This document shows positions 1-64,000 of a stretch of DNA of 64,000 nt, in pieces. The stretch is from Anaerolineae bacterium (lineage in GTDB: Bacteria; Chloroflexota; Anaerolineae; Caldilineales; Caldilineaceae): positions 1 through 64,000 of the forward strand of contig JAUIHI010000013.1 of the NCBI GenBank assembly GCA_030432295.1, read 5' to 3'. The notes under the pieces were generated by a model. The model worked only from the letters and a program-made list of their open reading frames with translations. It had not been told where the DNA came from and searched no databases. The translations under genes and the position numbers were made by a program. Within the stretch, counting starts at the first letter, position 1. Every line of letters begins with the position of its first letter.

Positions 1-143
1 CCCCGGCATGCGTTGGTCCCGCACCGGGGCCGAGAATCTCCTCCCCATTCGGGCTGCCGTCCTCAGTGGTCGCTTCGACCAAATCTGGGCTGCCTCCAAA
101 AACTTGCCACCAACTTGAATTACACCCGAATCAAGTCGCTTCG

Positions 144-172
144 TTGACAGACGAGGAAGAGAGACATACAAT
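144..172 (+). promoter_or_regulatory. Sigma70-type promoter of the serpin gene
   Basis: TTGACA at 144-149 and TACAAT at 167-172 are separated by exactly 17 bases. Transcription would begin near 179. This excludes an upstream in-frame ATG at 66 and supports the serpin start at 216. I see no supportable gene in bases 1-143. Confidence 0.75.
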
Positions 173-215
173 TGTAGCGAATGATTCCGACTCTCGAAGT
201 GGACGTCAAAGGCGC

Positions 216-1373
216 ATGGATAACACTTCTCTTTCCGATCAGCTACTGTCAACAGTCGCGGGCAACACCCAATTCGCCCTGAACCTCTACGCTCAGTTGC
301 GGGTCAATCCGGGCAATCTGTTTTTCTCACCCTACAGTATCTCCACCGCATTGGCGATGACCTACGCTGGTGCCCGGGAGGAGACGGAAGCCCAGATGGC
401 CCAGGTTCTGCACTTCACTGAACAGGCCAAGACACATCGGGTATTTGCCCAGTTGCGGGCGCGTATGGAGGAGATTGACCGGGCCGACGTGAACAATCTG
501 CGTGTTGCCAACCGGCTGTGGCCTCACCAGTGTTACCCTTTTCTGCAACCTTTTCTGGACATCTGCCGGGAAGAATACGCTGCGACACCCGTACCCGTGG
601 ACTACAATGAACCGGAAGCAGCCCGGCAAATCATTAACGATTGGGTGGCACAGGAAACAGAAGATAAGATTCGGGAATTGATTACGCCCGGTATTTTGAA
701 CACACTGACCCGGCTGGTGCTGGTCAACGCCATTTACTTCAAAGGCAATTGGGCCAGCCAATTCGACAAAGCCAAGACCGAGACAGCGCCCTTTTGGATC
801 GGGCCGAGTGAGAGCATTGAAGCGCCGCTGATGCAGCAGCAGGCGACGTTTCCCTATGGGGAAACCGCGGACGTGCAGATCGTCGAGTTGCCCTTTGTGG
901 GAGACGATCTGTCGCTGGTTGTGCTGCTGCCCAGAGAACGGGACGGGCTTCGGAAGATCGAAGAGAGCCTTTCCGCTCCTGATTTGCACAGTTGGTTGCG
1001 GCGATTGCGCCCCCGCGAAGTCGATCTTTGCCTGCCCCGCTTCCGGGTGAACAGTAGTTTTCGCCTGGACAGCACCCTGCGCGCGCTGGGAATGGCCGAT
1101 GCTTTTGACGATGCGAAGGCGGACTTCTCCGGTATGGATGGAGAGAAGTGGCTCTGCATCGCGGCTGTGCTCCACCAGGCCTATATGGAAGCCAATGAAG
1201 AAGGAGCCGAGGCTGCCGCTGCCACCGCTGTGGTAATGAAATTGCGCAGCTTGCCACCGCCTCCACCCATTGTCCGGGCCGATCACCCCTTTCTTTTTCT
1301 GCTGCGCGAGAAGCAGACCGGTAGCCTGCTCTTTATGGGGCGTGTGGTCAACCCGGTTGCCCAATCCGATTGA
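216..1373 (+). CDS. Serpin family serine protease inhibitor
   Basis: Serpins inhibit proteases by a suicide mechanism in which the cleaved reactive-centre loop inserts into a beta sheet. The 385-residue product covers the whole fold: N-terminal helices (FFSPYSISTALAMTYAGA), the LVLVNAIYFKGNW strand, and the C-terminal LLFMGRVVNP signature. The hinge reads EEGAEAAAATA, with small residues as in inhibitory serpins. Counting from hinge Gly330 as P15 puts P1-P1' at Arg344-Ser345, which predicts a trypsin-like target. A five-proline run follows. No signal peptide is visible, so it is probably cytoplasmic. ATG 216 follows AAAGG and lies about 37 bases after the predicted transcription start. Family identity is secure; the P1 assignment is a positional inference. 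Confidence 0.93.
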   Translation: MDNTSLSDQLLSTVAGNTQFALNLYAQLRVNPGNLFFSPYSISTALAMTYAGAREETEAQMAQVLHFTEQAKTHRVFAQLRARMEEIDRADVNNLRVANRLWPHQCYPFLQPFLDICREEYAATPVPVDYNEPEAARQIINDWVAQETEDKIRELITPGILNTLTRLVLVNAIYFKGNWASQFDKAKTETAPFWIGPSESIEAPLMQQQATFPYGETADVQIVELPFVGDDLSLVVLLPRERDGLRKIEESLSAPDLHSWLRRLRPREVDLCLPRFRVNSSFRLDSTLRALGMADAFDDAKADFSGMDGEKWLCIAAVLHQAYMEANEEGAEAAAATAVVMKLRSLPPPPPIVRADHPFLFLLREKQTGSLLFMGRVVNPVAQSD

Positions 1374-1415
1374 TATTCTATTTTCCCATCCCCCACCCAT
1401 CAGGAGAATCCCCCA

Positions 1416-2576
1416 ATGTCCCATTACCGAACCGCCGTCATCGCCTGCGGCATCATCGCCCGTGTCCACGCCCGAGGCTGGCTGGGCGTACCCGGCCAAC
1501 CGACCCGCATCGGTGCCATCGCTGACACCAACCCGGACGCGCGCCGGGAGTACGGCGACTTTTTTGATGTAAACGACGAGAACCGCTACAGCGACTACCG
1601 GGAGATGCTGGACGCAGAGCGCCCGGACTTTGTGGATGTCTGCTCCTGGCATCAGCAGCACGCCGAGATGGTCATTGCAGCCGCGGCCCGGCGACCCAAA
1701 GCGATCATCTGCCAGAAGCCAATGGCCGTGGATTTGGGCGAAGCCGACGCGATGCTCACCGCCTGCGAGCGCAACGGCGTCAAACTGATCATCGCCTATC
1801 AGCGCCCCCACCACGCCACGTGGATGAAGGCCCGACAGATGATCCGGGATGGCGTCATCGGCAAAGTGACGCAGGTGCAGGTGGAAGACGGGGGCAATAT
1901 CCTCAACACCAACTCCCACAATATCCGTCTGGCCCTCTTTCTGATGGACGAACCCCAGGTGGAGTGGGTGCTGGGCAGTGTGGAACGCACCACCGATCGG
2001 GTGGAGCGGGGCCTGCCCGCGGAGGACGCCTGTATGGGCATCGCTGGCTGTGACAACGGCGCGACAATTCTGATCGAAGGCAATCTGATCCGGGGGCTGG
2101 GCCAGGGCTGCCGGGTCATCGGCACAGATGGTGTGATGGAGTTCACCACCACCCGCCACCCGGATGAGCAAATTCCCAGCGACGCGCCGATGTACGCGCC
2201 GGAAGGGCCATCGGCCCGCTACAACTACGAGATCGGCGTCGTGCGCTATCTCAACGCTTCGTCCAACGGTTGGCAGCAGGTGGAAGCGCCCTGGCACGAC
2301 TGCTGGGCAAGCCAGTGCCAGGAGGCCATCGATTGGGTGGAGGGGCGCATCGACAAGCCTGTCAGCGGCGCGGAACGGGCGCGGGCCGTGCAGGAGGTGA
2401 TGATGGCTCTCTTTGAATCGGCCCGCAAACGCCAGCGCATCTATCTGCCCCTCAAGACGAAAGTCAACCCGCTTAAACTGATGGTGGAAAACGGCGACCT
2501 GCCTGTGGAATGGCCGGGGCGCTACGAAAGCCGGGCACGCATTGTGCGGGGCGAGGCAATGTCCTGGCATGGATAG
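1416..2576 (+). CDS. Gfo/Idh/MocA family oxidoreductase
   Basis: This is a predicted NAD(P)-dependent sugar or inositol-type dehydrogenase of 386 residues. The N-terminus carries the Rossmann fold (TAVIACGIIARVHARGW) with a variant glycine pattern. The family lysine motif appears as CQKPMAVD near residue 108, corresponding to the usual EKP. The C-terminal half is the alpha/beta substrate domain. AGGAG stands six to ten bases before ATG 1416. It lies 42 bases after the serpin stop and may be cotranscribed with it. The substrate cannot be named from sequence. Confidence 0.88.
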   Translation: MSHYRTAVIACGIIARVHARGWLGVPGQPTRIGAIADTNPDARREYGDFFDVNDENRYSDYREMLDAERPDFVDVCSWHQQHAEMVIAAAARRPKAIICQKPMAVDLGEADAMLTACERNGVKLIIAYQRPHHATWMKARQMIRDGVIGKVTQVQVEDGGNILNTNSHNIRLALFLMDEPQVEWVLGSVERTTDRVERGLPAEDACMGIAGCDNGATILIEGNLIRGLGQGCRVIGTDGVMEFTTTRHPDEQIPSDAPMYAPEGPSARYNYEIGVVRYLNASSNGWQQVEAPWHDCWASQCQEAIDWVEGRIDKPVSGAERARAVQEVMMALFESARKRQRIYLPLKTKVNPLKLMVENGDLPVEWPGRYESRARIVRGEAMSWHG

Positions 2577-2589
2577 GGGAAAGTGCTGT

Positions 2590-3783
2590 ATGTCTACGAG
2601 CCGGTGGATCGTCGGTTTCTTCTGTGCAATGCTGATTTTGAGCGGCTGCGCGCAGCTCGAATCGTTCGTTGTGGTAGCAACCCCTACCCCTCCGCCCGCG
2701 CCCACCTGGACGCCCACACCCGCGCCTCTCCAGCCGGTTCTTGTGGCCGCCAATGAGGCCGCGCTGGTGGATGCGGCGGGTCTGGACATCGCCGAGCGAC
2801 GGGTGATCGACGTCTACGACCGGGTCGCGCCCTCGGTGGTCAACGTGACGACCCAAGTGCTGCGCCGGGGCTTCTTCTTCGACGTGACACCCCAGGAGGG
2901 GGCTGGCTCTGGCTTTGTGCTGGACAGAGAAGGCCACGTGCTGACCAACTTCCACGTCATCGAAGGCGCGCAGCAGATCGAAGTGACCCTGGACAATGAA
3001 CAGACCTTCCCGGCAGAAGTGGTGGGATCGGACCCCCGCTTCGATCTGGCGGTGCTGAAGATCGACGCACCCGCCGATCTTCTGTCCCCGGTCGATCTGG
3101 GCAGTTCATCCGTCCTGCAAGTGGGCCAGCGGGCCATCGTCATTGGCAATCCCTTCGGCCAGTTCAGCCGCACATTGACCACCGGTGTCATCAGCGCGCT
3201 GGACCGCACACTGGAAGGCCAGGACGGGCGACCCATCAGCGGGGTGATCCAGACCGACGCGGCTATCAACCGGGGCAACTCCGGCGGCCCACTTCTGGAC
3301 AGCAGCGGACGGGTGATAGGCATCAACACCGCCATCTTCAGCCCCAGCGGGACGAATGCGGGCGTGGGATTTGCTGTGCCGGTGGATACGATCGCACGGG
3401 TGCTGCCGGAGTTGATGGAGTTCGGTCGTTATCGCCACCCGTATGTGGGCATCCGTTACGCCTACGCCATCACCCCTGGGCTGGCCCAATCCCTCAGTTT
3501 GCCTGTGGACGCGGGGCTGCTGCTGGTGCAGTTGGATCAGAGCAGCCCCCTGGACAATGCAGGGGTACAAGGCGCACAGAGAGAGGCCATTCTGGGCAAC
3601 CGGCGGGTCTACATCGGCGGCGATATTCTGACCGCTATCGACGGCACGCCGATTGTGTCGATGGAGCAGTTGCAGCTACTTCAGGAGCAGCATCAGATCG
3701 GCGACGAAGTGACGGTCTCCCTCGTGAGCAATGGGAATCCGTTGGAGGTGGTCGTGGCACTGACGGAAGAACCGACGAGATGA
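2590..3783 (+). CDS. HtrA/DegP-like trypsin-type serine protease, lipoprotein
   Basis: This is a predicted extracytoplasmic quality-control protease of 397 residues. A hydrophobic N-terminus ends in a lipobox (LILSGC, Cys20), so the protein is probably lipid-anchored. A Thr/Pro-rich linker (residues 31-50) precedes the chymotrypsin-like domain. The catalytic triad is visible as His122 (TNFHVIEG), Asp152 (RFDLAVLKID) and Ser231 (GNSGGPLLD). One PDZ domain occupies about residues 285-395. I chose ATG 2590 because GGGGA stands nine bases before it and the signal peptide starts there; an in-frame start at 2542 would add a charged, cysteine-rich extension overlapping the previous gene. Confidence 0.93.
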   Translation: MSTSRWIVGFFCAMLILSGCAQLESFVVVATPTPPPAPTWTPTPAPLQPVLVAANEAALVDAAGLDIAERRVIDVYDRVAPSVVNVTTQVLRRGFFFDVTPQEGAGSGFVLDREGHVLTNFHVIEGAQQIEVTLDNEQTFPAEVVGSDPRFDLAVLKIDAPADLLSPVDLGSSSVLQVGQRAIVIGNPFGQFSRTLTTGVISALDRTLEGQDGRPISGVIQTDAAINRGNSGGPLLDSSGRVIGINTAIFSPSGTNAGVGFAVPVDTIARVLPELMEFGRYRHPYVGIRYAYAITPGLAQSLSLPVDAGLLLVQLDQSSPLDNAGVQGAQREAILGNRRVYIGGDILTAIDGTPIVSMEQLQLLQEQHQIGDEVTVSLVSNGNPLEVVVALTEEPTR

Positions 3784-4139
3784 CCACAGATACCCCGAAG
3801 ATGAATACACTTGTGGTACTGCTGGTCTGGCTGCTGCTCTCTGCGCTGGTGGGCTATGTGGGCTGGCAGATCCACGCCACATTGCTGGCTGTCGTGGCGG
3901 CCTGGCTGAGCAGCGATCTACCCCGTCCTTCGGGCTGGGCCACGTGGACACTTGCGCCCATCAGCCGGGCGTCGATTTTCGTGCTGGGCAGTGGCTGGCT
4001 GATCGGCGTCCTCTGGATGGAGCGGGATTTGGGACTGTATCCGCGGCCGAGGGTTTTCTGGCGGCGGGTGGGCAGGCTGCTGGGGTGGCTGGCTGGTGTG
4101 CTGGTGGTCTGCTGGCTGCTGGTCTTTCTGCTGGCGTAA
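3780..4139 (+). CDS. Small membrane protein, function unknown
   Basis: The 119-residue product has about three hydrophobic segments: residues 9-29, a middle stretch near 64-80, and a C-terminal segment rich in Leu, Val and Trp near 98-119. Its ATG overlaps the protease stop as ATGA, indicating translational coupling to the HtrA-like gene. I do not recognise a family. A role at the membrane alongside the protease is only an inference from this coupling. Confidence 0.7.
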   Translation: MTTDTPKMNTLVVLLVWLLLSALVGYVGWQIHATLLAVVAAWLSSDLPRPSGWATWTLAPISRASIFVLGSGWLIGVLWMERDLGLYPRPRVFWRRVGRLLGWLAGVLVVCWLLVFLLA

Positions 4140-4161
4140 GTGAATACAAACCAAAAGAGGC

Positions 4162-4212
4162 GTGAAACGTAAAGCGTGATATCATCCGATGATCTCACGC
4201 TTTACGTTTCAC
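4162..4212. repeat. Perfect 18-bp inverted repeat between convergent genes (GTGAAACGT family)
   Basis: Bases 4162-4179 are the exact reverse complement of 4195-4212, and the 15-base loop has further internal complementarity. It lies between the end of the membrane-protein gene (plus) and the end of clpX (minus), where it could act as a bidirectional terminator, although no U-tract follows. The arm sequence resembles the hairpin at 48407. Confidence 0.85.
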
Positions 4213-4255
4213 ACATCTTTTATGAAAATTCTAAAGCAGCGGGTGTAACTTCCCC

Positions 4256-5668
4256 CTACGCTGCCTGGTCCAACGGTTCCAAACGCACGGGCTGGCCCTG
4301 GGCTGTGAAGAGCTTGGGCGCACGCCGCTGGGTGAAGACCGCCCGGTCCACCACACAGCGCGCGATGTCGTCCCGGCTGGGAATCTCGTACATCATATCC
4401 AGCAGGGCCTCTTCCACAATCGAGCGCAGACCCCGCGCGCCTGTGCGGCGCAGAAAGGCTTCGGTGGCCGCAGCTTCCAGGGCATCTGTCTCGAATTCCA
4501 GTGTCACCCCGTCCATTGTAAAGAGCCGCTGAAACTGGCGCACAATGCTGTTCTTGGGTTTGGTCAAAATCTCGATCATCGCCTGGCGGTCCAGGGCTTG
4601 CAGGCTGACAAAGACCGGCAGCCGTCCCACAAACTCCGGGATCAGGCCAAAGGAGAGCAGATCGTCGGGCATCACCTGGCGCAGCAGACGGCTTTCGTCC
4701 CGGCCATCCTTTTCCAGACGGCGAATCTTCAGTTCCCGCTGCCGTTCGCTCAGATCGTCGGGCAGAGGATGCTCCTCCGGCGTCTTCTCTTCGTACGCCG
4801 CGTGGGTGATGGCCGCCAGCTCCTCGTCCTGCACAAAGCCAAGACCGGCCCGACGTTGGGCACGCTTGCGCACCACTTCGGCCAGCCCCACAAAGGCGCC
4901 GCCACAGATAAAGAGGATATTGCGGGTGTCCAGGGGCACAAACTCCTGCTGGGGATGTTTGCGCCCGGCGTTGGGTGGCACATTGACGGTCGTGCCTTCG
5001 ATGATTTTCAGCAGCGCCTGCTGCACACCTTCGCCGCTCACGTCCCGCGTGATGCTGGGGTTGTCGCCGCCTTTGCGGGCAATTTTGTCGATCTCGTCGA
5101 TGTAGACAATCCCGTAGGCAGCCCGCTGTGCGTCCCAATCCGCGGCTTGCAGCAGACCGACCAGAATGCTCTCCACATCTTCGCCCACATAGCCAGCCTC
5201 GGTCAGGCTGGTGGCGTCGGCGATGGTGAAGGGCACATCCAACATCTGGGCCAGCATCTGGGCCAGGAGTGTCTTGCCGCTGCCAGTGGGACCGATGAGC
5301 AGCACATTGCTTTTGGTAAGCTGTACCTCATCGACCATTTTTTCCTCGTCGGGGATCGCTTCCTGTGTGAGTGCGCTGCTGCCAAAGATGCGCTTGTAGT
5401 GGTTGTAGACAGCCACCGACAGGGATTTCTTGGCCTGGTCCTGGCCGATGACGTACTGGTCCAGGAAGTTGACAATCTCTCTGGGGCGGGGTACTTTGAC
5501 CGGTTCACTGGCTTCGCGAGGGGTAGCAACGCCGCTGCCGACGCCCTCTTCCGCCAGAATCTCCGCACCCAGACGGATGCATTCGTCGCAGATGAAAATA
5601 TCATCCGCGCCGGGAATCAGCCGTTCGACTTCGGATTCGTCTTTGCCGCAAAAGGAACAGGTGTGCAT
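4256..5668 (-). CDS. clpX: ATP-dependent Clp protease ATP-binding subunit ClpX
   Basis: ClpX is the hexameric AAA+ unfoldase that feeds substrates to ClpP. The 470-residue product has the N-terminal zinc finger (Cys4, Cys7, Cys27, Cys30), Walker A GPTGSGKT (126-133), Walker B IVYIDEID (187-194), the GYVG pore loop (159-162), the second pore-loop motif GRKHPQQEF, and an LGF tripeptide (276-278) in place of the usual IGF ClpP-docking loop. A charged insertion of about 40 residues (roughly 281-325) follows the LGF loop and makes the protein longer than the usual 410-430. It is the last gene of tig-clpP-clpX, 112 bases after clpP with a palindrome in the gap. Confidence 0.97.
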
Positions 5669-5717
5669 GGGTTTGGAATTCTGGGAACAATAAATCTAAG
5701 CGGGTGGGCAGTAATCG

Positions 5718-5780
5718 GTGAACAGTTATCAGTAATCAGTAGCGCTCACACGAGGCCACTGATTACTGATAACCGTTAAC
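5718..5780. repeat. Inverted repeat in the clpP-clpX gap
   Basis: Arms at 5718-5740 and 5758-5780 are complementary over 23 bases apart from a few mismatches, built on the word CAGTTATCAGTAATCAGT. It starts at the clpP stop codon and fills most of the clpP-clpX gap. A strong hairpin here could terminate part of the transcription or protect the upstream message. Confidence 0.8.
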
Positions 5781-6497
5781 TTATTCTTTCGCTTCTTCGG
5801 TCTTCTCCGGTTCGGGCAACTGCTTCTCGCCGCTGCCATCGGACGCCGGCAATTTGATGCGCCCGTCTTCCACAGCGATGATGTCGTTGGCATCGCCCAG
5901 CACGTCGTCGATCAGACCGAACTCTTTGGCTTCCAGCGCGTTCATGTAGCGATCCCGCTCGAAGACCCGTTCAATCTCTTTCCAATCCCGGCCGGTGGCC
6001 CGACCGACGATGTGGAAGAGCTGGGTTTGCAGTCGCTCCTGCTCCCGGAAGGCGATACGCACATCTTCGGTATAGCCCTGGGCGCCGCTGCTGGCCGGGT
6101 GCATGTGGATGGTGGCGTGGGGCAGGGCGTAGCGCTTGCCCTTTGTGCCAGCCGACAGCAGCACAGTGCCCATACTGGCTGTGACGCCCACGGCAAAGGT
6201 GCTGACCGGCGCGTCGATCATTTTCATTGTGTCATAGATGGCCAGACCGGCGTAGATGCTGCCGCCGGGGCTGTTGATGAACATCTGAATCGTCTGGTTG
6301 GGGTCTTCCGAGTTGAGGAAGAGCAACTGGGCCACAATCAGATTCGCCACCTGATCGTTGATAGGTGTGCCCAGAAAAATGATGCGCTCTTTGAGCAACA
6401 GGCTGTAGATGTCGTAGGCCCGTTCGCCCCGACCGCTGCTCTCGATGACCATCGGAACCATACCGGCAGGCATCGGGATCGTGGATGAAAAGTTCAT
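5781..6497 (-). CDS. clpP: ATP-dependent Clp protease proteolytic subunit ClpP
   Basis: This is the serine peptidase of the ClpXP machine. The 238-residue product has the catalytic Ser108 (TASMG), His131 (TIHMHP) and Asp182 (FERDRYMNA), and the INSPGGS oligomerisation region. An acidic, Lys/Glu-rich tail of about 25 residues extends the C-terminus beyond the usual 195-210 residues. AGGGAG lies about eight bases before ATG 6497; an in-frame TTG at 6515 would place the start upstream of this Shine-Dalgarno sequence and is unlikely. It follows tig and precedes clpX, the common bacterial order. Confidence 0.97.
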
Positions 6498-6649
6498 TGG
6501 TTTCTCCCTGTTCAAATGGGTGTGAATTGTCTCTACAATACCGGCATTTGCTGTCGGCTGTCACACACCCTATGCCCAACCCAAGCGGAAAACTGTAGGA
6601 GACTTCTCAGTCTGCGTGTTTGCGTTCCGTTAGCGGCTGGGAATTGCCT

Positions 6650-6682
6650 CTGTGGGGCGCGTTTCAAAGACACGCCCCACAG
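6650..6682. repeat. Hairpin just after the tig stop
   Basis: Ten-base G/C-rich arms at 6650-6659 and 6673-6682 are perfectly complementary (CTGTGGGGCG). On the minus strand the hairpin follows the trigger factor stop by six bases and no T-tract is seen. It may attenuate tig readthrough into clpP or stabilise the tig message. Confidence 0.65.
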
Positions 6683-6688
6683 GTAAAA

Positions 6689-8164
6689 TTATTCTTTGAC
6701 TTCGGCTACGGGTTCATCAGCCGCTGCTTCCGGGGCTGCTTCGTTTTCGGCTACAACTTCGACCTCAGCGACTGCCTCCGGGGTTTCGCCTTCCACAGCT
6801 TCGCTCTCGTCAGCGTCCACCGGTTCGGGGATTTCCTCGCCCCGGGCAATCGCTTTCACCAGTTCGAAGGTCTTGTCGGTGACGATGCGCTCGACGATGG
6901 AGAGACGGCTGGAGCCTTCCTTCATCATCTCGACCAGACGCTGGCGGGCTTCGATCTGCTCTTCGGTGGCGTCTTCGTCCAGATCGCCAAACATCTCCCC
7001 AACCTGCTCTTCGATCTCCTCATCCGTGGCCGTGACCTTCTCGGCGATGGCGATCTCGGAAAGCACCAGATTGCGGCGCAGCACCTTCTCGGCTTCCTCC
7101 CGCTGTTCTTCCCGGTAGGCTTCCGCCGTCTGATTCGTCATCTCCAGGAAGGCATCCAGGCCCTGAATACCCATCTGGCGGAATCGATAGTCGGTGGTCT
7201 GCATCATCTGGTCGAGTTGCATTTCGACCGCGGCTGGCGGGAAGTCGATTTCGCTCATCTCGACCAATTGGTCGAGGATCGAACCGAGGAACTCATCCTC
7301 CGCGCTTTCCGAGAGTTCTTCTTGCAGGTTTTCCCGGATGCGGGCAATCAGCTCATCCGCGGTTTCAAAGTCCGGGCCGACAGACTGGGCCAGTTCGTCG
7401 GTCAATTCCGGCTTCACATAGGCCTGGTTGCTATGCAGCACAACCTGGAAGCGTACCTTTTCGCCCGCATACATACTGGGGCTGGCTTCCGGCCAGTCGA
7501 TCTCAAATGTCTTCTCATCGCCTGGGACCATTCCCAACAGGGCGGCATCAAAACCAGCCGGTTCCATCGGGTTCTCTTCGTCCGGGGTAATGTCCCAGTC
7601 GGTTTCGTCCATCACAACCGTCTCGGACTCATTGCCGTCCGCATCCAGCACAACTGCCCGGACATCGACATTCATCAGATCGCCATATTGGCTGGGCCGC
7701 TCCACATCGCTGTAGCCAGCTTCCCGTTCGAGAATCTGATCGATGCGGGCCTGGACTTCGGCCTCGTCCAATTCGACCGACGTCTCTTCCACCCGCAAGC
7801 CGCGATAGTCGCCCAGCTTGACTTCGGGGATGAGCGGAACCGTCACGTGGTAGCGCAGCGGCTCCATTTCGATGTCGTTCATCGAGCCAATGCCATAGGG
7901 TTCGATCCCCTCTTGCTCAATGGCCGTTTTGTACATCTCTTGGCCCAGATCGTCCACAAATTCTTCCACCAGCGCACCCACGCCAAAATGGCGTAAAATA
8001 ATGTTGTACGGCGCTTTGCCCTTGCGGAAGCCGGGGATTTTGTACTGATTGGCAACTTTGCGGGCGGCCTTTTGCATTTCCTGCTGGAAACGCGCATCGT
8101 CCACCTCGATAATCAAGCCCAACTGGCGGTGTTCTTTTTCTTCTCTGGTAATTTTGATCGACAT
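6689..8164 (-). CDS. tig: Trigger factor, ribosome-associated chaperone and prolyl isomerase
   Basis: Trigger factor binds the ribosome tunnel exit and helps nascent chains fold. The 491-residue product carries the ribosome-docking signature as PGFRKGKAP near residue 45, then a PPIase-like domain, then the long helical C-terminal substrate-binding arms. The last 50 residues are very acidic and rich in Ala, Glu and Val, with no clear counterpart in shorter homologues. ATG 8164 follows AGAGGG closely. It is first in the tig-clpP-clpX cluster. Confidence 0.96.
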   Translation of the reverse strand: MSIKITREEKEHRQLGLIIEVDDARFQQEMQKAARKVANQYKIPGFRKGKAPYNIILRHFGVGALVEEFVDDLGQEMYKTAIEQEGIEPYGIGSMNDIEMEPLRYHVTVPLIPEVKLGDYRGLRVEETSVELDEAEVQARIDQILEREAGYSDVERPSQYGDLMNVDVRAVVLDADGNESETVVMDETDWDITPDEENPMEPAGFDAALLGMVPGDEKTFEIDWPEASPSMYAGEKVRFQVVLHSNQAYVKPELTDELAQSVGPDFETADELIARIRENLQEELSESAEDEFLGSILDQLVEMSEIDFPPAAVEMQLDQMMQTTDYRFRQMGIQGLDAFLEMTNQTAEAYREEQREEAEKVLRRNLVLSEIAIAEKVTATDEEIEEQVGEMFGDLDEDATEEQIEARQRLVEMMKEGSSRLSIVERIVTDKTFELVKAIARGEEIPEPVDADESEAVEGETPEAVAEVEVVAENEAAPEAAADEPVAEVKE

Positions 8165-8296
8165 CTCTACCCTCTGTCTGGTGATTGCCCGGCTGCCGGA
8201 CGCCGTTTTCCTGAAGTTTGTTGCGGCGTCGAATCGTTCTCTACCCCGTCCAAAAGACGGATGCAGCCCGTGGGGGTCTCATCGTCGCCAATAGGC

Positions 8297-8324
8297 ATAG
8301 TGCCTGAAATGCTTCAGGCACTAT
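8297..8324. repeat. Perfect 12-bp hairpin in the tig leader
   Basis: Bases 8297-8308 pair exactly with 8313-8324 around a four-base loop. It begins a few bases downstream of the predicted -10 box for tig, so it would form at the 5' end of the operon mRNA. A 5' stabilising stem is a reasonable guess. Confidence 0.7.
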
Positions 8325-8329
8325 CGTTT

Positions 8330-8359
8330 AGTATAGCATAGGGCTATAGACACACCCAA
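8330..8359 (-). promoter_or_regulatory. Candidate promoter of tig-clpP-clpX
   Basis: On the minus strand TTGGGT (8359-8354) and TATACT (8335-8330) are spaced by 18 bases. The -10 is good and the -35 is weak. The leader to tig would be about 160 bases. Confidence 0.45.
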
Positions 8360-8394
8360 AGCAGGAGGGCTGTAGGGCGAATTGAGTATCCGCC

Positions 8395-10335
8395 TCAGGT
8401 CCGTTTGAATGCCTTCTCCAACTCGCCGGACGACAACTGAATCATCGTCGGTCTGCCGTGGGGACAGGTGCGGGGAGACTGGCACTCCTCCAACTGGCGC
8501 AGCAATTCCTTCATTTCGATGTCGCTGAGAATCTGTCCGGCTTTGATCGAAGCCCGCTTGCAGACCATTTTGACCAATTCCGCCTCCAACTGCTCTCCCA
8601 CCAAATCCCGCTCCTGGGACAATCCCTGGACAATCTCCTCCAACATTCGGCCCGCGTCCTGTCCGGCCAGCACACTGGGCACAGAGCGCACCAGCCAGGT
8701 GTCCCCACCAAAGGGTTCCACCTCAAAGCCCACCGCGGCCAGTTCGGGCATAAAAAGCGTCACCTGTCCGGCCAGCGCGTCGCCCAGATGCAGAGTAAGC
8801 GGGTTCAGCAATCCCTGGCGGGGGATGCCGCCGCCGGGAGCCAGCCGCTGGGCCATAAACTTCTCATACATCACCCGCTCGTGGGCTGCGTGCTGGTCGA
8901 TCAGAAACATTCCCTCTGGCCCCTCCGCCACAATATACATTGCCCCCACCTGGCCAACAACCCGCAGGGGCGGAAGGGTGGTGCGCTGTCGGGCGGCAGA
9001 TGGCGGCGGCGGGCTGGGATGCTGGGGTTCTGGGATGCTGGGGGATGTGTCTGGCGCTATTGGCAACGGTGCTGGGTCCCGGGGCTCGTACAAGTCCATC
9101 GCCCGCTGGGTCTGCCCCGCGGAGAGAATACTCCCCCGGCGTTCAGCCCAGCCCGAAGGCAACCCGGCCGCGGGGGATTCGCCCGGCACGGCCCAGCCAT
9201 CCGTGTCAGCGGCAGTGTCGGTGTCATCCCCGTCGCTGTCTGCGCCCATCGCAAAACCGGGCACGCTGGCATTCTCCACCACCACCCGGCGCACAGCCCG
9301 CTGCACCGCCGAAAAGATATCCCGGGCCTCCTGAAAGCGCACTTCCGTCTTGCGCGGGTGAACATTCACATCGACTTGGGCCGGGTCCATCTCCACAAAA
9401 ATCACACCGATCGGAAAGCGACCCACAGGCAGAAGGGTGTGATAGGCCTGGATGACCGCGTGGGTCAGGCTGCGATCCTCCACATAGCGGCGGTTGACGA
9501 AGAGATCGATGCCCCCCCGGTTGCCACGGGTCAGCACGGGCAAACTCACAAAACCCGACACCTGAATCCCGCTGTCCACTTCCTTTTTGCTGTCCTTGCC
9601 CCGAAAATCCACCTCCGGGATCACATCCCCGCCCGCATCTCCCCTATCCAATCTCCGGCTTTTCCCTACTCCTATCATCTGTCGGGAATTCTCCAGCCCA
9701 TAGATTTTCGCCAGCACATCGGTCACCTCACCGCTGCCGGTGGACTGGAAGAGCAGCCGCCCGTCGTTGATCAGACTGAAGCGACGTTCGGGCCAGGCCA
9801 GGGCATAGCGCTGGACAATCGACGAGATGTGACCCGCTTCGGTGCTCTCTTTGCGCAGAAATTTCTTGCGGGCCGGGGTGTTGAAGAAGATGTGTTCGAC
9901 GCTGACGATTGTACCAATCGGCATACCCGTCGCGCCTTCGGAGACGATCTGCCCGCCCTCGGCGCGAATCTGTGCGCCAGCCTGGGCGCTGGTGTGGCGG
10001 CTGGAAAGGGTTAGGTGGCTGACCGCGGCGATGCTGTAGAGCGCTTCGCCCCGGAAGCCAAAGGTGGCGATGCGGTTGAGATCGTCGGCGGTGCGCAGTT
10101 TGCTGGTGGCGTGGCGGTGCAGGGCCAAGGGTAGTTCGTCGGCGGGGATGCCGTGGCCGTCGTCGATCACCCGCAGCAGGCGCTGGCCGCCCTCGCGAAT
10201 TTCGACGCGAATCTCCTGCGCGCCTGCATCCAGGCTGTTTTCGATCAGTTCTTTGGCGACGTTGGCCGGGCGCTCCACCACCTCGCCCGCGGCAATTTTG
10301 CCCGCCACATCTGCCGATAGGAGATGAATGTTCAT
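8395..10335 (-). CDS. mutL: DNA mismatch repair protein MutL (endonuclease type)
   Basis: MutL couples MutS mismatch recognition to strand removal. The 646-residue product has the GHKL ATPase motifs (AAGEVVERPANVAKELIENS, DDGHGI, FGFRGEAL), a Pro/Ser-rich linker of about residues 380-440, and a C-terminal domain with the metal-dependent endonuclease motif DQHA-x2-E-x4-E starting at Asp480, followed by CKRASIKAG and CPHGRP. It is therefore the nicking type of MutL found in bacteria lacking MutH. It overlaps the upstream methyltransferase gene by four bases (ATGA) and also appears to have its own promoter. Confidence 0.96.
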   Translation of the reverse strand: MNIHLLSADVAGKIAAGEVVERPANVAKELIENSLDAGAQEIRVEIREGGQRLLRVIDDGHGIPADELPLALHRHATSKLRTADDLNRIATFGFRGEALYSIAAVSHLTLSSRHTSAQAGAQIRAEGGQIVSEGATGMPIGTIVSVEHIFFNTPARKKFLRKESTEAGHISSIVQRYALAWPERRFSLINDGRLLFQSTGSGEVTDVLAKIYGLENSRQMIGVGKSRRLDRGDAGGDVIPEVDFRGKDSKKEVDSGIQVSGFVSLPVLTRGNRGGIDLFVNRRYVEDRSLTHAVIQAYHTLLPVGRFPIGVIFVEMDPAQVDVNVHPRKTEVRFQEARDIFSAVQRAVRRVVVENASVPGFAMGADSDGDDTDTAADTDGWAVPGESPAAGLPSGWAERRGSILSAGQTQRAMDLYEPRDPAPLPIAPDTSPSIPEPQHPSPPPPSAARQRTTLPPLRVVGQVGAMYIVAEGPEGMFLIDQHAAHERVMYEKFMAQRLAPGGGIPRQGLLNPLTLHLGDALAGQVTLFMPELAAVGFEVEPFGGDTWLVRSVPSVLAGQDAGRMLEEIVQGLSQERDLVGEQLEAELVKMVCKRASIKAGQILSDIEMKELLRQLEECQSPRTCPHGRPTMIQLSSGELEKAFKRT

Positions 10336-11882
10336 TCTCGAATTATAGCATCCACGCCAACCACCACCAACAGTTCGCCGCCCGCCACATCCAGCAGACG
10401 CACGGCCACCGGGCCGACAGTGTCGCTTTTCAACGGCAAAGTATAGACGCCCGCCACCAGCGTTGTCCTGCCCTTCGGCGCGTCTATCATCCCAATCCGG
10501 AAAACTTCTCCGTCGTGGGCCGGATCGATCAGCACTGCCTGCACTGTTGTTCGCCAGTCTGCGGGTTTCTCAATCCCGGCCTGGGCAATCAGCCGGTCAA
10601 CCGCTGGGTTGGAAAATTTGAGAATTTCTAGCCGCAGCCCATCCGCTGTTCGGGTCGCTGTGACTGCTGCCGACGACTCGTTCCCTTCTCTCGGTATCCC
10701 CGCATCCCCCACCTGCCAAATCTCTCCGCCTGTCAACTCGCCACCCGCAATTCGCAATTCGCTCGTCCGCACCGCCCGCCAGTTGGCATCGCAGCCGATC
10801 CAGCCGCGGCCCAGTTCCTCGGCTACGGCCACAGTTGTGCCAGAGCCGACAAATGCATCCAGCACCAGATCGCCGGGATTTGTTCCGGTTTCGATAATGC
10901 GACGCAGCAATCCCATCGTCTTTTGGGTGGGGTAGTTCACATCTTCGCTGGGGATTGTGCCCAGGCCAGGCAGGTCCTCCCACAGGTTGTCCACGGCCCG
11001 GGTGACGACGTAGCGGCTGCGTCCCCGTTTTTCCAGATAGTATTTGATGCCGATATTGCCCCCATTGGAGGCATAGACCCGGCGCTCGTTTCCGTCTACA
11101 ATCACTTCACCGCCGTAGGGGGCGTAGATCCGTCCCGCTGCGTGCAGTTCCACCAGCTTCTCAAAGCTGTAGCTGCCCGGATGGGAGGTGCGGAAGAAGC
11201 CGCCTGCATCCTGCATAAATTGGGCAGCGGCTTCGGCCTGGCTCAGGACAATTTCTCGCCGAGGCGGATTCCAGACCGGCTGGCTATCGGCAGCGCGGCG
11301 GAAGATGTGGATGAAGTGGGTGCTGTGGGGAAAATAGTGGGCGTGGACTTTGGCTCCCCGGGCAGTCTGGCTGCGCCAGGCGATTGTGTTGAGAAAACAG
11401 TCCGGTCCGAAAATTTCTTCCAGCAGCAGATGGAGATGGCTTTGACGGCGATAGTCGCAGTGCAGCCAGATTGTGCCGTTAGGGGCGAGCAATTCCCGCA
11501 GCAACAGCAGCCGCTCAGCCATAAACTGGAGATAACCGCCGGGGGCCCAGGCGTCGGTATATTCGCTGCGTTCACCGATGACTGTCGCATTCTCACCCCG
11601 CAGCCGCACCCGGCTCGTCCAAGCCACGCCGGAATCGTAGGGGGGATCGATGTAAATGAGTTGTACTTTGCCGCCGTAGCCCTGGGCCAACAGCCAGGAA
11701 AGGCTGTCTCGGTTGTCTCCGTGCAGGAGCAGCCCCGGCTGGCCCTGGGGCGCGGAAAAACACTCCACCAGCTGTGCTGGTGGATTCCCAATCTCTACAG
11801 AAAGACGTTTGCCCGGCCACTGCAAGACCGACTTCTGTGGGGTGTCAGTATGGGTTTCAATAGGTATTCGTTTTGCCGTCAT
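10332..11882 (-). CDS. Site-specific DNA methyltransferase, beta class (N6-adenine or N4-cytosine)
   Basis: This is an amino-methyltransferase of 516 residues using S-adenosylmethionine. The catalytic motif DPPY (residues 79-82) precedes the SAM-binding motif (LDAFVGSGTTVAVAEELG, about residues 343-360), an order typical of the beta class. The intervening region would hold target recognition. About 150 C-terminal residues follow the catalytic core and I do not recognise them. No restriction endonuclease gene is adjacent, so it looks like an orphan methylase. Its stop overlaps the mutL start by four bases, suggesting shared expression with mismatch repair. The recognition sequence cannot be predicted. 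Confidence 0.88.
   Translation of the reverse strand: MTAKRIPIETHTDTPQKSVLQWPGKRLSVEIGNPPAQLVECFSAPQGQPGLLLHGDNRDSLSWLLAQGYGGKVQLIYIDPPYDSGVAWTSRVRLRGENATVIGERSEYTDAWAPGGYLQFMAERLLLLRELLAPNGTIWLHCDYRRQSHLHLLLEEIFGPDCFLNTIAWRSQTARGAKVHAHYFPHSTHFIHIFRRAADSQPVWNPPRREIVLSQAEAAAQFMQDAGGFFRTSHPGSYSFEKLVELHAAGRIYAPYGGEVIVDGNERRVYASNGGNIGIKYYLEKRGRSRYVVTRAVDNLWEDLPGLGTIPSEDVNYPTQKTMGLLRRIIETGTNPGDLVLDAFVGSGTTVAVAEELGRGWIGCDANWRAVRTSELRIAGGELTGGEIWQVGDAGIPREGNESSAAVTATRTADGLRLEILKFSNPAVDRLIAQAGIEKPADWRTTVQAVLIDPAHDGEVFRIGMIDAPKGRTTLVAGVYTLPLKSDTVGPVAVRLLDVAGGELLVVVGVDAIIRE
10342..10370 (-). promoter_or_regulatory. Internal promoter giving a possibly leaderless mutL transcript
   Basis: On the minus strand TTGGTG (10370-10365) and a perfect TATAAT (10347-10342) are separated by 17 bases. 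The ATG of mutL begins seven bases after the -10 box, where transcription would be expected to start. No Shine-Dalgarno sequence precedes the ATG (TCGAG only). The element lies inside the 3' end of the methyltransferase gene. Confidence 0.55.
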
Positions 11883-11884
11883 TG

Positions 11885-11913
11885 TTGACGTTGGGCCTCT
11901 GGCTTGTTATAAT
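11885..11913 (+). promoter_or_regulatory. Sigma70-type promoter of the 59-residue peptide gene
   Basis: TTGACG (11885-11890) and TATAAT (11908-11913) are separated by 17 bases, giving a near-consensus promoter. The region also has to contain the divergent promoter of the methyltransferase; TATAAC on the minus strand at 11912-11907 is a candidate -10 for it. Confidence 0.75.
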
Positions 11914-11960
11914 CGGCCTGTTCCCGCAAAGTGTGTGTACTACTTTCTTAGGAGAAGATT

Positions 11961-12140
11961 ATGAATCTTTCACTCTTGGCAAATCGCCGGACCTGGTTTT
12001 TGGTAGGATTTGCCCTGTTGCTGCTGCTGGCTGTCTCTTATGCGTTGACAGAGACAACCCTTGGCGCAACGCTGGCCGTAAATTTGTACCTGCCGCTGAT
12101 TTCCAATGTACCGCAACTCTGCGGCACGATTCCGTGCTAA
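11961..12140 (+). CDS. Small secreted or membrane-anchored peptide, 59 residues
   Basis: This short gene has AGGAG at 11950-11954 before ATG 11961, a near-consensus promoter upstream and a strong terminator downstream, so it is a complete transcription unit. The peptide starts with a basic region (ANRRT), then a hydrophobic core (WFLVGFALLLLLAVSYAL), then a short exposed tail containing NLYLPLIS and two Cys residues near the end (QLCGTIPC). That is a signal peptide or single membrane anchor with about 30 residues outside. The YLPLI motif resembles the LYLPFVIR end of the RCC1 protein at 39693-42038. I recognise no family and propose no function. Confidence 0.75.
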   Translation: MNLSLLANRRTWFLVGFALLLLLAVSYALTETTLGATLAVNLYLPLISNVPQLCGTIPC

Positions 12141-12178
12141 CGAGGAAGTAGTCCCGTCTATGCGTAGGTAGTCCAATC

Positions 12179-12223
12179 AAAGACCCGGCAGATCAGTGCA
12201 AGCCGATCTGCCGGGTCTTTTTT
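12179..12223 (+). terminator. Strong intrinsic terminator
   Basis: Perfect 16-base arms (12179-12194 and 12205-12220, word AAAGACCCGGCAGATC) form a G/C-rich stem with a ten-base loop, followed by a T-run. It ends the small-peptide gene and, because the sequence is nearly symmetric, could also stop minus-strand transcription from the MoaD-like gene. Confidence 0.93.
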
Positions 12224-12249
12224 GCCGAATGGAGTCGTTTGCCGTCCGT

Positions 12250-12513
12250 TTACCCGCCAGTCATCGCTGGGACAAAGTGGACTTCGCTCTCCGGCCCCAC
12301 CGGTTCCAGCAGTCCTTTGTTGCCCACCGCGCCATCCACCGCCACACTCAGGCCGGGACGGATGCGGTCGTCTTCCACGATGCGCGCGGCCACGCCGGGA
12401 TAGAGCGCTTCCAATGCCTCGACAATTTCACGCACATTCTCACCCGTCACCTCCACTTGGCTCTTGCCGTCGGTGAGCGGGCGGATGAGAGCGGGAATCC
12501 AGACTACGGCCAT
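12250..12513 (-). CDS. MoaD/ThiS-like sulfur carrier protein
   Basis: The 87-residue product has a beta-grasp sulfur-carrier pattern with the diagnostic C-terminal Gly-Gly (FVPAMTGG). Such proteins carry a thiocarboxylate used in molybdopterin or other sulfur-containing cofactor synthesis. It sits downstream of the Mo-subunit gene of a molybdenum hydroxylase on the same strand, which favours a MoaD-like role in pterin cofactor supply. AAAGG precedes the ATG. The exact pathway remains uncertain because no MoaE is nearby. Confidence 0.8.
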   Translation of the reverse strand: MAVVWIPALIRPLTDGKSQVEVTGENVREIVEALEALYPGVAARIVEDDRIRPGLSVAVDGAVGNKGLLEPVGPESEVHFVPAMTGG

Positions 12514-12537
12514 TGATACAACCTTTTGGATAGTAGA

Positions 12538-12666
12538 TATTGGGTATTTCGTTGGTCACGATTGGCGATTAGAACCGAGTTGAATTGGAGTGAAAGAATC
12601 AGTTTTGCCTACGATTCATCGCCCAATACATCTGATTGTCACTGCCAAATATCCAATACCCAATAT
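12538..12666. repeat. Inverted repeat of the TATTGGGTATT family
   Basis: Twelve-base perfect arms at 12538-12549 and 12655-12666 (ATATTGGGTATT) enclose about 105 bases in the gap between the MoaD-like gene and the Mo-subunit gene. The same words recur at 32813, 35440, 52311 and 54955. Confidence 0.75.
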
Positions 12667-12669
12667 TTT

Positions 12670-14970
12670 TTATTCCTTCATCGCTTCCAGCACCCGGGCC
12701 GGCGACATTGGCAGTTCAAACATTCGGCTGCCGATGGCGTTGGCGACTGCGTTGGCAATCGCACCGGCGGGGGGAACGATGTTGACTTCGCCCACGCCCC
12801 GCACCCCGTAGGGATGGCCGGGGTACGGCACTTCCACCAGAATCGTCTCGATCATCGGCAGGTCCAGCGCAGTGGGCATCCGATAGTCGAGCAGGCTGCC
12901 GTTGAGCAGTTGCCCCTTCTCGTTGTAGATATATTCCTCGTTCAGCGCCCAGCCAATGCCCTGCACCACACCGCCCTGCATCTGCCCTTCCACGTAAGAC
13001 GGGTGAATGGCCCGGCCCACATCCTGGGCAATGGTGTAGCGCAGAATCGTGACTTTGCCCGTCTCCGGGTCCACTTCCACATCGGCCAATTGGGTGGAGA
13101 AGCCGGGGCCAAAGCTGCGGGGGAAGACGGTCGAGCTGACCATCAACGGCTCGCCGGTCTTGTAGATCAGCGCCGCGGCCTCTTGGAAACTGATGTGGTT
13201 GTCGCCGCCGGAGAACTCGCCGTCCGCGTATTCCACCGCATCGACTTCCCACACATCCGCCAGCCGTTCCTTCATCTGCGAGAGCATCTCCACGCCCATA
13301 TTGTGGGCGGCCATCCCTGTGCTGAAGGTGGTGCGGCTGCCGCCGGTCACATCGTTGTAGGCCACGGAATCCGTGTCGCCCACCCGGGGCTTGACCTGCT
13401 CGTAGCCAATACCGACGGCTTCGGCAAACTGCATAGCGATGGAAGCCCGGCTACCGCCGATGTCGGTGGAGGCTTCGTTCAGGCTGACAGTGCCGTCGGC
13501 GTTGAGCACTGCTGTGGCGCTGGACTTGCCGCCCCAGTTGTTCCAATAGCCGCAGGCGATGCCCCGGCCCTGATATTTACCGGTCAGGGGCGTATTGTAG
13601 TGGTCCGACTCGGCGATGGCCTGGACGGTCTCCAGCAGGCCGATGGGTTCGGTGTGCTGCACCCCATCCGGTCGGCGGTCGCCCTGCTTGGCCCCGTTGA
13701 TCAGCCGGATGTGGGCCTGATCGATCCCCAATTTCTCGGCAATCTCATTCAGCACACTTTCGGTGGCATAGGCTGCGTTTGTGCCGCCGGGCGCGCGATA
13801 GGCCGCAGAGCGGGGGCGGTTGACGACGATATCGTAGCCGTCCACTTGCAGATTGTCGATGGCGTAGGGAGCCAGCACCACATTGGCCGCCGCACCCACA
13901 GGCGAGCCAGGGAACGCGCCGGCTTCGTAGTATAGTTCGGCGTGGGCCGCGGTGATCTTGCCATTGGCGTCCGCGCCGATTTTGATGCGGATGTTGGAGC
14001 CGGAAGTGGGGCCAGTGGCCTGCAACACTTCTGTGCGGCTCATCACCAGTTTGACAGGCTTGCCGCCCGCCTTTTTAGAGAGCAGCACAGCCACCGGTTC
14101 CAGGTAGACGTTGATTTTGCCGCCAAAACCGCCGCCGATCTCCGTCGGGATGACTTTGATCTGGGAGACGGGGATGCGCAGAATCTCGGAGGTCTGGTTG
14201 CGCACGGCAAAGGTGCCCTGGGTGGAAGCCCAGATCGTCACCTGACCGTCGGTGTTGTATTGGGCCGTGCCCGTGTGGGGTTCGATGTAGCCCTGATGGA
14301 CCGTCTCTGTGCGGAAGGTGCGCTCAACGACGACCTCTGCCGCCGCGAAACCGGCTGCCAGATCGCCCTGCTGGTGGCGGAAGTGTTTGGCCAGATTGGT
14401 GGGTTTGCTCCCCATCTCGCCCATTTCGTCCGTGCGCAGACCGTCCAGCAGAATGGGCGCGTTGTCTGCCATCGCGTCATCCACAGTCATCACCGGGGGC
14501 AGGACTTCGTACTTGACTTCAATGAAACCGATGGCCTCTTCCGCGGTGTGGCTGTCCACCGCGGCCACCGCGGCAATGGCGTGGCCGTGATAGAGCGCTT
14601 TGTCGTGGGCCAGAATGTTGGCGCTCAGGTACTTCAAGTTGATAGCGCTTTCGCCCAGGTCTTCCACTTTATCCGCTGCGGTGGGCAGATCAGCGCCTGT
14701 CACCACCGCTTTGACACCGGGCAGGGCCTCGGCTTTGCTGGTGTCGATGGAGAGGATGCGGGCGTGGGCGTGGGGGCTGCGCAGAACTTTGCCGTAGAGC
14801 AGCCCCTGCAAGCGCACATCCGCGCCGTAGATCGCGCGCCCGGTCACCTTGTCCACACCGTCCGGGCGCACCGGGCGACTGCCAATGATAGTATAACCGT
14901 CGGCTGGTTTGCTGGCAGGCGGGCTGGTATGGCCGTTGGTTGCGTGCATCGCTTTTTCAGTTACTGCCAT
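12670..14970 (-). CDS. Xanthine dehydrogenase family protein, molybdopterin-binding subunit
   Basis: This is the catalytic large subunit (766 residues) of a molybdenum hydroxylase that oxidises an N-heterocycle or aldehyde. Motifs include GGGFGGK for cofactor binding, an AYRAPGG loop, and the catalytic-Glu motif GVGE near the C-terminus. The loop is not the AYRCSFR signature of aerobic CO dehydrogenase, so a CO-oxidising role is unlikely. It forms an operon with the 2Fe-2S subunit (TAATG overlap) and FAD subunit upstream. The substrate is unknown. Confidence 0.93.
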   Translation of the reverse strand: MAVTEKAMHATNGHTSPPASKPADGYTIIGSRPVRPDGVDKVTGRAIYGADVRLQGLLYGKVLRSPHAHARILSIDTSKAEALPGVKAVVTGADLPTAADKVEDLGESAINLKYLSANILAHDKALYHGHAIAAVAAVDSHTAEEAIGFIEVKYEVLPPVMTVDDAMADNAPILLDGLRTDEMGEMGSKPTNLAKHFRHQQGDLAAGFAAAEVVVERTFRTETVHQGYIEPHTGTAQYNTDGQVTIWASTQGTFAVRNQTSEILRIPVSQIKVIPTEIGGGFGGKINVYLEPVAVLLSKKAGGKPVKLVMSRTEVLQATGPTSGSNIRIKIGADANGKITAAHAELYYEAGAFPGSPVGAAANVVLAPYAIDNLQVDGYDIVVNRPRSAAYRAPGGTNAAYATESVLNEIAEKLGIDQAHIRLINGAKQGDRRPDGVQHTEPIGLLETVQAIAESDHYNTPLTGKYQGRGIACGYWNNWGGKSSATAVLNADGTVSLNEASTDIGGSRASIAMQFAEAVGIGYEQVKPRVGDTDSVAYNDVTGGSRTTFSTGMAAHNMGVEMLSQMKERLADVWEVDAVEYADGEFSGGDNHISFQEAAALIYKTGEPLMVSSTVFPRSFGPGFSTQLADVEVDPETGKVTILRYTIAQDVGRAIHPSYVEGQMQGGVVQGIGWALNEEYIYNEKGQLLNGSLLDYRMPTALDLPMIETILVEVPYPGHPYGVRGVGEVNIVPPAGAIANAVANAIGSRMFELPMSPARVLEAMKE

Positions 14971-15458
14971 TATGCGCCTGCTTTCGCTTGCCCCGCGCTG
15001 GCTACATCCAGCACGGCCCGCACAATTTTGTCATAGCCTGTGCAGCGGCAGAGGTTGCCCGCCAGCCACAGGCGAACGTCGTGCTCGCTGGGGTTCGGGT
15101 TCTGTTCCAGCAGGGCTTTGGAAGAAATAATAAAGCCCGGTGTGCAAATGCCGCATTGCAGGGCCGCGTGCTCCAGAAAAGCCTGCTGGATGGGATGCAG
15201 ACCTTCGGCCTCGGCCACGCCTTCAATCGTCGTGACTGTGCGCCCTTCGGCTTCCACGGCCAGCACCAGACAGGAGTTGACAAGCACGCCGTCCAACATC
15301 ACATTACAGGCGCCGCAGTTGCCGTTGCCACAGCCTTCTTTGGTTCCGGTCATGCCCAACTCGTCCCGCAGCACTTCCAGAAGCGTCTGGCGGGTCTCAC
15401 ATACAAATGTGGTATCGTCGTTATTAATGACGGTCTGGACCATTACTTTCTTAGCCAT
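14970..15458 (-). CDS. (2Fe-2S)-binding small subunit of a molybdenum hydroxylase
   Basis: The 162-residue electron-transfer subunit carries two iron-sulfur clusters. The plant-ferredoxin-type cluster motif is C-x4-C-x2-C (EGCGNGNCGACN) with a further Cys in NSC. The second cluster motif is QCGICTPG followed by NLCRCTGY. Its stop shares one base with the start of the large subunit, and its start overlaps the end of the FAD subunit by eight bases, so the three genes are translationally coupled. Confidence 0.95.
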   Translation of the reverse strand: MAKKVMVQTVINNDDTTFVCETRQTLLEVLRDELGMTGTKEGCGNGNCGACNVMLDGVLVNSCLVLAVEAEGRTVTTIEGVAEAEGLHPIQQAFLEHAALQCGICTPGFIISSKALLEQNPNPSEHDVRLWLAGNLCRCTGYDKIVRAVLDVASAGQAKAGA

Positions 15459-16362
15459 TTCCGTTCAGTCTCCCCAAAGAATCGACGGTCGAGGTTCCCC
15501 GCGCCCGGTCGATGGCGATGCGCAATGCGCGTTTGGTCAATACACCCGACAGATGTTTGCGCTGGGCAATTGTGCCGCGCATGTCACTGATGGGTTTGGC
15601 CGCTTCCTGGGCAATCTGGGCGGCCTTCTCGAGTGTCTCTTCCGAGACAGGCTGGCCGGCCAGAGCCTCGCCAGCCGCTTTCACAAAGAGCGGTGTGGGC
15701 GCGACAGCGCCCAGCGAGATGCGGGCCGATTGAATCGTCTGGCCGTCGTCGCTGAGCACAACCGATGCGCCCGCGCCCACCACCGCAATATCCATTTCGT
15801 TGCGGGGGATGAAGCGCAGATAGGCCGCGCCAAAGTTCTTGCCCGGGGCCGGGAATTGGAGGGCCACCAGCACTTCGCCGGACTGGAGTGCATTGCGACC
15901 CGGGGCCACACAGAAATCTTCTACGGCCAGGGTGCGCGACCCGTTGGGTCCCGCAATGTGGGCGGTGACGCTGTGGACGATCAGATTGGGGATGCCATCG
16001 GCAGCCGGAGAAGCGTTGCACAGATTGCCGCCCAGGCTGGCCCGGCCCTGAATCTGCGTGCCACCGATTAGACCTGTGGAATCGTGGAGCGCCGGGTACA
16101 TCTTCTGAATGTCTGCGTTCTTGTTGATAAGATGACAGGGGACCGACGCGCCCAGCCAGAGGCCGTCGGTTCCGATGCGGATTTCCATCAGTTCGGGAAT
16201 CCGTTTCAGATCGACAACGGTTTCATACGCACGCCGACCTTCCTTCAATTGAGTCAGCAGGTCAGTGCCGCCGCTCAGGGGCCTGGCTCGTTCGCCCCCG
16301 GCAGCCAATGCAGCGACCACCTCATCGACACTACGGGCTGAAACGAAATCGAATGCTTGCAA
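15451..16362 (-). CDS. FAD-binding medium subunit of a molybdenum hydroxylase
   Basis: This subunit passes electrons from the iron-sulfur clusters to FAD. The 303-residue product has the two FAD-binding signatures, LSGGTDLL and GRASLGGNLCNASPAAD. I chose TTG 16362 because a perfect AGGAGGTG (16375-16368) stands five bases before it and homology begins at once (QAFDFVSARS). A longer in-frame start at 16530 would add about 56 residues without family resemblance. It is first in the FAD, 2Fe-2S, Mo-subunit operon. Confidence 0.92.
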   Translation of the reverse strand: MQAFDFVSARSVDEVVAALAAGGERARPLSGGTDLLTQLKEGRRAYETVVDLKRIPELMEIRIGTDGLWLGASVPCHLINKNADIQKMYPALHDSTGLIGGTQIQGRASLGGNLCNASPAADGIPNLIVHSVTAHIAGPNGSRTLAVEDFCVAPGRNALQSGEVLVALQFPAPGKNFGAAYLRFIPRNEMDIAVVGAGASVVLSDDGQTIQSARISLGAVAPTPLFVKAAGEALAGQPVSEETLEKAAQIAQEAAKPISDMRGTIAQRKHLSGVLTKRALRIAIDRARGTSTVDSLGRLNGNG

Positions 16363-16773
16363 GGATACACCTCCTATGGGATCAGGACGCAAGTAGATTG
16401 TTTCGATAAAATCGAAGCATTCGGAACAATTGGGGATTGACAACTGGGAAAAAGATAATGGCCGGGAAGATAAAAACCGATTGGGCGGAAGGAAGGCGGC
16501 TTTGAAAACCGGTTTACAGTATCCGCTCAAACGGAAGAAATTTTCCGCGGCTGTGACTGTTTATACCACAAAATTGTGCAGAAGAAAAACGTTCTCTGCA
16601 ACTGTGGCAACTCAAGGGTACAATCAACCGGGTTTGACTGGTTCGCTCCCAGTGGAGAGTGGATGACCCGTTTTCTGTCTTCTTCCAGTAACCTTTTCCT
16701 CCCCATTTGGGTCTATCTGGCGAAGGGCCTTTCACAGCAGTACATCTATCGTACAGGTGTCACAGGAGTTCCG
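16363..16773. other. Divergent intergenic region with a palindrome
   Basis: This gap separates the minus-strand hydroxylase operon from the plus-strand sigma-ankyrin gene. A 6-3-6 palindrome (TTCGAT-AAA-ATCGAA) lies at 16402-16416, 40 bases upstream of the hydroxylase start, and is a candidate operator. TACAAT at 16619-16624 could be a -10 box for the sigma-ankyrin gene, but no good -35 accompanies it. I see no gene here. Confidence 0.5.
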
Positions 16774-19005
16774 ATGTTCGATCTGCCCGCCACTGTAGCC
16801 GACGCCCAAACGGGAAACGACGAGGCATTTGCCCGTCTCGTCTCCCACTTCCAGGATATGGCCTACGCCTGGGCCTATGGACTGACCAGCGATTTCCACC
16901 TGGCCCAGGATGTAGCCCAGGAAGCCTTTCTGGATGCCTGGCTGCTTCTGCCCCAATTGCGGGAGGCCGCCGCTTTCCCCGGCTGGCTGCGACGGATTGT
17001 CGCCAAGCACGCGGACAGGGAGACCCGGCGCAAGCGCCCCGTCTTTCTGCCTGTGGATGCTGCCGACGATCTGCCCTCGGCCCAACCGCAACCGGAGGCG
17101 CTGGTAGAGGCCGCAGAGATCCAGATGTGGGTACAGACGGCTGTAGATGCGCTGCCCGATCACCAGCGCACCGCCACCGCCCTCTTTTATCTGGACGGCT
17201 ATAGCCAACGGGAGATCGCCGACTTTCTGGAACTGCCTGTGTCCACCATCAAAAAGCGGCTGCACGACGCCCGCAATGGACTCAAACGGAGGATTGACCC
17301 AATGACTCGACAGGAATTGCAGACCCACCGCCCATCCCAGACCGACGAATTTGCCGACCGCATACAGTTTTTCATCGCCCTGCGCACCCACAATCTGCGC
17401 CGGATCAAAGAGCTAATCGAGAAAAACCCGGCCCTGCTGGAAGTACGCACCGAATGGGCTGTGGCCTCGGAGGGCTACTTCTGGCCCCTGAATGCAACCG
17501 CCCTGCACTGGGCCGCGGCCACGGGCGATCTGGCTCTACTCACCTTTTTGCTGGACGCGGGCGCAGAGCGCAATCCCGCGGACCGGGGGGGAGAGACGCC
17601 CCTGCATATGGCCGTGCGGATGGGCGAGAGCGGCGCGGTGCGGCGTCTGCTGGACGGCGGCCCCAATGGCGGCGCGGACGTGAACGCGTCCACAAAGAAC
17701 GGGATGACACCCCTGCATCACGCGGCTTTGAAGGCAAAACCGTCAATGGTGGAACTGCTGGTGGCCCACGGCGCGCAGGTCGATAGCCGGGACAGCGCAG
17801 GACGCAGCCCAGCCGATTGGGCGGCGCTCAAAGGCCGGGGAGAGATTGTCGATCTGCTGGCGGGCTACGGGGCAGAAGACCCCAAGACCGCGCCGATTGC
17901 CCCCTATCAGGTGAGCCGTGCCCAGCCCTCCACCCGCACAGTACCCGTCGGCCCGCAAGTCCTGGGCCGCATTCTGAACGCAGAGGGTCTGCCCCTGGAC
18001 AAAGCCGGGGCTTTTGACCCGGCCCAGGCAGCAGCCATCCACCGGCCAGCGTCCGCGGTCCGCCCACCCTTCTTGGAGACGGGCATCAAAATCATCGATC
18101 TGCTCTGTCCGCTGGTGCGGGGCGGCCACAACGGACTTTTTACACCCCTGGCCGGTGTGGGGCGGATGGTGGTGATGAGCCAGTTGATCGACAGCATTGC
18201 CAGCCTGCACGACGGGCGGGTGGTCTACGCCGGCCTGCAACACGGCCCGTATACGCTGGACGGTCTGCTCCGGTCCTGGCGGGGCGAGTGTGGCGTGGCT
18301 GCCGAGGCGCTGGAAAATAAGCTGACGCTAGTTTGTGGCGAGCTGGACGACCCGGTGGCAACCAAACAGCAGGTGGTGGAGACCGCCCTGACTATCGGCG
18401 AGGAGTTTCGTCGGGCCGGTCACGAAGTGCTACTGCTGGTGGAGACACGGCTGGCTCTGACCGATGGTGTGCTGCCCTATCTGCGGGCCAATGCGGTGGC
18501 TACCCCGGACGCTGCCATTACATTCCTCTATTGCGGCGACGAGAGCGCAGGCGCAGAACCGGCAGCTTTAGCCGATCTGGACGCAGTGATCACCTTCAAT
18601 CGGGAGCGGGCGGTGGCCGGTCTCTGGCCTGCCATCGACCCATTGGGTTCTCGCTCGAAGCTGCTGGCCCATCCGTTGCTGGATGCCAGCCATGGCCAGG
18701 TGGCGGCAGAGGTGGCCCGCCATTTTCGCCGCTACGAGGGGCTGCATTCGATGATAGAGAGCAAAGGTCTGGACGGTCTCTTCTATCTGGACGAGCGGGC
18801 CGCGGACGAAAAGATTGCCATTCGTGCCCGTCGCCTGCATCGCTATCTGACCCAGCCCTTCCCCGGTCTGGAAACCTTCACCGGACAGTTGGGGGCCTAT
18901 GTCCCTGCGGCTGAGACAGTGGCGACCTGTCGGGCGATTTTGGATGGAATGTATGACGAAGTGGAGGAGAGCGAGTTTTTGTTCGTGACGAGTTTTGGGA
19001 AATAA
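16774..19005 (+). CDS. Fusion of ECF sigma factor, ankyrin repeats and a degenerate F1-ATPase beta-like domain
   Basis: The 743-residue product has three parts. Residues 1-175 hold ECF sigma regions 2 (HLAQDVAQEAFLDAW) and 4 (DALPDHQRTATALFY, then YSQREIADFLELPVSTIKK). Residues about 195-370 hold ankyrin repeats (NATALHWAAATGDLALLTFL, GETPLHMAVR, GMTPLHHAAL). Residues about 390-743 align with the C-terminal three quarters of ATP synthase beta: VGPQVLGRILNAEGLPLD, FLETGIKIIDLL, then IDPLGSRSKLL and YLTQPFPGLETFTGQLGAYV. The P-loop is ruined (AGVGRM where GVGKT is expected), the GER catalytic glutamate region reads LQHG, and Walker B reads LLLVETRLAL. It is therefore probably a non-hydrolysing pseudo-ATPase. 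ATG 16774 follows CAGGAG by five bases. I infer a sigma factor controlled by protein contacts. Confidence 0.9.
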   Translation: MFDLPATVADAQTGNDEAFARLVSHFQDMAYAWAYGLTSDFHLAQDVAQEAFLDAWLLLPQLREAAAFPGWLRRIVAKHADRETRRKRPVFLPVDAADDLPSAQPQPEALVEAAEIQMWVQTAVDALPDHQRTATALFYLDGYSQREIADFLELPVSTIKKRLHDARNGLKRRIDPMTRQELQTHRPSQTDEFADRIQFFIALRTHNLRRIKELIEKNPALLEVRTEWAVASEGYFWPLNATALHWAAATGDLALLTFLLDAGAERNPADRGGETPLHMAVRMGESGAVRRLLDGGPNGGADVNASTKNGMTPLHHAALKAKPSMVELLVAHGAQVDSRDSAGRSPADWAALKGRGEIVDLLAGYGAEDPKTAPIAPYQVSRAQPSTRTVPVGPQVLGRILNAEGLPLDKAGAFDPAQAAAIHRPASAVRPPFLETGIKIIDLLCPLVRGGHNGLFTPLAGVGRMVVMSQLIDSIASLHDGRVVYAGLQHGPYTLDGLLRSWRGECGVAAEALENKLTLVCGELDDPVATKQQVVETALTIGEEFRRAGHEVLLLVETRLALTDGVLPYLRANAVATPDAAITFLYCGDESAGAEPAALADLDAVITFNRERAVAGLWPAIDPLGSRSKLLAHPLLDASHGQVAAEVARHFRRYEGLHSMIESKGLDGLFYLDERAADEKIAIRARRLHRYLTQPFPGLETFTGQLGAYVPAAETVATCRAILDGMYDEVEESEFLFVTSFGK

Positions 19006-19016
19006 GCTATTATAGG

Positions 19017-19046
19017 GCGCTCGGTACTTTGGAAGGTGCTGAGCGC
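19017..19046 (+). terminator. Stem-loop after the sigma-ankyrin gene
   Basis: GCGCTC (19017-19022) pairs with GAGCGC (19041-19046), with further partly G-U pairing inside. It begins 12 bases after the stop. The T-rich tail is weak (TCTGCTTTGT), so termination strength is uncertain. Confidence 0.5.
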
Positions 19047-19098
19047 TCTGCTTTGTCATTCCCCTAGCGGGCAGATTTTTTGTGATGCGATTTTGATG

Positions 19099-19104
19099 TA
19101 AAAT
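19099..19104 (+). promoter_or_regulatory. Candidate -10 box placing the Crp/Fnr start at the mRNA 5' end
   Basis: TAAAAT (19099-19104) stands seven bases before the ATG of the regulator gene, where transcription would normally begin. There is no Shine-Dalgarno sequence, so a leaderless transcript is likely. The -35 region is only T-rich. Confidence 0.4.
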
Positions 19105-19110
19105 GAACAG

Positions 19111-19830
19111 ATGCTTACCCGCAATGCAATCCCCCAACCCCACAGCGAGTATTTGCAGCACGCCGGGCTTTTTCGGGGTCTGGCGTTGTCTGTCCTGGAC
19201 GAGGTTGCCCAACTGGCCCGGCAACGTTCCAGCCAGAACGACGCTTTTTTCTTCCATCAGGGCGACCCGGCCACGACTCTATACGTCCTCATCCAGGGCC
19301 GGGTGCGCATTGTCCAGGTGACGCCGGAGGGCCAGCAGGTGATTCTGCGTATCATCAGTCCCGGCGAGATGTTCGGCGGGATCGCCGCGCTGGGCGAGGC
19401 CAGCTATCCAGCCTCGGCCCAGGCGCTGGAAGCCAGTGTCGCGCTGGCCTGGGACGGCGAAACAGTCGCCCGGCTGATGGAAGAATATCCCCGCATTGCG
19501 CTCAACGCCCTGCGTCTGCTGGCTGGCCGCTACCAGGAAATGCAGGACCGCTACCGGGAATTGGCCACGGAACGGGTCGAACGGCGCGTGGCCCGCGCCC
19601 TGCTCCGTCTGCTGCGCCAGACCGGACGCAAAGTGGAAAACGGCGTGCTGATCGATTTCCCCCTTTCCCGGGAGGACCTGGCCGAATTGACCGGCACAAC
19701 CCTCTACACCGTCAGTCGGATTCTTAGCGGGTGGGAAAAAGCCGGGCTGATCGAGACTGGCCGCCAGCGGGTACTCATCCGCATCCCCCACAAATTGGTC
19801 GTCATCGCCGAGGACCTGCCGCCCGGTTAG
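19111..19830 (+). CDS. Crp/Fnr family transcriptional regulator
   Basis: The 239-residue product has an N-terminal cyclic-nucleotide-binding-type beta barrel ([34 protein letters not shown]), a long dimerisation helix, and a C-terminal winged helix ([20 protein letters not shown]). No N-terminal Cys cluster is present, so it is not an oxygen-sensing FNR with an iron-sulfur cluster. In the recognition helix the position of Crp Glu181 is Tyr, while the Arg equivalent to Arg185 is kept, suggesting altered DNA specificity. Two identical-type palindromes just downstream (19871 and 20798) are its likely targets. The ligand is unknown. Confidence 0.9.
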
Positions 19831-19870
19831 CCCGCCGACACCCGATAACCGTCACTTTTCGTTCCCTCTC

Positions 19871-19913
19871 TTTGCGCTGGCACAAAGACGGCGCGCCCAC
19901 TTCTCCCTATACT
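19871..19913 (+). promoter_or_regulatory. Palindromic operator and -10 box of the flavodoxin gene
   Basis: The palindrome TTTGCGCTGGCACAAA occupies 19871-19886 and is followed by GACGGC. TATACT lies at 19908-19913. The palindrome centre is 32 bases from the centre of the -10 box, placing it near -41.5 relative to a normal start, the class II activator position used by Crp/Fnr proteins. The same arrangement recurs at 20798. Confidence 0.75.
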
Positions 19914-19994
19914 TCAGAGGCAATGAGGACGTTTCCCCGCTTTCGGAAGGGGGCAGAACGACTCAAACGAATCACTGGATGAAGGAGAATCAAA

Positions 19995-20537
19995 ATGTCA
20001 GCGACAATTGGACTTTTTTATGGCAGCACAAATGGTGCGGGGGCCGTGGCGGGGGAGCTGATCAAAGCCACCATCGAAAAGACGGGTTTGGCTACGGTGG
20101 ACCTGCACGATGTGGGCTATACAAATCTCAAAGAGATGGAGCGCTACAGCTATCTGATCCTGGGCGTCTCCACCTGGAATATCGGCCTGTTGCAGGACGA
20201 TTGGGCGGACAAATTCGACGAATTGGATGAGATTGGCCTGGCCGGGAAACCGGTGGCGCTCTACGGCATGGGCGATCAGTACGGCTATCCCGACAGTTAT
20301 CTGGACGCGATGGAGACGCTGGGGGCGAAGGTGATGGAGCGTGGCGGCGAACCGGCGGGCTTCTGGCTGGTGGACGACAGCTACGAATTTGAGTATTCCC
20401 GGGCGGTGATCGACGACGTATTTATCGGCTTGGCCCTGGACGACGACAACCAGAGCGATCTCACCGAACAGCGGGTGCAGGCGTGGGCGGAGATTGTGTT
20501 GGAGGATTTTGGCCTAGCGGTGCCTGTCCCGGCCTGA
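19995..20537 (+). CDS. Flavodoxin (long-chain type)
   Basis: Flavodoxins are small FMN proteins that replace ferredoxin as electron carriers. The 180-residue product begins with the FMN-phosphate loop FYGSTNGAGAVAGEL and has the aromatic FMN-flanking regions STWNIGLLQDDW and GDQYGYPDSYLDAM. Its length fits the long-chain FldA/NifF type. AAGGAG precedes ATG 19995. It is first behind the Crp/Fnr-type operator at 19871, so expression probably depends on that regulator, perhaps under low oxygen. Confidence 0.93.
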   Translation: MSATIGLFYGSTNGAGAVAGELIKATIEKTGLATVDLHDVGYTNLKEMERYSYLILGVSTWNIGLLQDDWADKFDELDEIGLAGKPVALYGMGDQYGYPDSYLDAMETLGAKVMERGGEPAGFWLVDDSYEFEYSRAVIDDVFIGLALDDDNQSDLTEQRVQAWAEIVLEDFGLAVPVPA

Positions 20538-20560
20538 GCAGATAGAAAGGGTGTGCGGGT

Positions 20561-20782
20561 ATGACTGAAACGATTATCACCGGCGATATGACTGTGGCGG
20601 AAACCCTGCAAAGTGTGCCCGACGCCCTCCGGCTCTTTCAGGCCCACGGCATCAATCCGATCACCGACTGCGGCCCGAACATCCATAGCCTGTGGCTGGA
20701 AGAAGCCCAAGACCGCTGCCAGATTAAAGGGTGGGAAGCGCTACTCGCCGATCTCAACAGGGCAGTCAGCGCAGAATTGTAA
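20561..20782 (+). CDS. Small DUF1858/ScdA-N-like protein
   Basis: The 73-residue product has the pattern of DUF1858 or ScdA N-terminal domains: an ITGDMTVAETLQSVPDAL start, a helix with FQAHGINP, then a Cys region (TDCGPN and DRCQI) and a C-terminal helix. The CxxC pair typical of DUF1858 is absent. Such small proteins accompany hemerythrin-type and nitrosative-stress genes. It lies 23 bases after flavodoxin and is probably in the same transcript. Family assignment is moderate and no activity is known. Confidence 0.7.
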   Translation: MTETIITGDMTVAETLQSVPDALRLFQAHGINPITDCGPNIHSLWLEEAQDRCQIKGWEALLADLNRAVSAEL

Positions 20783-20797
20783 TCCCATTTCGGGCTG

Positions 20798-20840
20798 TTT
20801 GCGCCAGCGCAAAGACGGCACGCGGCGTCGCCTGTATACT
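20798..20840 (+). promoter_or_regulatory. Second palindromic operator and -10 box, before the DUF1858 gene
   Basis: TTTGCGCCAGCGCAAA at 20798-20813 is a perfect palindrome, again followed by GACGGC. TATACT lies at 20835-20840. The centre-to-centre distance is 32 bases, identical to the operator at 19871. Transcription would start near 20847, which rules out an in-frame ATG at 20846 and supports the start at 20861. Confidence 0.78.
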
Positions 20841-20860
20841 GGGAAATGAAGGAGGAACTG

Positions 20861-21076
20861 ATGGAGCATCTGATTCAAGCCGAACTTACTGTGGCCGAAA
20901 CTTTGGAGCGCTGGCCGCAAACAATTCCCGTCTTTCTGCGCCGGCGAATGGCTTGCGTAGGCTGCGCCATCACCCCCTTCGAGACTTTGGCCGAAGCGGC
21001 TGTGATTTATAGCCTGGACCTGCCCCAGTTCCTACAGGAATTGCGTCAGGCCGTTCCACCCCAAGAAGCGAGTTGA
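20861..21076 (+). CDS. DUF1858 domain protein
   Basis: The 71-residue product matches the DUF1858 pattern: ELTVAETLERWPQTIPVFLRRRMACVGC in outline, with the CxxC pair (CVGC), followed by PFETLAEAAVIYSLDL. DUF1858 proteins often occur near hybrid-cluster, hemerythrin or nitrogen-oxide-stress genes and may bind metal through the Cys pair. GGAGG stands four to eight bases before ATG 20861. It has its own copy of the Crp/Fnr-type operator. Confidence 0.85.
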   Translation: MEHLIQAELTVAETLERWPQTIPVFLRRRMACVGCAITPFETLAEAAVIYSLDLPQFLQELRQAVPPQEAS

Positions 21077-21146
21077 TAAGAATCAGCCTGCCGGTCCCGT
21101 AAGTCTGTCGTGTCCGTCCAATAGATTCCTACAGGAGAGAAGTTGT

Positions 21147-21401
21147 ATGAGCCGCAGCAATGAAACAGTCGAAGCAGGCGTTGTGGATGTCCGTACTATC
21201 GCACCCCGGGACCGCCACCCGCTGATTTTTGACGCCTTTGAGAATTTGGCGCCCGGGGACGGATTTTATCTGGTCAACGACCACGACCCCAAGCCCCTCT
21301 ACTATCAGTTCCAGGCCGAACGTACAGGCCAGTTCACCTGGGAGTATGCGGAGCAAGGGCCGGAAATCTGGCGGGTACGCATCGGACGTGCCCTTGCCTG
21401 A
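21147..21401 (+). CDS. DUF2249 domain protein
   Basis: The 84-residue product shows the DUF2249 hallmarks VVDVRTIAPRDRHPLIFDAF, LVNDHDPKPLYYQF, and a WRVRIGR ending. The family is widespread in Fnr-regulated and denitrification-linked clusters, and its members resemble the TusA fold; the molecular role is not established. AGGAGAGAAG precedes the ATG. The start region has no copy of the TTTGCGC operator, so it probably continues the transcript from 20847. Confidence 0.88.
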   Translation: MSRSNETVEAGVVDVRTIAPRDRHPLIFDAFENLAPGDGFYLVNDHDPKPLYYQFQAERTGQFTWEYAEQGPEIWRVRIGRALA

Positions 21402-21568
21402 GTAGATGCAATCGCAAACGGAGTAAAACTATTCAGCCTATGACGAAAGGTCCCCGGCACTTTCTTTGGGAGCGAGTGGGTACGTCACAATTCAATCGTT
21501 GTGAAACGTGAAGTGCCGGGGACTTTTGCTTTCTGCCTGAGCAGATGCAATCACAAAAGGAGTAAACT
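21395..21568. repeat. Stem-loop element (GTCCCCGGCACTT family, copy 1) bracketed by a 35-bp direct repeat
   Basis: Bases 21395-21430 and 21534-21568 are direct repeats differing by three substitutions and one indel. Between them lies an inverted-repeat element (about 21446-21527) whose arms contain GTCCCCGGCACTT and its complement. The first direct repeat contains the DUF2249 stop; the second contains the ribosome-binding site of the cupin gene. Related elements occur at 39574 and 42091. Confidence 0.82.
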
Positions 21569-21570
21569 GT

Positions 21571-21930
21571 ATGTGGTCATTTCCCTTGACAGAGAACGTG
21601 GAATTTCACACCGAACACCCCAATTCCCAGCCGCTGCTCGTTGCCGATTGGGGCCGGGTACTGCGCTTCAGCCTGAATCCAGGCCAGACGATTCGTGAAC
21701 ACGAGACGCCCCACTCCCCCTTCTTCGCTGTCGTGCTGGAAGGCGAAGGGCTGTTTGCGGGTGAGGATGGCCAGGAGCAACGGGTCGGTCCCCAATCCCT
21801 GCTGATTTTCGCTCCCGGCGAGCGCCACACTGTGCGTGCCCTGGAACAGAAATTGGTCTTTGTGGGTTTCTTGCAGGGCGTGCCAGGTATGGAGCCGGGC
21901 AGCCTTTCCGGCGATATTGTGCGCCAGTAG
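21571..21930 (+). CDS. Cupin domain protein
   Basis: The 119-residue product is a single cupin barrel: RFSLNPGQTIREHETPHSPF carries the first motif with His ligands, and LIFAPGERHTV the second. Its metal and substrate are unknown; small cupins of this sort often act as sensors or modest hydrolases. AAGGAG precedes ATG 21571 and lies within a duplicated segment. It sits between DUF2249 and the NDH-2-like gene, suggesting a redox or stress setting. Confidence 0.85.
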   Translation: MWSFPLTENVEFHTEHPNSQPLLVADWGRVLRFSLNPGQTIREHETPHSPFFAVVLEGEGLFAGEDGQEQRVGPQSLLIFAPGERHTVRALEQKLVFVGFLQGVPGMEPGSLSGDIVRQ

Positions 21931-21957
21931 CGTAGCCAGAGAGCAGAGGGAGGTCGT

Positions 21958-23238
21958 ATGACAGAGAGACCGCGGGTTGTCATTGTCGGGGCAGGTTTTG
22001 CCGGACTGTGGGCCGCCCGCGGTCTGGCTGGTGCGCCAGTGCAGGTACTGCTGGTGGACCGCAACAACTTCCACACATTTCTCCCTCTGCTCTATCAGGT
22101 GGCGGCGGCTGAACTGGAACCGGAGGCCATCGCCTATCCGGTGCGCAGTATCCTGCGTACAATGCCCAATGTGGATTTCCTCTTGGCGGAAGTAGAGGGA
22201 CTCGATCTGGCCGGGCAGCAGATTCAGACATCCGCGGGTACGATTGCCTACGACTTTCTCATCCTGGCAACCGGCAGCACCAATCACTTTTTCGGTGTAC
22301 CCGGTGGGCAGGAACACGCCTTTCCCCTGAAAACAATGGCAGACGCGGTTGCTTTGCGCAGCCAAATACTCCACTGCTACGAACAGGCAGCCCACCAGAC
22401 CGACCCGGAACTACGACGCCAAGCGCTGACATTCACGATTGTGGGCGGCGGCCCCACGGGCGTCGAATTTGCCGGCGCGTTGGCCGAGCTGATCAACGGT
22501 CCCCTCCGCAAAGATTATCCCCATCTGAACAGACAGGACAGCCGCGTCGTCCTGCTGGAAGCCCAGAATGTACTGCTGCCGGGCCTGCCCCCGCGGCTGC
22601 AAACCTACGCCCAGGCCCGCCTGCAACGGATGGGCGTCGAGGTGCAACTGCAAGCGTCGGTGGAAGAGATCACAGACAGCGCCGTGCGTATTGCCGACGG
22701 GCTGACTATCCCCACACAGACGGTTGTCTGGACAGCCGGCGTGCAAGGGTTGCCAGAGGCCAGCGCGTGGGGGCTGCCCGTCGTTCGGGGCAGACGGGTG
22801 GCCGTGCTGCCCACACTTCAGTCGCCAGAGCATCCCAACGTCTACGTGCTTGGAGACCTGGCGAGTCTGGAACAGGCGGGCCGGGCCTTGCCGATGGTGG
22901 CCTCTGTCGCCACCCAGCAGGGCAAAGCCGCCGCCCAGAATATCCTGCGCCAGCTACGGGACGAGCCGCCGCTGCCCTTTCGCTATCAGGACAAAGGGTC
23001 GATGGTGACAATTGGCCGCAACGCCGCGGTCGCCCACGTCTTTGGCCGCAGTTTCACTGGCTTTCCCGCCTGGGTGCTTTGGCTCGGTGTGCATCTGCTC
23101 AATCTGATTGGCTTCCGCAACCGGCTGCTGGTGATGCTCAACTGGGCCTGGGACTATTTTTTCTTCGAGCGTGCCGTTCGCCTGATTTCACCAAGGCTTT
23201 GTGACGGGAACTATTTTCCATCCACTTTCTTCGTTTGA
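21958..23238 (+). CDS. NAD(P)/FAD-dependent oxidoreductase, type II NADH dehydrogenase-like
   Basis: The 426-residue flavoprotein has an FAD-binding Rossmann motif at the N-terminus ([17 protein letters not shown]), the NDH-2-typical [17 protein letters not shown], the NAD-binding motif [16 protein letters not shown], and a late FAD motif ([15 protein letters not shown]). The C-terminal 70 residues are hydrophobic and aromatic, as in membrane-associated NDH-2 enzymes. It would oxidise NADH and reduce quinone without pumping protons. It is 27 bases downstream of the cupin gene and likely in the same operon. Confidence 0.92.
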
Positions 23239-23263
23239 CACCCCTTTCTCCCCCTGTTAGAAT
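23235..23263 (+). promoter_or_regulatory. Sigma70-type promoter of the fdrA cluster
   Basis: TTGACA (23235-23240) and TAGAAT (23258-23263) are separated by 17 bases. The -35 begins within the stop codon region of the NDH-2-like gene. The leader to the GTG start at 23338 would be about 68 bases. Confidence 0.72.
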
Positions 23264-23337
23264 CCGTCCTACAATCCTCTCTTATTCCTCGCAGGCTGCT
23301 TTGCCACCGCCTGCACCAGACCCAACGGAGTACACCC

Positions 23338-25125
23338 GTGCCCCAAACTTTGGCTGAAATCCGGCCCGGCGCCTATTACGATTCGGTTGTGCTGATGCAG
23401 TTGCAGCGCGCCCTGGCCGACCTGCCCGGCGTGGACGACGCTGGTGTGGTGATGTGTACCACAGCCAATAAAGAGTTGCTGGAACAGAGCGGCCTGCTCA
23501 CGCCAGAAGTCCAGGCCGCCGCGCCGGAGGATTTGGTGATTGTCGTGCGCGCCGACGATGCGGAAGCCGCCCAGGCCGCGCTGGCCCAGGTGGATGAACT
23601 GATGGCCCGCCGTCGCTCGACCGGGGGGGACGAAGACTACCGGCCCAAGACTCTCGACAGTGCGGCCAAAATGCTGCCCGAAGCCGGATGGGTGCTGATT
23701 TCCGTGCCCGGGCGCTACGCTGCGGGAGTGGCGAGACAGGCGCTGGGGCTGGGCAAGAATGTCTTTCTCTACAGCGACAACGTTTCTGTGGAGGACGAAA
23801 TCGCCCTTAAAAATGATGCTGTGGCAAAGGGTCTGCTGGTGATGGGGCCGGACTGCGGCACCGCGATTGTGGATGGGGTGGGGCTGGGCTTTGCCAACCG
23901 GGTGCACCGGGGCAACATCGGCGTCGTGGCTGCGTCGGGGACCGGTCTGCAAGCCGTGACCGTCGGTATCCACCGCAACGGGGGCGGCATCACCCAGGCC
24001 TTCGGCACGGGCGGTCGGGATTTGTCCGAGGCTGTGGGCGCGGTGACTGCCAAAGCCGCCCTGGCCCGTCTCGCCGCGGACCCGCAGACGGAAGTGATTG
24101 TACTCGTCTCCAAACCGCCATCGCCGGCTGTGGCCGAGGAGTTGCTTTCCCTGGCCCGGCAGAGCGGCAAGCCGGTTGTGGTGGATTTCATCGGATTTCT
24201 TAACGCAGAGGCGCAAAGAGGCAAAGACGCAGAGTTAGAGGGGGAGGCGATTCGTTTTGTGCAAACGCTGGACGAGGCGGCGGATTTGGCAGTGGCTCTG
24301 GCGACGGCAGACCGCAGACCGCAGACGGCGGGTGACCGACGATACGACTCTTCGCAACTCGCCATTCGCAACTCGCAATTCCTGCGTGGCCTTTATTCCG
24401 GTGGTACGCTGGCCTACGAAGCGCTGCTTCTCCTGCAAGAGTACCTGCCGACGGTCTACTCCAACGCGCCGCTGAAGGGCGGTCCCCGGCTGGAGAACGC
24501 ACACGAAAGCCAGGGCCATACAATTGTGGATTTGGGCGAGGACGAATTTACCGTCGGTCGCCTGCACCCGATGCTGGACAACGACCTGCGCATCCGCCGC
24601 CTCCACGCCGAAGCCGCCGACCCGGAGACTGGCCTGCTCCTGCTGGATGTGGTCCTGGGCGACGGCGCTCACCTGGACCCGGCCAGCGAACTGGCTCCCG
24701 CCATCAGCGAAGCCATCGCCACAGCCGCCGCGGCGGGCCGCCAACTTTCCGTCGTCGCTGTCGTCGTCGGCACAGACGCTGACCCCCAAGGGCTGGACAG
24801 CCAGATCAAGCAGCTAACCGCAGCCGGCGCGCACGTCTTCACCCGGCACGACGAAGCGATCCGAGCTGTCGGCGCTGCCCTGGCGGGCGGGTCGCAGACG
24901 GTAGACGGCAGACCGCAGACGGCAGACGGCGAATCATCCACTCAGCCTGCAATTCGCAACTCGCAACTCGCAACTCGCAATCCCTTCGCCGCCCTCAATG
25001 TCGGTCTGGAATCCTTCACCGACAGCTTGAAATCTCAGGGCGCGGGAGTGGTGCAGGTGGATTGGAAACCACCGGCGGGGGGCAATGAGAAGTTGATGGG
25101 CTTACTCGCCAGAATGCGCCGCTAG
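23338..25125 (+). CDS. fdrA: FdrA family acyl-CoA synthetase-like protein
   Basis: FdrA proteins resemble the succinyl-CoA synthetase alpha subunit. In Escherichia coli FdrA, with YlbE and YlbF, has been linked to oxamate carbamoyl transfer in allantoin breakdown. The 595-residue product has the CoA-binding-like segment with GVVAASGTGLQAVTVGIHRN and GGITQAFGTGGRDLS, and a C-terminal ligase-like domain (FLRGLYSGGTLAYEALLLL, then HPMLDNDLRIRRL). GTG 23338 follows GGAG. Three segments (residues about 288-301, 322-349 and 519-549) are encoded by repeat-type DNA and read as NSQ-rich, low-complexity linkers. The DUF1116 gene nearby supports a shared pathway. Confidence 0.9.
   Translation: MPQTLAEIRPGAYYDSVVLMQLQRALADLPGVDDAGVVMCTTANKELLEQSGLLTPEVQAAAPEDLVIVVRADDAEAAQAALAQVDELMARRRSTGGDEDYRPKTLDSAAKMLPEAGWVLISVPGRYAAGVARQALGLGKNVFLYSDNVSVEDEIALKNDAVAKGLLVMGPDCGTAIVDGVGLGFANRVHRGNIGVVAASGTGLQAVTVGIHRNGGGITQAFGTGGRDLSEAVGAVTAKAALARLAADPQTEVIVLVSKPPSPAVAEELLSLARQSGKPVVVDFIGFLNAEAQRGKDAELEGEAIRFVQTLDEAADLAVALATADRRPQTAGDRRYDSSQLAIRNSQFLRGLYSGGTLAYEALLLLQEYLPTVYSNAPLKGGPRLENAHESQGHTIVDLGEDEFTVGRLHPMLDNDLRIRRLHAEAADPETGLLLLDVVLGDGAHLDPASELAPAISEAIATAAAAGRQLSVVAVVVGTDADPQGLDSQIKQLTAAGAHVFTRHDEAIRAVGAALAGGSQTVDGRPQTADGESSTQPAIRNSQLATRNPFAALNVGLESFTDSLKSQGAGVVQVDWKPPAGGNEKLMGLLARMRR
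24201..24383 (+). repeat. Repeat-derived DNA inside fdrA, first two segments
   Basis: Bases 24201-24238 consist of the word GCAAAGAGGCAAAGACGC with flanks, and 24301-24383 of GCAGACCGCAGACGG followed by CGCAACTCGCCATTCGCAAC. These are the same words found in intergenic palindromes elsewhere (43993, 39400, 51035). The reading frame stays open through them. Confidence 0.7.
24892..24982 (+). repeat. Repeat-derived DNA inside fdrA, third segment
   Basis: The segment joins GGTAGACGGCAGACCGCAGA to a tandem CGCAACTCGCAACTCGCAA stretch. It encodes a linker beginning SQTVDGRPQTADGE and ending RNSQLATRN. It is closely similar to the segment at 24301-24383, so two copies were accepted by one protein. 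Confidence 0.7.
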
Positions 25126-25139
25126 AATCAGGAGCCACC

Positions 25140-25685
25140 GTGCAACGCGAAGTGACGACCTATTATCTGGAAATCACCGATCCCGCCCAACTGCGCCCCA
25201 AGCGGGTGACAGGCCGGGACGATCTGATGCTGATGGAAGCGAAGATTCCTCTGCCGGAGTTGAGCCGCTTTCTCTACCGCTCTGTGGGCGGCGACTGGTA
25301 CTGGACCGTGCGCATCGGCTGGAGCTACGCGGAGTGGGAGCGCTGGCTCTCCCAGCCGGGGCTGCGCACGTGGATTCTCTACGTCGCAGGTACGCCAGCC
25401 GGCTATTTTGAACTGCTGGCCCATTCCGAGAGCGAAATCGAAATCGAACATTTCGGTCTGATTCCCCGCTTTACAGGCGAAGGGTTGGGCGGTTATCTGC
25501 TGACCCAGGCCATCGAGACTGCCTGGGCTATCGGCGGTCAGCGGGTCTGGCTGCACACCTGCACCCACGACCACCCAAACGCCCTCAGCAACTATACGGC
25601 CCGGGGGATGCGTCTCTTTCGGGAAGAGACGGAAAGCAAAGAATTGCCGGAAAAATCGCCGGGGCCGTGGCGGGGCGCACGATAG
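25140..25685 (+). CDS. GNAT family N-acetyltransferase
   Basis: The 181-residue product has the acetyl-CoA-binding motif A of GNAT enzymes (IEHFGLIPRFTGEGLGGYLL) with a conserved Q/R-x-x-G-x-G-like loop, followed by the helix and LHTCTHDHPNALSNY, typical of motif B. It would acetylate a small molecule or amine. GTG 25140 follows AGGAG, 14 bases after fdrA, so it is in the fdrA operon. The substrate is unknown. Confidence 0.85.
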   Translation: MQREVTTYYLEITDPAQLRPKRVTGRDDLMLMEAKIPLPELSRFLYRSVGGDWYWTVRIGWSYAEWERWLSQPGLRTWILYVAGTPAGYFELLAHSESEIEIEHFGLIPRFTGEGLGGYLLTQAIETAWAIGGQRVWLHTCTHDHPNALSNYTARGMRLFREETESKELPEKSPGPWRGAR

Positions 25686-25725
25686 ATGCCCCTTTCCACA
25701 TTCATTTTCAACAAAGGGTCACGCT

Positions 25726-26970
25726 GTGAACACAATTGATCAAGCCAATGCAATCGCTGTCGAGCGAATGATCGAAGCCCGACCTGTCCTCGTCGGTCTG
25801 GGCAAAGCGCTGGATGTGATTCCGGGGATGCACGCGGATCTGCTCCTCCACGCGGGGCCGCCGATTACCTGGGAGCGGGCCTCCGGGCCGCTGAAGGGCG
25901 CAATAATCGGCGCTCTGATCTTCGAGGGGCGGGCGACAAACGCGGCGGAAGCGGAAGCGCTGATCACCTCCGGCGCGGTGCAGTTGGAGCCGTGCCACCA
26001 CCACAGCGCGGTGGGACCGATGGCCGGGGTCACATCGCCGTCGATGGCCGTCTATATTGTGGAGAACTGCACCCACGGCAACCGGGCTTTCTCCAACCTC
26101 AACGAAGGCTACGGCAAAGTGCTGCGCTACGGCGCGTATAGCGAGGAAGTGCAGGCCAAACTGCGTTGGATGCACGCTGTGATGGCTCCGGTCCTGGCCG
26201 CGGCCATCACAGCGACCGGCGGGATGGACATCCGCGCCCTGCTGGCCGAGGCTCTGCATATGGGCGACGAGGGCCACAACCGCAACAAAGCCGCTTCGAT
26301 TATCTTCACCAAAAATCTGGCCCCCCACATCGCCAAAGCTGCGCCCGACGGGACGACCGCTGCCGCCATCATTCAGGCGCTGGGCGACAACGCTCTCTGT
26401 GTGCTGAATCCAGTGATGGCCGCCTGCAAAGCCATGGCCGACGCTGCCCACGGTGTGGAAGGCAGCACTCTCGTCACTACAATGGCCCGTAACGGTACGG
26501 ACTTCGGCATCCGGGTCAGCGGGCTGAGCGAGCGCTGGTTTACCGCGGCCGCGCAGGTGCCGAATGGCCTCTACTTTCCCGGCTTCCAGGCCGAGGACGC
26601 CAACCGTGACATTGGCGACAGTACGATTACGGAGACGGCGGGCATCGGCGCCTTTGCGATGGCTGCCGCGCCCGCCATCGTCACTTTCGTCAGCGGCACG
26701 CCCAAGGACGCCATCAACGCCACACTGGAAATGTACGAAATCACTGTCGCTGAACACAAAGCCTTCACCATTCCCCAACTGGACTTCCGGGGCACGCCCG
26801 TCGGCATCGACCTGCGCGCCGTCGTCGAGACCGGCATTACCCCCCGGGTCAACACCGGCATCGCCCACAAAGAGGCCGGCGTCGGCCAGATCGGCGCGGG
26901 GCTGGTGCGCCCCCCGATGGGGATTTTCGAGGAGGCGCTGGTGGCGTTTGCGGAGCGGTACGGATTTTGA
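25726..26970 (+). CDS. DUF1116 family protein (YlbE-like)
   Basis: The 414-residue product matches DUF1116, the family of E. coli YlbE, which works with FdrA in the proposed oxamate carbamoyltransferase. Recognisable stretches are LLHAGPPITWERASGPLKGA, ALHMGDEGHNRNKAAS and the C-terminal IGAGLVRPPMGIFEEAL. GTG 25726 follows AAAGGG. Together with fdrA it suggests ureide or carbamoyl-compound catabolism. The third E. coli partner (DUF2877) and a carbamate kinase are not in this window. Confidence 0.88.
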   Translation: MNTIDQANAIAVERMIEARPVLVGLGKALDVIPGMHADLLLHAGPPITWERASGPLKGAIIGALIFEGRATNAAEAEALITSGAVQLEPCHHHSAVGPMAGVTSPSMAVYIVENCTHGNRAFSNLNEGYGKVLRYGAYSEEVQAKLRWMHAVMAPVLAAAITATGGMDIRALLAEALHMGDEGHNRNKAASIIFTKNLAPHIAKAAPDGTTAAAIIQALGDNALCVLNPVMAACKAMADAAHGVEGSTLVTTMARNGTDFGIRVSGLSERWFTAAAQVPNGLYFPGFQAEDANRDIGDSTITETAGIGAFAMAAAPAIVTFVSGTPKDAINATLEMYEITVAEHKAFTIPQLDFRGTPVGIDLRAVVETGITPRVNTGIAHKEAGVGQIGAGLVRPPMGIFEEALVAFAERYGF

Positions 26971-27503
26971 CGGCGGACGACGGACGGTGGACGAACGGGT
27001 CCGTTTGTTGACGGCGTTTTTGGAGGCCGGTTCGATGGGTTTCAAGTTTGAGAAGTTGGATGTCTGGAAGGCGGCGCTGGACTATCTGGATTTAGTCTAT
27101 GCAATTGCCGCGTTGTTACCCAAAAGCGAAGAATACAACTTGAAATCGCAGATGGTCCGGGCGGGAACATCCATCACGCTGAATATTGCTGAGGGTTCGA
27201 CCGGACAAACCGATGCCGAACAGGCGCGCTTTTTGGGGATGGCGATCCGCTCTCTGCTCGAAACCGTCGCCTGCCAGCACATCATCAACCGGCGCGACTA
27301 CCTGACGGATAAAACACTCCTCCGCCAAGCATACAAAGACGCGCAAATTCTGGCTGCGCAACTCCAGTCAATGCGCAAAGCCATTGCCCCAGACCAGTCC
27401 TGGCTGCGAGAATCACCTACCGACTACAATACCGAATCCGAAGTCGAATTCTGATCCGCGTACAACTTCACATACGTTCGTCTTTCGTCCGCCGTCTGTC
27501 GTC
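26969..27503. repeat. Inverted-repeat arms flanking the four-helix-bundle gene
   Basis: The arm at 26969-26997 (GACGGCGGACGACGG word) is approximately the reverse complement of 27475-27503. It starts at the DUF1116 stop codon. Elsewhere such arms lie within about 100 bases of each other; here they enclose a complete gene at 27035-27454. Confidence 0.7.
27035..27454 (+). CDS. Four-helix-bundle protein (23S rRNA intervening-sequence / S23 family)
   Basis: The 139-residue product begins FKFEKLDVWKAALDYLDLVY and contains QMVRAGTSITLNIAEGS, the two signatures of the four-helix-bundle family first found encoded inside 23S rRNA intervening sequences and related to the Avd accessory protein of diversity-generating retroelements. 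These proteins are small, basic pentamers thought to bind nucleic acid. The gene lies between the two arms of an inverted repeat, reminiscent of intervening-sequence organisation, although this is not rRNA. No clear Shine-Dalgarno sequence precedes ATG 27035, though GGAGG occurs 11 bases upstream. Confidence 0.88.
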   Translation: MGFKFEKLDVWKAALDYLDLVYAIAALLPKSEEYNLKSQMVRAGTSITLNIAEGSTGQTDAEQARFLGMAIRSLLETVACQHIINRRDYLTDKTLLRQAYKDAQILAAQLQSMRKAIAPDQSWLRESPTDYNTESEVEF

Positions 27504-27560
27504 CTGCCCTTACACGTCAGCTTCATCTAATCGACTCTTTCCACTACCGGAGTAAACCTA

Positions 27561-28346
27561 ATGAAAATCTACGACCTCTCCCAACCCCTCAACGCCGACT
27601 GCTCGTTCTGGCCCTTTTACCCGCCCTTTGAGGTGAAGTATTTCAAGCGCAAGTCGGAGCACGGGGTGAACGCCCAGTATATCCAGACCTCCAACCACAT
27701 GGGAACCCACCTGGACGCGCCCCGCCATTTTGTCACCAACGGCAAGACGATCGACCAGCTCCCCCTGGACTGGCTCTACGGCGAAGGGGTTATCGTCGAT
27801 CTGAGCGATCTGGACGAGTTGGACATCTTCACGCCGGAAATGATCGAAGAGCGGGTGGAAGTGCGGGATGGGGATATTCTTTTCATCAACACCGGATGGC
27901 ACAAGTACAGCTTCCTGGCGCCGGAGGGCGATGAGGAGAAGTACATTCAGCGCCACCCCGGTCCCCATCACAGCATCTGTCAGTGGCTGATCGACAAGAA
28001 GATTCACCTTTGGGGCGTGGATATGATATCCACGGATCACCCGATGAACCTGCCGATTGGCCGCTTTTTGGGCCGGGGTGGGCTGGAACATTGGCAGAAA
28101 GTGCGGGCACAGTGCGAGGATAAATTCGGTGGCTCGGACAAAGTGGACGAACTTTTTCCGCCCGAAGCCTACCAGCTCACCCACAACGCCCTCTTCCCCC
28201 ACGACTGTGTACACGTGGAAAATATGGGCGGTCAGATCGGCGCGCCGGAACTACAGAACCGTCGCCTGACCCTGGGCGCGTTCCCCTGGCTCTTCAAGGG
28301 CGGCGAAGCGGCTTTCTGTCGGGCCGTGGCTTTTTTGGATGAATAG
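27561..28346 (+). CDS. Cyclase family protein (kynurenine formamidase-like hydrolase)
   Basis: The 261-residue product has the metal-binding signature of the family, SNHMGTHLDAPRHF, starting near residue 50, and a C-terminal HVENMGGQI. Members hydrolyse amides or isatin-like rings with Zn or Mn. GGAGTAAA stands before ATG 27561. Its position with fdrA and DUF1116 suggests hydrolysis of a cyclic or amide intermediate in N-heterocycle catabolism; the substrate is not predictable. Confidence 0.9.
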   Translation: MKIYDLSQPLNADCSFWPFYPPFEVKYFKRKSEHGVNAQYIQTSNHMGTHLDAPRHFVTNGKTIDQLPLDWLYGEGVIVDLSDLDELDIFTPEMIEERVEVRDGDILFINTGWHKYSFLAPEGDEEKYIQRHPGPHHSICQWLIDKKIHLWGVDMISTDHPMNLPIGRFLGRGGLEHWQKVRAQCEDKFGGSDKVDELFPPEAYQLTHNALFPHDCVHVENMGGQIGAPELQNRRLTLGAFPWLFKGGEAAFCRAVAFLDE

Positions 28347-28360
28347 AATAGAAGTCGAAA

Positions 28361-28426
28361 GACGGTGGACGAAGGACGAACTGATAGTCAATGTCGTGTG
28401 AATCCGTTCGTCTTTCGTCTACCGTC
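28361..28426. repeat. Inverted repeat of the GACGG family
   Basis: Arms 28361-28381 and 28406-28426 are complementary with two mismatches. They lie between the cyclase and DinB genes. The arm words match those around the four-helix-bundle gene and at 29981. Confidence 0.8.
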
Positions 28427-28475
28427 CGCCGTCAAATCCACAAGACTCAATGCCCTTTCCGAAGGAGTAAAACCG

Positions 28476-28982
28476 ATGCTACCCGAAATTCAAGCCTATC
28501 TCAATCTCATCAATGACCTGCGCGGTCAAGTGGGAAAGCTCGTCGCGGACCTGCCCGGCGACGCGCTCAGTTGGCGGCCTGTGGAAGGGGAGGGCGATCA
28601 CGCCACCAACTCCCTGGCGGTGATGGCTGCCCACGCGGCCGGCGGCGAAGCCTTCTGGATCGGCGAGGTGATCGGCGGTCTGCCCAGCACCCGCAACCGG
28701 GAGGCTGAATTCGCCACGGGTGTGGAAAGTGCCGCCCCCCTTCTTGCCCGGCTGGAAGAAGTGGGCGAAGCGACCCAGCGGCTGATGCCTACCTTCACTG
28801 CTGAACAGTTGGAGCGCATCTACACCCACAACAACTACGACTTCACCGGGCGCTGGGCCATTTTGCACGTCATCGAACACACTTCCCTGCATTTGGGCCA
28901 CATGCAGATCACCTATCAGCTATGGAACAGCGGAAAAGGTGCAGGCTCGCCCCGCTGGTTCGAGCGACCGGGCAGACTGTAG
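28476..28982 (+). CDS. DinB-like family protein
   Basis: The 168-residue product is a predicted DinB/YfiT four-helix protein, a superfamily of metal-dependent thiol or hydrolase enzymes (not the DinB polymerase). Candidate metal-binding His residues occur in the middle (MAAHAAGGEAFW) and C-terminal (HVIEHTSLHLGHMQ) helices. AAGGAG stands nine bases before ATG 28476; an in-frame start at 28365 would lie inside an inverted repeat. No specific function is assigned. Confidence 0.83.
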   Translation: MLPEIQAYLNLINDLRGQVGKLVADLPGDALSWRPVEGEGDHATNSLAVMAAHAAGGEAFWIGEVIGGLPSTRNREAEFATGVESAAPLLARLEEVGEATQRLMPTFTAEQLERIYTHNNYDFTGRWAILHVIEHTSLHLGHMQITYQLWNSGKGAGSPRWFERPGRL

Positions 28983-28999
28983 TAAAGTAACCGGTACTC

Positions 29000-29028
29000 T
29001 TTCGATCAGCCCCAAATGCTGGTACAAT
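29000..29028 (+). promoter_or_regulatory. Candidate promoter of the second hydroxylase pair
   Basis: TACAAT at 29023-29028 is preceded by TGG, giving an extended -10. TTTCGA at 29000-29005 is a weak -35 at 17 bases. Confidence 0.4.
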
Positions 29029-29112
29029 TCGTGTTGCGTCCTGCGTATTTCGTAAAATCTGCGGCTATCCTCCTTTCCGGGATATCCGCGTTCCATTCTG
29101 TGGATTGTCCGC

Positions 29113-30003
29113 ATGAAACCTGCTGCGTTTGATTACTTTGCGCCGAAAAACATAGAGGAAGCCCTGGCGCTGCTGGGCGAACACGGCTACGACGCCAAGC
29201 CCCTGGCTGGTGGCCAGAGCCTTGTGCCGACGATGAATTTTCGCCTGGCCCAGCCGACTGTGCTGGTGGACCTGAACGGCATCGACGAGCTTTTCTTCAT
29301 TCGGGAGAGCGGCGACGGTCTGCGCATCGGCGCGATGACCCGCCAGCGCGCGGTCGAACGCAGTCCACTGGTCCAGCGCCGCGCCCCGCTGATCCACGAG
29401 ACAATGCCCCACATCGCCCACCCGCAGATTCGCAACCGGGGCACTTTTGGTGGAAGCCTGGCCCACGCCGACCCGGCCTCGGAACTGCCCGCGCTGGCCG
29501 TGACTCTCGATGCCCGGCTTCGGGTTCAGAGCAGCCGGGGGGAGCGCTGGGTAGCAGCCAGGGATTTCTATCTCGACCTCTTCGCCACAGATATGCAACC
29601 CGACGAACTGCTGGTGGAGATCGCCATCCCCGACCTGCCCGCCCGCACTGGCTGGGCTTTTGACGAAGTGGCCCGCCGCCACGGCGACTACGCGATGGCC
29701 GGCGCGGCCGCGACCGTCACACTGGCCGAAGATGGCACAATCGCCGCGGCCCGGCTCGTCTATCTGAGCGTGGGTGACTTCCCCACCCAAGCCGTCCAGG
29801 CCGAGGCCCTATTGACCGGCGAACAGCCTACCGCCGCCCTCATCCGTGCCGCCGCCGAAACCGCGGCTGCTCAGGACATCGACCCCGGCAGCGACATCCA
29901 CGCCAGCGCCGACTACCGGCGACATCTGGCGAAGGTGTTGGCGGGGCGGGTGTTGGCGCGGGCGGTAGAAAGAGCAAAAATGACGGCGGACGATAGACGA
30001 TAG
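29113..30003 (+). CDS. FAD-binding subunit of a second molybdenum hydroxylase
   Basis: The 296-residue product is a CoxM/XdhB-type medium subunit with both FAD signatures, AGGQSLVPTMNFRL and RNRGTFGGSLAHADPASE. It differs clearly from the paralogue at 15451. Its last residues (MTADDRR) and stop are encoded by the first arm of an inverted repeat, so the C-terminus may have been reset by the repeat. The partner 2Fe-2S subunit follows after 114 bases. No large Mo subunit gene is adjacent. Confidence 0.92.
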   Translation: MKPAAFDYFAPKNIEEALALLGEHGYDAKPLAGGQSLVPTMNFRLAQPTVLVDLNGIDELFFIRESGDGLRIGAMTRQRAVERSPLVQRRAPLIHETMPHIAHPQIRNRGTFGGSLAHADPASELPALAVTLDARLRVQSSRGERWVAARDFYLDLFATDMQPDELLVEIAIPDLPARTGWAFDEVARRHGDYAMAGAAATVTLAEDGTIAAARLVYLSVGDFPTQAVQAEALLTGEQPTAALIRAAAETAAAQDIDPGSDIHASADYRRHLAKVLAGRVLARAVERAKMTADDRR

Positions 30004-30091
30004 ACGAACGCCGGGTCCGGTACCGGCACAATTGAAACAATTACGCGGCCAACACGCAAAACGTTCGTCCGCCGTCCGCCGTCCGCCGTCG
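29981..30091. repeat. Inverted repeat overlapping the 3' end of the FAD-subunit gene
   Basis: Arms at 29981-30010 and 30062-30091 (words GACGGCGGACG and CGTTCGTCCGCC) are complementary with few mismatches. The first arm supplies the stop codon of the FAD-subunit gene. Confidence 0.78.
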
Positions 30092-30117
30092 CAGCATCAC
30101 CAGCGGAGAAGATTTGC

Positions 30118-30612
30118 ATGTCCCGATCAATCCCGATTACCGTCACCGTCAACACCACCGAATATTCCCGCTCCGTCGAGGCGCGCCTGCTGCTCAGCGA
30201 CTTTCTGCGCCACGACCTGGAACTGACGGGAACCCACGTGGGCTGTGAGCACGGCGTCTGCGGCGCGTGTACTGTGCTGCTGGACGGCGCGCCCGTGCGC
30301 TCTTGTCTGCTCTTTGCTGTGCAGGCCAACGGTCGGGAAGTGATGACCGTCGAGGGACTTTCCACCGGACCCAACCCGGAGCAGATGCACCCGTTACAGA
30401 CCGGTTTCTGGGATGCCCACGGCCTGCAATGCGGCTACTGCACACCGGGAATTCTGATGAGTATCGTGCCCTTTTTAGAGGAGAACCCGGACCCGTCCGA
30501 GCAGGAAATTCGGGAGGCGCTGTCGGGGAATCTCTGCCGCTGCACAGGCTACCAGAAAATTGTGGAGGCTGTGCAAGTGGGGGCGCGCTTGATGCGGGAG
30601 ACAGCGAAATGA
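30118..30612 (+). CDS. (2Fe-2S)-binding subunit of a second molybdenum hydroxylase
   Basis: The 164-residue product has both cluster motifs: CEHGVCGACTV with a Cys in VRSC for the ferredoxin-type cluster, and QCGYCTPG with NLCRCTGY for the second. It would link a Mo subunit to the FAD subunit at 29113. The next gene downstream encodes an unrelated membrane protein, so the catalytic subunit must be encoded elsewhere or is absent. Confidence 0.93.
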   Translation: MSRSIPITVTVNTTEYSRSVEARLLLSDFLRHDLELTGTHVGCEHGVCGACTVLLDGAPVRSCLLFAVQANGREVMTVEGLSTGPNPEQMHPLQTGFWDAHGLQCGYCTPGILMSIVPFLEENPDPSEQEIREALSGNLCRCTGYQKIVEAVQVGARLMRETAK

Positions 30613-30678
30613 ATGGTCGTATACGTGTACATCAGCCCCGGAACTGACCCCGGAACTGATTTGCCAGGAGGGATACTT

Positions 30679-31869
30679 ATGGAACAATCACTCTTTTTGG
30701 AAGGCGCAATCTTCTCTGCCATTGCCGTCGGCGGTATTGTGTTGCTGGCCTGGTGGCTCTACGCATCCCCTGTGGCCGCGTCGGCGAAGCAAGCGCTGGC
30801 TGTCTCGGCCAGCACATCCCGCATCTTCGGTCTGCTGATCGCGCTGGGCGTTTTTCTCTTTTCCGTGGGCGGCTATTGGGACGCTAGCGAGCACGTGGTC
30901 ACGGGCGTTATTCCCGGCGGTGAAGATTTTCTCTGGCCGCCCCATCTGATGCTCTACGCAGGCTTTCTGCTTTCGTTTATTGTGGCGGTGGCCGGGCTGA
31001 TAGCGCTGGCAAAACCAAATCTGGCCGTGGGCATCCGTGACCCCCGCCTGTGGGTGCGGCGCAACCCGTATGTGGGTGCGACTGTACTGGCCGCAGGCTA
31101 CGGGTTGCTTTCCGTGCCCGGCGATGCTATCTGGCACGAAATCTACGGCATCGACCTGACCGCGTGGAGTCCTCCCCACGTCTTTTTGCTGGCCGCTTCG
31201 GCTACAACCGTCATCTGTGCCATCGGCCTTCTGCTCCAATCCAGCCCAAAGGGGCAACGCCGGGGCGGTCTTTCCCTCTTCATTCTGTTGCTCCTGGCGG
31301 TGATGCTGAACGAAGCCTATCTGATCGGCGTACTAGAATGGGAGATCAAAACTGTGACGGCCGCGGTGTTGGTTCGTCCCGGTTGGCTCTATCCGGTCAT
31401 TCTGGGCGGGCTGGCCTTCTTCGTCATTTCCCTGGGGCGGCGGCTGGTTCCCGGCCCCTGGACAGCCACGACGGTGGCCCTGCTTTTCTTTGCCTGGCGC
31501 ATCCTCGGTTCGGCCTTTGCTGATATTGTGAGCGGCGCGCCGCCCCGACTGACTCTCGTCTTTGTGTTGGGCGCAGTCTTGCTCGATCTGGCCGCGCAGC
31601 GCTCGAACCGGGAGGGTTTGGCACGGGCGATGGCCGAAGCTGCCGCCTTCACTGCTGGTTTTGTCGTCATTGCTTTGCCGACCATCCAGTTCGTCTATCT
31701 GCCCTATCTCACTCGCTTCACTGCGCAGGACCACGTGTGGACAGTGCTGATCACTTTTGCAGTCTGTTCCCTGTTGCAGCCTGCGGCGCAGACTGTGGGT
31801 GCGTGGCTGGTGGGTGAGCGGGCGGAAAAGCGCCAGATGCAGGCGATGGCTCCGGTTATGGGCGACTGA
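30679..31869 (+). CDS. Polytopic membrane protein, function unknown
   Basis: The 396-residue product is highly hydrophobic with roughly ten to twelve predicted membrane helices, starting at FLEGAIFSAIAVGGIVLLAW. Conserved-looking polar stretches are GGYWDASEHVVTGVIPGGED and GDAIWHEIYGIDLTAWSPPH, whose His and acidic residues within hydrophobic surroundings could bind metal. ATG 30679 follows CAGGAGGG. I do not recognise the family. It ends before a strong hairpin and may be cotranscribed with the hydroxylase pair. Confidence 0.8.
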   Translation: MEQSLFLEGAIFSAIAVGGIVLLAWWLYASPVAASAKQALAVSASTSRIFGLLIALGVFLFSVGGYWDASEHVVTGVIPGGEDFLWPPHLMLYAGFLLSFIVAVAGLIALAKPNLAVGIRDPRLWVRRNPYVGATVLAAGYGLLSVPGDAIWHEIYGIDLTAWSPPHVFLLAASATTVICAIGLLLQSSPKGQRRGGLSLFILLLLAVMLNEAYLIGVLEWEIKTVTAAVLVRPGWLYPVILGGLAFFVISLGRRLVPGPWTATTVALLFFAWRILGSAFADIVSGAPPRLTLVFVLGAVLLDLAAQRSNREGLARAMAEAAAFTAGFVVIALPTIQFVYLPYLTRFTAQDHVWTVLITFAVCSLLQPAAQTVGAWLVGERAEKRQMQAMAPVMGD

Positions 31870-31892
31870 ATCATCGCAGAATGAAGTGAAAA

Positions 31893-31938
31893 ATAGCCGG
31901 TCTGTCGTTGCCGTTGAGTGCAGTGACAGACCGGCTAT
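31893..31938 (+). terminator. Stem-loop terminator
   Basis: Perfect 14-base arms (31893-31906 and 31925-31938, word ATAGCCGGTCTGTC) follow the membrane-protein stop by 23 bases. The tail CTTATTG is only moderately T-rich. Confidence 0.75.
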
Positions 31939-31973
31939 CTTATTGTCTCGAACCTATCAAATGGGAAAAGTGA

Positions 31974-32810
31974 ATGCAGCCATCGCGCTACGATCTCGTC
32001 GTGCTGGATTTGGACGGCACAATTTTGGAGAAGGAATTTGAGGGGGGCTACAGCCCGCGGGTGCGCCACGCTATCGCCGCGGTGCAGGCGTCCGGTGTGC
32101 CGGTGACGATTGCCACCGGGCGCACGTTGGATTTTGTACGCACCCAGACGCCCCTCCTTGGCATCACCACACCGGTCGTCACCACCCAGGGCGCGGTGGT
32201 GGGCGATCCGGTCAGCGGGGAAGTGCTCTTCGAGGCGGATATGCCCCTGGACGTGGCTCGCTCCGTGGCCGAATGGGCGGACCGGACGGGCCGGGTGACG
32301 ATCTTCTACTTCAGCAACCGGGACGGCACGACGACCCTCTACCAGAACCGGGAGGTCTGGCAGCCGGAAGTCTACGACCACTGGTTCGGGATGCCCCGGC
32401 GCATTCAGCCCAATCTGAGCGAACTGTTGGCGGCCAGCGATCACCCGCCGCTCAAGTTTATCTCCGTCAACGACGCCAGCGCAGAGCCGGACCTGACACC
32501 GATTTTGCAGGAGCAGTTCGGCCCCACAATGCTGATGACCCGCACCCACGCCCTGCTCATCGAAGGCACAGCCGCGGGGGTGGACAAAGGCTCCGGTCTG
32601 CTCCATCTGCTGGAACATCTGAAGATTGCGCCGGAACGGGTGCTGGCTGTGGGCGACAATGAAAACGACATTCCTATGCTCAAAATGGCGGGGATGGGGG
32701 TGGCGATGGGCCAGGCCACAGAGAAAGTGAAATCCTTCGCCCAATGGATAGCGCCGTCCATTTTCGAGGACGGCGCGGCGGTGGCGATGGAGCGGTTTGT
32801 GATTGGATAG
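31974..32810 (+). CDS. HAD superfamily hydrolase, Cof type
   Basis: The 278-residue phosphatase has HAD motif I (VLDLDGTI, nucleophile Asp), motif II in TIATGR, a C2-type cap of about 110 residues, and the C-terminal motifs KGSGL and AVGDNENDIPML. Cof-type enzymes dephosphorylate sugar phosphates, FMN or pyridoxal phosphate. It is a single-gene unit between two hairpins. The substrate cannot be inferred. Confidence 0.9.
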   Translation: MQPSRYDLVVLDLDGTILEKEFEGGYSPRVRHAIAAVQASGVPVTIATGRTLDFVRTQTPLLGITTPVVTTQGAVVGDPVSGEVLFEADMPLDVARSVAEWADRTGRVTIFYFSNRDGTTTLYQNREVWQPEVYDHWFGMPRRIQPNLSELLAASDHPPLKFISVNDASAEPDLTPILQEQFGPTMLMTRTHALLIEGTAAGVDKGSGLLHLLEHLKIAPERVLAVGDNENDIPMLKMAGMGVAMGQATEKVKSFAQWIAPSIFEDGAAVAMERFVIG

Positions 32811-32812
32811 CA

Positions 32813-32868
32813 GGTATTGGATATTTCGTAGTGACGCGTCGTGTCGTCACTACGAAATATCCAATACC
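32813..32868. repeat. Perfect 23-bp inverted repeat between convergent genes
   Basis: Bases 32813-32835 are the exact reverse complement of 32846-32868 with a ten-base loop. It fills the whole gap between the HAD gene and the end of the P1B-type ATPase gene, so it may terminate both. It belongs to the TATTGGATATT family. Confidence 0.88.
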
Positions 32869-32874
32869 CAATAC

Positions 32875-34938
32875 CTATTCCCGGACGGCTAACATCCGCA
32901 GCCCGTTCATCACCACAATCAGTGTGCTGCCCTCGTGGCCGACAACGCCCAGAGGCAGGGGCAGACGGAAACCAGGCACAATCCACGGCGCAACAATCGT
33001 TAGCAGAATGAGGGTTAACATCACCCCCAGAGAAAAGATGAGATTCTGGCGTACAATCCGCTCGGCCTTGCGGCTCAGCCCGATGACAAAGGGCAGTTTG
33101 CTCAGGTCGTCGGACATCAGCACAATGTCCGCGGTTTCCAGGGCCACATCCGTGCCAGCCGCGCCCATCGCGATGCCCACACTGGCCGTAGCCAGGGCCG
33201 GCGCATCGTTCACCCCGTCCCCCAGCATTGCCACATGCCCTTCCTTCACCAACTGCTGGATGATCTCCACCTTCTGCTCCGGCAGCAGTTCGGCATAGAC
33301 ATCTTCCGGGCTGATCCCCGCCTGTCCGGCAATGGATTCGGCCACATTGCGGTTGTCGCCCGTGAGCATCGCCATTTTTGTGACACCAACTGCCCGTAGG
33401 GCTTCGATCGATTCCTTGGCATTCTCCCGCAAAGTGTCGGCCACGGCCAGATAACCCACTACTTCCCAGTCCCGGTCGTCGCCCAGTGTGTCGCTGACTG
33501 TACTGCGTCGGGCCACCAGCATTGTGGTTTTGCCCTGGCGTTGCAACGCCCGCCCAATCATTCGGATGGCGGGCGACAGGTCCATCGACTCGTCCATAAA
33601 GAGTTTGTCGTTGCCAATGTAGATGATTTCTGTGTGGCCGTCCCGGTTGTAGACCGCCTGAATGCCGTGTCCGGCCACAGCGCGGAATTCGTCCGGCTCC
33701 TCAATTTCCAGATTCATCTCTCGGGCCGCGGACAGAATTGCCAGGGCAATCGGATGCTCGCTAAGACTCTCGGCCCCGGCAGCGATGCGCACGACTGCTT
33801 CCCGGCTGTAGCTGTTGAGGGCGTGGACATTCGTGAGTTTGGGCTTGCCGTAGGTCAAAGTTCCCGTCTTGTCAAAGGCCAGAATATTGATAGCCGCGGC
33901 CCGTTCCAGATAGGCCCCGCCTTTGAAGAGCACGCCGCCCCGGGCCGCGGCCGCGATGGCACTGAGAATGCTGGCCGGTGTGCTGATGATCAGTGCACAG
34001 GGGCTGGCAACCACCAGCAGCGTCATGGCCCGGTAGAGGGTGACGTCGAAGGGTTCGCTGCCAAAGAGCCAGGGAATCAGCATCGCCAGCAGCGTCGCCC
34101 CGATGACCGTCAGGGTGTAGGGCTGGCTGTAGCGGTCGATGAGCTTCTGGGTGGGCGCGGCGTCCTCCTGGGCTTCCTGCACCAGTTGGATGATTTTGCT
34201 TAGGGTGCTTTCGGAAGCCAGCTTTGTCACCCGCACTTCCAGCGCGCCGCTGCCGTTGATAGTGGCAGAGAAGACATCGCTCCCCTTCTCTTTGAAGACC
34301 GGCACACTCTCGCCGGTAATCGGGCTTTGGTCGATGCTGCTGGCCCCGCTGACGACGACGCCATCCACCGGCAGCCGGTCGCCGGGGCGCACCATCACCA
34401 CATCGCCCACCACCAGTTCTTCTACTGCTGTCTCCACCAGATCGTCCCCTCGGCGCAGGAGGGCGGTGTCCGGGCGCAAGTCCACCAGACTCTCGATGGC
34501 CTTGCGGGTTCGATCCATCGCAAAGCCTTCCAGCGCGCCGCTGAGGGTGAAGAGGAAGAGCAGGAGCGCGCCCTCTTCCCAGTTGCCGATAAAGGCCGCG
34601 CCCAGGGCAGCGGTGATCATCAGAAAGTCGATGTTCAGTTCCCAACGCAGCGCGTCGGCAATCGCTTCTCGGGTCCCGGTGATGCCCCCGGCCAGGAAGG
34701 CGATGACTGCCATCAGCGTCACCACCCCTTCGGGCAACGCACCCGTCGCCTCCCCGCCGATCCAGCCGATGAGCAGCGCTATAAGGGTGATGACGGCCAG
34801 GGCCAGTTCCGGGTTTTCCCGCCAGAAGGCGAGGGTGAGCAGAGAACGGGCCAGACTGTTGCCGCCTGTCCCCCGTTGAGCCGAGCGTGTCGAGCCGCCG
34901 GGTTGTTCCAAAGTTGTCTTCATCGGTTGGGTTGTCAT
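32875..34938 (-). CDS. P1B-4-type metal-exporting ATPase
   Basis: The 687-residue transporter has the P-type hallmarks TGES, the phosphorylated DKTGTLTYGKP, and GDGVNDAPAL. Its transmembrane metal motifs are SPC (VVASPCALII) and HEGST near the C-terminus, the combination defining subgroup P1B-4, whose members export Fe(II) or Co(II). There is no N-terminal metal-binding domain. ATG 34938 follows GGGAGGAG and overlaps the end of the Fur-family gene by four bases; an in-frame start at 35019 would lie deep inside that gene. Regulation by the coupled repressor and its two operators suggests iron efflux. Confidence 0.92.
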   Translation of the reverse strand: MTTQPMKTTLEQPGGSTRSAQRGTGGNSLARSLLTLAFWRENPELALAVITLIALLIGWIGGEATGALPEGVVTLMAVIAFLAGGITGTREAIADALRWELNIDFLMITAALGAAFIGNWEEGALLLFLFTLSGALEGFAMDRTRKAIESLVDLRPDTALLRRGDDLVETAVEELVVGDVVMVRPGDRLPVDGVVVSGASSIDQSPITGESVPVFKEKGSDVFSATINGSGALEVRVTKLASESTLSKIIQLVQEAQEDAAPTQKLIDRYSQPYTLTVIGATLLAMLIPWLFGSEPFDVTLYRAMTLLVVASPCALIISTPASILSAIAAAARGGVLFKGGAYLERAAAINILAFDKTGTLTYGKPKLTNVHALNSYSREAVVRIAAGAESLSEHPIALAILSAAREMNLEIEEPDEFRAVAGHGIQAVYNRDGHTEIIYIGNDKLFMDESMDLSPAIRMIGRALQRQGKTTMLVARRSTVSDTLGDDRDWEVVGYLAVADTLRENAKESIEALRAVGVTKMAMLTGDNRNVAESIAGQAGISPEDVYAELLPEQKVEIIQQLVKEGHVAMLGDGVNDAPALATASVGIAMGAAGTDVALETADIVLMSDDLSKLPFVIGLSRKAERIVRQNLIFSLGVMLTLILLTIVAPWIVPGFRLPLPLGVVGHEGSTLIVVMNGLRMLAVRE

Positions 34939-35429
34939 TGGTTTGTCTCCTCCCTGGGAGAAGTGGTGGCAGAAGCCTGTAGTTGGTGGCGAATTTCGTC
35001 CCGTTTGCGGGTCTGGCATTGGGCGCAGAAGCCCACCATCTGTACCTGGGCCGACACCGCTTGGAAGCCAGTCTGTTCGTGGACTGTTTCGTAGAGCGCA
35101 CTCAGTGGCACGTCGCCAGCGTAGTCCACCACCTCCCCACAGCGTAGACAGACCAGATTGACGTGGGGTTCCGGGTTGGTGTCGTAGTGGGTGTGGTCGC
35201 CGCCCACACTGATCTCCACAATCGCTCCCAAATCGCGCAGCGCGTTGAGGGTGTTGTAAACCGTAGCCCGGCTGATCTCCGGGTGGGTGACGCTCAGCGC
35301 GCCGTAGACATCGGAGGGCGTGGGATGGGTGGGTGTCGTAGCCAGAAAATCACAGACAGCCCGGCGCTGGTCGGTAATGCGATAGCCGCCGGTTTTCAGT
35401 GCGTTGAGGTAGTCGATGGTTGTGTACAT
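34935..35429 (-). CDS. Fur/PerR family metal-responsive repressor
   Basis: The 164-residue product has the winged-helix part (YRITDQRRAVCDFLA, ISRATVYNTLNALRDLG) and the metal-binding part (DHTHYDTNPEPHVNL), with the structural zinc site CLRC and CAQC. Overall it resembles PerR more than Zur. It is cotranscribed with the P1B-4 ATPase. Two identical PerR/Fur-type boxes flank its promoter, so autoregulation by iron or peroxide is likely. No clear Shine-Dalgarno sequence precedes ATG 35429. Confidence 0.92.
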   Translation of the reverse strand: MYTTIDYLNALKTGGYRITDQRRAVCDFLATTPTHPTPSDVYGALSVTHPEISRATVYNTLNALRDLGAIVEISVGGDHTHYDTNPEPHVNLVCLRCGEVVDYAGDVPLSALYETVHEQTGFQAVSAQVQMVGFCAQCQTRKRDEIRHQLQASATTSPREETNQ

Positions 35430-35439
35430 TTTGGTTAGC

Positions 35440-35636
35440 AGATATTTGGTATTGGGTATTTCGTCGAGACGTTTTCAATGCAAATTAGAATGATTCTAAG
35501 TCATAGGAGTAATAATAATCGATTGTCACGAATCTGTCAAATTTTATTTAGAATGATTCTAAGTGGGGTTTGCCCAGACGAATGAGACTTGTGAAATGGC
35601 GTGACGCCACTGCCCAATAGCCAATCCCCAATACCC
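35440..35636. repeat. Split arms of a TATTGGGTATT-type repeat around the fur promoter
   Basis: GGTATTGGGTATTTCG at about 35448-35463 and complementary words CAATAGCCAATCCCCAATACC ending near 35635 bracket the promoter and operators. The arms are about 150 bases apart. The first lies in the fur leader. Confidence 0.5.
35485..35562 (-). promoter_or_regulatory. fur promoter with two PerR/Fur boxes
   Basis: On the minus strand TTGACA (35540-35535) and TATTAT (35517-35512) are 17 bases apart. The perfect 7-1-7 palindrome TTAGAATGATTCTAA occurs twice, at 35548-35562 and 35485-35499. The centres are 63 bases apart, six helical turns, and lie at about -51 and +12. This is a textbook arrangement for repression by a PerR/Fur dimer pair. 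Confidence 0.88.
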
Positions 35637-35640
35637 TTTT

Positions 35641-36438
35641 CTACATCCGCACCTGAATGGCGCTGCCGCTCTCGTAGCGGCGCAATCCCCGATAGAAGAC
35701 GACGATTGCCAGGCCGAGGAAGACTATCGCGCCCAGGAGTAGCTGGCCGAGACTGGCCCAATCGAAGGTGCGCACGAATTGGGCGGGTAGCGCACCCACA
35801 AAGGCGGCGGGGATGACCGTAAAGAGGAGCAGTTTGGCCGTGCCGTCGAAGAGGGTGATGGGGTAGAGGGAGAAGGTGATAATGGCGTTGACTGCATTGC
35901 CGGTGAGGAGGGAGGCGTTGCCGATCCAAAAAGCGAGGCTCTGCACCAGCACCAGAAATCCCACCACAACGGCCATCGCGGCTACACAGGCCAGCAGGTA
36001 GCGGGCCAGCATTCCGGTGCTGAATTCACCAGTGACCACAATTGCCACAACAAAACTGAATAGGCCGTAGAGAAAATCGCCCGCGCTGGAGGCGACGCTG
36101 CGGCTGGCCAGCATGTGCAACAGCACGGGTTTGGGCAGGGAGAGATAATAGTCCAGTTCGCCATTGGCAATAATCCCGGCCAGATGGAGCGCATTGCCGA
36201 AGAGATAGGTCCCCGCGCCGAAGGCCACAGCGACTACTCCAAAAAGCATAAACATGTCCTCCAGCGCCCAGCCGTTCACCTGCTCAAAGCGGTCGAAGAA
36301 GATGACCCAAAAAAGGAAATAGAAGGCGTTGTTGAGCATCATCCCGAAGACTTGCAGCAGGAAGGCCACCCGGTATTCCATCGCCGAGAGAAGATTGGTT
36401 TTCCAGAGGGAGAAGAGAAAGGAGAGTGTTTTGCGCAT
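35641..36438 (-). CDS. ABC-2 type transporter permease
   Basis: The 265-residue product has about six membrane helices and begins RKTLSFLFSLWKTNLLSAMEYR, followed by hydrophobic segments with NAFYFLFWVIFFDRF. It resembles the DUF990-type ABC-2 permeases that pair with NatA-like ATPases. It lies four bases after the other permease gene and is last of three genes. The exported substrate is unknown. Confidence 0.85.
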   Translation of the reverse strand: MRKTLSFLFSLWKTNLLSAMEYRVAFLLQVFGMMLNNAFYFLFWVIFFDRFEQVNGWALEDMFMLFGVVAVAFGAGTYLFGNALHLAGIIANGELDYYLSLPKPVLLHMLASRSVASSAGDFLYGLFSFVVAIVVTGEFSTGMLARYLLACVAAMAVVVGFLVLVQSLAFWIGNASLLTGNAVNAIITFSLYPITLFDGTAKLLLFTVIPAAFVGALPAQFVRTFDWASLGQLLLGAIVFLGLAIVVFYRGLRRYESGSAIQVRM

Positions 36439-36442
36439 AGTT

Positions 36443-37252
36443 CTATCCGCCGTTGATTGTCAACTGCCCCACCACCCACCGGTAGAAGAGTGCCACCGCC
36501 AACCCCGTCCCCACCAGCCAACCCATCTGATGGAGCAGCACATCTGCCAGCCGCGCTGCGCTGGGGTCCACAAAGAGCCGGGCCGGGCCGTAGACGATCC
36601 AGGCGAAGGGCAGGGCGCGGGAGACGTTTTGTAGCCATTCCGGGAAGAAGTCGAGGGGAATGAGCAGGCCGCCCAGCACCAGCAGAAATTTCTGGTATAT
36701 CCAGCGGAAGGCGCTTACCTCCTCTGCGATGAAGGCGGCCAGACCGATCAGAGCGGAGATGCAAAAATCCAGCAACAGCGCGAGCAGCGCGGCCAGCACC
36801 GCCGCGGCCCAGCCGAGTACCCCCGGCGGCGGACCCACCAGCCACCAAACCAGCGCACCCCCCAGCAGTAGATTTGTGGCAAAGACGAGCAGACTGTCTC
36901 CCAGCCCGGCGGCGAAGTGGTAGAGGATAAAGTTGAAGGGTTTGTTGAGCAGATAGGCGACGCTGCCGTCCTTCACCTGATCAGAGATGTCTTTGGAGAG
37001 GTCCCGCTTGCTCAGCATCACCGCCTCGGCCATCAGCAGATACCACATCGTATCGGCCAGACTCAGCCCGGCGATGCGCTGGCTGCCCATTGCGCCGTAT
37101 GTCACCCGCCACAGGTTGACGAAGACCCACAGAAAGAGCAGAATCGTCACACTGCGGGCCAGCAGGTCGAGGGGATAGGCAAAGCTGTTCTGCAACTGGG
37201 TGCGCAGAATCGCCCAATATTTGGCTGCGGGGCGTGTCAGCTCAACTCTCAT
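36443..37252 (-). CDS. ABC-2 type transporter permease
   Basis: The 269-residue product is a second six-helix ABC-2 permease, with an amphipathic N-terminus (KYWAILRTQLQNSFAYPLDL) before the first helix. Its start overlaps the end of the ATPase gene by 11 bases, indicating translational coupling. Two different permeases with one ATPase suggest a heterodimeric membrane channel. Confidence 0.85.
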   Translation of the reverse strand: MRVELTRPAAKYWAILRTQLQNSFAYPLDLLARSVTILLFLWVFVNLWRVTYGAMGSQRIAGLSLADTMWYLLMAEAVMLSKRDLSKDISDQVKDGSVAYLLNKPFNFILYHFAAGLGDSLLVFATNLLLGGALVWWLVGPPPGVLGWAAAVLAALLALLLDFCISALIGLAAFIAEEVSAFRWIYQKFLLVLGGLLIPLDFFPEWLQNVSRALPFAWIVYGPARLFVDPSAARLADVLLHQMGWLVGTGLAVALFYRWVVGQLTINGG

Positions 37253-38219
37253 AAATCGTCCGAATCACCTCCTCCAGGGACGGGTCCGAGACCGTCACAT
37301 CCACCAGACTGCCTGCGGAGGCCAGCGCGGCCATCACCCGTTCCACTGGCGTTTCCCGCACGTCGAAGCGCAGTTTGGCCCCGAATGTCCCCACCTTCAG
37401 CATCTCCACACCGGGGATTGCAAAGTCCGGCTCCAGTGCATTACTGTAGCGCACATCCACCTGCTTGGAGGTCAGATAGCGCCGTTTGAGCGCGGATACT
37501 TTGTCCTGATAGATAATTTCCCCGTGGTTGATGATAATCACCCGTTTGCACAGGGCCTCGATGTCCCCGGCGTCGTGGCTGGTGAGCAGCACGCCCACGC
37601 CCTCCTCCTCATTCATGCGGCGGATCGTCTCCCGGATGCGCTGTTTTGCCACCACATCCAGTCCAATCGACGGCTCGTCCAGCAGGAGAAGCCGGGGTTT
37701 GTGCAGCAGGGACGCGGCCACTTCGCAGCGCATCCGCTGGCCCAGGCTGAGTTTGCGCACGGGCGTTTCCAGCAGATGTTCGATCTCAAAGGCTTCGGAC
37801 AGATAGCCGATGCGTTGACGCAGTGCCTTCTCTTCCATTTCGTAGATTTTGCCGAAGAGGTAGAAAGTGTCCACTGCGGGCAGGTGATACCAGAGTTGGG
37901 GGCGCTGGCCGAAGACTGTGCCGATCTGATAGGCCAGCTTCTGCCGCTCCTGCCAGGGCACAAAGCCCAGCACAGACGCCTCACCGCCAGTTGGGTGCAG
38001 AATGCCCGTGAGGATTTTGATTGTCGTGGATTTGCCCGCGCCGTTGGGGCCGATGAAGCCGAGCAGCTCGCCCTGCTCCATCTGAAAGGAAATTTCCCGC
38101 ACGGCTTCCACCGGGTGCAGGTCCGGCTTCCACAGGGCGCGCAGACTCCCGCCAAAGCCCGCGGCTTTGCGTTTGGTCTGGAACGTTTTGTGGAGGTTAC
38201 GGACTTGGATAGCGCTCAC
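37242..38219 (-). CDS. ABC transporter ATP-binding protein (NatA-like)
   Basis: The 325-residue ATPase has Walker A GPNGAGKST, signature LSLGQRMRCEVAASLLHKP and Walker B LLLLDEPSIGLD, followed by the H-loop (LLTSHDAGDIEAL). An additional C-terminal domain of about 80 residues (DUF4162-like) follows. It is first in the ATPase, permease, permease operon, an exporter of unknown cargo. Confidence 0.92.
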   Translation of the reverse strand: MSAIQVRNLHKTFQTKRKAAGFGGSLRALWKPDLHPVEAVREISFQMEQGELLGFIGPNGAGKSTTIKILTGILHPTGGEASVLGFVPWQERQKLAYQIGTVFGQRPQLWYHLPAVDTFYLFGKIYEMEEKALRQRIGYLSEAFEIEHLLETPVRKLSLGQRMRCEVAASLLHKPRLLLLDEPSIGLDVVAKQRIRETIRRMNEEEGVGVLLTSHDAGDIEALCKRVIIINHGEIIYQDKVSALKRRYLTSKQVDVRYSNALEPDFAIPGVEMLKVGTFGAKLRFDVRETPVERVMAALASAGSLVDVTVSDPSLEEVIRTIYES

Positions 38220-38610
38220 GGGTCAATCAGCAGTTGTCTATGGCAAAGCCGGATAGAGAAACCAAGTTTATCGAGCGAATTGTCGACTACAGTGCAAAAA
38301 CCGAGTTTTTGGCGAACGTGACTGGGAATCCCAGGAGTGAGTCGGCCTTAAAAACTCGGTTTTTAGCCTTTTTGCAGTGTACTCATTGTTGAGTCATCAG
38401 AACCCGCACACTTCTGGTATGATAGGAGTTGACTGAGTTCTGGCTGGTGAAAAAAGTCTATCACAAAGTCACCGAATTTACGATCCAACTTTGGCTGAAG
38501 GTACAACCCGGATATGGGGAGACCGGGCAGGTTTCCAGAAACCTGCCCGGTCTGATCCCCCGAATTTGGGATACACCTGTGGCTGACCAAATCTGGCACG
38601 GAGGGCAATT
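38220..38610. other. Divergent intergenic region with two palindromes
   Basis: An imperfect inverted repeat joins about 38289-38310 to 38349-38379 (AAAAACCGAGTTTTT). A perfect 15-base-arm palindrome lies at 38521-38535 and 38538-38552 (GACCGGGCAGGTTTC). TATGAT at about 38418-38423 is a candidate -10 for the enoyl-CoA hydratase gene. I see no coding sequence. Confidence 0.6.
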
Positions 38611-39387
38611 ATGACCGACTACACCGACATCCTCACCGAAACCCACGGACGGGTTGGGCTGGTGCGCTTGAACCGACCCAAAGCGATGAACGCCCTGCGC
38701 GGCCATCTCCTGGCCGAACTGTTGGACGCCCTGCGTGCCTTCGATGCGGACGACAGCATCGGCGCGATGGTCATCACCGGCAGCGAGCGGGCCTTTTCTG
38801 CCGGCGCGGACATCAAAGAGATGGCCGACGCCACTCCCGTCGATCTGATGAACCGTGGACTCTCGGACGGCTGGCATCGTATCAGCACCATCCGCAAACC
38901 GATTATCGCGGCAGTCAGCGGCTTTGCCCTGGGCGGCGGCTGTGAGCTGGCCCTGCTCTGCGATCTGATCGTCGCTTCGGAGACGGCCCAATTCGGCCAG
39001 CCGGAGATTACCATTGGCGTCATCCCCGGCGCGGGGGGAACCCAGCGGCTGACCCGGATTCTGGGCAAGGCTCTGGCCATGGAAATGGTCCTCAACAATC
39101 GGTTTCTGAAGGCCGACGAAGCCTTGCAGCACGGGCTGGTCAACCGGGTGGTGACGGTGGAGAGCTATCTGGACGAGGCGCTGAAACTGGCCGGGGAGAT
39201 TGCCGCCCGAGCGCCGGTCGCCGTGCGTCTGGGCAAAGAAGCGGTCAACAGCGCCTACGAACTGAGTCTGACCGAAGGGCTGGCCGCGGAGCAGCGGGCC
39301 TTCTACCTTCTCTTCTCCACCGAAGACCAGAAGGAAGGGATGCAGGCGTTTGTGGAGAAGCGCGCACCGGCGTGGAAAGGGAAGTAA
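38611..39387 (+). CDS. Enoyl-CoA hydratase/isomerase family protein
   Basis: The 258-residue crotonase has the oxyanion-hole motifs RAFSAGADIKEM and GFALGGGCELAL, and the catalytic-Glu region FGQPEITIGVIPGAGGTQRL with both glutamates of a true hydratase (CEL and PEI). It would hydrate trans-2-enoyl-CoA in beta-oxidation. It stands alone, without other fatty-acid genes nearby. Confidence 0.93.
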   Translation: MTDYTDILTETHGRVGLVRLNRPKAMNALRGHLLAELLDALRAFDADDSIGAMVITGSERAFSAGADIKEMADATPVDLMNRGLSDGWHRISTIRKPIIAAVSGFALGGGCELALLCDLIVASETAQFGQPEITIGVIPGAGGTQRLTRILGKALAMEMVLNNRFLKADEALQHGLVNRVVTVESYLDEALKLAGEIAARAPVAVRLGKEAVNSAYELSLTEGLAAEQRAFYLLFSTEDQKEGMQAFVEKRAPAWKGK

Positions 39388-39399
39388 TGCGAATTGCAA

Positions 39400-39460
39400 G
39401 GGGCGAGTTGCGAATTGTGCGATCTGCCGTCCGCTGTCCGCACAATTCGCAACTCACCCC
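39400..39460. repeat. Inverted repeat with 22-base arms (CGAATTGCG family)
   Basis: Bases 39400-39421 are complementary to 39439-39460 with one mismatch. The loop carries the CTGCCGTCCGCTGTCC word of the GACGG family. It follows the enoyl-CoA hydratase gene and could act as its terminator. Confidence 0.85.
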
Positions 39461-39573
39461 TCCCCACCTGTGCGACGCTTTTTCCAGCATAGCGTTGGAC
39501 GCTGGAACCGGTGCTGCCGTGGGGATAGGTGTCAGTAGGAGCTAAGGCGACTTCACAAAAATAAGTACCCATA

Positions 39574-39651
39574 GGTCCCCGGCACTTCACGCACAACAAC
39601 GGAGTGACTGTGGCGTATCGACTCGTTTGAAGAGAAAGTGCCGGGGACTTT
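39574..39651. repeat. GTCCCCGGCACTT element, copy 2
   Basis: The arms hold GTCCCCGGCACTT and AAGTGCCGGGGAC. The asymmetric interior (CACAACAACGGAGTGAC) is the reverse complement, with few differences, of the interior of copy 3 at 42091. Copies 2 and 3 are thus inverted with respect to each other and flank the RCC1-repeat gene. Confidence 0.83.
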
Positions 39652-39692
39652 GTCTGGGTGTTTTATTCTTTGAAATAGCCTGAGTTCCAGAG

Positions 39693-42038
39693 TTAGCGGA
39701 TAACGAACGGCAGATAGAGCATTGGCGAAAGGTCGATTGGTTGCTCAGCGGACGCCTGCCGAATAACCGGAGTCGGCTCGTCCCGATCGAGCATACTTGC
39801 ATCCCCGATCTGTCCATTTGCATTGTCTCCCCAGCATCGGATGTCGCCGGTGTCAATCAGCGCACAGGTGTGGGAACCACCAACGCTGATAGCGGTTACG
39901 CCATCCTGAAGATCAATTACGTCCACTGGCGTTGTCCTGGTGGCATTGGTGCCATCACCTAAGCGACCGCTGTTGTATCCCCAGCATTTGACCCCGCCGC
40001 TCTGCATCAATGCACAGCTATGTCTATCCCCCACGCTGATAGCTGCCACACCCGAACTAAGATCGCTGACGTCCACTGGTGTGGTGCTGTTATCCTTTGT
40101 GCCATTTCCAAGCTGGCCGTAAGCGTTGTAGCCCCAACATTTGACGCCACCACCAGTGGTCAGGGCGCAGGTATGCCATCGACCGCTGGCAACAGCAGCC
40201 ACGTTTGAGGCAAGGTCCGTCACATTCACAGGTGTGGTGCTGTTATCGTTTGTGCCGTTCCCTATCTGACCGTAATAGTTCCATCCCCAGCACTTGACGC
40301 CGTTATTGATCACTGCGCAGGTGTGGCTGCTACCTGCGCTCACGCCGGTTGCGCCAGACGTCAGACCTTGCACATCCACCGGGGTCCGCCTGACCTGTCT
40401 GCTACCGTCGCCCAACTCGCCCGAACCGTTGTTGCCCCAACACTTGACGCCGCCATTGACCGCGGCACAGGTGTGGCCGTCACCGGCACTCACCTCGGCC
40501 ACGCCCGATGCAAGGCCGTCTACATCAACGGGAGTCAGGCTGCTGCTTGTGCTGCCGTTGCCCAACTGGCCGATATTGTTACGACCCCAGCATTTGATCC
40601 CACCGGCGTTGTCCAGCCCGCAGGTGTGATCTTCGCCCGCGCTCACGCCCACCATACCAGATGTGAGACCGACGACGTTCACGGCATACGTGCGGGTGAT
40701 GGTGGTGCCATCGCCCAACTGTCCATATTCGTTGTATCCCCAGCACAGAGCCTCCCCGTTGGACACGGCACAGCTGTGCAACGCACCGGCATCGATGCTG
40801 GCTGCGTTCGTCAACGGGTCTCCGCCCTGAACGACATCGATCGGGATGGTGCTGGATTTCGTGCTGCCGTCGCCCAACTGCCCGTACTCATTGGCCCCCC
40901 AACACTTGACGCCGCCGTTGATCAGGGCGCAGGTGTGGCTGCTGCCAACACTTACTGCGATCACATTCGCCGACAATCCGTCGACAGCCACCGGCGAACT
41001 GCTGTTGTCCGTGGTGCCATCGCCCAACTGCCCGTCTTTGTTCCAACCCCAGCATTGGACGTTTCCGTCCGCTGTCTTGAGACAAGTGTGAAAGCCGCCG
41101 GCATATACGCTGGATACACCTGAGGCTGCGCCGACTACATCCACCGGCGTGTTCTGATCCGTGCCGGAACCGTCGCCCAGTTGGTCTTCAAAATTGCGGC
41201 CCCAGCACTTGACGCCGCCGCCGGTGGTGAGGGCGCAGGTGTGCTGCCCACCGCTGCTGACCGCTGCTACACCAGAGGTGAGTCCAACGACATCAACGGG
41301 CTTCGACCTACTGATCAGGGTGCCGTCTCCCAGTTGGCCGCGAGTATTGCTGCCCCAGCACTTGATGCCGCCATTGGTTACGAGCGCACAAGTATGGTCG
41401 TTGCTCGCGCTGATGGCAACCACATCGGAGGACATACCGCTGACATCTACTGGGGTCGATCGATCCGTGCTCGTGCCGTCGCCCAGTTGCACAAATCGGT
41501 TCTCGCCCCAACACTTGATGGCTCCACCGCTGGTTAGGGCGCAGCTATGGCTGCCACCTGCGACCACAGCCACCACGCCCGAATCCAGGCCGCTGACATC
41601 CACGGGCGTGGCGCTATCGGTGGTCGTCCCGTTGCCAAGCTGGCCATACCAGTTTCTGCCCCAGCACTTGACGCCGCCTGCACTCGTTATTGCGCATGTG
41701 TGGGCACCCCCTGCGCTAATAGATGTGGCGTCGGTCAGCTCCAGGACCGTCACTGGCAGGGCACTGTTGGACGTCGTGCCGTTGCCAAGCTGACCGGAAG
41801 AATTGGGACCCCAGCATTCGACAAGGCCAGTATTGGTCACAGCACAGGTGTGCTCACCGCCACTGCTGATGGCTGTGACGCCTGACAGGGGATCACCGAT
41901 GGCGGCCGGGACCGCTAAATCGGCTGGCGATGCTGCCTGGGAACGGGATGAATTAGGAACAGAAAGAAAGACCACAATCAGGAATAGTGTCAGAAGACCT
42001 CTGGCATAAGCTGGCGTTATATGAGCAGGTCGAAGCAT
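39693..42038 (-). CDS. Secreted RCC1-repeat (double beta-propeller) protein
   Basis: The 781-residue product starts with a signal peptide (LLTLFLIVVFLSVPNSSRSQ) and is then almost entirely RCC1 repeats. I count 14 copies of the CWGxNxxGQLGDGT-type motif, each about 50 residues and each paired with an HTCA Cys. An irregular joint after repeat seven (VVQGGDPLTNAASIDAGALH) mirrors the start of the repeat region, so the protein looks like two seven-bladed propellers. It ends in LSPMLYLPFVIR, probably a lineage-typical tail. The regular Cys pairs could form intra-blade disulfides. A binding or adhesive role is an inference. Confidence 0.93.
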   Translation of the reverse strand: MLRPAHITPAYARGLLTLFLIVVFLSVPNSSRSQAASPADLAVPAAIGDPLSGVTAISSGGEHTCAVTNTGLVECWGPNSSGQLGNGTTSNSALPVTVLELTDATSISAGGAHTCAITSAGGVKCWGRNWYGQLGNGTTTDSATPVDVSGLDSGVVAVVAGGSHSCALTSGGAIKCWGENRFVQLGDGTSTDRSTPVDVSGMSSDVVAISASNDHTCALVTNGGIKCWGSNTRGQLGDGTLISRSKPVDVVGLTSGVAAVSSGGQHTCALTTGGGVKCWGRNFEDQLGDGSGTDQNTPVDVVGAASGVSSVYAGGFHTCLKTADGNVQCWGWNKDGQLGDGTTDNSSSPVAVDGLSANVIAVSVGSSHTCALINGGVKCWGANEYGQLGDGSTKSSTIPIDVVQGGDPLTNAASIDAGALHSCAVSNGEALCWGYNEYGQLGDGTTITRTYAVNVVGLTSGMVGVSAGEDHTCGLDNAGGIKCWGRNNIGQLGNGSTSSSLTPVDVDGLASGVAEVSAGDGHTCAAVNGGVKCWGNNGSGELGDGSRQVRRTPVDVQGLTSGATGVSAGSSHTCAVINNGVKCWGWNYYGQIGNGTNDNSTTPVNVTDLASNVAAVASGRWHTCALTTGGGVKCWGYNAYGQLGNGTKDNSTTPVDVSDLSSGVAAISVGDRHSCALMQSGGVKCWGYNSGRLGDGTNATRTTPVDVIDLQDGVTAISVGGSHTCALIDTGDIRCWGDNANGQIGDASMLDRDEPTPVIRQASAEQPIDLSPMLYLPFVIR

Positions 42039-42090
42039 GATAGTATCCTTTCAAGTGAATTTGTGACGTACCTGTTCAGCCTCTGGGGAG

Positions 42091-42169
42091 AAGTCCCCCG
42101 GCACTTTCTGTGCAAGCGGGTCGATAGGTCATAATCACTCCGTTGTCGTGCGTGAAGTGCCGGGGACTT
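42091..42169. repeat. GTCCCCGGCACTT element, copy 3
   Basis: This copy has arms AAGTCCCCCGGCACTT and AAGTGCCGGGGACTT, with interior CACTCCGTTGTCGTGCGTG. It lies 52 bases upstream of the RCC1 gene start and is inverted relative to copy 2. The interior, not only the arms, is shared. Confidence 0.83.
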
Positions 42170-42471
42170 CTGGATACTTGTTTCCGCGAAGTCGCCATAA
42201 CAAAGTGGATGTGGGCTGAATGGCTCATCGCTTGCGGTGGCGAGAGTATCCCCGTATAAAGTCTGTCTCTGTGCCTCTTCATCCATATTGACACCCTGCG
42301 TTCTCGCACAAATAACAAGAATCGCACCGGTCAGGCACTGCTCTTTTTGCACCTATTCGATTTCCGCCTGGTGGGTTGTGGAACTTGCAGCCAGTATACG
42401 ACACTGTGCCACCGCATCCCAAATAGGCCTCGCCAGCCACCCCGCGGGTGGTCGTTAGCCTTCGAATAGCC

Positions 42472-42540
42472 TGTGTACACGCCGCGAAAGGAACAGGCAG
42501 CAGCCGAAAAATCTGTGTTCCTTTCGCTGCCCTGTACACA
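42472..42540. repeat. TGTACACGG-family inverted repeat
   Basis: Arms 42472-42495 and 42516-42540 pair apart from a small bulge and share the AAAGGAACA word with the elements at 56236 and 58561 in the pst operon. Confidence 0.8.
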
Positions 42541-42674
42541 ATATTCCCGTCTCCTGTGGCGCATAACAGCCTATGAATATCTGTTCACTGGTAGCCGCTC
42601 ACTTGCCACCCCTCCCCAACCTGTGCTACGATTTCCCCAAATGTCCGAACGATTAGAATCATCGAGGAACCCCA

Positions 42675-42884
42675 ATGGCTGATTGCACAAATTGCGGCAC
42701 CTGGAACCCAGACGATAAAGATGTCTGCTGGCGTTGCCAGACCAAACTGCCTCGTGTAGAAGAGAAAAAGCCAAAGCGCAAACCCGCTGTCTTTTTTGGC
42801 CTGCCCGCGTGGACGTGGATAATCGTCATCCTGCTCTTCCTTGCGCCCATGTTCAGCCAGTGCCTTTCCGCACCGGCGGGCTAA
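42675..42884 (+). CDS. Zinc-ribbon protein with one membrane helix
   Basis: The 69-residue product has an N-terminal zinc ribbon (CTNCGTW and CWRCQTK), a basic linker (EEKKPKRKPA), and a C-terminal hydrophobic helix (WTWIIVILLFLAPMF). It would be a small membrane-anchored zinc protein. GAGGAA precedes ATG 42675. The first M42 peptidase gene begins 15 bases downstream, so they are likely cotranscribed. Confidence 0.78.
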   Translation: MADCTNCGTWNPDDKDVCWRCQTKLPRVEEKKPKRKPAVFFGLPAWTWIIVILLFLAPMFSQCLSAPAG

Positions 42885-42899
42885 CCGAAACCCCTATCT

Positions 42900-43967
42900 G
42901 TGACTACCACACACGCCCCCCCTACTTTTGATCTGCTCAAAGAACTGGCCGAACTGCCCGGCATTGCCGGCCACGAAGAGGCCATCCGCGCCCGGCTGAT
43001 CGAACTGCTCACACCCCTGACCGACGAAGTGCGTACCGACAGCCTGGGCAATGTCATCGCCCTGAAACGGGGCACCGGCGGCGCGGGTCAAAAGTTGATG
43101 TTGGCCGCGCATATGGACGAAATCGGCCTGGTAGTGACAAAACTGGACCGGGGCTTTCTGCGCTTTACCAGCATCGGCGGCATCAACGAGCGGGTGCTGC
43201 CCAGCCAGGAAGTGATTGTCCACGGCAAACGCGACCTGCCCGGTATCGTCGCCAGCCGCCCGCCCCACGTACTGCCCGCCGCCAGCCGCAAAGAGAATAT
43301 CCCCAGCAACGAATTGTTTGTGGATGTGGGCCTGCTCCCGGCTGAGTTGGCCGAGGCCGTCTCTGTCGGCGATGTGATTTCCATCCGTCGGGAGACGATC
43401 CAACTGGGCAAGGACAAAGCCACGGGTAAAGCCTTTGACAACCGGGCCTGTCTCGCCGCGATGATTCTGGCTTTGCACCACCTGCAAAAGACGATCCACG
43501 CCTGGGACATCTACGCGGTGGCGACTGTGCAGGAGGAGATCGGCCTGCGCGGCGCGACGACCAGCACCTTTGGCGTTGCCCCGGATGTGGGCATCGCTCT
43601 GGACGTGACATTTGCCGTCCAGCCGGGGGCCAGCAGCGACGAAACATTGGCCTGGGACAAAGGCACAGCCATTGGGCTGGGGCCGAACATCCATCCCAAA
43701 ATCCACGAAAAACTGGTGGAGACGGCCAAAGCCAATGAAATTCCCTATCTGGTCGAGGTGCTGCCAGGCAGTTCCGGGACCGATGCCTGGGCAATGCAGG
43801 TGACACAGGCGGGCATTGCCACCGGGCTGCTCAGTATTCCCGTGCGCAATATGCACACCCCCGGCGAAACACTCGTCCTGGCCGACATCGAACGCACGGC
43901 CCGTCTCCTCACCGCCTTCGCCGCCGGCCTGGACGGGGAGACGTTGGATGGGTTACGATTGGAGTAA
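42900..43967 (+). CDS. M42 family metallopeptidase (glutamyl aminopeptidase type), first of three
   Basis: The 355-residue product is a di-zinc aminopeptidase of the tetrahedral TET/FrvX type. Metal and catalytic residues are visible: AAHMDEIGLV (His), KAFDNRACL (Asp), TVQEEIGLRGA (catalytic and ligand Glu), ALDVTFAV (Asp) and RNMHTPGE (His). GTG 42900 is the likely start, with homology beginning at FDLLKELAELPGIAGHE. Two paralogues follow. Substrate preference could differ among the three copies. Confidence 0.93.
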   Translation: MTTTHAPPTFDLLKELAELPGIAGHEEAIRARLIELLTPLTDEVRTDSLGNVIALKRGTGGAGQKLMLAAHMDEIGLVVTKLDRGFLRFTSIGGINERVLPSQEVIVHGKRDLPGIVASRPPHVLPAASRKENIPSNELFVDVGLLPAELAEAVSVGDVISIRRETIQLGKDKATGKAFDNRACLAAMILALHHLQKTIHAWDIYAVATVQEEIGLRGATTSTFGVAPDVGIALDVTFAVQPGASSDETLAWDKGTAIGLGPNIHPKIHEKLVETAKANEIPYLVEVLPGSSGTDAWAMQVTQAGIATGLLSIPVRNMHTPGETLVLADIERTARLLTAFAAGLDGETLDGLRLE

Positions 43968-43992
43968 GGGAACTCTCGGCAGCGCAAATTAT

Positions 43993-44059
43993 AACCACCA
44001 AGACACAAAGACACAAAGAAATGCAGGTTTTCCCTTTGTGACTTCGTGCCTTTGTGGTT
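43993..44059. repeat. Inverted repeat of the CACAAAG family
   Basis: Arms 43993-44018 and 44033-44059 (ACCACCAAGACACAAAGACA word) are complementary with a few mismatches, located between the first two M42 genes. The related word GCAAAGAGGCAAAGACGC occurs inside fdrA. Confidence 0.8.
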
Positions 44060-44108
44060 CATCGCCTTCCACACAAAATCGCCCGGTGTGGTGAAATTAC
44101 AGGTAGTG

Positions 44109-45155
44109 ATGAACGAAAATCTCCAATCTCTCATCTCCAATACCCAATACCCGCTGCTGGAGCAGCTTTCCGTCGCGCGGGGTGTGGCCGGGCAGGAATC
44201 GGCTGTACGGGCGATCCTGCGCGAGGCTGTGACGCCTCACGTCCATCGGATGGAGACGGATCACCTGGGCAATCTTATCGCCCACAAGTCCGCCCCCCAG
44301 AGCAGCGGCGACGCGCCCCTGCGGGTGATGCTGGCGGCACATATGGACGAAGTGGGCGGGCTGGTGCAGAAGGTCAACGACGACGGCACGCTCAAATTCC
44401 GGGCTGTGGGTGGCATCGACGCCCGCATTTTGCCCGGCAAACGGCTGCTGATTGGGCCGAACTCTGTGCTCGGCGTCGTCCTGGAAAAGCCGGTCCATCT
44501 GGGACGCAGCAACGGCGCGCCATCTATCGACGATCTGCTCATCGACACCGGCGGGGCCAACGGCATCAACCCCGGCGATATGATTACCTTTGAGAGCAGC
44601 TACGGCGAAGTGGGCCGCCTGCTGAAGGGTAAGTCCTTCGACGACCGGGTGGGCTGCTTTATTCTGGCCGAACTGCTGAAGCGGGAGTACCCCTGCGAAG
44701 TGGTGGGCGTCTTTACTGTGCAGGAGGAGATCGGCCTGCGCGGGGCAAAGGTGGCGGCCTACAGTGTGGCGCCGGATGTGGCCTTCGCATTGGAAGGCAC
44801 AATCGCCGACGATCTGCCCAAAGACGAGGACATCAGCTCCACCACAGAACTGGGCAAGGGTCCGGCCATTTCGGTGATGGATCGCAGCGCCTTTGCAGAC
44901 CGGCGGCTGGTGGAACTGCTGTCGCTGACCGCCCAGGAGCACGCCATCCCCTATCAGATCAAACAGCCGGGGGTAGGCGGAACCGATGTGGGCACAATTC
45001 ACCTGGCGCGAGAGGGCATCCCCTCTGTGGCCGTGGCCGTGCCCTGCCGCTATATCCACGCACCCGCCGCGCTGATGGACCCGGCGGATGTGCTGCATAC
45101 AATCGAATTGATGGCGAAGGCGTTGGGCCGGTTGCCGTCGGTGTGGGAGAAGTAG
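44109..45155 (+). CDS. M42 family metallopeptidase, second of three
   Basis: The 348-residue product keeps all M42 residues: AAHMDEVGGL, KSFDDRVGC, TVQEEIGLRGA, ALEGTIAD, RYIHAPAA. The Asp-Val of the metal-ligand stretch in its neighbours is Glu-Gly here (FALEGT rather than ALDVT), a known alternative. ATG 44109 is chosen because homology begins just after it, although its ribosome-binding site is weak. Its first codons are made of repeat words (CTCCAATACCCAATACC at about 44130), so the N-terminus may have been extended by a repeat. Confidence 0.9.
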   Translation: MNENLQSLISNTQYPLLEQLSVARGVAGQESAVRAILREAVTPHVHRMETDHLGNLIAHKSAPQSSGDAPLRVMLAAHMDEVGGLVQKVNDDGTLKFRAVGGIDARILPGKRLLIGPNSVLGVVLEKPVHLGRSNGAPSIDDLLIDTGGANGINPGDMITFESSYGEVGRLLKGKSFDDRVGCFILAELLKREYPCEVVGVFTVQEEIGLRGAKVAAYSVAPDVAFALEGTIADDLPKDEDISSTTELGKGPAISVMDRSAFADRRLVELLSLTAQEHAIPYQIKQPGVGGTDVGTIHLAREGIPSVAVAVPCRYIHAPAALMDPADVLHTIELMAKALGRLPSVWEK

Positions 45156-45156
45156 A

Positions 45157-45312
45157 GACTGGGGATTGGAGACTGGAGACTGGGGATTTCGTTGGGCGAG
45201 TTGATTGGGTGTTGGGAAACAGCGAAAAGGGGCAAAAACACCTGCCCTTTGCCCCTGTCAATCTGGTATCCCGTCAGCTTTAGTGCCCAATCCCCAGTCT
45301 CCAATCCCTAAT
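45157..45312. repeat. Nested inverted repeat between M42 genes two and three
   Basis: GGGGATTGGAGACTGG words at about 45160-45187 pair with CCAATCCCCAGTCTCCAATC words at about 45289-45310. Inside is a second hairpin (GGGGCAAA around 45228 with TTTGCCCC around 45248). Confidence 0.75.
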
Positions 45313-45336
45313 CCCCTCAAACGGGAAGTGACACGA

Positions 45337-46353
45337 ATGAAAGAACTCATACGACGACTTTGTAACGTCTACGGCCCGTGCGGGCAGGAAGAGGCCGTGC
45401 GTCGGCTGATCAGCCAGGAGATTTCTGGGCTGGTGGACGAAGTGCGAGTGGATGCCCTGGGCAATCTGATCGCTGTCAAGCGGGGCACGGGCAATGGCAG
45501 CGCGCCAGCCAAGCGGGTGATGATCGCCGCGCATATGGACGAGATCGGTGTGATGGTTTCCCACGTGGATGCCAAGGGTTTTCTGCGCTTTACGAATGTG
45601 GGGAGTGTGCTGCCCAACACCCTTTTCGGCAGCCGGGTGCTCTTTGCCAACGGTAGCCAGGGCACATTTGGCATGGACGGCAAGCCGATGGCTGTGGAAA
45701 AGCCGGAGATGTCCAAAATGTTTGTGGATGTGGGCGCTAGCTCTGCATCTGACGCTCCCGTGGGTGTGGGGGATGTGGGCGTCTTTCGCAGCGAATTTGC
45801 CGATCTGGGCAAGCGCATCCTCGCCCCCAGCCTGGACAACCGCATTAGCTGCGCCATTCTGATTCAGACCCTGGCCGAACTGATCAGCAGCCCCAACGAC
45901 ATCTACGCTGTCTTTACTGTGCAAGAGGAAGTGGGTCTGCGCGGCGCAGGCACGGCTGCCTTTGGCGTGGAACCGGATGTAGCCCTGGCCCTGGACGTAA
46001 CTCTGACCGGCGATATGCCCGATGCCCACACGATGGACGTCTCGTTGGGCAAAGGCCCCGCGGTGAAGGTGCTGGACCGACGGATGATCGCCCATCCCGG
46101 CGTGCGCCGCTGGCTGGTCAACACTGCCCAAAGCTACGACATTCCCTACCAGTTGGAAGTGCTGGAATTTGGCTCCACCGATGCCGCGGCTATGCAGACG
46201 AGTCGGGCCGGTGTGCCCGCCGGCGCGCTCTCCATCCCCAGCCGCTACATCCACACCCCCGTGCAGATGGTGGACTACGACGACGTGCAGAACACCGTGC
46301 GTCTGCTGGTCAACGCGCTGAGCGGGCCGGTGGATGTGGGGAGTGGGGCATAA
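45337..46353 (+). CDS. M42 family metallopeptidase, third of three
   Basis: The 338-residue product keeps AAHMDEIGVM, PSLDNRISC, TVQEEVGLRGA, ALDVTLTG and RYIHTPVQ. ATG 45337 follows GGGAAG, and MKELIRRLCNVYGPCGQEEA is the natural family start; an in-frame start at 45205 would translate the upstream palindrome. A terminator follows at 46384. Three adjacent M42 genes suggest serial duplication and specialisation in peptide turnover. Confidence 0.93.
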   Translation: MKELIRRLCNVYGPCGQEEAVRRLISQEISGLVDEVRVDALGNLIAVKRGTGNGSAPAKRVMIAAHMDEIGVMVSHVDAKGFLRFTNVGSVLPNTLFGSRVLFANGSQGTFGMDGKPMAVEKPEMSKMFVDVGASSASDAPVGVGDVGVFRSEFADLGKRILAPSLDNRISCAILIQTLAELISSPNDIYAVFTVQEEVGLRGAGTAAFGVEPDVALALDVTLTGDMPDAHTMDVSLGKGPAVKVLDRRMIAHPGVRRWLVNTAQSYDIPYQLEVLEFGSTDAAAMQTSRAGVPAGALSIPSRYIHTPVQMVDYDDVQNTVRLLVNALSGPVDVGSGA

Positions 46354-46383
46354 TTTTATCCAAATAATTTTGAAATCGTGTGC

Positions 46384-46415
46384 AAAGTCAGCCACTCTGC
46401 GTGACTGACTTTTTT
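46384..46415 (+). terminator. Intrinsic terminator after the M42 cluster
   Basis: AAAGTCAG (46384-46391) pairs with CTGACTTT (46405-46412), with CAC/GTG inside, and a run of seven T's follows. It lies 31 bases after the stop and 19 before the next gene. Confidence 0.88.
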
Positions 46416-46433
46416 ATTCCAAAGGAGTAGTGA

Positions 46434-48392
46434 ATGGGTATTGCTGCGGACATCGCCATTATTGTCGTGGCCGGTCTTGTGGGCGGAGTCATCGCCCAAC
46501 GGCTGCGCCAGCCCCTGATTCTGGGCTATATTTTGGCTGGGGTGATCGTCGGTCCCTACACCGGCGGCGTGACTGTTGTGGAAGTACACGACATCGAACT
46601 GCTGGCCGAGATCGGGGTGGCTCTGCTCCTCTTTGCCCTGGGGCTGGAATTTTCCCTCAAAGAATTGCGTCCGGTTGCTCGGGTCGCGCTGATCGGCACG
46701 CCCATCCAAATTGGCCTGACGATGGCTCTGGGCTATGGGATCGGCCAGTGGTTGGGGATGAGTTGGATTCACGCCCTCTGGCTGGGCGGGCTGATTGCCC
46801 TCTCCAGCACAATGGTGCTCCTGAAGACGCTGAGCAATCAGGGGCGGATGGGAACCCTTTCCAGCCGGGTGATGATCGGGATGCTGATCGTTCAGGACCT
46901 GGCGGTCGTGCCTCTGATGATTATTCTGCCCCAACTCAACGACCCGGAGGCTGGGCTGCCTCTATTGGGCTGGGCTGCGCTGCGGGCTGCGCTCTTTCTG
47001 CTGGTGATGGTTTTTGTGGGGACCCGGCTGCTGCCCTGGCTCATGCGCTACATCGCGGCCTGGAACTCCCGCGAACTCTTCCTCCTCGCTATCACCGCCA
47101 TCGGTCTGGGCGTGGGCTACGCTACCTATCTTTCCGGTCTCTCTTTTGCCCTGGGCGCGTTTGTGGCCGGGATGGTGCTTAGCGAATCGGACTACGGCCA
47201 CCAGGCCCTCAGCGATATTATCCCCCTGCGCGATCTCTTCGGTCTGCTCTTTTTCGTCTCGGTGGGGATGCTGCTGGACCCGGCCTACTTGCTTAATAAT
47301 CTGGGCGTTGTGGTTGTGGTTGTGGTGGTGGTGGCTTTGGGTAAAGGGCTGATCTTCGCCGTTATCAGCCGCCTTTTCGGCTATCGGAATATCGTCCCCC
47401 TGGCCGTGGGGCTGGGACTCTTTCAGGCCGGTGAATTCTCGTTTGTGCTGGCCCGGGTGGGCGTATCGACCAACTCCATCGACGCCAATCTCTACTCCCT
47501 CACCCTGACTGTCGCCATTATCACAATGCTGCTGACACCCCTGCTATCGGGCTTGACCGCGCCCCTCTATGCCCTGCGCCAGCGCTGGTTCAAAAGCGAA
47601 CCGGTGCAGACGGTCAACCTGCCCAAAACCGGGCTGCACGGCCATGTGGTCATCGCCGGGGGCGGGCGAGTAGGGTTGTATGTGGCCCAGGTCTTGCAGC
47701 GGATGGGGCTATCGTTTGTGATTGTGGAACTGGACTTCCGCCGGGTGGAGGATGCGAAGGCGGCGGGTTATTCGGTCATCTTCGGCGATGCCACCCAGTC
47801 GGTCGTGCTGGAAGCCGCTGCTGTGGACGAGGCCCGGCTGGTGCTGGTCACTGTGCCGTCGGTTTTCACCGCGCAACTGGTGGTGGATGCGGTGCGGCTG
47901 CTCAATCCATCCCTGCATATTGTGGCCCGGGCCGAGGGGCTGGATCAGATGCAGACTCTCCACAGCCACGGCGTCTATGAGGTGGTGCAGCCCGAATTTG
48001 AGGCCGGGCTGGAGATGACCCGCCAGGCACTCCTCCATCTGAATCTGCCCATCAACGAAATTCATCTTTACACAGATCGGGTGCGCCAGGAACTCTACGC
48101 GCCGCTCTACGAGTCCCACTCGGAATATACTTCTCTGGCCCAATTGCAGAATGTGGCCCGGCTGCTGGATGTAAATTGGGTCGATTTGCCGAGCCAGAGC
48201 GCACTGGTCGGTTGCACGTTGAGCGAATGTCATATCCGTCGCCGCACGGGAGCGTCGGTAGTCGGGGTCATGCGCGATGGCAATTTCACCCCCAACCCCC
48301 CGCCGGATCACCGCTTTCAGGCCGGGGATTGGCTGGCGGTGATGGGGAGTGGGGAGCAGTTGGGGGCCTTTGGGGAGTTGGTGGCGGGGTGA
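46434..48392 (+). CDS. Kef-type cation:proton antiporter with TrkA domains
   Basis: The 652-residue product has a CPA2 antiporter domain of about 12 helices (residues 1-375; [33 protein letters not shown]), then a cytoplasmic TrkA-N Rossmann domain ([30 protein letters not shown]), and a C-terminal TrkA-C domain (about 570-652). It would export K+ or Na+ in exchange for protons, gated by nucleotide binding. AAAGGAG precedes ATG 46434. It is a single gene between two hairpins. Confidence 0.93.
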
Positions 48393-48406
48393 GGGAGTGA
48401 AATGTG

Positions 48407-48465
48407 CTGCGTGCTGCGTGAAACGTGAGATCGGGGTATGATCTCACGTTTCACGCAGCACGCAG
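48407..48465. repeat. Perfect 26-bp inverted repeat between convergent genes
   Basis: Bases 48407-48432 are the exact reverse complement of 48440-48465 around a seven-base loop. The arm ends in GTGAAACGTGAGATC, similar to the repeat at 4162. It could terminate both the antiporter gene and the minus-strand dehydrogenase gene. Confidence 0.92.
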
Positions 48466-48471
48466 TATTCT

Positions 48472-49581
48472 TTATACCGCCACTGCCGTCGACTTCGACA
48501 TCTCCCGCACTTCCTCGGCGGTCACCTCCCGCCCCAATTCGCTGGAACGGTAGATGCCCTCGGAAATCAGCATACAGTTGAGCGCGATCTCTGCGGTGGG
48601 CAGGAGTTCCACCCGGCCTTCGATCGCCGCGATCCAGTGGTGCTGGGGGCTGTCGTAGACATCGCCCTGCTCCTGTACATTGTGCAACCGGTAGTTGAAA
48701 CGGTCCAGATCAGCCGTGCTGTTCAGGTCCAGATCGCCCACACTGCGGAAGAAGCCAAAGGGATCCAGCCGCACACCCCCCTCGCTGCCCACGACAACCG
48801 AGCCGCCCAGTTCGTTCAGATGGATGGCCCAGGCTTCGATAATGTCCAGTGTCATATTATCGGCCAGACGCACAAAGCCCAGCCCCAATTCTTCCACACT
48901 GTAGCCGCTCTTCTCCCGGCGGCGGGCATCCATAGGCATCTCTTGATAGGTCTTGCCAGAGATGCGCAGCACATCCGGGTTGCCCAGCAGATAGAGCATC
49001 GTAGAGATGTGGTAGACGCCCATATCGTAGAGCGCGCCGCCGGTGGCCGTCTGCTTCTGGACGAAAGCGGGCGAGCCGTAGCCGTCCACGTAGGGCCGCC
49101 CCCGCCGCCGGTGGCCGACCGAACGGGCGTGGTAGATCTTTCCCAACTGGCCCGCGTCGATGAGCGCTTTGGCCGCTTTGGTGTGATTGGCGAAGTATTG
49201 GATGTTCTGGATACTGAGCATCTGGCCCGTGCGTTTGGATGCTTCCAGCATCGCCTCGGCGTCGGCATAGGCCCCGGCCATGGGCTTCTCACAGAAGACG
49301 TGCTTGCCCGCTTCCAGCCCGGCTACGGTCATCGGGCGGTGGAAATTGTTGTGCAGGCAGACATCCACGGCCTGGATGTCGTCCCGTTCCAGCAGCTTGT
49401 GGAAGTCGGTGTAGACGTTGGGGATGCCGTACATAGCGGCCACCCGATTGGCTTCGGCCTCGGCCACGTCGGCAATCGCGACGATTTCCACGTGCTCCAT
49501 TTTGCTGTAGGTGTTCAGATGGCCTTTGCCGATCTGTCCCACGCCGATGACGCCGACGCGGGTTTTTGAGGGGTTTGTCAT
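48472..49581 (-). CDS. Gfo/Idh/MocA family oxidoreductase
   Basis: The 369-residue product has the dinucleotide motif [17 protein letters not shown] and the catalytic-lysine motif [14 protein letters not shown], followed by the substrate domain with [11 protein letters not shown]. It is a predicted sugar or inositol dehydrogenase. ATG 49581 follows AAGGA; an in-frame start at 49659 would translate repeat DNA. The sugar isomerase gene upstream on the same strand suggests joint action on a sugar. Confidence 0.92.
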
Positions 49582-49610
49582 CGAAAATTGTCCTTGTTTG
49601 GTGGGTTGTT

Positions 49611-49685
49611 GATTGGTTGAATCGTTGACTGGTTCATTGGTAGCGACGGGAGTACCCAATCAACCAGTGAACCAATCAACCAATT
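49611..49685. repeat. Inverted repeat of the TTGGTTGATTGG family
   Basis: Arms at 49611-49640 and 49656-49685 (CCAATCAACCAGTGAACC word) are largely complementary. It fills the gap between the isomerase and dehydrogenase genes on the minus strand. Confidence 0.8.
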
Positions 49686-49687
49686 TT

Positions 49688-50467
49688 CTACTGCCCTAAT
49701 TCACGCTTAATCAACGCCAGCGTCTTCACCGCGGCGCCTCTCTCATCGCCGTCGTGGGGGACGCTTTCGATGCCCCACGCGCCGCTGTAGCCGGTTTCCT
49801 TGAGCAGGCCGAAGGCTTTGGAGAGATTGACCGACGGGTCGTTGCCCGCTTCGTCAAAGGCGAAGGTTTTGATGTGGGTCAGGCTGGCGTATTTGGCGCA
49901 GAGCTCCCAGCCCAGTTCCTGCTTGCCTTCGGCCCAGTTGTTGGTGTCAAAGAGCAGGCCCAGCCCGTCCACCGCTTCCAGCACTTTCACCACATTCTCC
50001 GGGTGCTTCGTCGGCCCCCAGTGATTTTCGACGATCACTTCCAGCCCTTTAGCCCGTGCCCGAGGAATCAGATCGTTATAGCCGTCGACGATAATCGCCA
50101 GCATCTCATCGCTGATGGTATCGACCCGCCCGCCGGTGTCGATGCGCACCTGGGACGCGCCCAGAAATTCGGCCACATCCAGCCAGGCGTAGGCGACGGC
50201 ACGGGTCTTGGCCCGCTCCTCCGCGGTCGGCTCGTAGATGTGACCGCCGTCGATGGCGACACAGCCGAAGGGCAGGCCCGTAGCATCCCCCGCGGCCTTG
50301 ACTTTCGCCAGCCAGGCCCGGTCGGTCAGCCCCGGCTCCAGATGTTTCATCCACGGGTCCAGTTGGGTGAAGCCATTCTCTTTGCAGAAATCGATATAGC
50401 CGTTGATGTCCATCGAGCCGTTCTCGAAGCTGCGACGAAAACTGTAGGAAATGATGCTGTAGCGCAT
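49688..50467 (-). CDS. Sugar phosphate isomerase/epimerase family (TIM barrel)
   Basis: The 259-residue product is an AP-endonuclease-2-like TIM barrel used by sugar isomerases. Metal-ligand candidates occur in EVIVENHWGPTKHPE, FDTNNWAEG and HIKTFAF, with a final WGIESVPHDGDE. ATG 50467 follows GGAG and the family homology starts at once (RYSIISYSFRRSF). It probably works with the adjacent MocA-type dehydrogenase. Confidence 0.88.
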   Translation of the reverse strand: MRYSIISYSFRRSFENGSMDINGYIDFCKENGFTQLDPWMKHLEPGLTDRAWLAKVKAAGDATGLPFGCVAIDGGHIYEPTAEERAKTRAVAYAWLDVAEFLGASQVRIDTGGRVDTISDEMLAIIVDGYNDLIPRARAKGLEVIVENHWGPTKHPENVVKVLEAVDGLGLLFDTNNWAEGKQELGWELCAKYASLTHIKTFAFDEAGNDPSVNLSKAFGLLKETGYSGAWGIESVPHDGDERGAAVKTLALIKRELGQ

Positions 50468-50621
50468 GGGGAGTCTCCGTGGGGTGTGTGGGGTTTGTGA
50501 GTTTGCGTCATTCGGAACAATCAAGCAAAATAGAAGTCCTGTTATTCTACACCCAACCGGGCTTTCCAGCAATGGAATTTCAATGGCCCATCGTTTGTTC
50601 CCATCCCCAAAGGAGACCCCA

Positions 50622-51005
50622 GTGAAACTCGAACACGCCGCTATCAATGTACCCGATGTCAAGGCCGCGGCCCAATGGTACGTGGACAATCTGGAAATGC
50701 GTATCGTCGTCGCCGGGCAGGCCGCGCCCTACATGACATTCATCGCCGACAGCGCGGGCAGTATGATTGAACTCTACACCCGCACAGACATCGCCCCCCC
50801 GGACTACAGCGAAATCAACCCCTTCAATCTCCATTTCGCTTTTTCTGTGGATGATATGGAAGCAGCTCGGGACGCGCTGGTGGCCGCGGGCGCGACGGTC
50901 GTGGACCAGATCGCCACCACCCCCGCAGGCGACCAACTGCTCTTCCTGCGCGACCCCTGGCAGGTGCCGATTCAGATCGTCAAGCGCAAGAAGCCGATGG
51001 TGTAG
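50622..51005 (+). CDS. VOC superfamily (glyoxalase-like) protein
   Basis: The 127-residue product has two beta-alpha-beta-beta-beta units: KLEHAAINVPDVKAAAQWYV with a His ligand, and NLHFAFSVDDMEAARDALV with a second His, ending at DPWQVPIQIVKR. It may be a metal-dependent lyase, isomerase or dioxygenase. GTG 50622 follows AGGAG; a longer frame from 50466 would translate the promoter region. The substrate is unknown. Confidence 0.87.
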   Translation: MKLEHAAINVPDVKAAAQWYVDNLEMRIVVAGQAAPYMTFIADSAGSMIELYTRTDIAPPDYSEINPFNLHFAFSVDDMEAARDALVAAGATVVDQIATTPAGDQLLFLRDPWQVPIQIVKRKKPMV

Positions 51006-51034
51006 TTGCTGCGTGCAGCGTACTGCGTAAAACT

Positions 51035-51081
51035 GGACGGCAGACCGCGGACGACGGACGGTTCTTGGCGGTCTGCCGTCC
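51035..51081. repeat. Inverted repeat of the GACGG family
   Basis: GGACGGCAGACCGC (51035-51048) pairs perfectly with 51068-51081, and flanking CGTC words extend the similarity. It lies in the leader region of the kbl gene. Confidence 0.82.
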
Positions 51082-51123
51082 GTCGTCTGTCGTCTCATTC
51101 TGCAATGCAAAGGAGTATCCCCC

Positions 51124-52311
51124 ATGCCCAACAGCAGCATCGCCTGGATCGACGCAGAATTGGATCGGCTGAAAGAGGCCGGTCTCTACAACACCATTCG
51201 CACGATTGAATCCCCGATGGACGGCTGGGTCGTCATCGACGGCCAGCGCAAACTCAACTTCTGCGCCAACAATTATTTGGGGCTTGCCAATCACCCCCGC
51301 CTGCGAGAGGCCGCCAAAGCTGCCATCGACCGCTACGGCATTGGCCCCGGCGCGGTACGCACGATTGCCGGGACCACCTCCCTCCACATCGAACTGGAAG
51401 AGAAGCTGGCTGCCTTCAAAAAGGCCGAAGCCTGTATCACTTTTCAGAGCGGATTTACGGCCAATCTGGCGACGATCCCCGCGCTGGTGGGCAAGGACGA
51501 CCTGATCTTCTCCGACGAACTGAACCACGCCAGTATCATCGACGCCTGCCGCCTGAGCCGGGCGCAGGTGATCCGCTACGCGCACAACGACGTGGCCGAT
51601 CTGCGCGCCAAAATTGCGGAAAATTCCAGCGACGGGCGCAAACTGATTGTCACCGACGGCGTATTCAGTATGGACGGCGATATCGCACCCCTGGACGAAA
51701 TTGTGGCTGTGGCCGAGGAGACCGGCTGTCTGTCGATGGTGGACGACGCCCACGGCGAGGGTGTGTTGGGCGAAGGCGGGCGGGGGATTGTGGACCACTT
51801 TCATCTGCACGGGCGGGTGGATGTGGAGGTGGGCACAATGAGCAAAGCCTTTGGCGCGGTGGGCGGAATGGTGGCAGGCCGCCGCACGATTGTGGAATGG
51901 CTGCGCCAGCGGGGACGCCCCTTCCTCTTTTCCAGCGCGATGACCGCGCCGGATGTGGCCGCCTGTATCGAAGCCACCGCAATGCTCCAGGAATCGACGG
52001 AACGGGTGGAGCGGCTGTGGAGCAACGCCAGTCTGCTCAAATCCGAACTGCAAAAAATGGGCTTCGACACGGGCCAGAGCCAGACGCCGATTGTGCCGGT
52101 GATGCTGGGCGAAGCGCCCCTGGCCCAGGAATTCAGCCGCCGCCTCTTCGCCGCGGGCGTCTTTGCAATGGCGATTGGTTTCCCCACCGTTCCCGCAGGC
52201 AAGGCGCGCATCCGGGTGATGAACAGCGCGGCCCACAGCAAAGACGACTTGGAAGTGGGGCTGGCCGCGTTTGAGAAGATTGGCCGGGAATTGGGCCTAA
52301 TCGGAGATTAG
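51124..52311 (+). CDS. kbl: Glycine C-acetyltransferase (2-amino-3-ketobutyrate CoA ligase)
   Basis: This PLP enzyme converts 2-amino-3-ketobutyrate plus CoA to glycine and acetyl-CoA. The 395-residue product has the alpha-oxoamine synthase hallmarks: [61 protein letters not shown], and the PLP lysine in [19 protein letters not shown] precedes ATG 51124. The next gene encodes the matching threonine dehydrogenase, which resolves the choice among related synthases. Confidence 0.93.
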
Positions 52312-52380
52312 ATATTAGGTATTGGATATTTGGTAGTGACACCCCGTCGCGTCACTACCAAATATCCAATACCTAATATC
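52311..52380. repeat. Perfect 30-bp inverted repeat inside the kbl-tdh operon
   Basis: Bases 52311-52340 are the exact reverse complement of 52351-52380, with a ten-base loop. It begins on the last base of the kbl stop codon and ends 35 bases before the tdh start. It belongs to the TATTGGATATT family. Confidence 0.95.
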
Positions 52381-52415
52381 TTCTACCCCTTCTTTCCACA
52401 AACGAGACATCTCCT

Positions 52416-53438
52416 ATGCGCAAACACGCCATTTTTATCACCGGGGCCAGCGGCGAAGTGGGCCACGCTCTCATCCGCCATCTGGCCGCAGACGGCAACA
52501 ACCGACTGCTCACCCTGGATTTGAAGGCCCTGCCCCCGGACATCGCCCCCCTCTCCACCCACGTCCAGGGCGATATGCTGGACACGAATCTGCTGGCCCG
52601 GCTGGTCAGCGAATACGAGATCGACACAATCTACCACCTGGCCGCGCTGCTCAGCACCCGGGCCGAATTCAGCCCGGAGATGGCCCATCAGGTCAATGTG
52701 GAGGGGATGCTCACCCTCCTCAAACTGGCCGCGGAGCAGAGCCAGTGGCGCAACCAGCCCATCCAGTTCGTCTTTCCCAGTTCCATCGCCATCTACGGCA
52801 TGCCGGATCCGGAGAGCAAAGCTCTCTACAACCGGGTGCGGGAATTCGAGTGGAACCAGCCCCGCACGATGTACGGCTGCAACAAAATCTATGGCGAGAT
52901 GCTGGGCAACTACTATAGCAAACATTTCCGCCAATTGGCCGCGGAAGCGCCCGTGCATATCGACTTTCGCTGCGTGCGCTTTCCGGGGCTGATCAGTGCC
53001 TTTACCCTGCCCAGCGGTGGAACCAGCGACTACGGACCAGAGATGCTCCACGCCGCGGCCAAAGGCGAAGCCTATGCCTGTTTTGTGCGGGAGGATGCCC
53101 GCATCCCCTTTATGACAATGCCCGATGCGGTGCGTTCGCTGCTGCTGCTCTCCCAGGCCCCTGCGGAGAAGCTGACCCGTCGTGTCTACAATGTGACCAG
53201 CTTCAGCCTGAGCGCGGGGGAGATTCGGGAGCGGGTGCTGGATGCCTTCCCGGACGCGCAGGTTAGCTTTGCGCCGGACTTGAAACGGCAGGCCATCATC
53301 GACTCCTGGCCCGCGGATCTGGACGATTCCGCAGCCCGGCGTGACTGGGGCTGGTCTCCCCAGCACGACGTGGACAAAGCCTTCGGGGAGTATCTGATTC
53401 CCAACATTCGCAAGGGGTATGCGCCACCTGACCGATAA
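52416..53438 (+). CDS. L-threonine 3-dehydrogenase, NAD-dependent epimerase type
   Basis: The 340-residue product is a short-chain dehydrogenase with the NAD motif TGASGEVGHALIRHL and the catalytic Tyr-Lys in MYGCNKIYGEM. The C-terminal DSWPADLDDSAARRDWGW is typical of the epimerase-type threonine dehydrogenase rather than of sugar epimerases. It would oxidise threonine to 2-amino-3-ketobutyrate, the substrate of the kbl product upstream, completing threonine degradation to glycine and acetyl-CoA. Confidence 0.9.
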   Translation: MRKHAIFITGASGEVGHALIRHLAADGNNRLLTLDLKALPPDIAPLSTHVQGDMLDTNLLARLVSEYEIDTIYHLAALLSTRAEFSPEMAHQVNVEGMLTLLKLAAEQSQWRNQPIQFVFPSSIAIYGMPDPESKALYNRVREFEWNQPRTMYGCNKIYGEMLGNYYSKHFRQLAAEAPVHIDFRCVRFPGLISAFTLPSGGTSDYGPEMLHAAAKGEAYACFVREDARIPFMTMPDAVRSLLLLSQAPAEKLTRRVYNVTSFSLSAGEIRERVLDAFPDAQVSFAPDLKRQAIIDSWPADLDDSAARRDWGWSPQHDVDKAFGEYLIPNIRKGYAPPDR

Positions 53439-53511
53439 AATTCTTCTGACTTCAGCAAGAATTGCAGAGCCTTCTTGTAAACACGGATGAAAGAGAACCA
53501 TCACCAGACAG

Positions 53512-54948
53512 ATGAACCGCATCCGCCAAAATCGTTTTTTACTCTTTTCCCATCTCCTGCTCTCCCTCGCCATCGGCGTTGGGCTGGTTGTCTATGCCCG
53601 CCGCGCACCCATTTCAGTCGAGCAATTGCCCTGGCTGCTGATGGGCGGGGCGCTGCTCTATGGCGTGGCCGCGGGCCTGCTCTCCCTGCTCATCGCGGTC
53701 CGTGCCACCCGGCCTTTGCGTGAACTGATCGAAGTGGTGCGGCGTATGGCCGGCGGCGACCTGACTGTGCGGATGTTCTCCACCAGCCAGGACGAAGTGG
53801 GACGTCTGATCGATGGCTTCAACCGGATGGCCGAGGAGTTTCAGGGACAAATGGCCGCGCTGGGCAAAGAACAGAGCCGTCTGCAAGCGGTGCTGGCTGC
53901 CATGACTGATGGCATTCTGATTGTCAATGAGGAGGGGCGGGTGCAGTTGGTGAATGTGGCCGCCACCCATCTGTTGGGGATCGGAGAAGTCGATGTTCTG
54001 GACCGTCCCTTTGCCCAGGTAGCCAGAGATCACCGGCTGATCCACCTGTGGCAGCGCTGTCGGGAACAGAACGAGGAGGCCAGCGACACCTTCGATTCCC
54101 TGGCCGACGGGCGCACGTTGCGCGGGGTGGTTACGCCCATTCGTCAACTCACGCCGCCGGGCTATCTGGTGATTGTGCAGGATTTGACCGAACTGCGCCG
54201 TCTGGAGCGCATCCGCCGGGAGTTTGTCAGCAATATCTCCCACGAACTGCGCACACCCCTGGCCTCTCTGCGCGCCCTGGCCGACACCCTGCGCGACGGC
54301 GCGCTGGACGATCCTCCCGCGGCCCGTCGCTTTCTGGACCGAATGGACGGGGAGGTGGATTCCCTGACCCAAATGGTGGCAGAGTTGCTGGAACTGTCCC
54401 GCATCGAATCGGGGCGCGTGCCTATTCGTCTGCGCTCTGCTTCTCTGGACGAAGTGCTTCTCCCCGCGATGGAACGGTTGACCCCCCAATTCGACCGGGC
54501 CGGGCTGACGCTGGCTGTGGAAATTCCCGACGGCCTGCCCCCCGCGCTGGCCGATGTGGAACGGGTGCAGCAGGTGATCACAAATCTGGTCCACAATGCG
54601 CTGAAGTTCACCCCCGGCGGCGGCACAGTCACAGTGAGTGCGCGTCTGAGCGACGAGAAACCCGACTGGCTGCCCGGCTATGCCCAGGAGACGCCGCCCC
54701 ATTCCACCGCCGACCGGATGCTCCTCGTCCAGGTCAAAGACACGGGTGTCGGTATTCCTCCGTATGACTTGCCCCGCATCTTTGAACGCTTCTACAAAGC
54801 CGACCGTGCCCGCTCCGGCGGCGGCACAGGACTGGGGCTGGCGATTGCCAAGCACATTGTCCAGGCCCACGGCGGGCGCATCTCCGCGGCCAGCCGGGAA
54901 GGGGAGGGAACCACCTTTTCCTTCACCCTGCCCGTGGCGCAAGATTGA
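53512..54948 (+). CDS. PhoR-like sensor histidine kinase
   Basis: The 478-residue kinase has two membrane helices (about residues 8-25 and 40-62), a HAMP domain (ATRPLRELIEVVRRMAGGDL), a PAS domain (about 125-235), a HisKA domain with phospho-His in NISHELRTPLASL, and an ATPase domain (TNLVHNALKFTPGGG, DTGVGIPPYDLPRIFERFYK, GTGLGLAIAKHIV). The short region between the helices is typical of PhoR. It lies directly upstream of pstSCAB, which supports phosphate control. No response regulator gene is in this window. Confidence 0.9.
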   Translation: MNRIRQNRFLLFSHLLLSLAIGVGLVVYARRAPISVEQLPWLLMGGALLYGVAAGLLSLLIAVRATRPLRELIEVVRRMAGGDLTVRMFSTSQDEVGRLIDGFNRMAEEFQGQMAALGKEQSRLQAVLAAMTDGILIVNEEGRVQLVNVAATHLLGIGEVDVLDRPFAQVARDHRLIHLWQRCREQNEEASDTFDSLADGRTLRGVVTPIRQLTPPGYLVIVQDLTELRRLERIRREFVSNISHELRTPLASLRALADTLRDGALDDPPAARRFLDRMDGEVDSLTQMVAELLELSRIESGRVPIRLRSASLDEVLLPAMERLTPQFDRAGLTLAVEIPDGLPPALADVERVQQVITNLVHNALKFTPGGGTVTVSARLSDEKPDWLPGYAQETPPHSTADRMLLVQVKDTGVGIPPYDLPRIFERFYKADRARSGGGTGLGLAIAKHIVQAHGGRISAASREGEGTTFSFTLPVAQD

Positions 54949-54954
54949 AGTTAT

Positions 54955-55027
54955 TGGGTATTGGATATTGGGTGTTAGCTATTTCGTAGGTTGACATTCC
55001 GACGCGGCTCACGAAATACCCAATATC
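54955..55027. repeat. TATTGGGTATT-family inverted repeat after the kinase gene
   Basis: ATATTGGG and TATTTCGT words at about 54964-54987 pair with ACGAAATACCCAATATC at about 55011-55027. The interior differs from the other copies. Confidence 0.72.
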
Positions 55028-55065
55028 TTTTTCGTTAATCATCCAATAACAAAATGATCCCCCCC

Positions 55066-55117
55066 CATTAACCCCATTTGTGACACAAAGCACAAACCAT
55101 TAACAATCGCATAGTAT
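55066..55117 (+). promoter_or_regulatory. Candidate PhoB/PhoP sites and -10 box of pstS
   Basis: CATTAAC occurs as a direct repeat at 55066-55072 and 55098-55104, 32 bases apart (about three turns). The second copy lies just before TAGTAT (55112-55117), a possible -10. Direct repeats near -35 are expected of phosphate regulators, but the words do not match a described Pho box exactly. Confidence 0.4.
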
Positions 55118-55182
55118 CCTCTTTTCAGAACGGAATCAATCTGTTCCACGACATCAAAAGAAATATTCTGAAAGGAAGAAAC

Positions 55183-56226
55183 ATGCGTTACAAGTTATTG
55201 GTACTCGTCTCTCTGGCTCTGCTGATTTTGGCTGGCTGTGCGCCCGCAGCCACCCCAGCCCCTGCAGCGGCCACAGAGGCTCCCGCCGCCACAGAGGCTC
55301 CCGCGGCTGAATCTGCCCCGGCTGAAGCAGCTCCGGTTGAAGCGCCCGCTATGTCCGAAAGCGGCCTGCCCGAAGTCAACCCCCTGGAAGTCACCGGGGA
55401 CATTATTGTGGCGGGCAGCTCGACTGTCTATCCCCTGACCGAAGCGATTGCTGAACGCTTTGCCGATGAAGGCTATGCCGGCAACATCACCATCGACAGC
55501 ATCGGTTCCGGTGCTGGTTTCGAACGCTTCTGCGTAGCCGGCGAGTCGGACATCTCCAACGCCAGCCGGCCCATCAAGGATTCCGAGGTGGAAAGCTGCG
55601 CGGCCATTGGTCGCACTCCCATCGAATTCCGGGTGGGAACCGATGCACTGGCCGTTGTGGTCAGCCCCGAGGCCGATTGGTTGGAGAGCGTGACAATGGA
55701 TGAATTGGTCGTCCTTTTCTCCACCGCCACCACCTGGGCCGATGTGAACCCGGACTGGCCTGCCGAGCCGATTCAGCGCTTTATCCCCGGCACGGACAGC
55801 GGCACCTTCGACTACTTCGTGGAAGCGGTCTACGGCGAAGACGAGGAGCCGATTCTGAGTGCAGCCAACACCCAACTCAGCGAGGACGACAATGTGCTGG
55901 TGCAGGGCGTGGAGGGCAGCAAGTATGCCATCGGCTTCTTTGGCTATGCCTACTACCAGGAGAACGCCGAACTGCTGAAGATTCTGGCGGTTGAAGGTGT
56001 GGAAGCCAGCGCTGAGAATGTGGACAACAACAGCTACCCCCTGGCCCGCCCCCTCTTCATCTATTCGGATGCGACTGTGATGGCAGAGAAACCCCAGGTA
56101 GCGGCGTACATCAATTTCTACCTGAGCTTTGTCAACGAAGAAGTCATCCGGGTTGGCTACTTCCCCTCCAGCGCTGCTGCTCTGGAAACGGCCAAAGCGA
56201 ATTTCCTGGCGGCCATCGGCCAATAG
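55183..56226 (+). CDS. pstS: Phosphate ABC transporter substrate-binding lipoprotein
   Basis: PstS captures phosphate outside the membrane. The 347-residue product has a lipobox (LLILAGC, Cys19), an Ala/Pro/Glu-rich linker of about 45 residues, then the binding domain with VAGSSTVYPLTEAIAERF and the phosphate-loop residues SIGSGAGFERFC and PGTDSGTFDYF. AAAGGAAG precedes ATG 55183. It starts the pst operon. Confidence 0.95.
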   Translation: MRYKLLVLVSLALLILAGCAPAATPAPAAATEAPAATEAPAAESAPAEAAPVEAPAMSESGLPEVNPLEVTGDIIVAGSSTVYPLTEAIAERFADEGYAGNITIDSIGSGAGFERFCVAGESDISNASRPIKDSEVESCAAIGRTPIEFRVGTDALAVVVSPEADWLESVTMDELVVLFSTATTWADVNPDWPAEPIQRFIPGTDSGTFDYFVEAVYGEDEEPILSAANTQLSEDDNVLVQGVEGSKYAIGFFGYAYYQENAELLKILAVEGVEASAENVDNNSYPLARPLFIYSDATVMAEKPQVAAYINFYLSFVNEEVIRVGYFPSSAAALETAKANFLAAIGQ

Positions 56227-56235
56227 AAAAATAGT

Positions 56236-56305
56236 TTGTATACACGGATGGAAAGGAACACAGATCATCTGAAAAATCTGTGTTCCTTTCCATCCGTGTA
56301 TACAA
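56236..56305. repeat. Perfect 30-bp inverted repeat between pstS and pstC
   Basis: Bases 56236-56265 are the exact reverse complement of 56276-56305, with a ten-base loop, the same 30-10-30 geometry as the unrelated sequence at 52311. Such a hairpin after a binding-protein gene could protect the pstS message and reduce downstream expression. Confidence 0.95.
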
Positions 56306-56324
56306 CGAGCAAAGGGAGGTAAAT

Positions 56325-57281
56325 GTGAAGAGTGATGCGCTGGTCCTGCCGAGGATGCAAGTGGCAAGCGGCGGTAATGCCAGCCCGCTGCGTCATCGTG
56401 TCCGCTGGGGAGAACGGTTGATTCAGGGCTTTTTGTTCCTGTGCGGTGCGGTTTCGATCCTGACGACCGTCGGGATTGTGGCTGTGCTGGGACGGGAATC
56501 CCTGCTCTTTTTCGCCAGCCCAGAGGTGCATCTCTCCGAATTTTTCGGGACCACCACCTGGCAGCCCGCGATTGAGAGATTTGGCATCTGGCCTCTGGTG
56601 ACGGCGACCCTCATCACCAGTTCGATCGCTATGCTGGTGGCCCTGCCTCTCGGTCTGGCCGTGGCGATTTATCTGAGCGAGTATGCCTCGGACAAGGCCC
56701 GAGCCATCCTGAAGCCGGTGATGGAGATTCTGGCCGGTGTACCCACAGTCGTCTACGGCTACTTTGCCCTGACATTTATGACGCCGCTATTGCGCTCTAT
56801 CTTTGGCCGGGATGTGGTGGAAATTTACAACACCGCCTCGGCGGGTATTGTCATCGGGATTCTGATTATCCCGCTGGTCAGTTCTATGGCGGAGGACGCG
56901 CTGCGGGCTGTGCCCGATTCCCTGCGCCAGGCGGCCTATGGCCTGGGTGCGACGAAATTGGAGACTGCCGTGCGGGTGGTTCTGCCTGCGGCCCTCTCCG
57001 GTGTCACCGCCGCTTTTATCGTCGCCATCAGCCGGGCTGTGGGCGAAACAATGGTAGTGGCGATTGCGGCCGGTGCGGGTCCCAAATTTACCTTCAATCC
57101 TTTTGAGGCCGCCGAAACAATGACCGGCCATATTGTGCGCATCAGCGGCGGGGATTTGAGCTACGATTCCATCGATTACAACAGCATCTTCGCCATCGGC
57201 CTGCTGCTCTTTGTGATGACACTGACGCTGAATGTGATCAGCCAGCGCATTGTGCGCCGCTTCCGGGAGGTATACGAATGA
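56325..57281 (+). CDS. pstC: Phosphate ABC transporter permease PstC
   Basis: The 318-residue permease has six helices and the ABC permease loop [23 protein letters not shown] 56325 follows AGGGAGG by five bases; an in-frame start at 56280 would begin in the palindrome arm. It overlaps pstA by four bases (ATGA). Confidence 0.95.
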
Positions 57282-58555
57282 GCCAAAATACACAGGCCGA
57301 GTCGGGCGTGGGGATGCCCAAAGAGGCGGAGTATAGCGAACTGGTGGCTCGTCGTCAGCGCCAGGGACGCATCTGGGCGATGGTCTTTCAGGCGGCCACG
57401 CTGGTGGGCATTCTGGCCCTCACCGCCCTGCTCTACAATATCGTCACCGAATCCTTTGGGCTGGTCGCGCTGGAAAATGAGGTAGACCCGATTTCGCTGG
57501 CGGTCAGAGGCATACCCCTGGAGGAACTTTCCAAAGAGCAGTTGCAGACGATTCTGGAGGCGAATATCTCCGCCGGCTTGCTGCGCCGCTTTGAGAATGA
57601 CCAGCCCTTTGCCGAACGAGACCGAGAGAGCGTCTACGGGCTTGTGCTGGAACGGGTGGTCGAGCCGCGCATTGTGGCAACCTGGACGCTGCAAGAATCT
57701 CTCTTTCAGCGGGAGCAGATCGAGGCGGAGATCGCGGCCAAATATCCCAACGCAGTGCTGGAATTCCGCAGTTGGGTGAACCCGAATTTTGTATCCAGCA
57801 CCCAATCCAGTGTGCCCATCCAGGCCGGTGTGCGCACAGCGCTTTTCGGCTCCCTGTGGGTCATTCTCATCACAATTTTGTTCGCCTTCCCGGTCGGTGT
57901 AGGCGCGGCCATCTATCTGGAAGAGTATGCGGATGACAACCCCATCAACCGGCTGATCCAGACGAATATCAACAATCTGGCCGGTGTGCCGTCGATTATC
58001 TACGGGATGTTGGGGCTGGCGATCTTTGTGCGCACAATGCAGCCGTTGACTAGCGGCGCGCTGCTGGGGTTGGCCGATGCAAGTACGGCCAATGGGCGCA
58101 CAATCCTCTCCGCCGGGTTGACGCTGGGGCTGCTGATTCTGCCGATGATTATCATCAACGCCCAGGAGGCCATCCGCGCCGTGCCCAGCACATTGCGCCA
58201 GGCGGGCTATGGCCTGGGCGCGACCCAATGGCAGGTCATCTGGCATCACGTCCTGCCATCGTCTATGCCGGGAATTCTGACGGGAACGATTCTTTCCATC
58301 TCCCGTGCCATCGGCGAGACCGCACCTCTGGTGGTGATTGGTGCGTCTACATTTATCGCAGTGGATCCCAATGGGCCGTTTTCCAAATTCACTGTCCTGC
58401 CCATCCAGATTTACCAGTGGACCTCCCGGCCCCAGGACGAATTTCGCAATCTGGCCGCGGCTGCCATTCTGGTGCTGCTCGCTCTGCTGCTCACGCTCAA
58501 TGCCTCGGCTGTGCTTCTGCGCAACCGCTTCAGCGTAGCCCGTGCAGGAATGTGA
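57278..58555 (+). CDS. pstA: Phosphate ABC transporter permease PstA, with long extracellular loop
   Basis: The 425-residue product has the PstA permease core at residues about 185-425 (loop [20 protein letters not shown]). It is longer than the usual 280-300 residues because about 120 polar, acidic residues (roughly 65-185) lie between the first and second helices, predicted to face outside. The loop is Glu-rich ([18 protein letters not shown]). It might contact PstS. Confidence 0.93.
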
Positions 58556-58560
58556 TGCGA

Positions 58561-58632
58561 TGTGTACACGGATTGAAGAGAACACAGATTGTCTCTGTAT
58601 AAATTCGTGTTCCTTCCCATCCGTGTATACAA
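58561..58632. repeat. GTGTACACGG-family inverted repeat after pstA
   Basis: Imperfect arms at 58561-58590 and 58601-58632 are near copies of the perfect palindrome at 56236, located two genes earlier in the same operon. Confidence 0.85.
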
Positions 58633-58681
58633 ATTTTCGGTGTGGTTCATTTGAGCGGGTTGGCATCTTTACACTTCGGTA

Positions 58682-58751
58682 GGAGGAGTAGGCACGCCCA
58701 CGTGCCGGATGTGGTCGAGTCAGCCCCGCACGTGGGCGTGCTCACTCCTCC
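58682..58751. repeat. GGAGGAGT-GGCACGCCCACGTG inverted repeat before pstB
   Basis: Arms 58682-58704 and 58729-58751 pair with about two mismatches, and flanking AAAGATG-like words extend the pairing. Together with 58561-58632 it fills the 274-base pstA-pstB gap. Confidence 0.85.
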
Positions 58752-58829
58752 TGATTTGTAAAGATCGTTTCACCGCAAAATCAACCACGCCAAATTTTCT
58801 TAGTTGATGTACAGAAGGAGATCGACCCG

Positions 58830-59660
58830 ATGACAATTACACTTGAACGGCCTATGGTCCGCAGAAAAGAGTCCCCAGCGCCCCAGGCGAATGGCGGCCA
58901 GTATGCGATTGAGACAAATGGGCTGAATATCTATTACGGCGCTTTTCATGCCGTGCGCAATGTGGAGATGAAAGTGGCCCGCCGCAAAATTACCGCGATG
59001 ATTGGGCCTTCCGGTTGCGGCAAAAGCACTGTTCTGCGCTGCTTCAACCGCATGAACGATCTGATCCCCAGCGCCCGCATCGAGGGCGAAGTCCTCTTTC
59101 AGGGCGAAAATATCTATGCGGATTACGTGGATTCGGTGGAGGTGCGGCGGCGGATTGGAATGGTCTTTCAGAAGGCCAACCCCTTCCCCAAATCCATCTA
59201 CGACAATGTGGCCTGGGGCGCCCGCATCAACGGCTTCAAAGGCAATGTGGACAATATGGTGGAACGCTCCCTGCGCGGCGCGGCCCTGTGGGACGAAGTG
59301 AAGGACAAATTGCAGCAGAGCGCGCTGGGTCTCTCCGGCGGTCAGCAACAGCGTCTGTGCATCGCCCGGGCCATCGCAGTGGAGCCGGAGATTATCCTGA
59401 TGGACGAGCCAGCCTCGGCCCTGGACCCCATTGCCACCCTGCGCATCGAGGATTTAATGCAGGAATTGGCCAAAGACTATACAATTATTGTGGTTACCCA
59501 CAATATGCAGCAGGCGGCCCGGGTCTCCGACTTCACCGCCTTCTTCAGTGTGGACGAGCAACGCACAGGCCATATGGTGGAATTCGGGCCGACCGACCAG
59601 ATTTTCACCAATCCCAGCGACCAGCGCACGGAAGACTACATCACTGGCCGCTTTGGGTAA
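58830..59660 (+). CDS. pstB: Phosphate ABC transporter ATP-binding protein PstB
   Basis: The 276-residue ATPase has Walker [10 protein letters not shown], the PstB-typical [17 protein letters not shown], signature [19 protein letters not shown], Walker [12 protein letters not shown] and H-loop [20 protein letters not shown] precedes ATG 58830. It completes the PstSCAB importer. Confidence 0.96.
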
Positions 59661-59700
59661 AGATGGCTCCCATTTATCCAGCAGACGGAGGGTCCACTCG

Positions 59701-60867
59701 ATGACAGATATAACAAACACCCAAGCACCCACGCGGAGACCTGCCCCCAAAAGGCTATCGACTCTGGACCGCTTCCTGACCCTTTGGATATTTCTGGCGA
59801 TGGCGATCGGTGTGGGGCTGGGCTATCTCTTTCCCGCGGCAGTTCATGCCTTCAACGAAAGTTTCAGCCTGGGGACCACAAATATCCCTATCGCCATCGG
59901 GCTGATTCTGATGATGTATCCGCCCTTTGCCAAAGTGAAGTACGAGGAGTTGGGCCAGGTCTTTCGCAATGGCAAAGTGCTGGGGCTGTCACTGGTCCAG
60001 AACTGGCTGATTGGGCCGGTGTTGATGTTCGCACTGGCTGTCATCTTTTTGCGCGGCTACCCGGACTATATGGTGGGGCTGATCCTCATCGGTCTGGCCC
60101 GCTGTATCGCGATGGTCATCGTCTGGAATGAACTGGCCAAGGGCGATACGGAATACGCGGCCGGGCTGGTGGCCTTCAACAGCATTTTTCAGGTGCTTTT
60201 CTACAGCGTCTATGCCTGGGTCTTCATTACTGTTCTGCCCGGCTGGTTCGGTCTGCAAGGAATGGTAGTGGATATCGGCATCCAGCAGATCGCCGGAAGT
60301 GTCTTCCTCTACCTGGGCGTGCCGATGCTGGCGGGCTTTCTCACCCGTTTCTTCCTCCTGCGAGCAAAGGGGCGGCTCTGGTATGAACAGACTTTTGTGC
60401 CCCGCATCAGCCCGCTTACTCTCATCGCCCTGCTCTTTACGATTTTGGTGATGTTCAGCCTGAAGGGCGAACTGATCGTCCAGATTCCCCTGGATGTGGT
60501 GCGGATCGCCATCCCCCTGACCATCTACTTTATTGCGATGTTTCTGGTCAGCTTTTTTATGGGCCGCCAATTGGGTGCGGACTATTCCAAGACGACAACA
60601 CTGGCCTTCACCGCGGCCAGCAACAATTTCGAGCTGGCGATTGCCGTCGCCGTCGCCGTCTTTGGCATCAATTCCGGGGCCGCCTTTGCCGCGGTCATCG
60701 GCCCGCTGATCGAAGTGCCGGTGATGATTGCTCTGGTCAATGTGGCCCTGGGCTTCCAGCGCCGCTATTTTGCAAACGAATTGCAGCCTCTGCCCGCACA
60801 GATGATCGAAGCCGCGGGCGAAGCCTGCCCGCCTGCCGAACAAATAACTTCCAGTCTCTCGAAATAG
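59701..60867 (+). CDS. Arsenite efflux transporter, ACR3 family
   Basis: The 388-residue transporter has about ten helices and the ACR3 core [21 protein letters not shown], whose Cys is essential in studied ACR3 proteins. It exports arsenite. ATG 59701 follows GGAGGG. It lies 40 bases after pstB and before arsC, so it is in the phosphate operon. Confidence 0.94.
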
Positions 60868-61085
60868 TGCCGAATCGCTGAGATTCTTGGCATTTCAGCA
60901 AGAAGTGGCGAAGTCTTTTTGTAAACACGGATGAGAAGAAACACGGATAAAATACAGCGCTGACTCCGCTGTGAAAAGCCATTTGAACTACAAAGTACAA
61001 AAAATACAGGGGAAACATCCGCGTTTATCAGTGTTCATCAGTGGCTGGAATAAATTATTGCATTCGAGTCAACAAAGGAAATCCT
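60868..61085. other. Intergenic region with split GTAAACACGGATG arms
   Basis: ACACGGATGAGAAGAAACAC at about 60924-60943 and complementary words ATCCGCGTTTATCAGTGTT at about 61017-61035 form a loose, widely spaced inverted repeat of the family seen at 56236. No gene is seen. Confidence 0.55.
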
Positions 61086-61544
<459 letters not shown>

Positions 61545-61557
61545 AAGGAGAAGCCCA

Positions 61558-62217
61558 ATGCCCCGTGTTGTATTTGTACGTGAACTCGGCTTTCTGCAGG
61601 ATGAGATTCTCGCTCTGGGCAGTATGGTCAGCCAGGCCCTGGGTGAATCGGTTATTGCACTGGGGGAGCGGAATGCAGCCAAAGCCCAGGAGTTGATTCA
61701 GCGCGATCAGGAGGTCAATCGTAAGCGTTATGCCATTGAGGGCGATTGTCTGCGCCTGATGGCGACCCAGCAGCCGATGGCTGGGGATTTGCGTCTGCTG
61801 GCATCGGTGCTGGAGATTACCACCGAACTGGAACGCATTGGCGACTACGCCAAAGGCATTGGCAGGATTATTCTGCTCGTCGGCCCGGAGCCGTTGATGA
61901 AACCGCTGGTGGACATTCCGCTGATGTGTGAGCAGGTGCTGAAGATGCTCGACCGCGCGCTCGACGCCTTCATCCACCAGGACGCAGACGCGGCCCGGGC
62001 CATCGCGGCCGAGGACGATCTGGTGGACGATCTCTACAACAAAATCTACCGGGATATCATCGGCTTTCTGGTCGAGAAGCCCCAGCTTTTCGACCGGGCC
62101 AACTATCTGCTCTGGGCCGCGCATAATCTGGAACGGGCCGGGGACCGCACAGTCAACATCTGCGAACGGGTGCTCTTCAACGTCACCGGGCAGATGACCG
62201 AACTGGACGTGACCTAA
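61558..62217 (+). CDS. phoU: Phosphate transport system regulatory protein PhoU
   Basis: PhoU couples Pst activity to the PhoR kinase. The 219-residue product has two three-helix PhoU repeats with the metal-binding signatures ITTELERIGDYAKGI and HNLERAGDRTVNICE. AAGGAG precedes ATG 61558. It closes the operon, separated from pstB by the arsenic genes. Confidence 0.95.
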   Translation: MPRVVFVRELGFLQDEILALGSMVSQALGESVIALGERNAAKAQELIQRDQEVNRKRYAIEGDCLRLMATQQPMAGDLRLLASVLEITTELERIGDYAKGIGRIILLVGPEPLMKPLVDIPLMCEQVLKMLDRALDAFIHQDADAARAIAAEDDLVDDLYNKIYRDIIGFLVEKPQLFDRANYLLWAAHNLERAGDRTVNICERVLFNVTGQMTELDVT

Positions 62218-62243
62218 AACGTAGCAACCAAAACCGGTAGGGC

Positions 62244-62277
62244 AGACCTGGCAGGTTTCAGAAAACTTGCCAGGTCT
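62244..62277. repeat. AGACCTGGCAGGTTTC palindrome after phoU
   Basis: Arms 62244-62259 and 62261-62277 are complementary with one bulge. A related palindrome lies at 38521-38552. It may act as the end of the phosphate operon, though no T-tract follows. Confidence 0.78.
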
Positions 62278-62336
62278 CCTCAAATCCGGGATGCACCCCA
62301 CTGCGCCATCCGCATCCCCGCTCGCCTCCCCCTGTG

Positions 62337-62342
62337 GTATAC
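62337..62342 (+). promoter_or_regulatory. Extended -10 box of the CHAT gene
   Basis: TATACT at 62337-62342 is preceded by TGTGG, giving an extended -10 after a C-rich stretch. No good -35 is seen. The leader would be about 45 bases. Confidence 0.45.
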
Positions 62343-62392
62343 TTCTCCCTTGATCAGACGCACGCCAATTCGACTTCAACTTTTGCCACCCA

Positions 62393-64000
62393 ATGGCTGT
62401 CTACAACGACTTCTCCATTGAAATCAGCGCCACACCCAGCGGCTACACCGTGCGGGCACGCGCATCCGCGGGGCAGGCCCAGGCCGAAACATCTCTCCCC
62501 CTCTCTTCTCTGGAACTGGAAAACCGGCTACAGGCCGTCGAACTTTCGCTCCTGCGCGGGCGGGGCGGTCTGCGCAGGGCACTGAGCGAAAATGAACGCC
62601 AGGCCCAGGAACTCGGCCAGATTCTCTTCGATTTTCTTCTCAGCGGCCCAGTGCGTGCGCTTTTTGATCTCAGCCGTCTGGAATCGGAGCGGGGCGAGCG
62701 AGGGTTGCGCCTGTTGCTGACAGTGAAGCCGCCCGAACTGGCCGCCCTGCCCTGGGAGCTTCTCTTTCACAGCCGGGAAGGCGAATTTCTGGCCCTTTCC
62801 CAATCCACACCGGTGGTACGCTACTGGGCCGCGCCCTATGCCCAGCAGGCGCTGACTGTCACACCGCCCCTGCGGGTGTTGGGCGTGGTGGCTGGCCCGG
62901 CCGACTGGGAAGACCTGGATGTGGCCCAGGAAAAGCAGCGTCTGGAAGAGGCCCTGGCCCCCCTGCAACAGAGCGGGCTGGCCGAACTGGTCTGGCTGGA
63001 CGGTCAGAGCCGCCGGGACCTGCAAAGTGCCATGCGCTCTGGCCCCTGGCACGCCATCCACTTTATCGGCCACGGCGGTTTTGACAAAGAACGGGACGAG
63101 GGCTTTATCGTCCTCTGCAACGAAGTGGGCCAGGCTGCCCCCCTCTACGCCGTCGAACTGGCCCGGCTGGTGGCGGATCACCCCTCCCTGCGGCTGGTCT
63201 TTCTCAACGCCTGCGAAGGGGCCACCGCTTCCCAGGGCGACGATCTGGCCAGCAGCGCGGCCGCGCTCGTCCGGCGCAGTGTGCCCGCGGTGGTCGCTAT
63301 GCAATATCCCATCAGCGACAGCGCGGCCATCGAATTTGCCCGCACTTTTTACGAAGGCCTGGCCGACAATTTGTCCGTGGACGCGGCTGTCACCGACGCC
63401 CGCAAAGCTGTCAGCTTCTCCGCGCCCCACAGCCCGGAATGGGCCACGCCGGTGCTCTTTCTGGCCGCGGCAGATGGGCGGCTCTTTGCCCTGGAAAAAG
63501 CGGTGGACGCCGCGCCCCCGCCCGACACATCCACCCCGCGGGACGGTCCCCGCGCCGCACCGCCCGGCGGTACGTCCGGTTTCCGACCCTATCTTTGGCT
63601 GCCCATTCTGCTGGTTATCCTGGCCCTTGCGCTCTGGCAATTTTGGCCCTGGGACCAAAGCGAAGGCGGACCGACACCCCGGCCCACCCAGACAACCGCG
63701 GCGGTTGTGCCAATCCCCAGCCCCCAGACCACACCGTCACCGCCCGCGGCTACGGCTGGTTCCAACGGGCCATCAGATGTTCGGCTGCATATCACCTTCG
63801 ACGATCTGGCATCCATTCTTCAGCCCGCGATCGGGGCCGGGGGATTCACCAATCTGACCGAAGAGAACTTTGTCCCAGGCCGTGTCCAGTCCGGTTTGTG
63901 GATACAGGATCGGGGCCAGGTTGTACGCTTTCCTATGCTGGTGGGCGACGCTCCGCTCTTCTCTCTGGAAAAGGGAGAAGCCGAGCTTTGGTATCGGCCC
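62393..64000 (+). CDS. CHAT-domain protein with membrane helix and LamG-like domain, truncated by the window end
   Basis: The frame is open for 536 codons from ATG 62393 to the last base, so the C-terminus is missing. Residues about 90-385 are a CHAT (caspase-like) domain, with catalytic His227 in HFIGHGGF and Cys274 in VFLNACEGA. A Pro-rich linker leads to one membrane helix (about 400-420, YLWLPILLVILALALW), then a Thr/Pro-rich stretch. The last 65 residues (LHITFDDLAS, FVPGRVQSGLWIQ, AELWYRP) resemble the start of a LamG/concanavalin-like domain. That topology puts the protease inside the cell and the binding domain outside. No Shine-Dalgarno sequence is evident. Confidence 0.87.
   Translation, partial: MAVYNDFSIEISATPSGYTVRARASAGQAQAETSLPLSSLELENRLQAVELSLLRGRGGLRRALSENERQAQELGQILFDFLLSGPVRALFDLSRLESERGERGLRLLLTVKPPELAALPWELLFHSREGEFLALSQSTPVVRYWAAPYAQQALTVTPPLRVLGVVAGPADWEDLDVAQEKQRLEEALAPLQQSGLAELVWLDGQSRRDLQSAMRSGPWHAIHFIGHGGFDKERDEGFIVLCNEVGQAAPLYAVELARLVADHPSLRLVFLNACEGATASQGDDLASSAAALVRRSVPAVVAMQYPISDSAAIEFARTFYEGLADNLSVDAAVTDARKAVSFSAPHSPEWATPVLFLAAADGRLFALEKAVDAAPPPDTSTPRDGPRAAPPGGTSGFRPYLWLPILLVILALALWQFWPWDQSEGGPTPRPTQTTAAVVPIPSPQTTPSPPAATAGSNGPSDVRLHITFDDLASILQPAIGAGGFTNLTEENFVPGRVQSGLWIQDRGQVVRFPMLVGDAPLFSLEKGEAELWYRP

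Follow-up and report, generated by a model that had tools for sequence, protein, structure and literature searches.

What can a sigma factor do with a dismantled ATP synthase subunit? The question is raised by a single gene in the window (the whole 64,000-nucleotide stretch of Anaerolineae DNA analysed here), which joins an ECF sigma factor to ankyrin repeats and a relative of F1-ATPase beta. The gene (16774..19005; all gene and promoter features given below lie on the plus strand) is an intact single frame of 743 aa, with an ATG at 16774 that matches the start of the nearest homologue and a stop ending at 19005. A longer GTG frame from 16576, which spans the promoter, is not likely to mark the start.

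HMM searches with Pfam and NCBIfam bore out the order sigma, ankyrin and F1-beta-like domain in one frame, as read from the letters in the earlier note. Sigma region 2 (aa 22-88, 16837..17037; PF04542 Sigma70_r2, E=2.2e-9) and region 4 (aa 118-167, 17125..17274; PF08281 Sigma70_r4_2, E=3.3e-11) were both above the Pfam cut-off, regions 1.1 and 3 were absent, and the NCBIfam model for sigma70-ECF (TIGR02937) matched at E=2.7e-21 with 75.9 bits versus a cut-off of 42.9. The ankyrin repeat region covers aa ~191-373 (17344..17892) based on Pfam Ank_2 (E=4.6e-24) and on helix pairs in the full-length model, with several Pfam ankyrin models falling at aa ~236-368. A linker follows (17926..18063) which, in the NCBIfam atpD alignment, holds a remnant of F1 beta (VPVGPQVLGRILNAEGLPLDKAG) from directly after the lost beta barrel; this remnant is also seen in G005, G366, G505 and G689. 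The pseudo-F1-beta domain proper (aa 431-743, 18064..19002) comprises the nucleotide-binding fold and the C-terminal helices. Pfam ATP-synt_ab covers aa 437-557 of the 743-aa protein, and the NCBIfam atpD model (TIGR01039, E=1.5e-59) matches in two stretches, aa 388-558 and about 584-740. Pfam gave ankyrin and ATP-synt_ab as the only extension domains, with no SnoaL, TPR or WD40 extension of the ECF41, ECF42 or ECF57 types. A complete, normal atpD with ~39% identity to the beta-like domain lies elsewhere in the genome, on another contig (G000:C20).

When overlaid on F1 beta, the predicted structure of the C-terminal part showed the F1-beta fold. The prediction, made from 12 family sequences alone (pLDDT 80, pTM 0.81), matched F1 beta with a Z of about 36 across ~340 residues and a TM of up to 0.83. 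The match spans F1 beta from residue ~80 to the C-terminus, the N-terminal (crown) beta barrel being absent. The full-length model reached a pTM of only 0.62 and does not fix the arrangement of the domains. In a PDB profile search, F1 beta was matched at 8e-86 versus 4.5e-23 for type III export ATPases, and Rho was not among the 60 matches listed. By these profiles the pseudo-beta domain is closer to F1 beta than to Rho or the export ATPases (FliI/SctN), and neither a Rho-like domain nor the Rho-type partners proposed earlier found support.

A search for the same architecture in Chloroflexota genomes yielded nine fused forms besides that of the window (G005, G027, G329, G361, G366, G750, G756, G763 and G768) and three split pairs. 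The nearest relative, from the Caldilineaceae MAG ACE_CHL8 (G005, locus L012), is 84% identical to the window protein, compared with 45% for the form in G027. The form in G750 comes from the Anaerolineae MAG 5_bin.52 (L013), that in G768 holds a run of N and that in G329 is cut by a contig end. In three genomes of other lineages (G505 and G689 from one class and G690 from another), the sigma-ankyrin and beta-like parts are encoded by separate consecutive genes, overlapping by 4 nt in G505 and 1 nt in G690 and separated by 65 nt in G689. These numbers are a lower bound on prevalence, with two candidates per genome scored at E below 1e-75 and phyla beyond Chloroflexota searched by exact peptide patterns only. 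The distribution is patchy, with the fusion present in 2 of the 7 genomes of the genus. Since nine more genomes share the architecture, it is not a product of chance, and a frameshift or assembly fusion is ruled out. The earlier note had taken homologues with separate genes as a sign of an assembly frameshift. Such homologues do exist, but as ordered neighbours, two of them overlapping by 1-4 nt, which argues for partnership rather than assembly error. The fused and ordered split forms are a Rosetta-stone pair, whose parts belong together.

The C-terminal extension is under purifying selection. Between the window gene and that of G005, dN/dS was 0.15 overall, with 0.17 for sigma region 2, 0.13 for region 4, 0.12 for the ankyrins, 0.135 for the beta-like domain and, as the highest value, 0.28 for the linker; a decaying pseudogene is rejected by these values. 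In a tree of the 12 beta-like domains and 69 bacterial atpD sequences, the beta-like domains formed a clade of their own (SH-aLRT 99) that falls outside the atpD clade, with long branches and an unsure placement among atpD. The nine fused domains were nested within this clade (99), with the three split ones outside, a topology that makes the split genes look ancestral; split, then fused, would be the simplest order.

We compared the old active site in the 12 family domains (nine fused, three split) with 62 atpD sequences. In the window, the P-loop GGAGVGKT has become TPLAGVGRM (aa 457-465, 18142..18168), the former GER loop reads LQHG (aa 488-491, 18235..18246) with QHG at 489-491 in place of GER, and the former Walker B reads VLLLVET (aa 552-558, 18427..18447) with Asp256 replaced by Glu557. 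Most of the segment between Walker B and VPADD is deleted. The catalytic positions had been described as lost, which holds for GVGRM and QHG, but the change from Asp256 to Glu557 is conservative and the word was slightly strong there. Across the family, both Thr163 of the P-loop (Ser in G027) and Arg189 are lost in 12/12 domains, and Lys162 is retained only in the three split forms and G329. Glu188 is kept in the split forms and gone from all fused forms, and Asp256 is kept in the split forms and mostly replaced in the fused ones, four of nine of which carry Asp at the P-loop Thr position. The position of the adenine-stacking Tyr345 holds Tyr or Trp in 11/12 domains, and that of F424 is aromatic in 10/12, the aromatic having gone in G366 and G329. 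The share of atpD-invariant positions retained in the GER loop was 0.00 in fused versus 0.40 in split forms, compared to 0.73 and 0.78, respectively, in the C-terminal helices. The fused forms also have derived residues in common (P-loop [TS]P, G491, W502, G593, P596, F608 and W618), which indicates that the old active site was rebuilt and did not decay at random. Because the catalytic residues are lost, these alignments make ATP hydrolysis by the pseudo-F1-beta very unlikely; nucleotide binding appears possible in the split forms and doubtful in the fused ones.

Upstream of the gene lies a conserved ECF-type promoter, GTAACC-N15-GGGTCT (16688..16714), which is presumably autoregulatory. The motif GTAACC-N15-GGG[AT]CT or a close variant, at constant spacing, precedes 12/12 members with a readable upstream region, and an AAC-type -35 with a short -10, an ECF feature, stands before the sigma gene in all 12. 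A stricter form (GTAACCTT-N13-GGG[AT]CT) was found exactly before the sigma gene in 9/11 member genomes and had no exact copy anywhere in 14 non-member genomes. Using the looser form, the sigma's own site was the sole exact match in the window's genome (G000) and in G361, G366, G750, G763, G505 and G690, with several extra sites in G689. The module is probably autoregulated, because in most member genomes the only exact copy of the promoter precedes its own gene, a pattern that suggests that the promoter is read by its own sigma. A wider regulon was rejected at the level of exact promoter searches, which would miss weaker targets with degenerate promoters: one-mismatch matches to the stricter form elsewhere were no commoner than with a reversed-pattern control. 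The upstream comparison also revealed a near-palindrome directly after the -10 (GAAGGGCCTTTC, 16722..16733), a possible operator. It takes the form of a perfect palindrome (GAAGGCCTTC) in G005, G027, G361 and G756 and is imperfect in the window and G763. The combination of -10 and palindrome occurs in 3/396 genomes of the class, two of the three being family members. GAAGGCCTTC also stands before a GNAT-type sister sigma in G604, a genome of another class; besides the window, the loci with the palindrome are L012, L109, L101, L146 and L152.

No anti-sigma gene was recognised adjoining the window gene; an adjacent cognate anti-sigma gene is no requirement for an ECF, and many accepted ones lack it. 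Its neighbours are a molybdopterin dehydrogenase operon, a Crp/Fnr regulator, flavodoxin and NDH-2. Downstream, 19111-23238 holds the Crp/Fnr regulator, flavodoxin, DUF2249, cupin and NDH-2 genes. In G005, flavodoxin, DUF2249, cupin and NDH-2 instead lie upstream of the sigma, on its other side, which indicates that the locus has been rearranged. Between the DUF2249 and cupin genes of the window is a strong hairpin (21395-21575; folding z -5.1) built on inverted AAAGTCCCCGGCACTT, with a direct repeat of ~35 bp at its flanks and similar ~100-bp copies at dozens of sites in sister genomes. It had no Rfam match and, from its sequence, looks like a mobile element of the REP/MITE type.

Sister sigmas carry a range of other partners. 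Their C-terminal modules include a minimal nucleotidyltransferase (G010 and G016), a GNAT/SCP2-like module with a weak score (G025, G604 and G666) and ankyrins alone (G690:C18). Elsewhere the partner is a separate gene. A sigma with ankyrins is overlapped by a TPR gene in G237, an APH-type kinase gene overlaps the sigma gene in G665, and G617 has HEAT and GNAT genes. In the G361 family, the gene of an FtsH-type protease, identified from its translation, follows the sigma after 40-135 bp. At L126, L127, L133, L135, L136 and L138, an ftsH-type gene is preceded by a short ECF sigma of this clade, and a GTCACC-N15-GGCTCT promoter lies upstream of several ftsH-linked sigmas and also at L130 and L131. 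Same-clade sigmas fused to the GNAT/SCP2-like module or the nucleotidyltransferase occur at L149, L150, L151, L152 and L154, and from sequence these fusions look like enzyme-bearing sigma factors. G690 has two clade members (L105 and L106), one bearing just ankyrins and the other accompanied by a separate gene for the beta-like part in addition to its ankyrins. Most sister sigmas have the same promoter type, usually with a -10 of GGC[AT]CT, and in a sigma tree (189 columns, with weak deep branches) the beta-associated sigmas did not form one clade. With one sigma type, many partners and one self promoter, the wider clade resembles a general blueprint for stress genes that switch themselves.

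The best reading of these results is a self-activating sigma module in which the ankyrin/pseudo-F1-beta half is a dedicated, non-hydrolysing control or output part. The sigma would recognise GTAACC-N15-GGG[AT]CT and drive mainly its own gene, as the conservation and genome-wide uniqueness of the promoter suggest. The tree and the split forms point to an atpD copy that was duplicated and stripped to become a separate downstream gene, and that was later fused to a sigma-ankyrin protein in Anaerolineae lineages; having lost its catalytic residues, the domain would no longer hydrolyse ATP. The ankyrin and pseudo-beta half would be the sigma's dedicated partner, and a signal received by the module would flip a positive-feedback loop. 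By analogy with ECF41 and ECF42 (PMC8999054), we favor, at about even odds, a control role in which this half binds a protein or ligand and so holds off or releases the sigma, standing in for an anti-sigma factor. Since hardly any other target promoter was seen, this half may contribute to the output as well; given that sister partners include enzymes (FtsH, APH and GNAT), an output role fits at least as well as control. Rather unlikely, in our judgement, is that the atpD duplicate became a built-in sigma regulator through which energy state, F1 assembly or an F1-binding inhibitor sets transcription in a self-amplifying one-gene circuit.

The earlier note had proposed a self-contained regulator that senses adenylates. 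The fusion, the conserved promoter of its own and the lack of an anti-sigma gene next door favor the first part of that proposal, but the second fared worse. An adenylate or energy-charge sensor, in which pseudo-F1-beta would bind but not hydrolyse ATP/ADP and its bound state would set sigma activity, would fit the Lys162, Glu188 and Asp256 equivalents of the split forms, the Tyr or Trp at the Tyr345 position (11/12), the aromatic residue at that of F424 (10/12) and the presence of NDH-2 and a Crp/Fnr regulator among the genome neighbours. However, Thr163 (one Ser aside) and Arg189 are missing from 12/12 domains, the fused forms have lost the GER Glu, the P-loop Lys (except in G329) and mostly the Walker B Asp, 4/9 have an Asp in the P-loop, and G366 and G329 lack the F424 aromatic, leaving a sensor of this kind unlikely. 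The earlier note's further idea, that the ankyrins mask the sigma part, found no support.

We give a similarly low probability to the C-terminal half being purely an output, with the sigma only switching on its own operon and the ankyrin/pseudo-beta part acting elsewhere, for example as a decoy for F1-ATPase or an F1 inhibitor or as an assembly competitor. The sole strong promoter copy is indeed its own, and sister sigmas accompany effector-like enzymes (FtsH, APH and GNAT), but a fused effector would stay tied to RNA polymerase. In addition, the beta barrel and the post-Walker-B segment, both used in F1 assembly, are gone, making incorporation into the F1 hexamer unlikely, and the equivalent of the aurovertin-site Arg is not conserved across the family, which speaks against an aurovertin-type decoy. 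A relic, in which a decaying atpD copy became fused by accident and only the sigma part is used, would suit the very patchy distribution (2/7 genomes of the genus) and the long branches. It is already contradicted by a dN/dS in the beta-like domain (0.135) equal to that of the sigma part, as well as by the conserved derived residues and the recurrence across several families, and is highly improbable.

To our knowledge, pseudoenzymes derived from a core ATP-synthase subunit are rare. The series from split to fused forms, with an active site going from partly to fully degraded, is a natural one for the question of how an ATPase becomes a regulator, and with its conserved promoter the sigma can be tested directly. 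In the literature searched, which left out the 2021 ECF reclassification, no paper was found on an ECF-ankyrin or pseudo-F1-beta regulator, nor any description of a pseudo-F1-beta as a sigma-factor partner. Within that literature, an ECF with a C-terminal extension is a known kind, but no instance turned up of the ankyrin and pseudo-F1-beta extension, of its split ancestor or of the single-target-like promoter, all of which appear new.

Extensions take the place of anti-sigma factors in ECF41, ECF42, ECF57 and ECF238 (PMC8999054). Like ECFs with a C-terminal extension (PMC8999054), the window protein has a sigma2-sigma4 core, no adjacent anti-sigma and a soluble extension that probably controls the sigma; unlike them, its extension consists of ankyrins and pseudo-F1-beta and is about 550 residues long, and the ECF review mentions neither as an extension (PMC8999054). 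As in sigma/anti-sigma gene pairs, the split partner gene directly follows the sigma gene (with overlaps of 4 nt in G505 and 1 nt in G690), but the partner is a pseudo-F1-beta in which no transmembrane or zinc anti-sigma domain was found. The domain shares with F1-ATPase beta (atpD) its fold, its C-terminal helices and clear homology (8e-86), yet has no beta barrel, GKT, GER or Walker B Asp, lies outside the atp operon and belongs to a separate clade. The Mycoplasma F1-like beta paralogues (MSC_0618 and MMOB1670/G1-ATPase; NCBIfam, PDB) are likewise F1 beta paralogues with a new use, but those are subunits of ATPase complexes, whereas the window domain has degenerated and is linked to a sigma factor.
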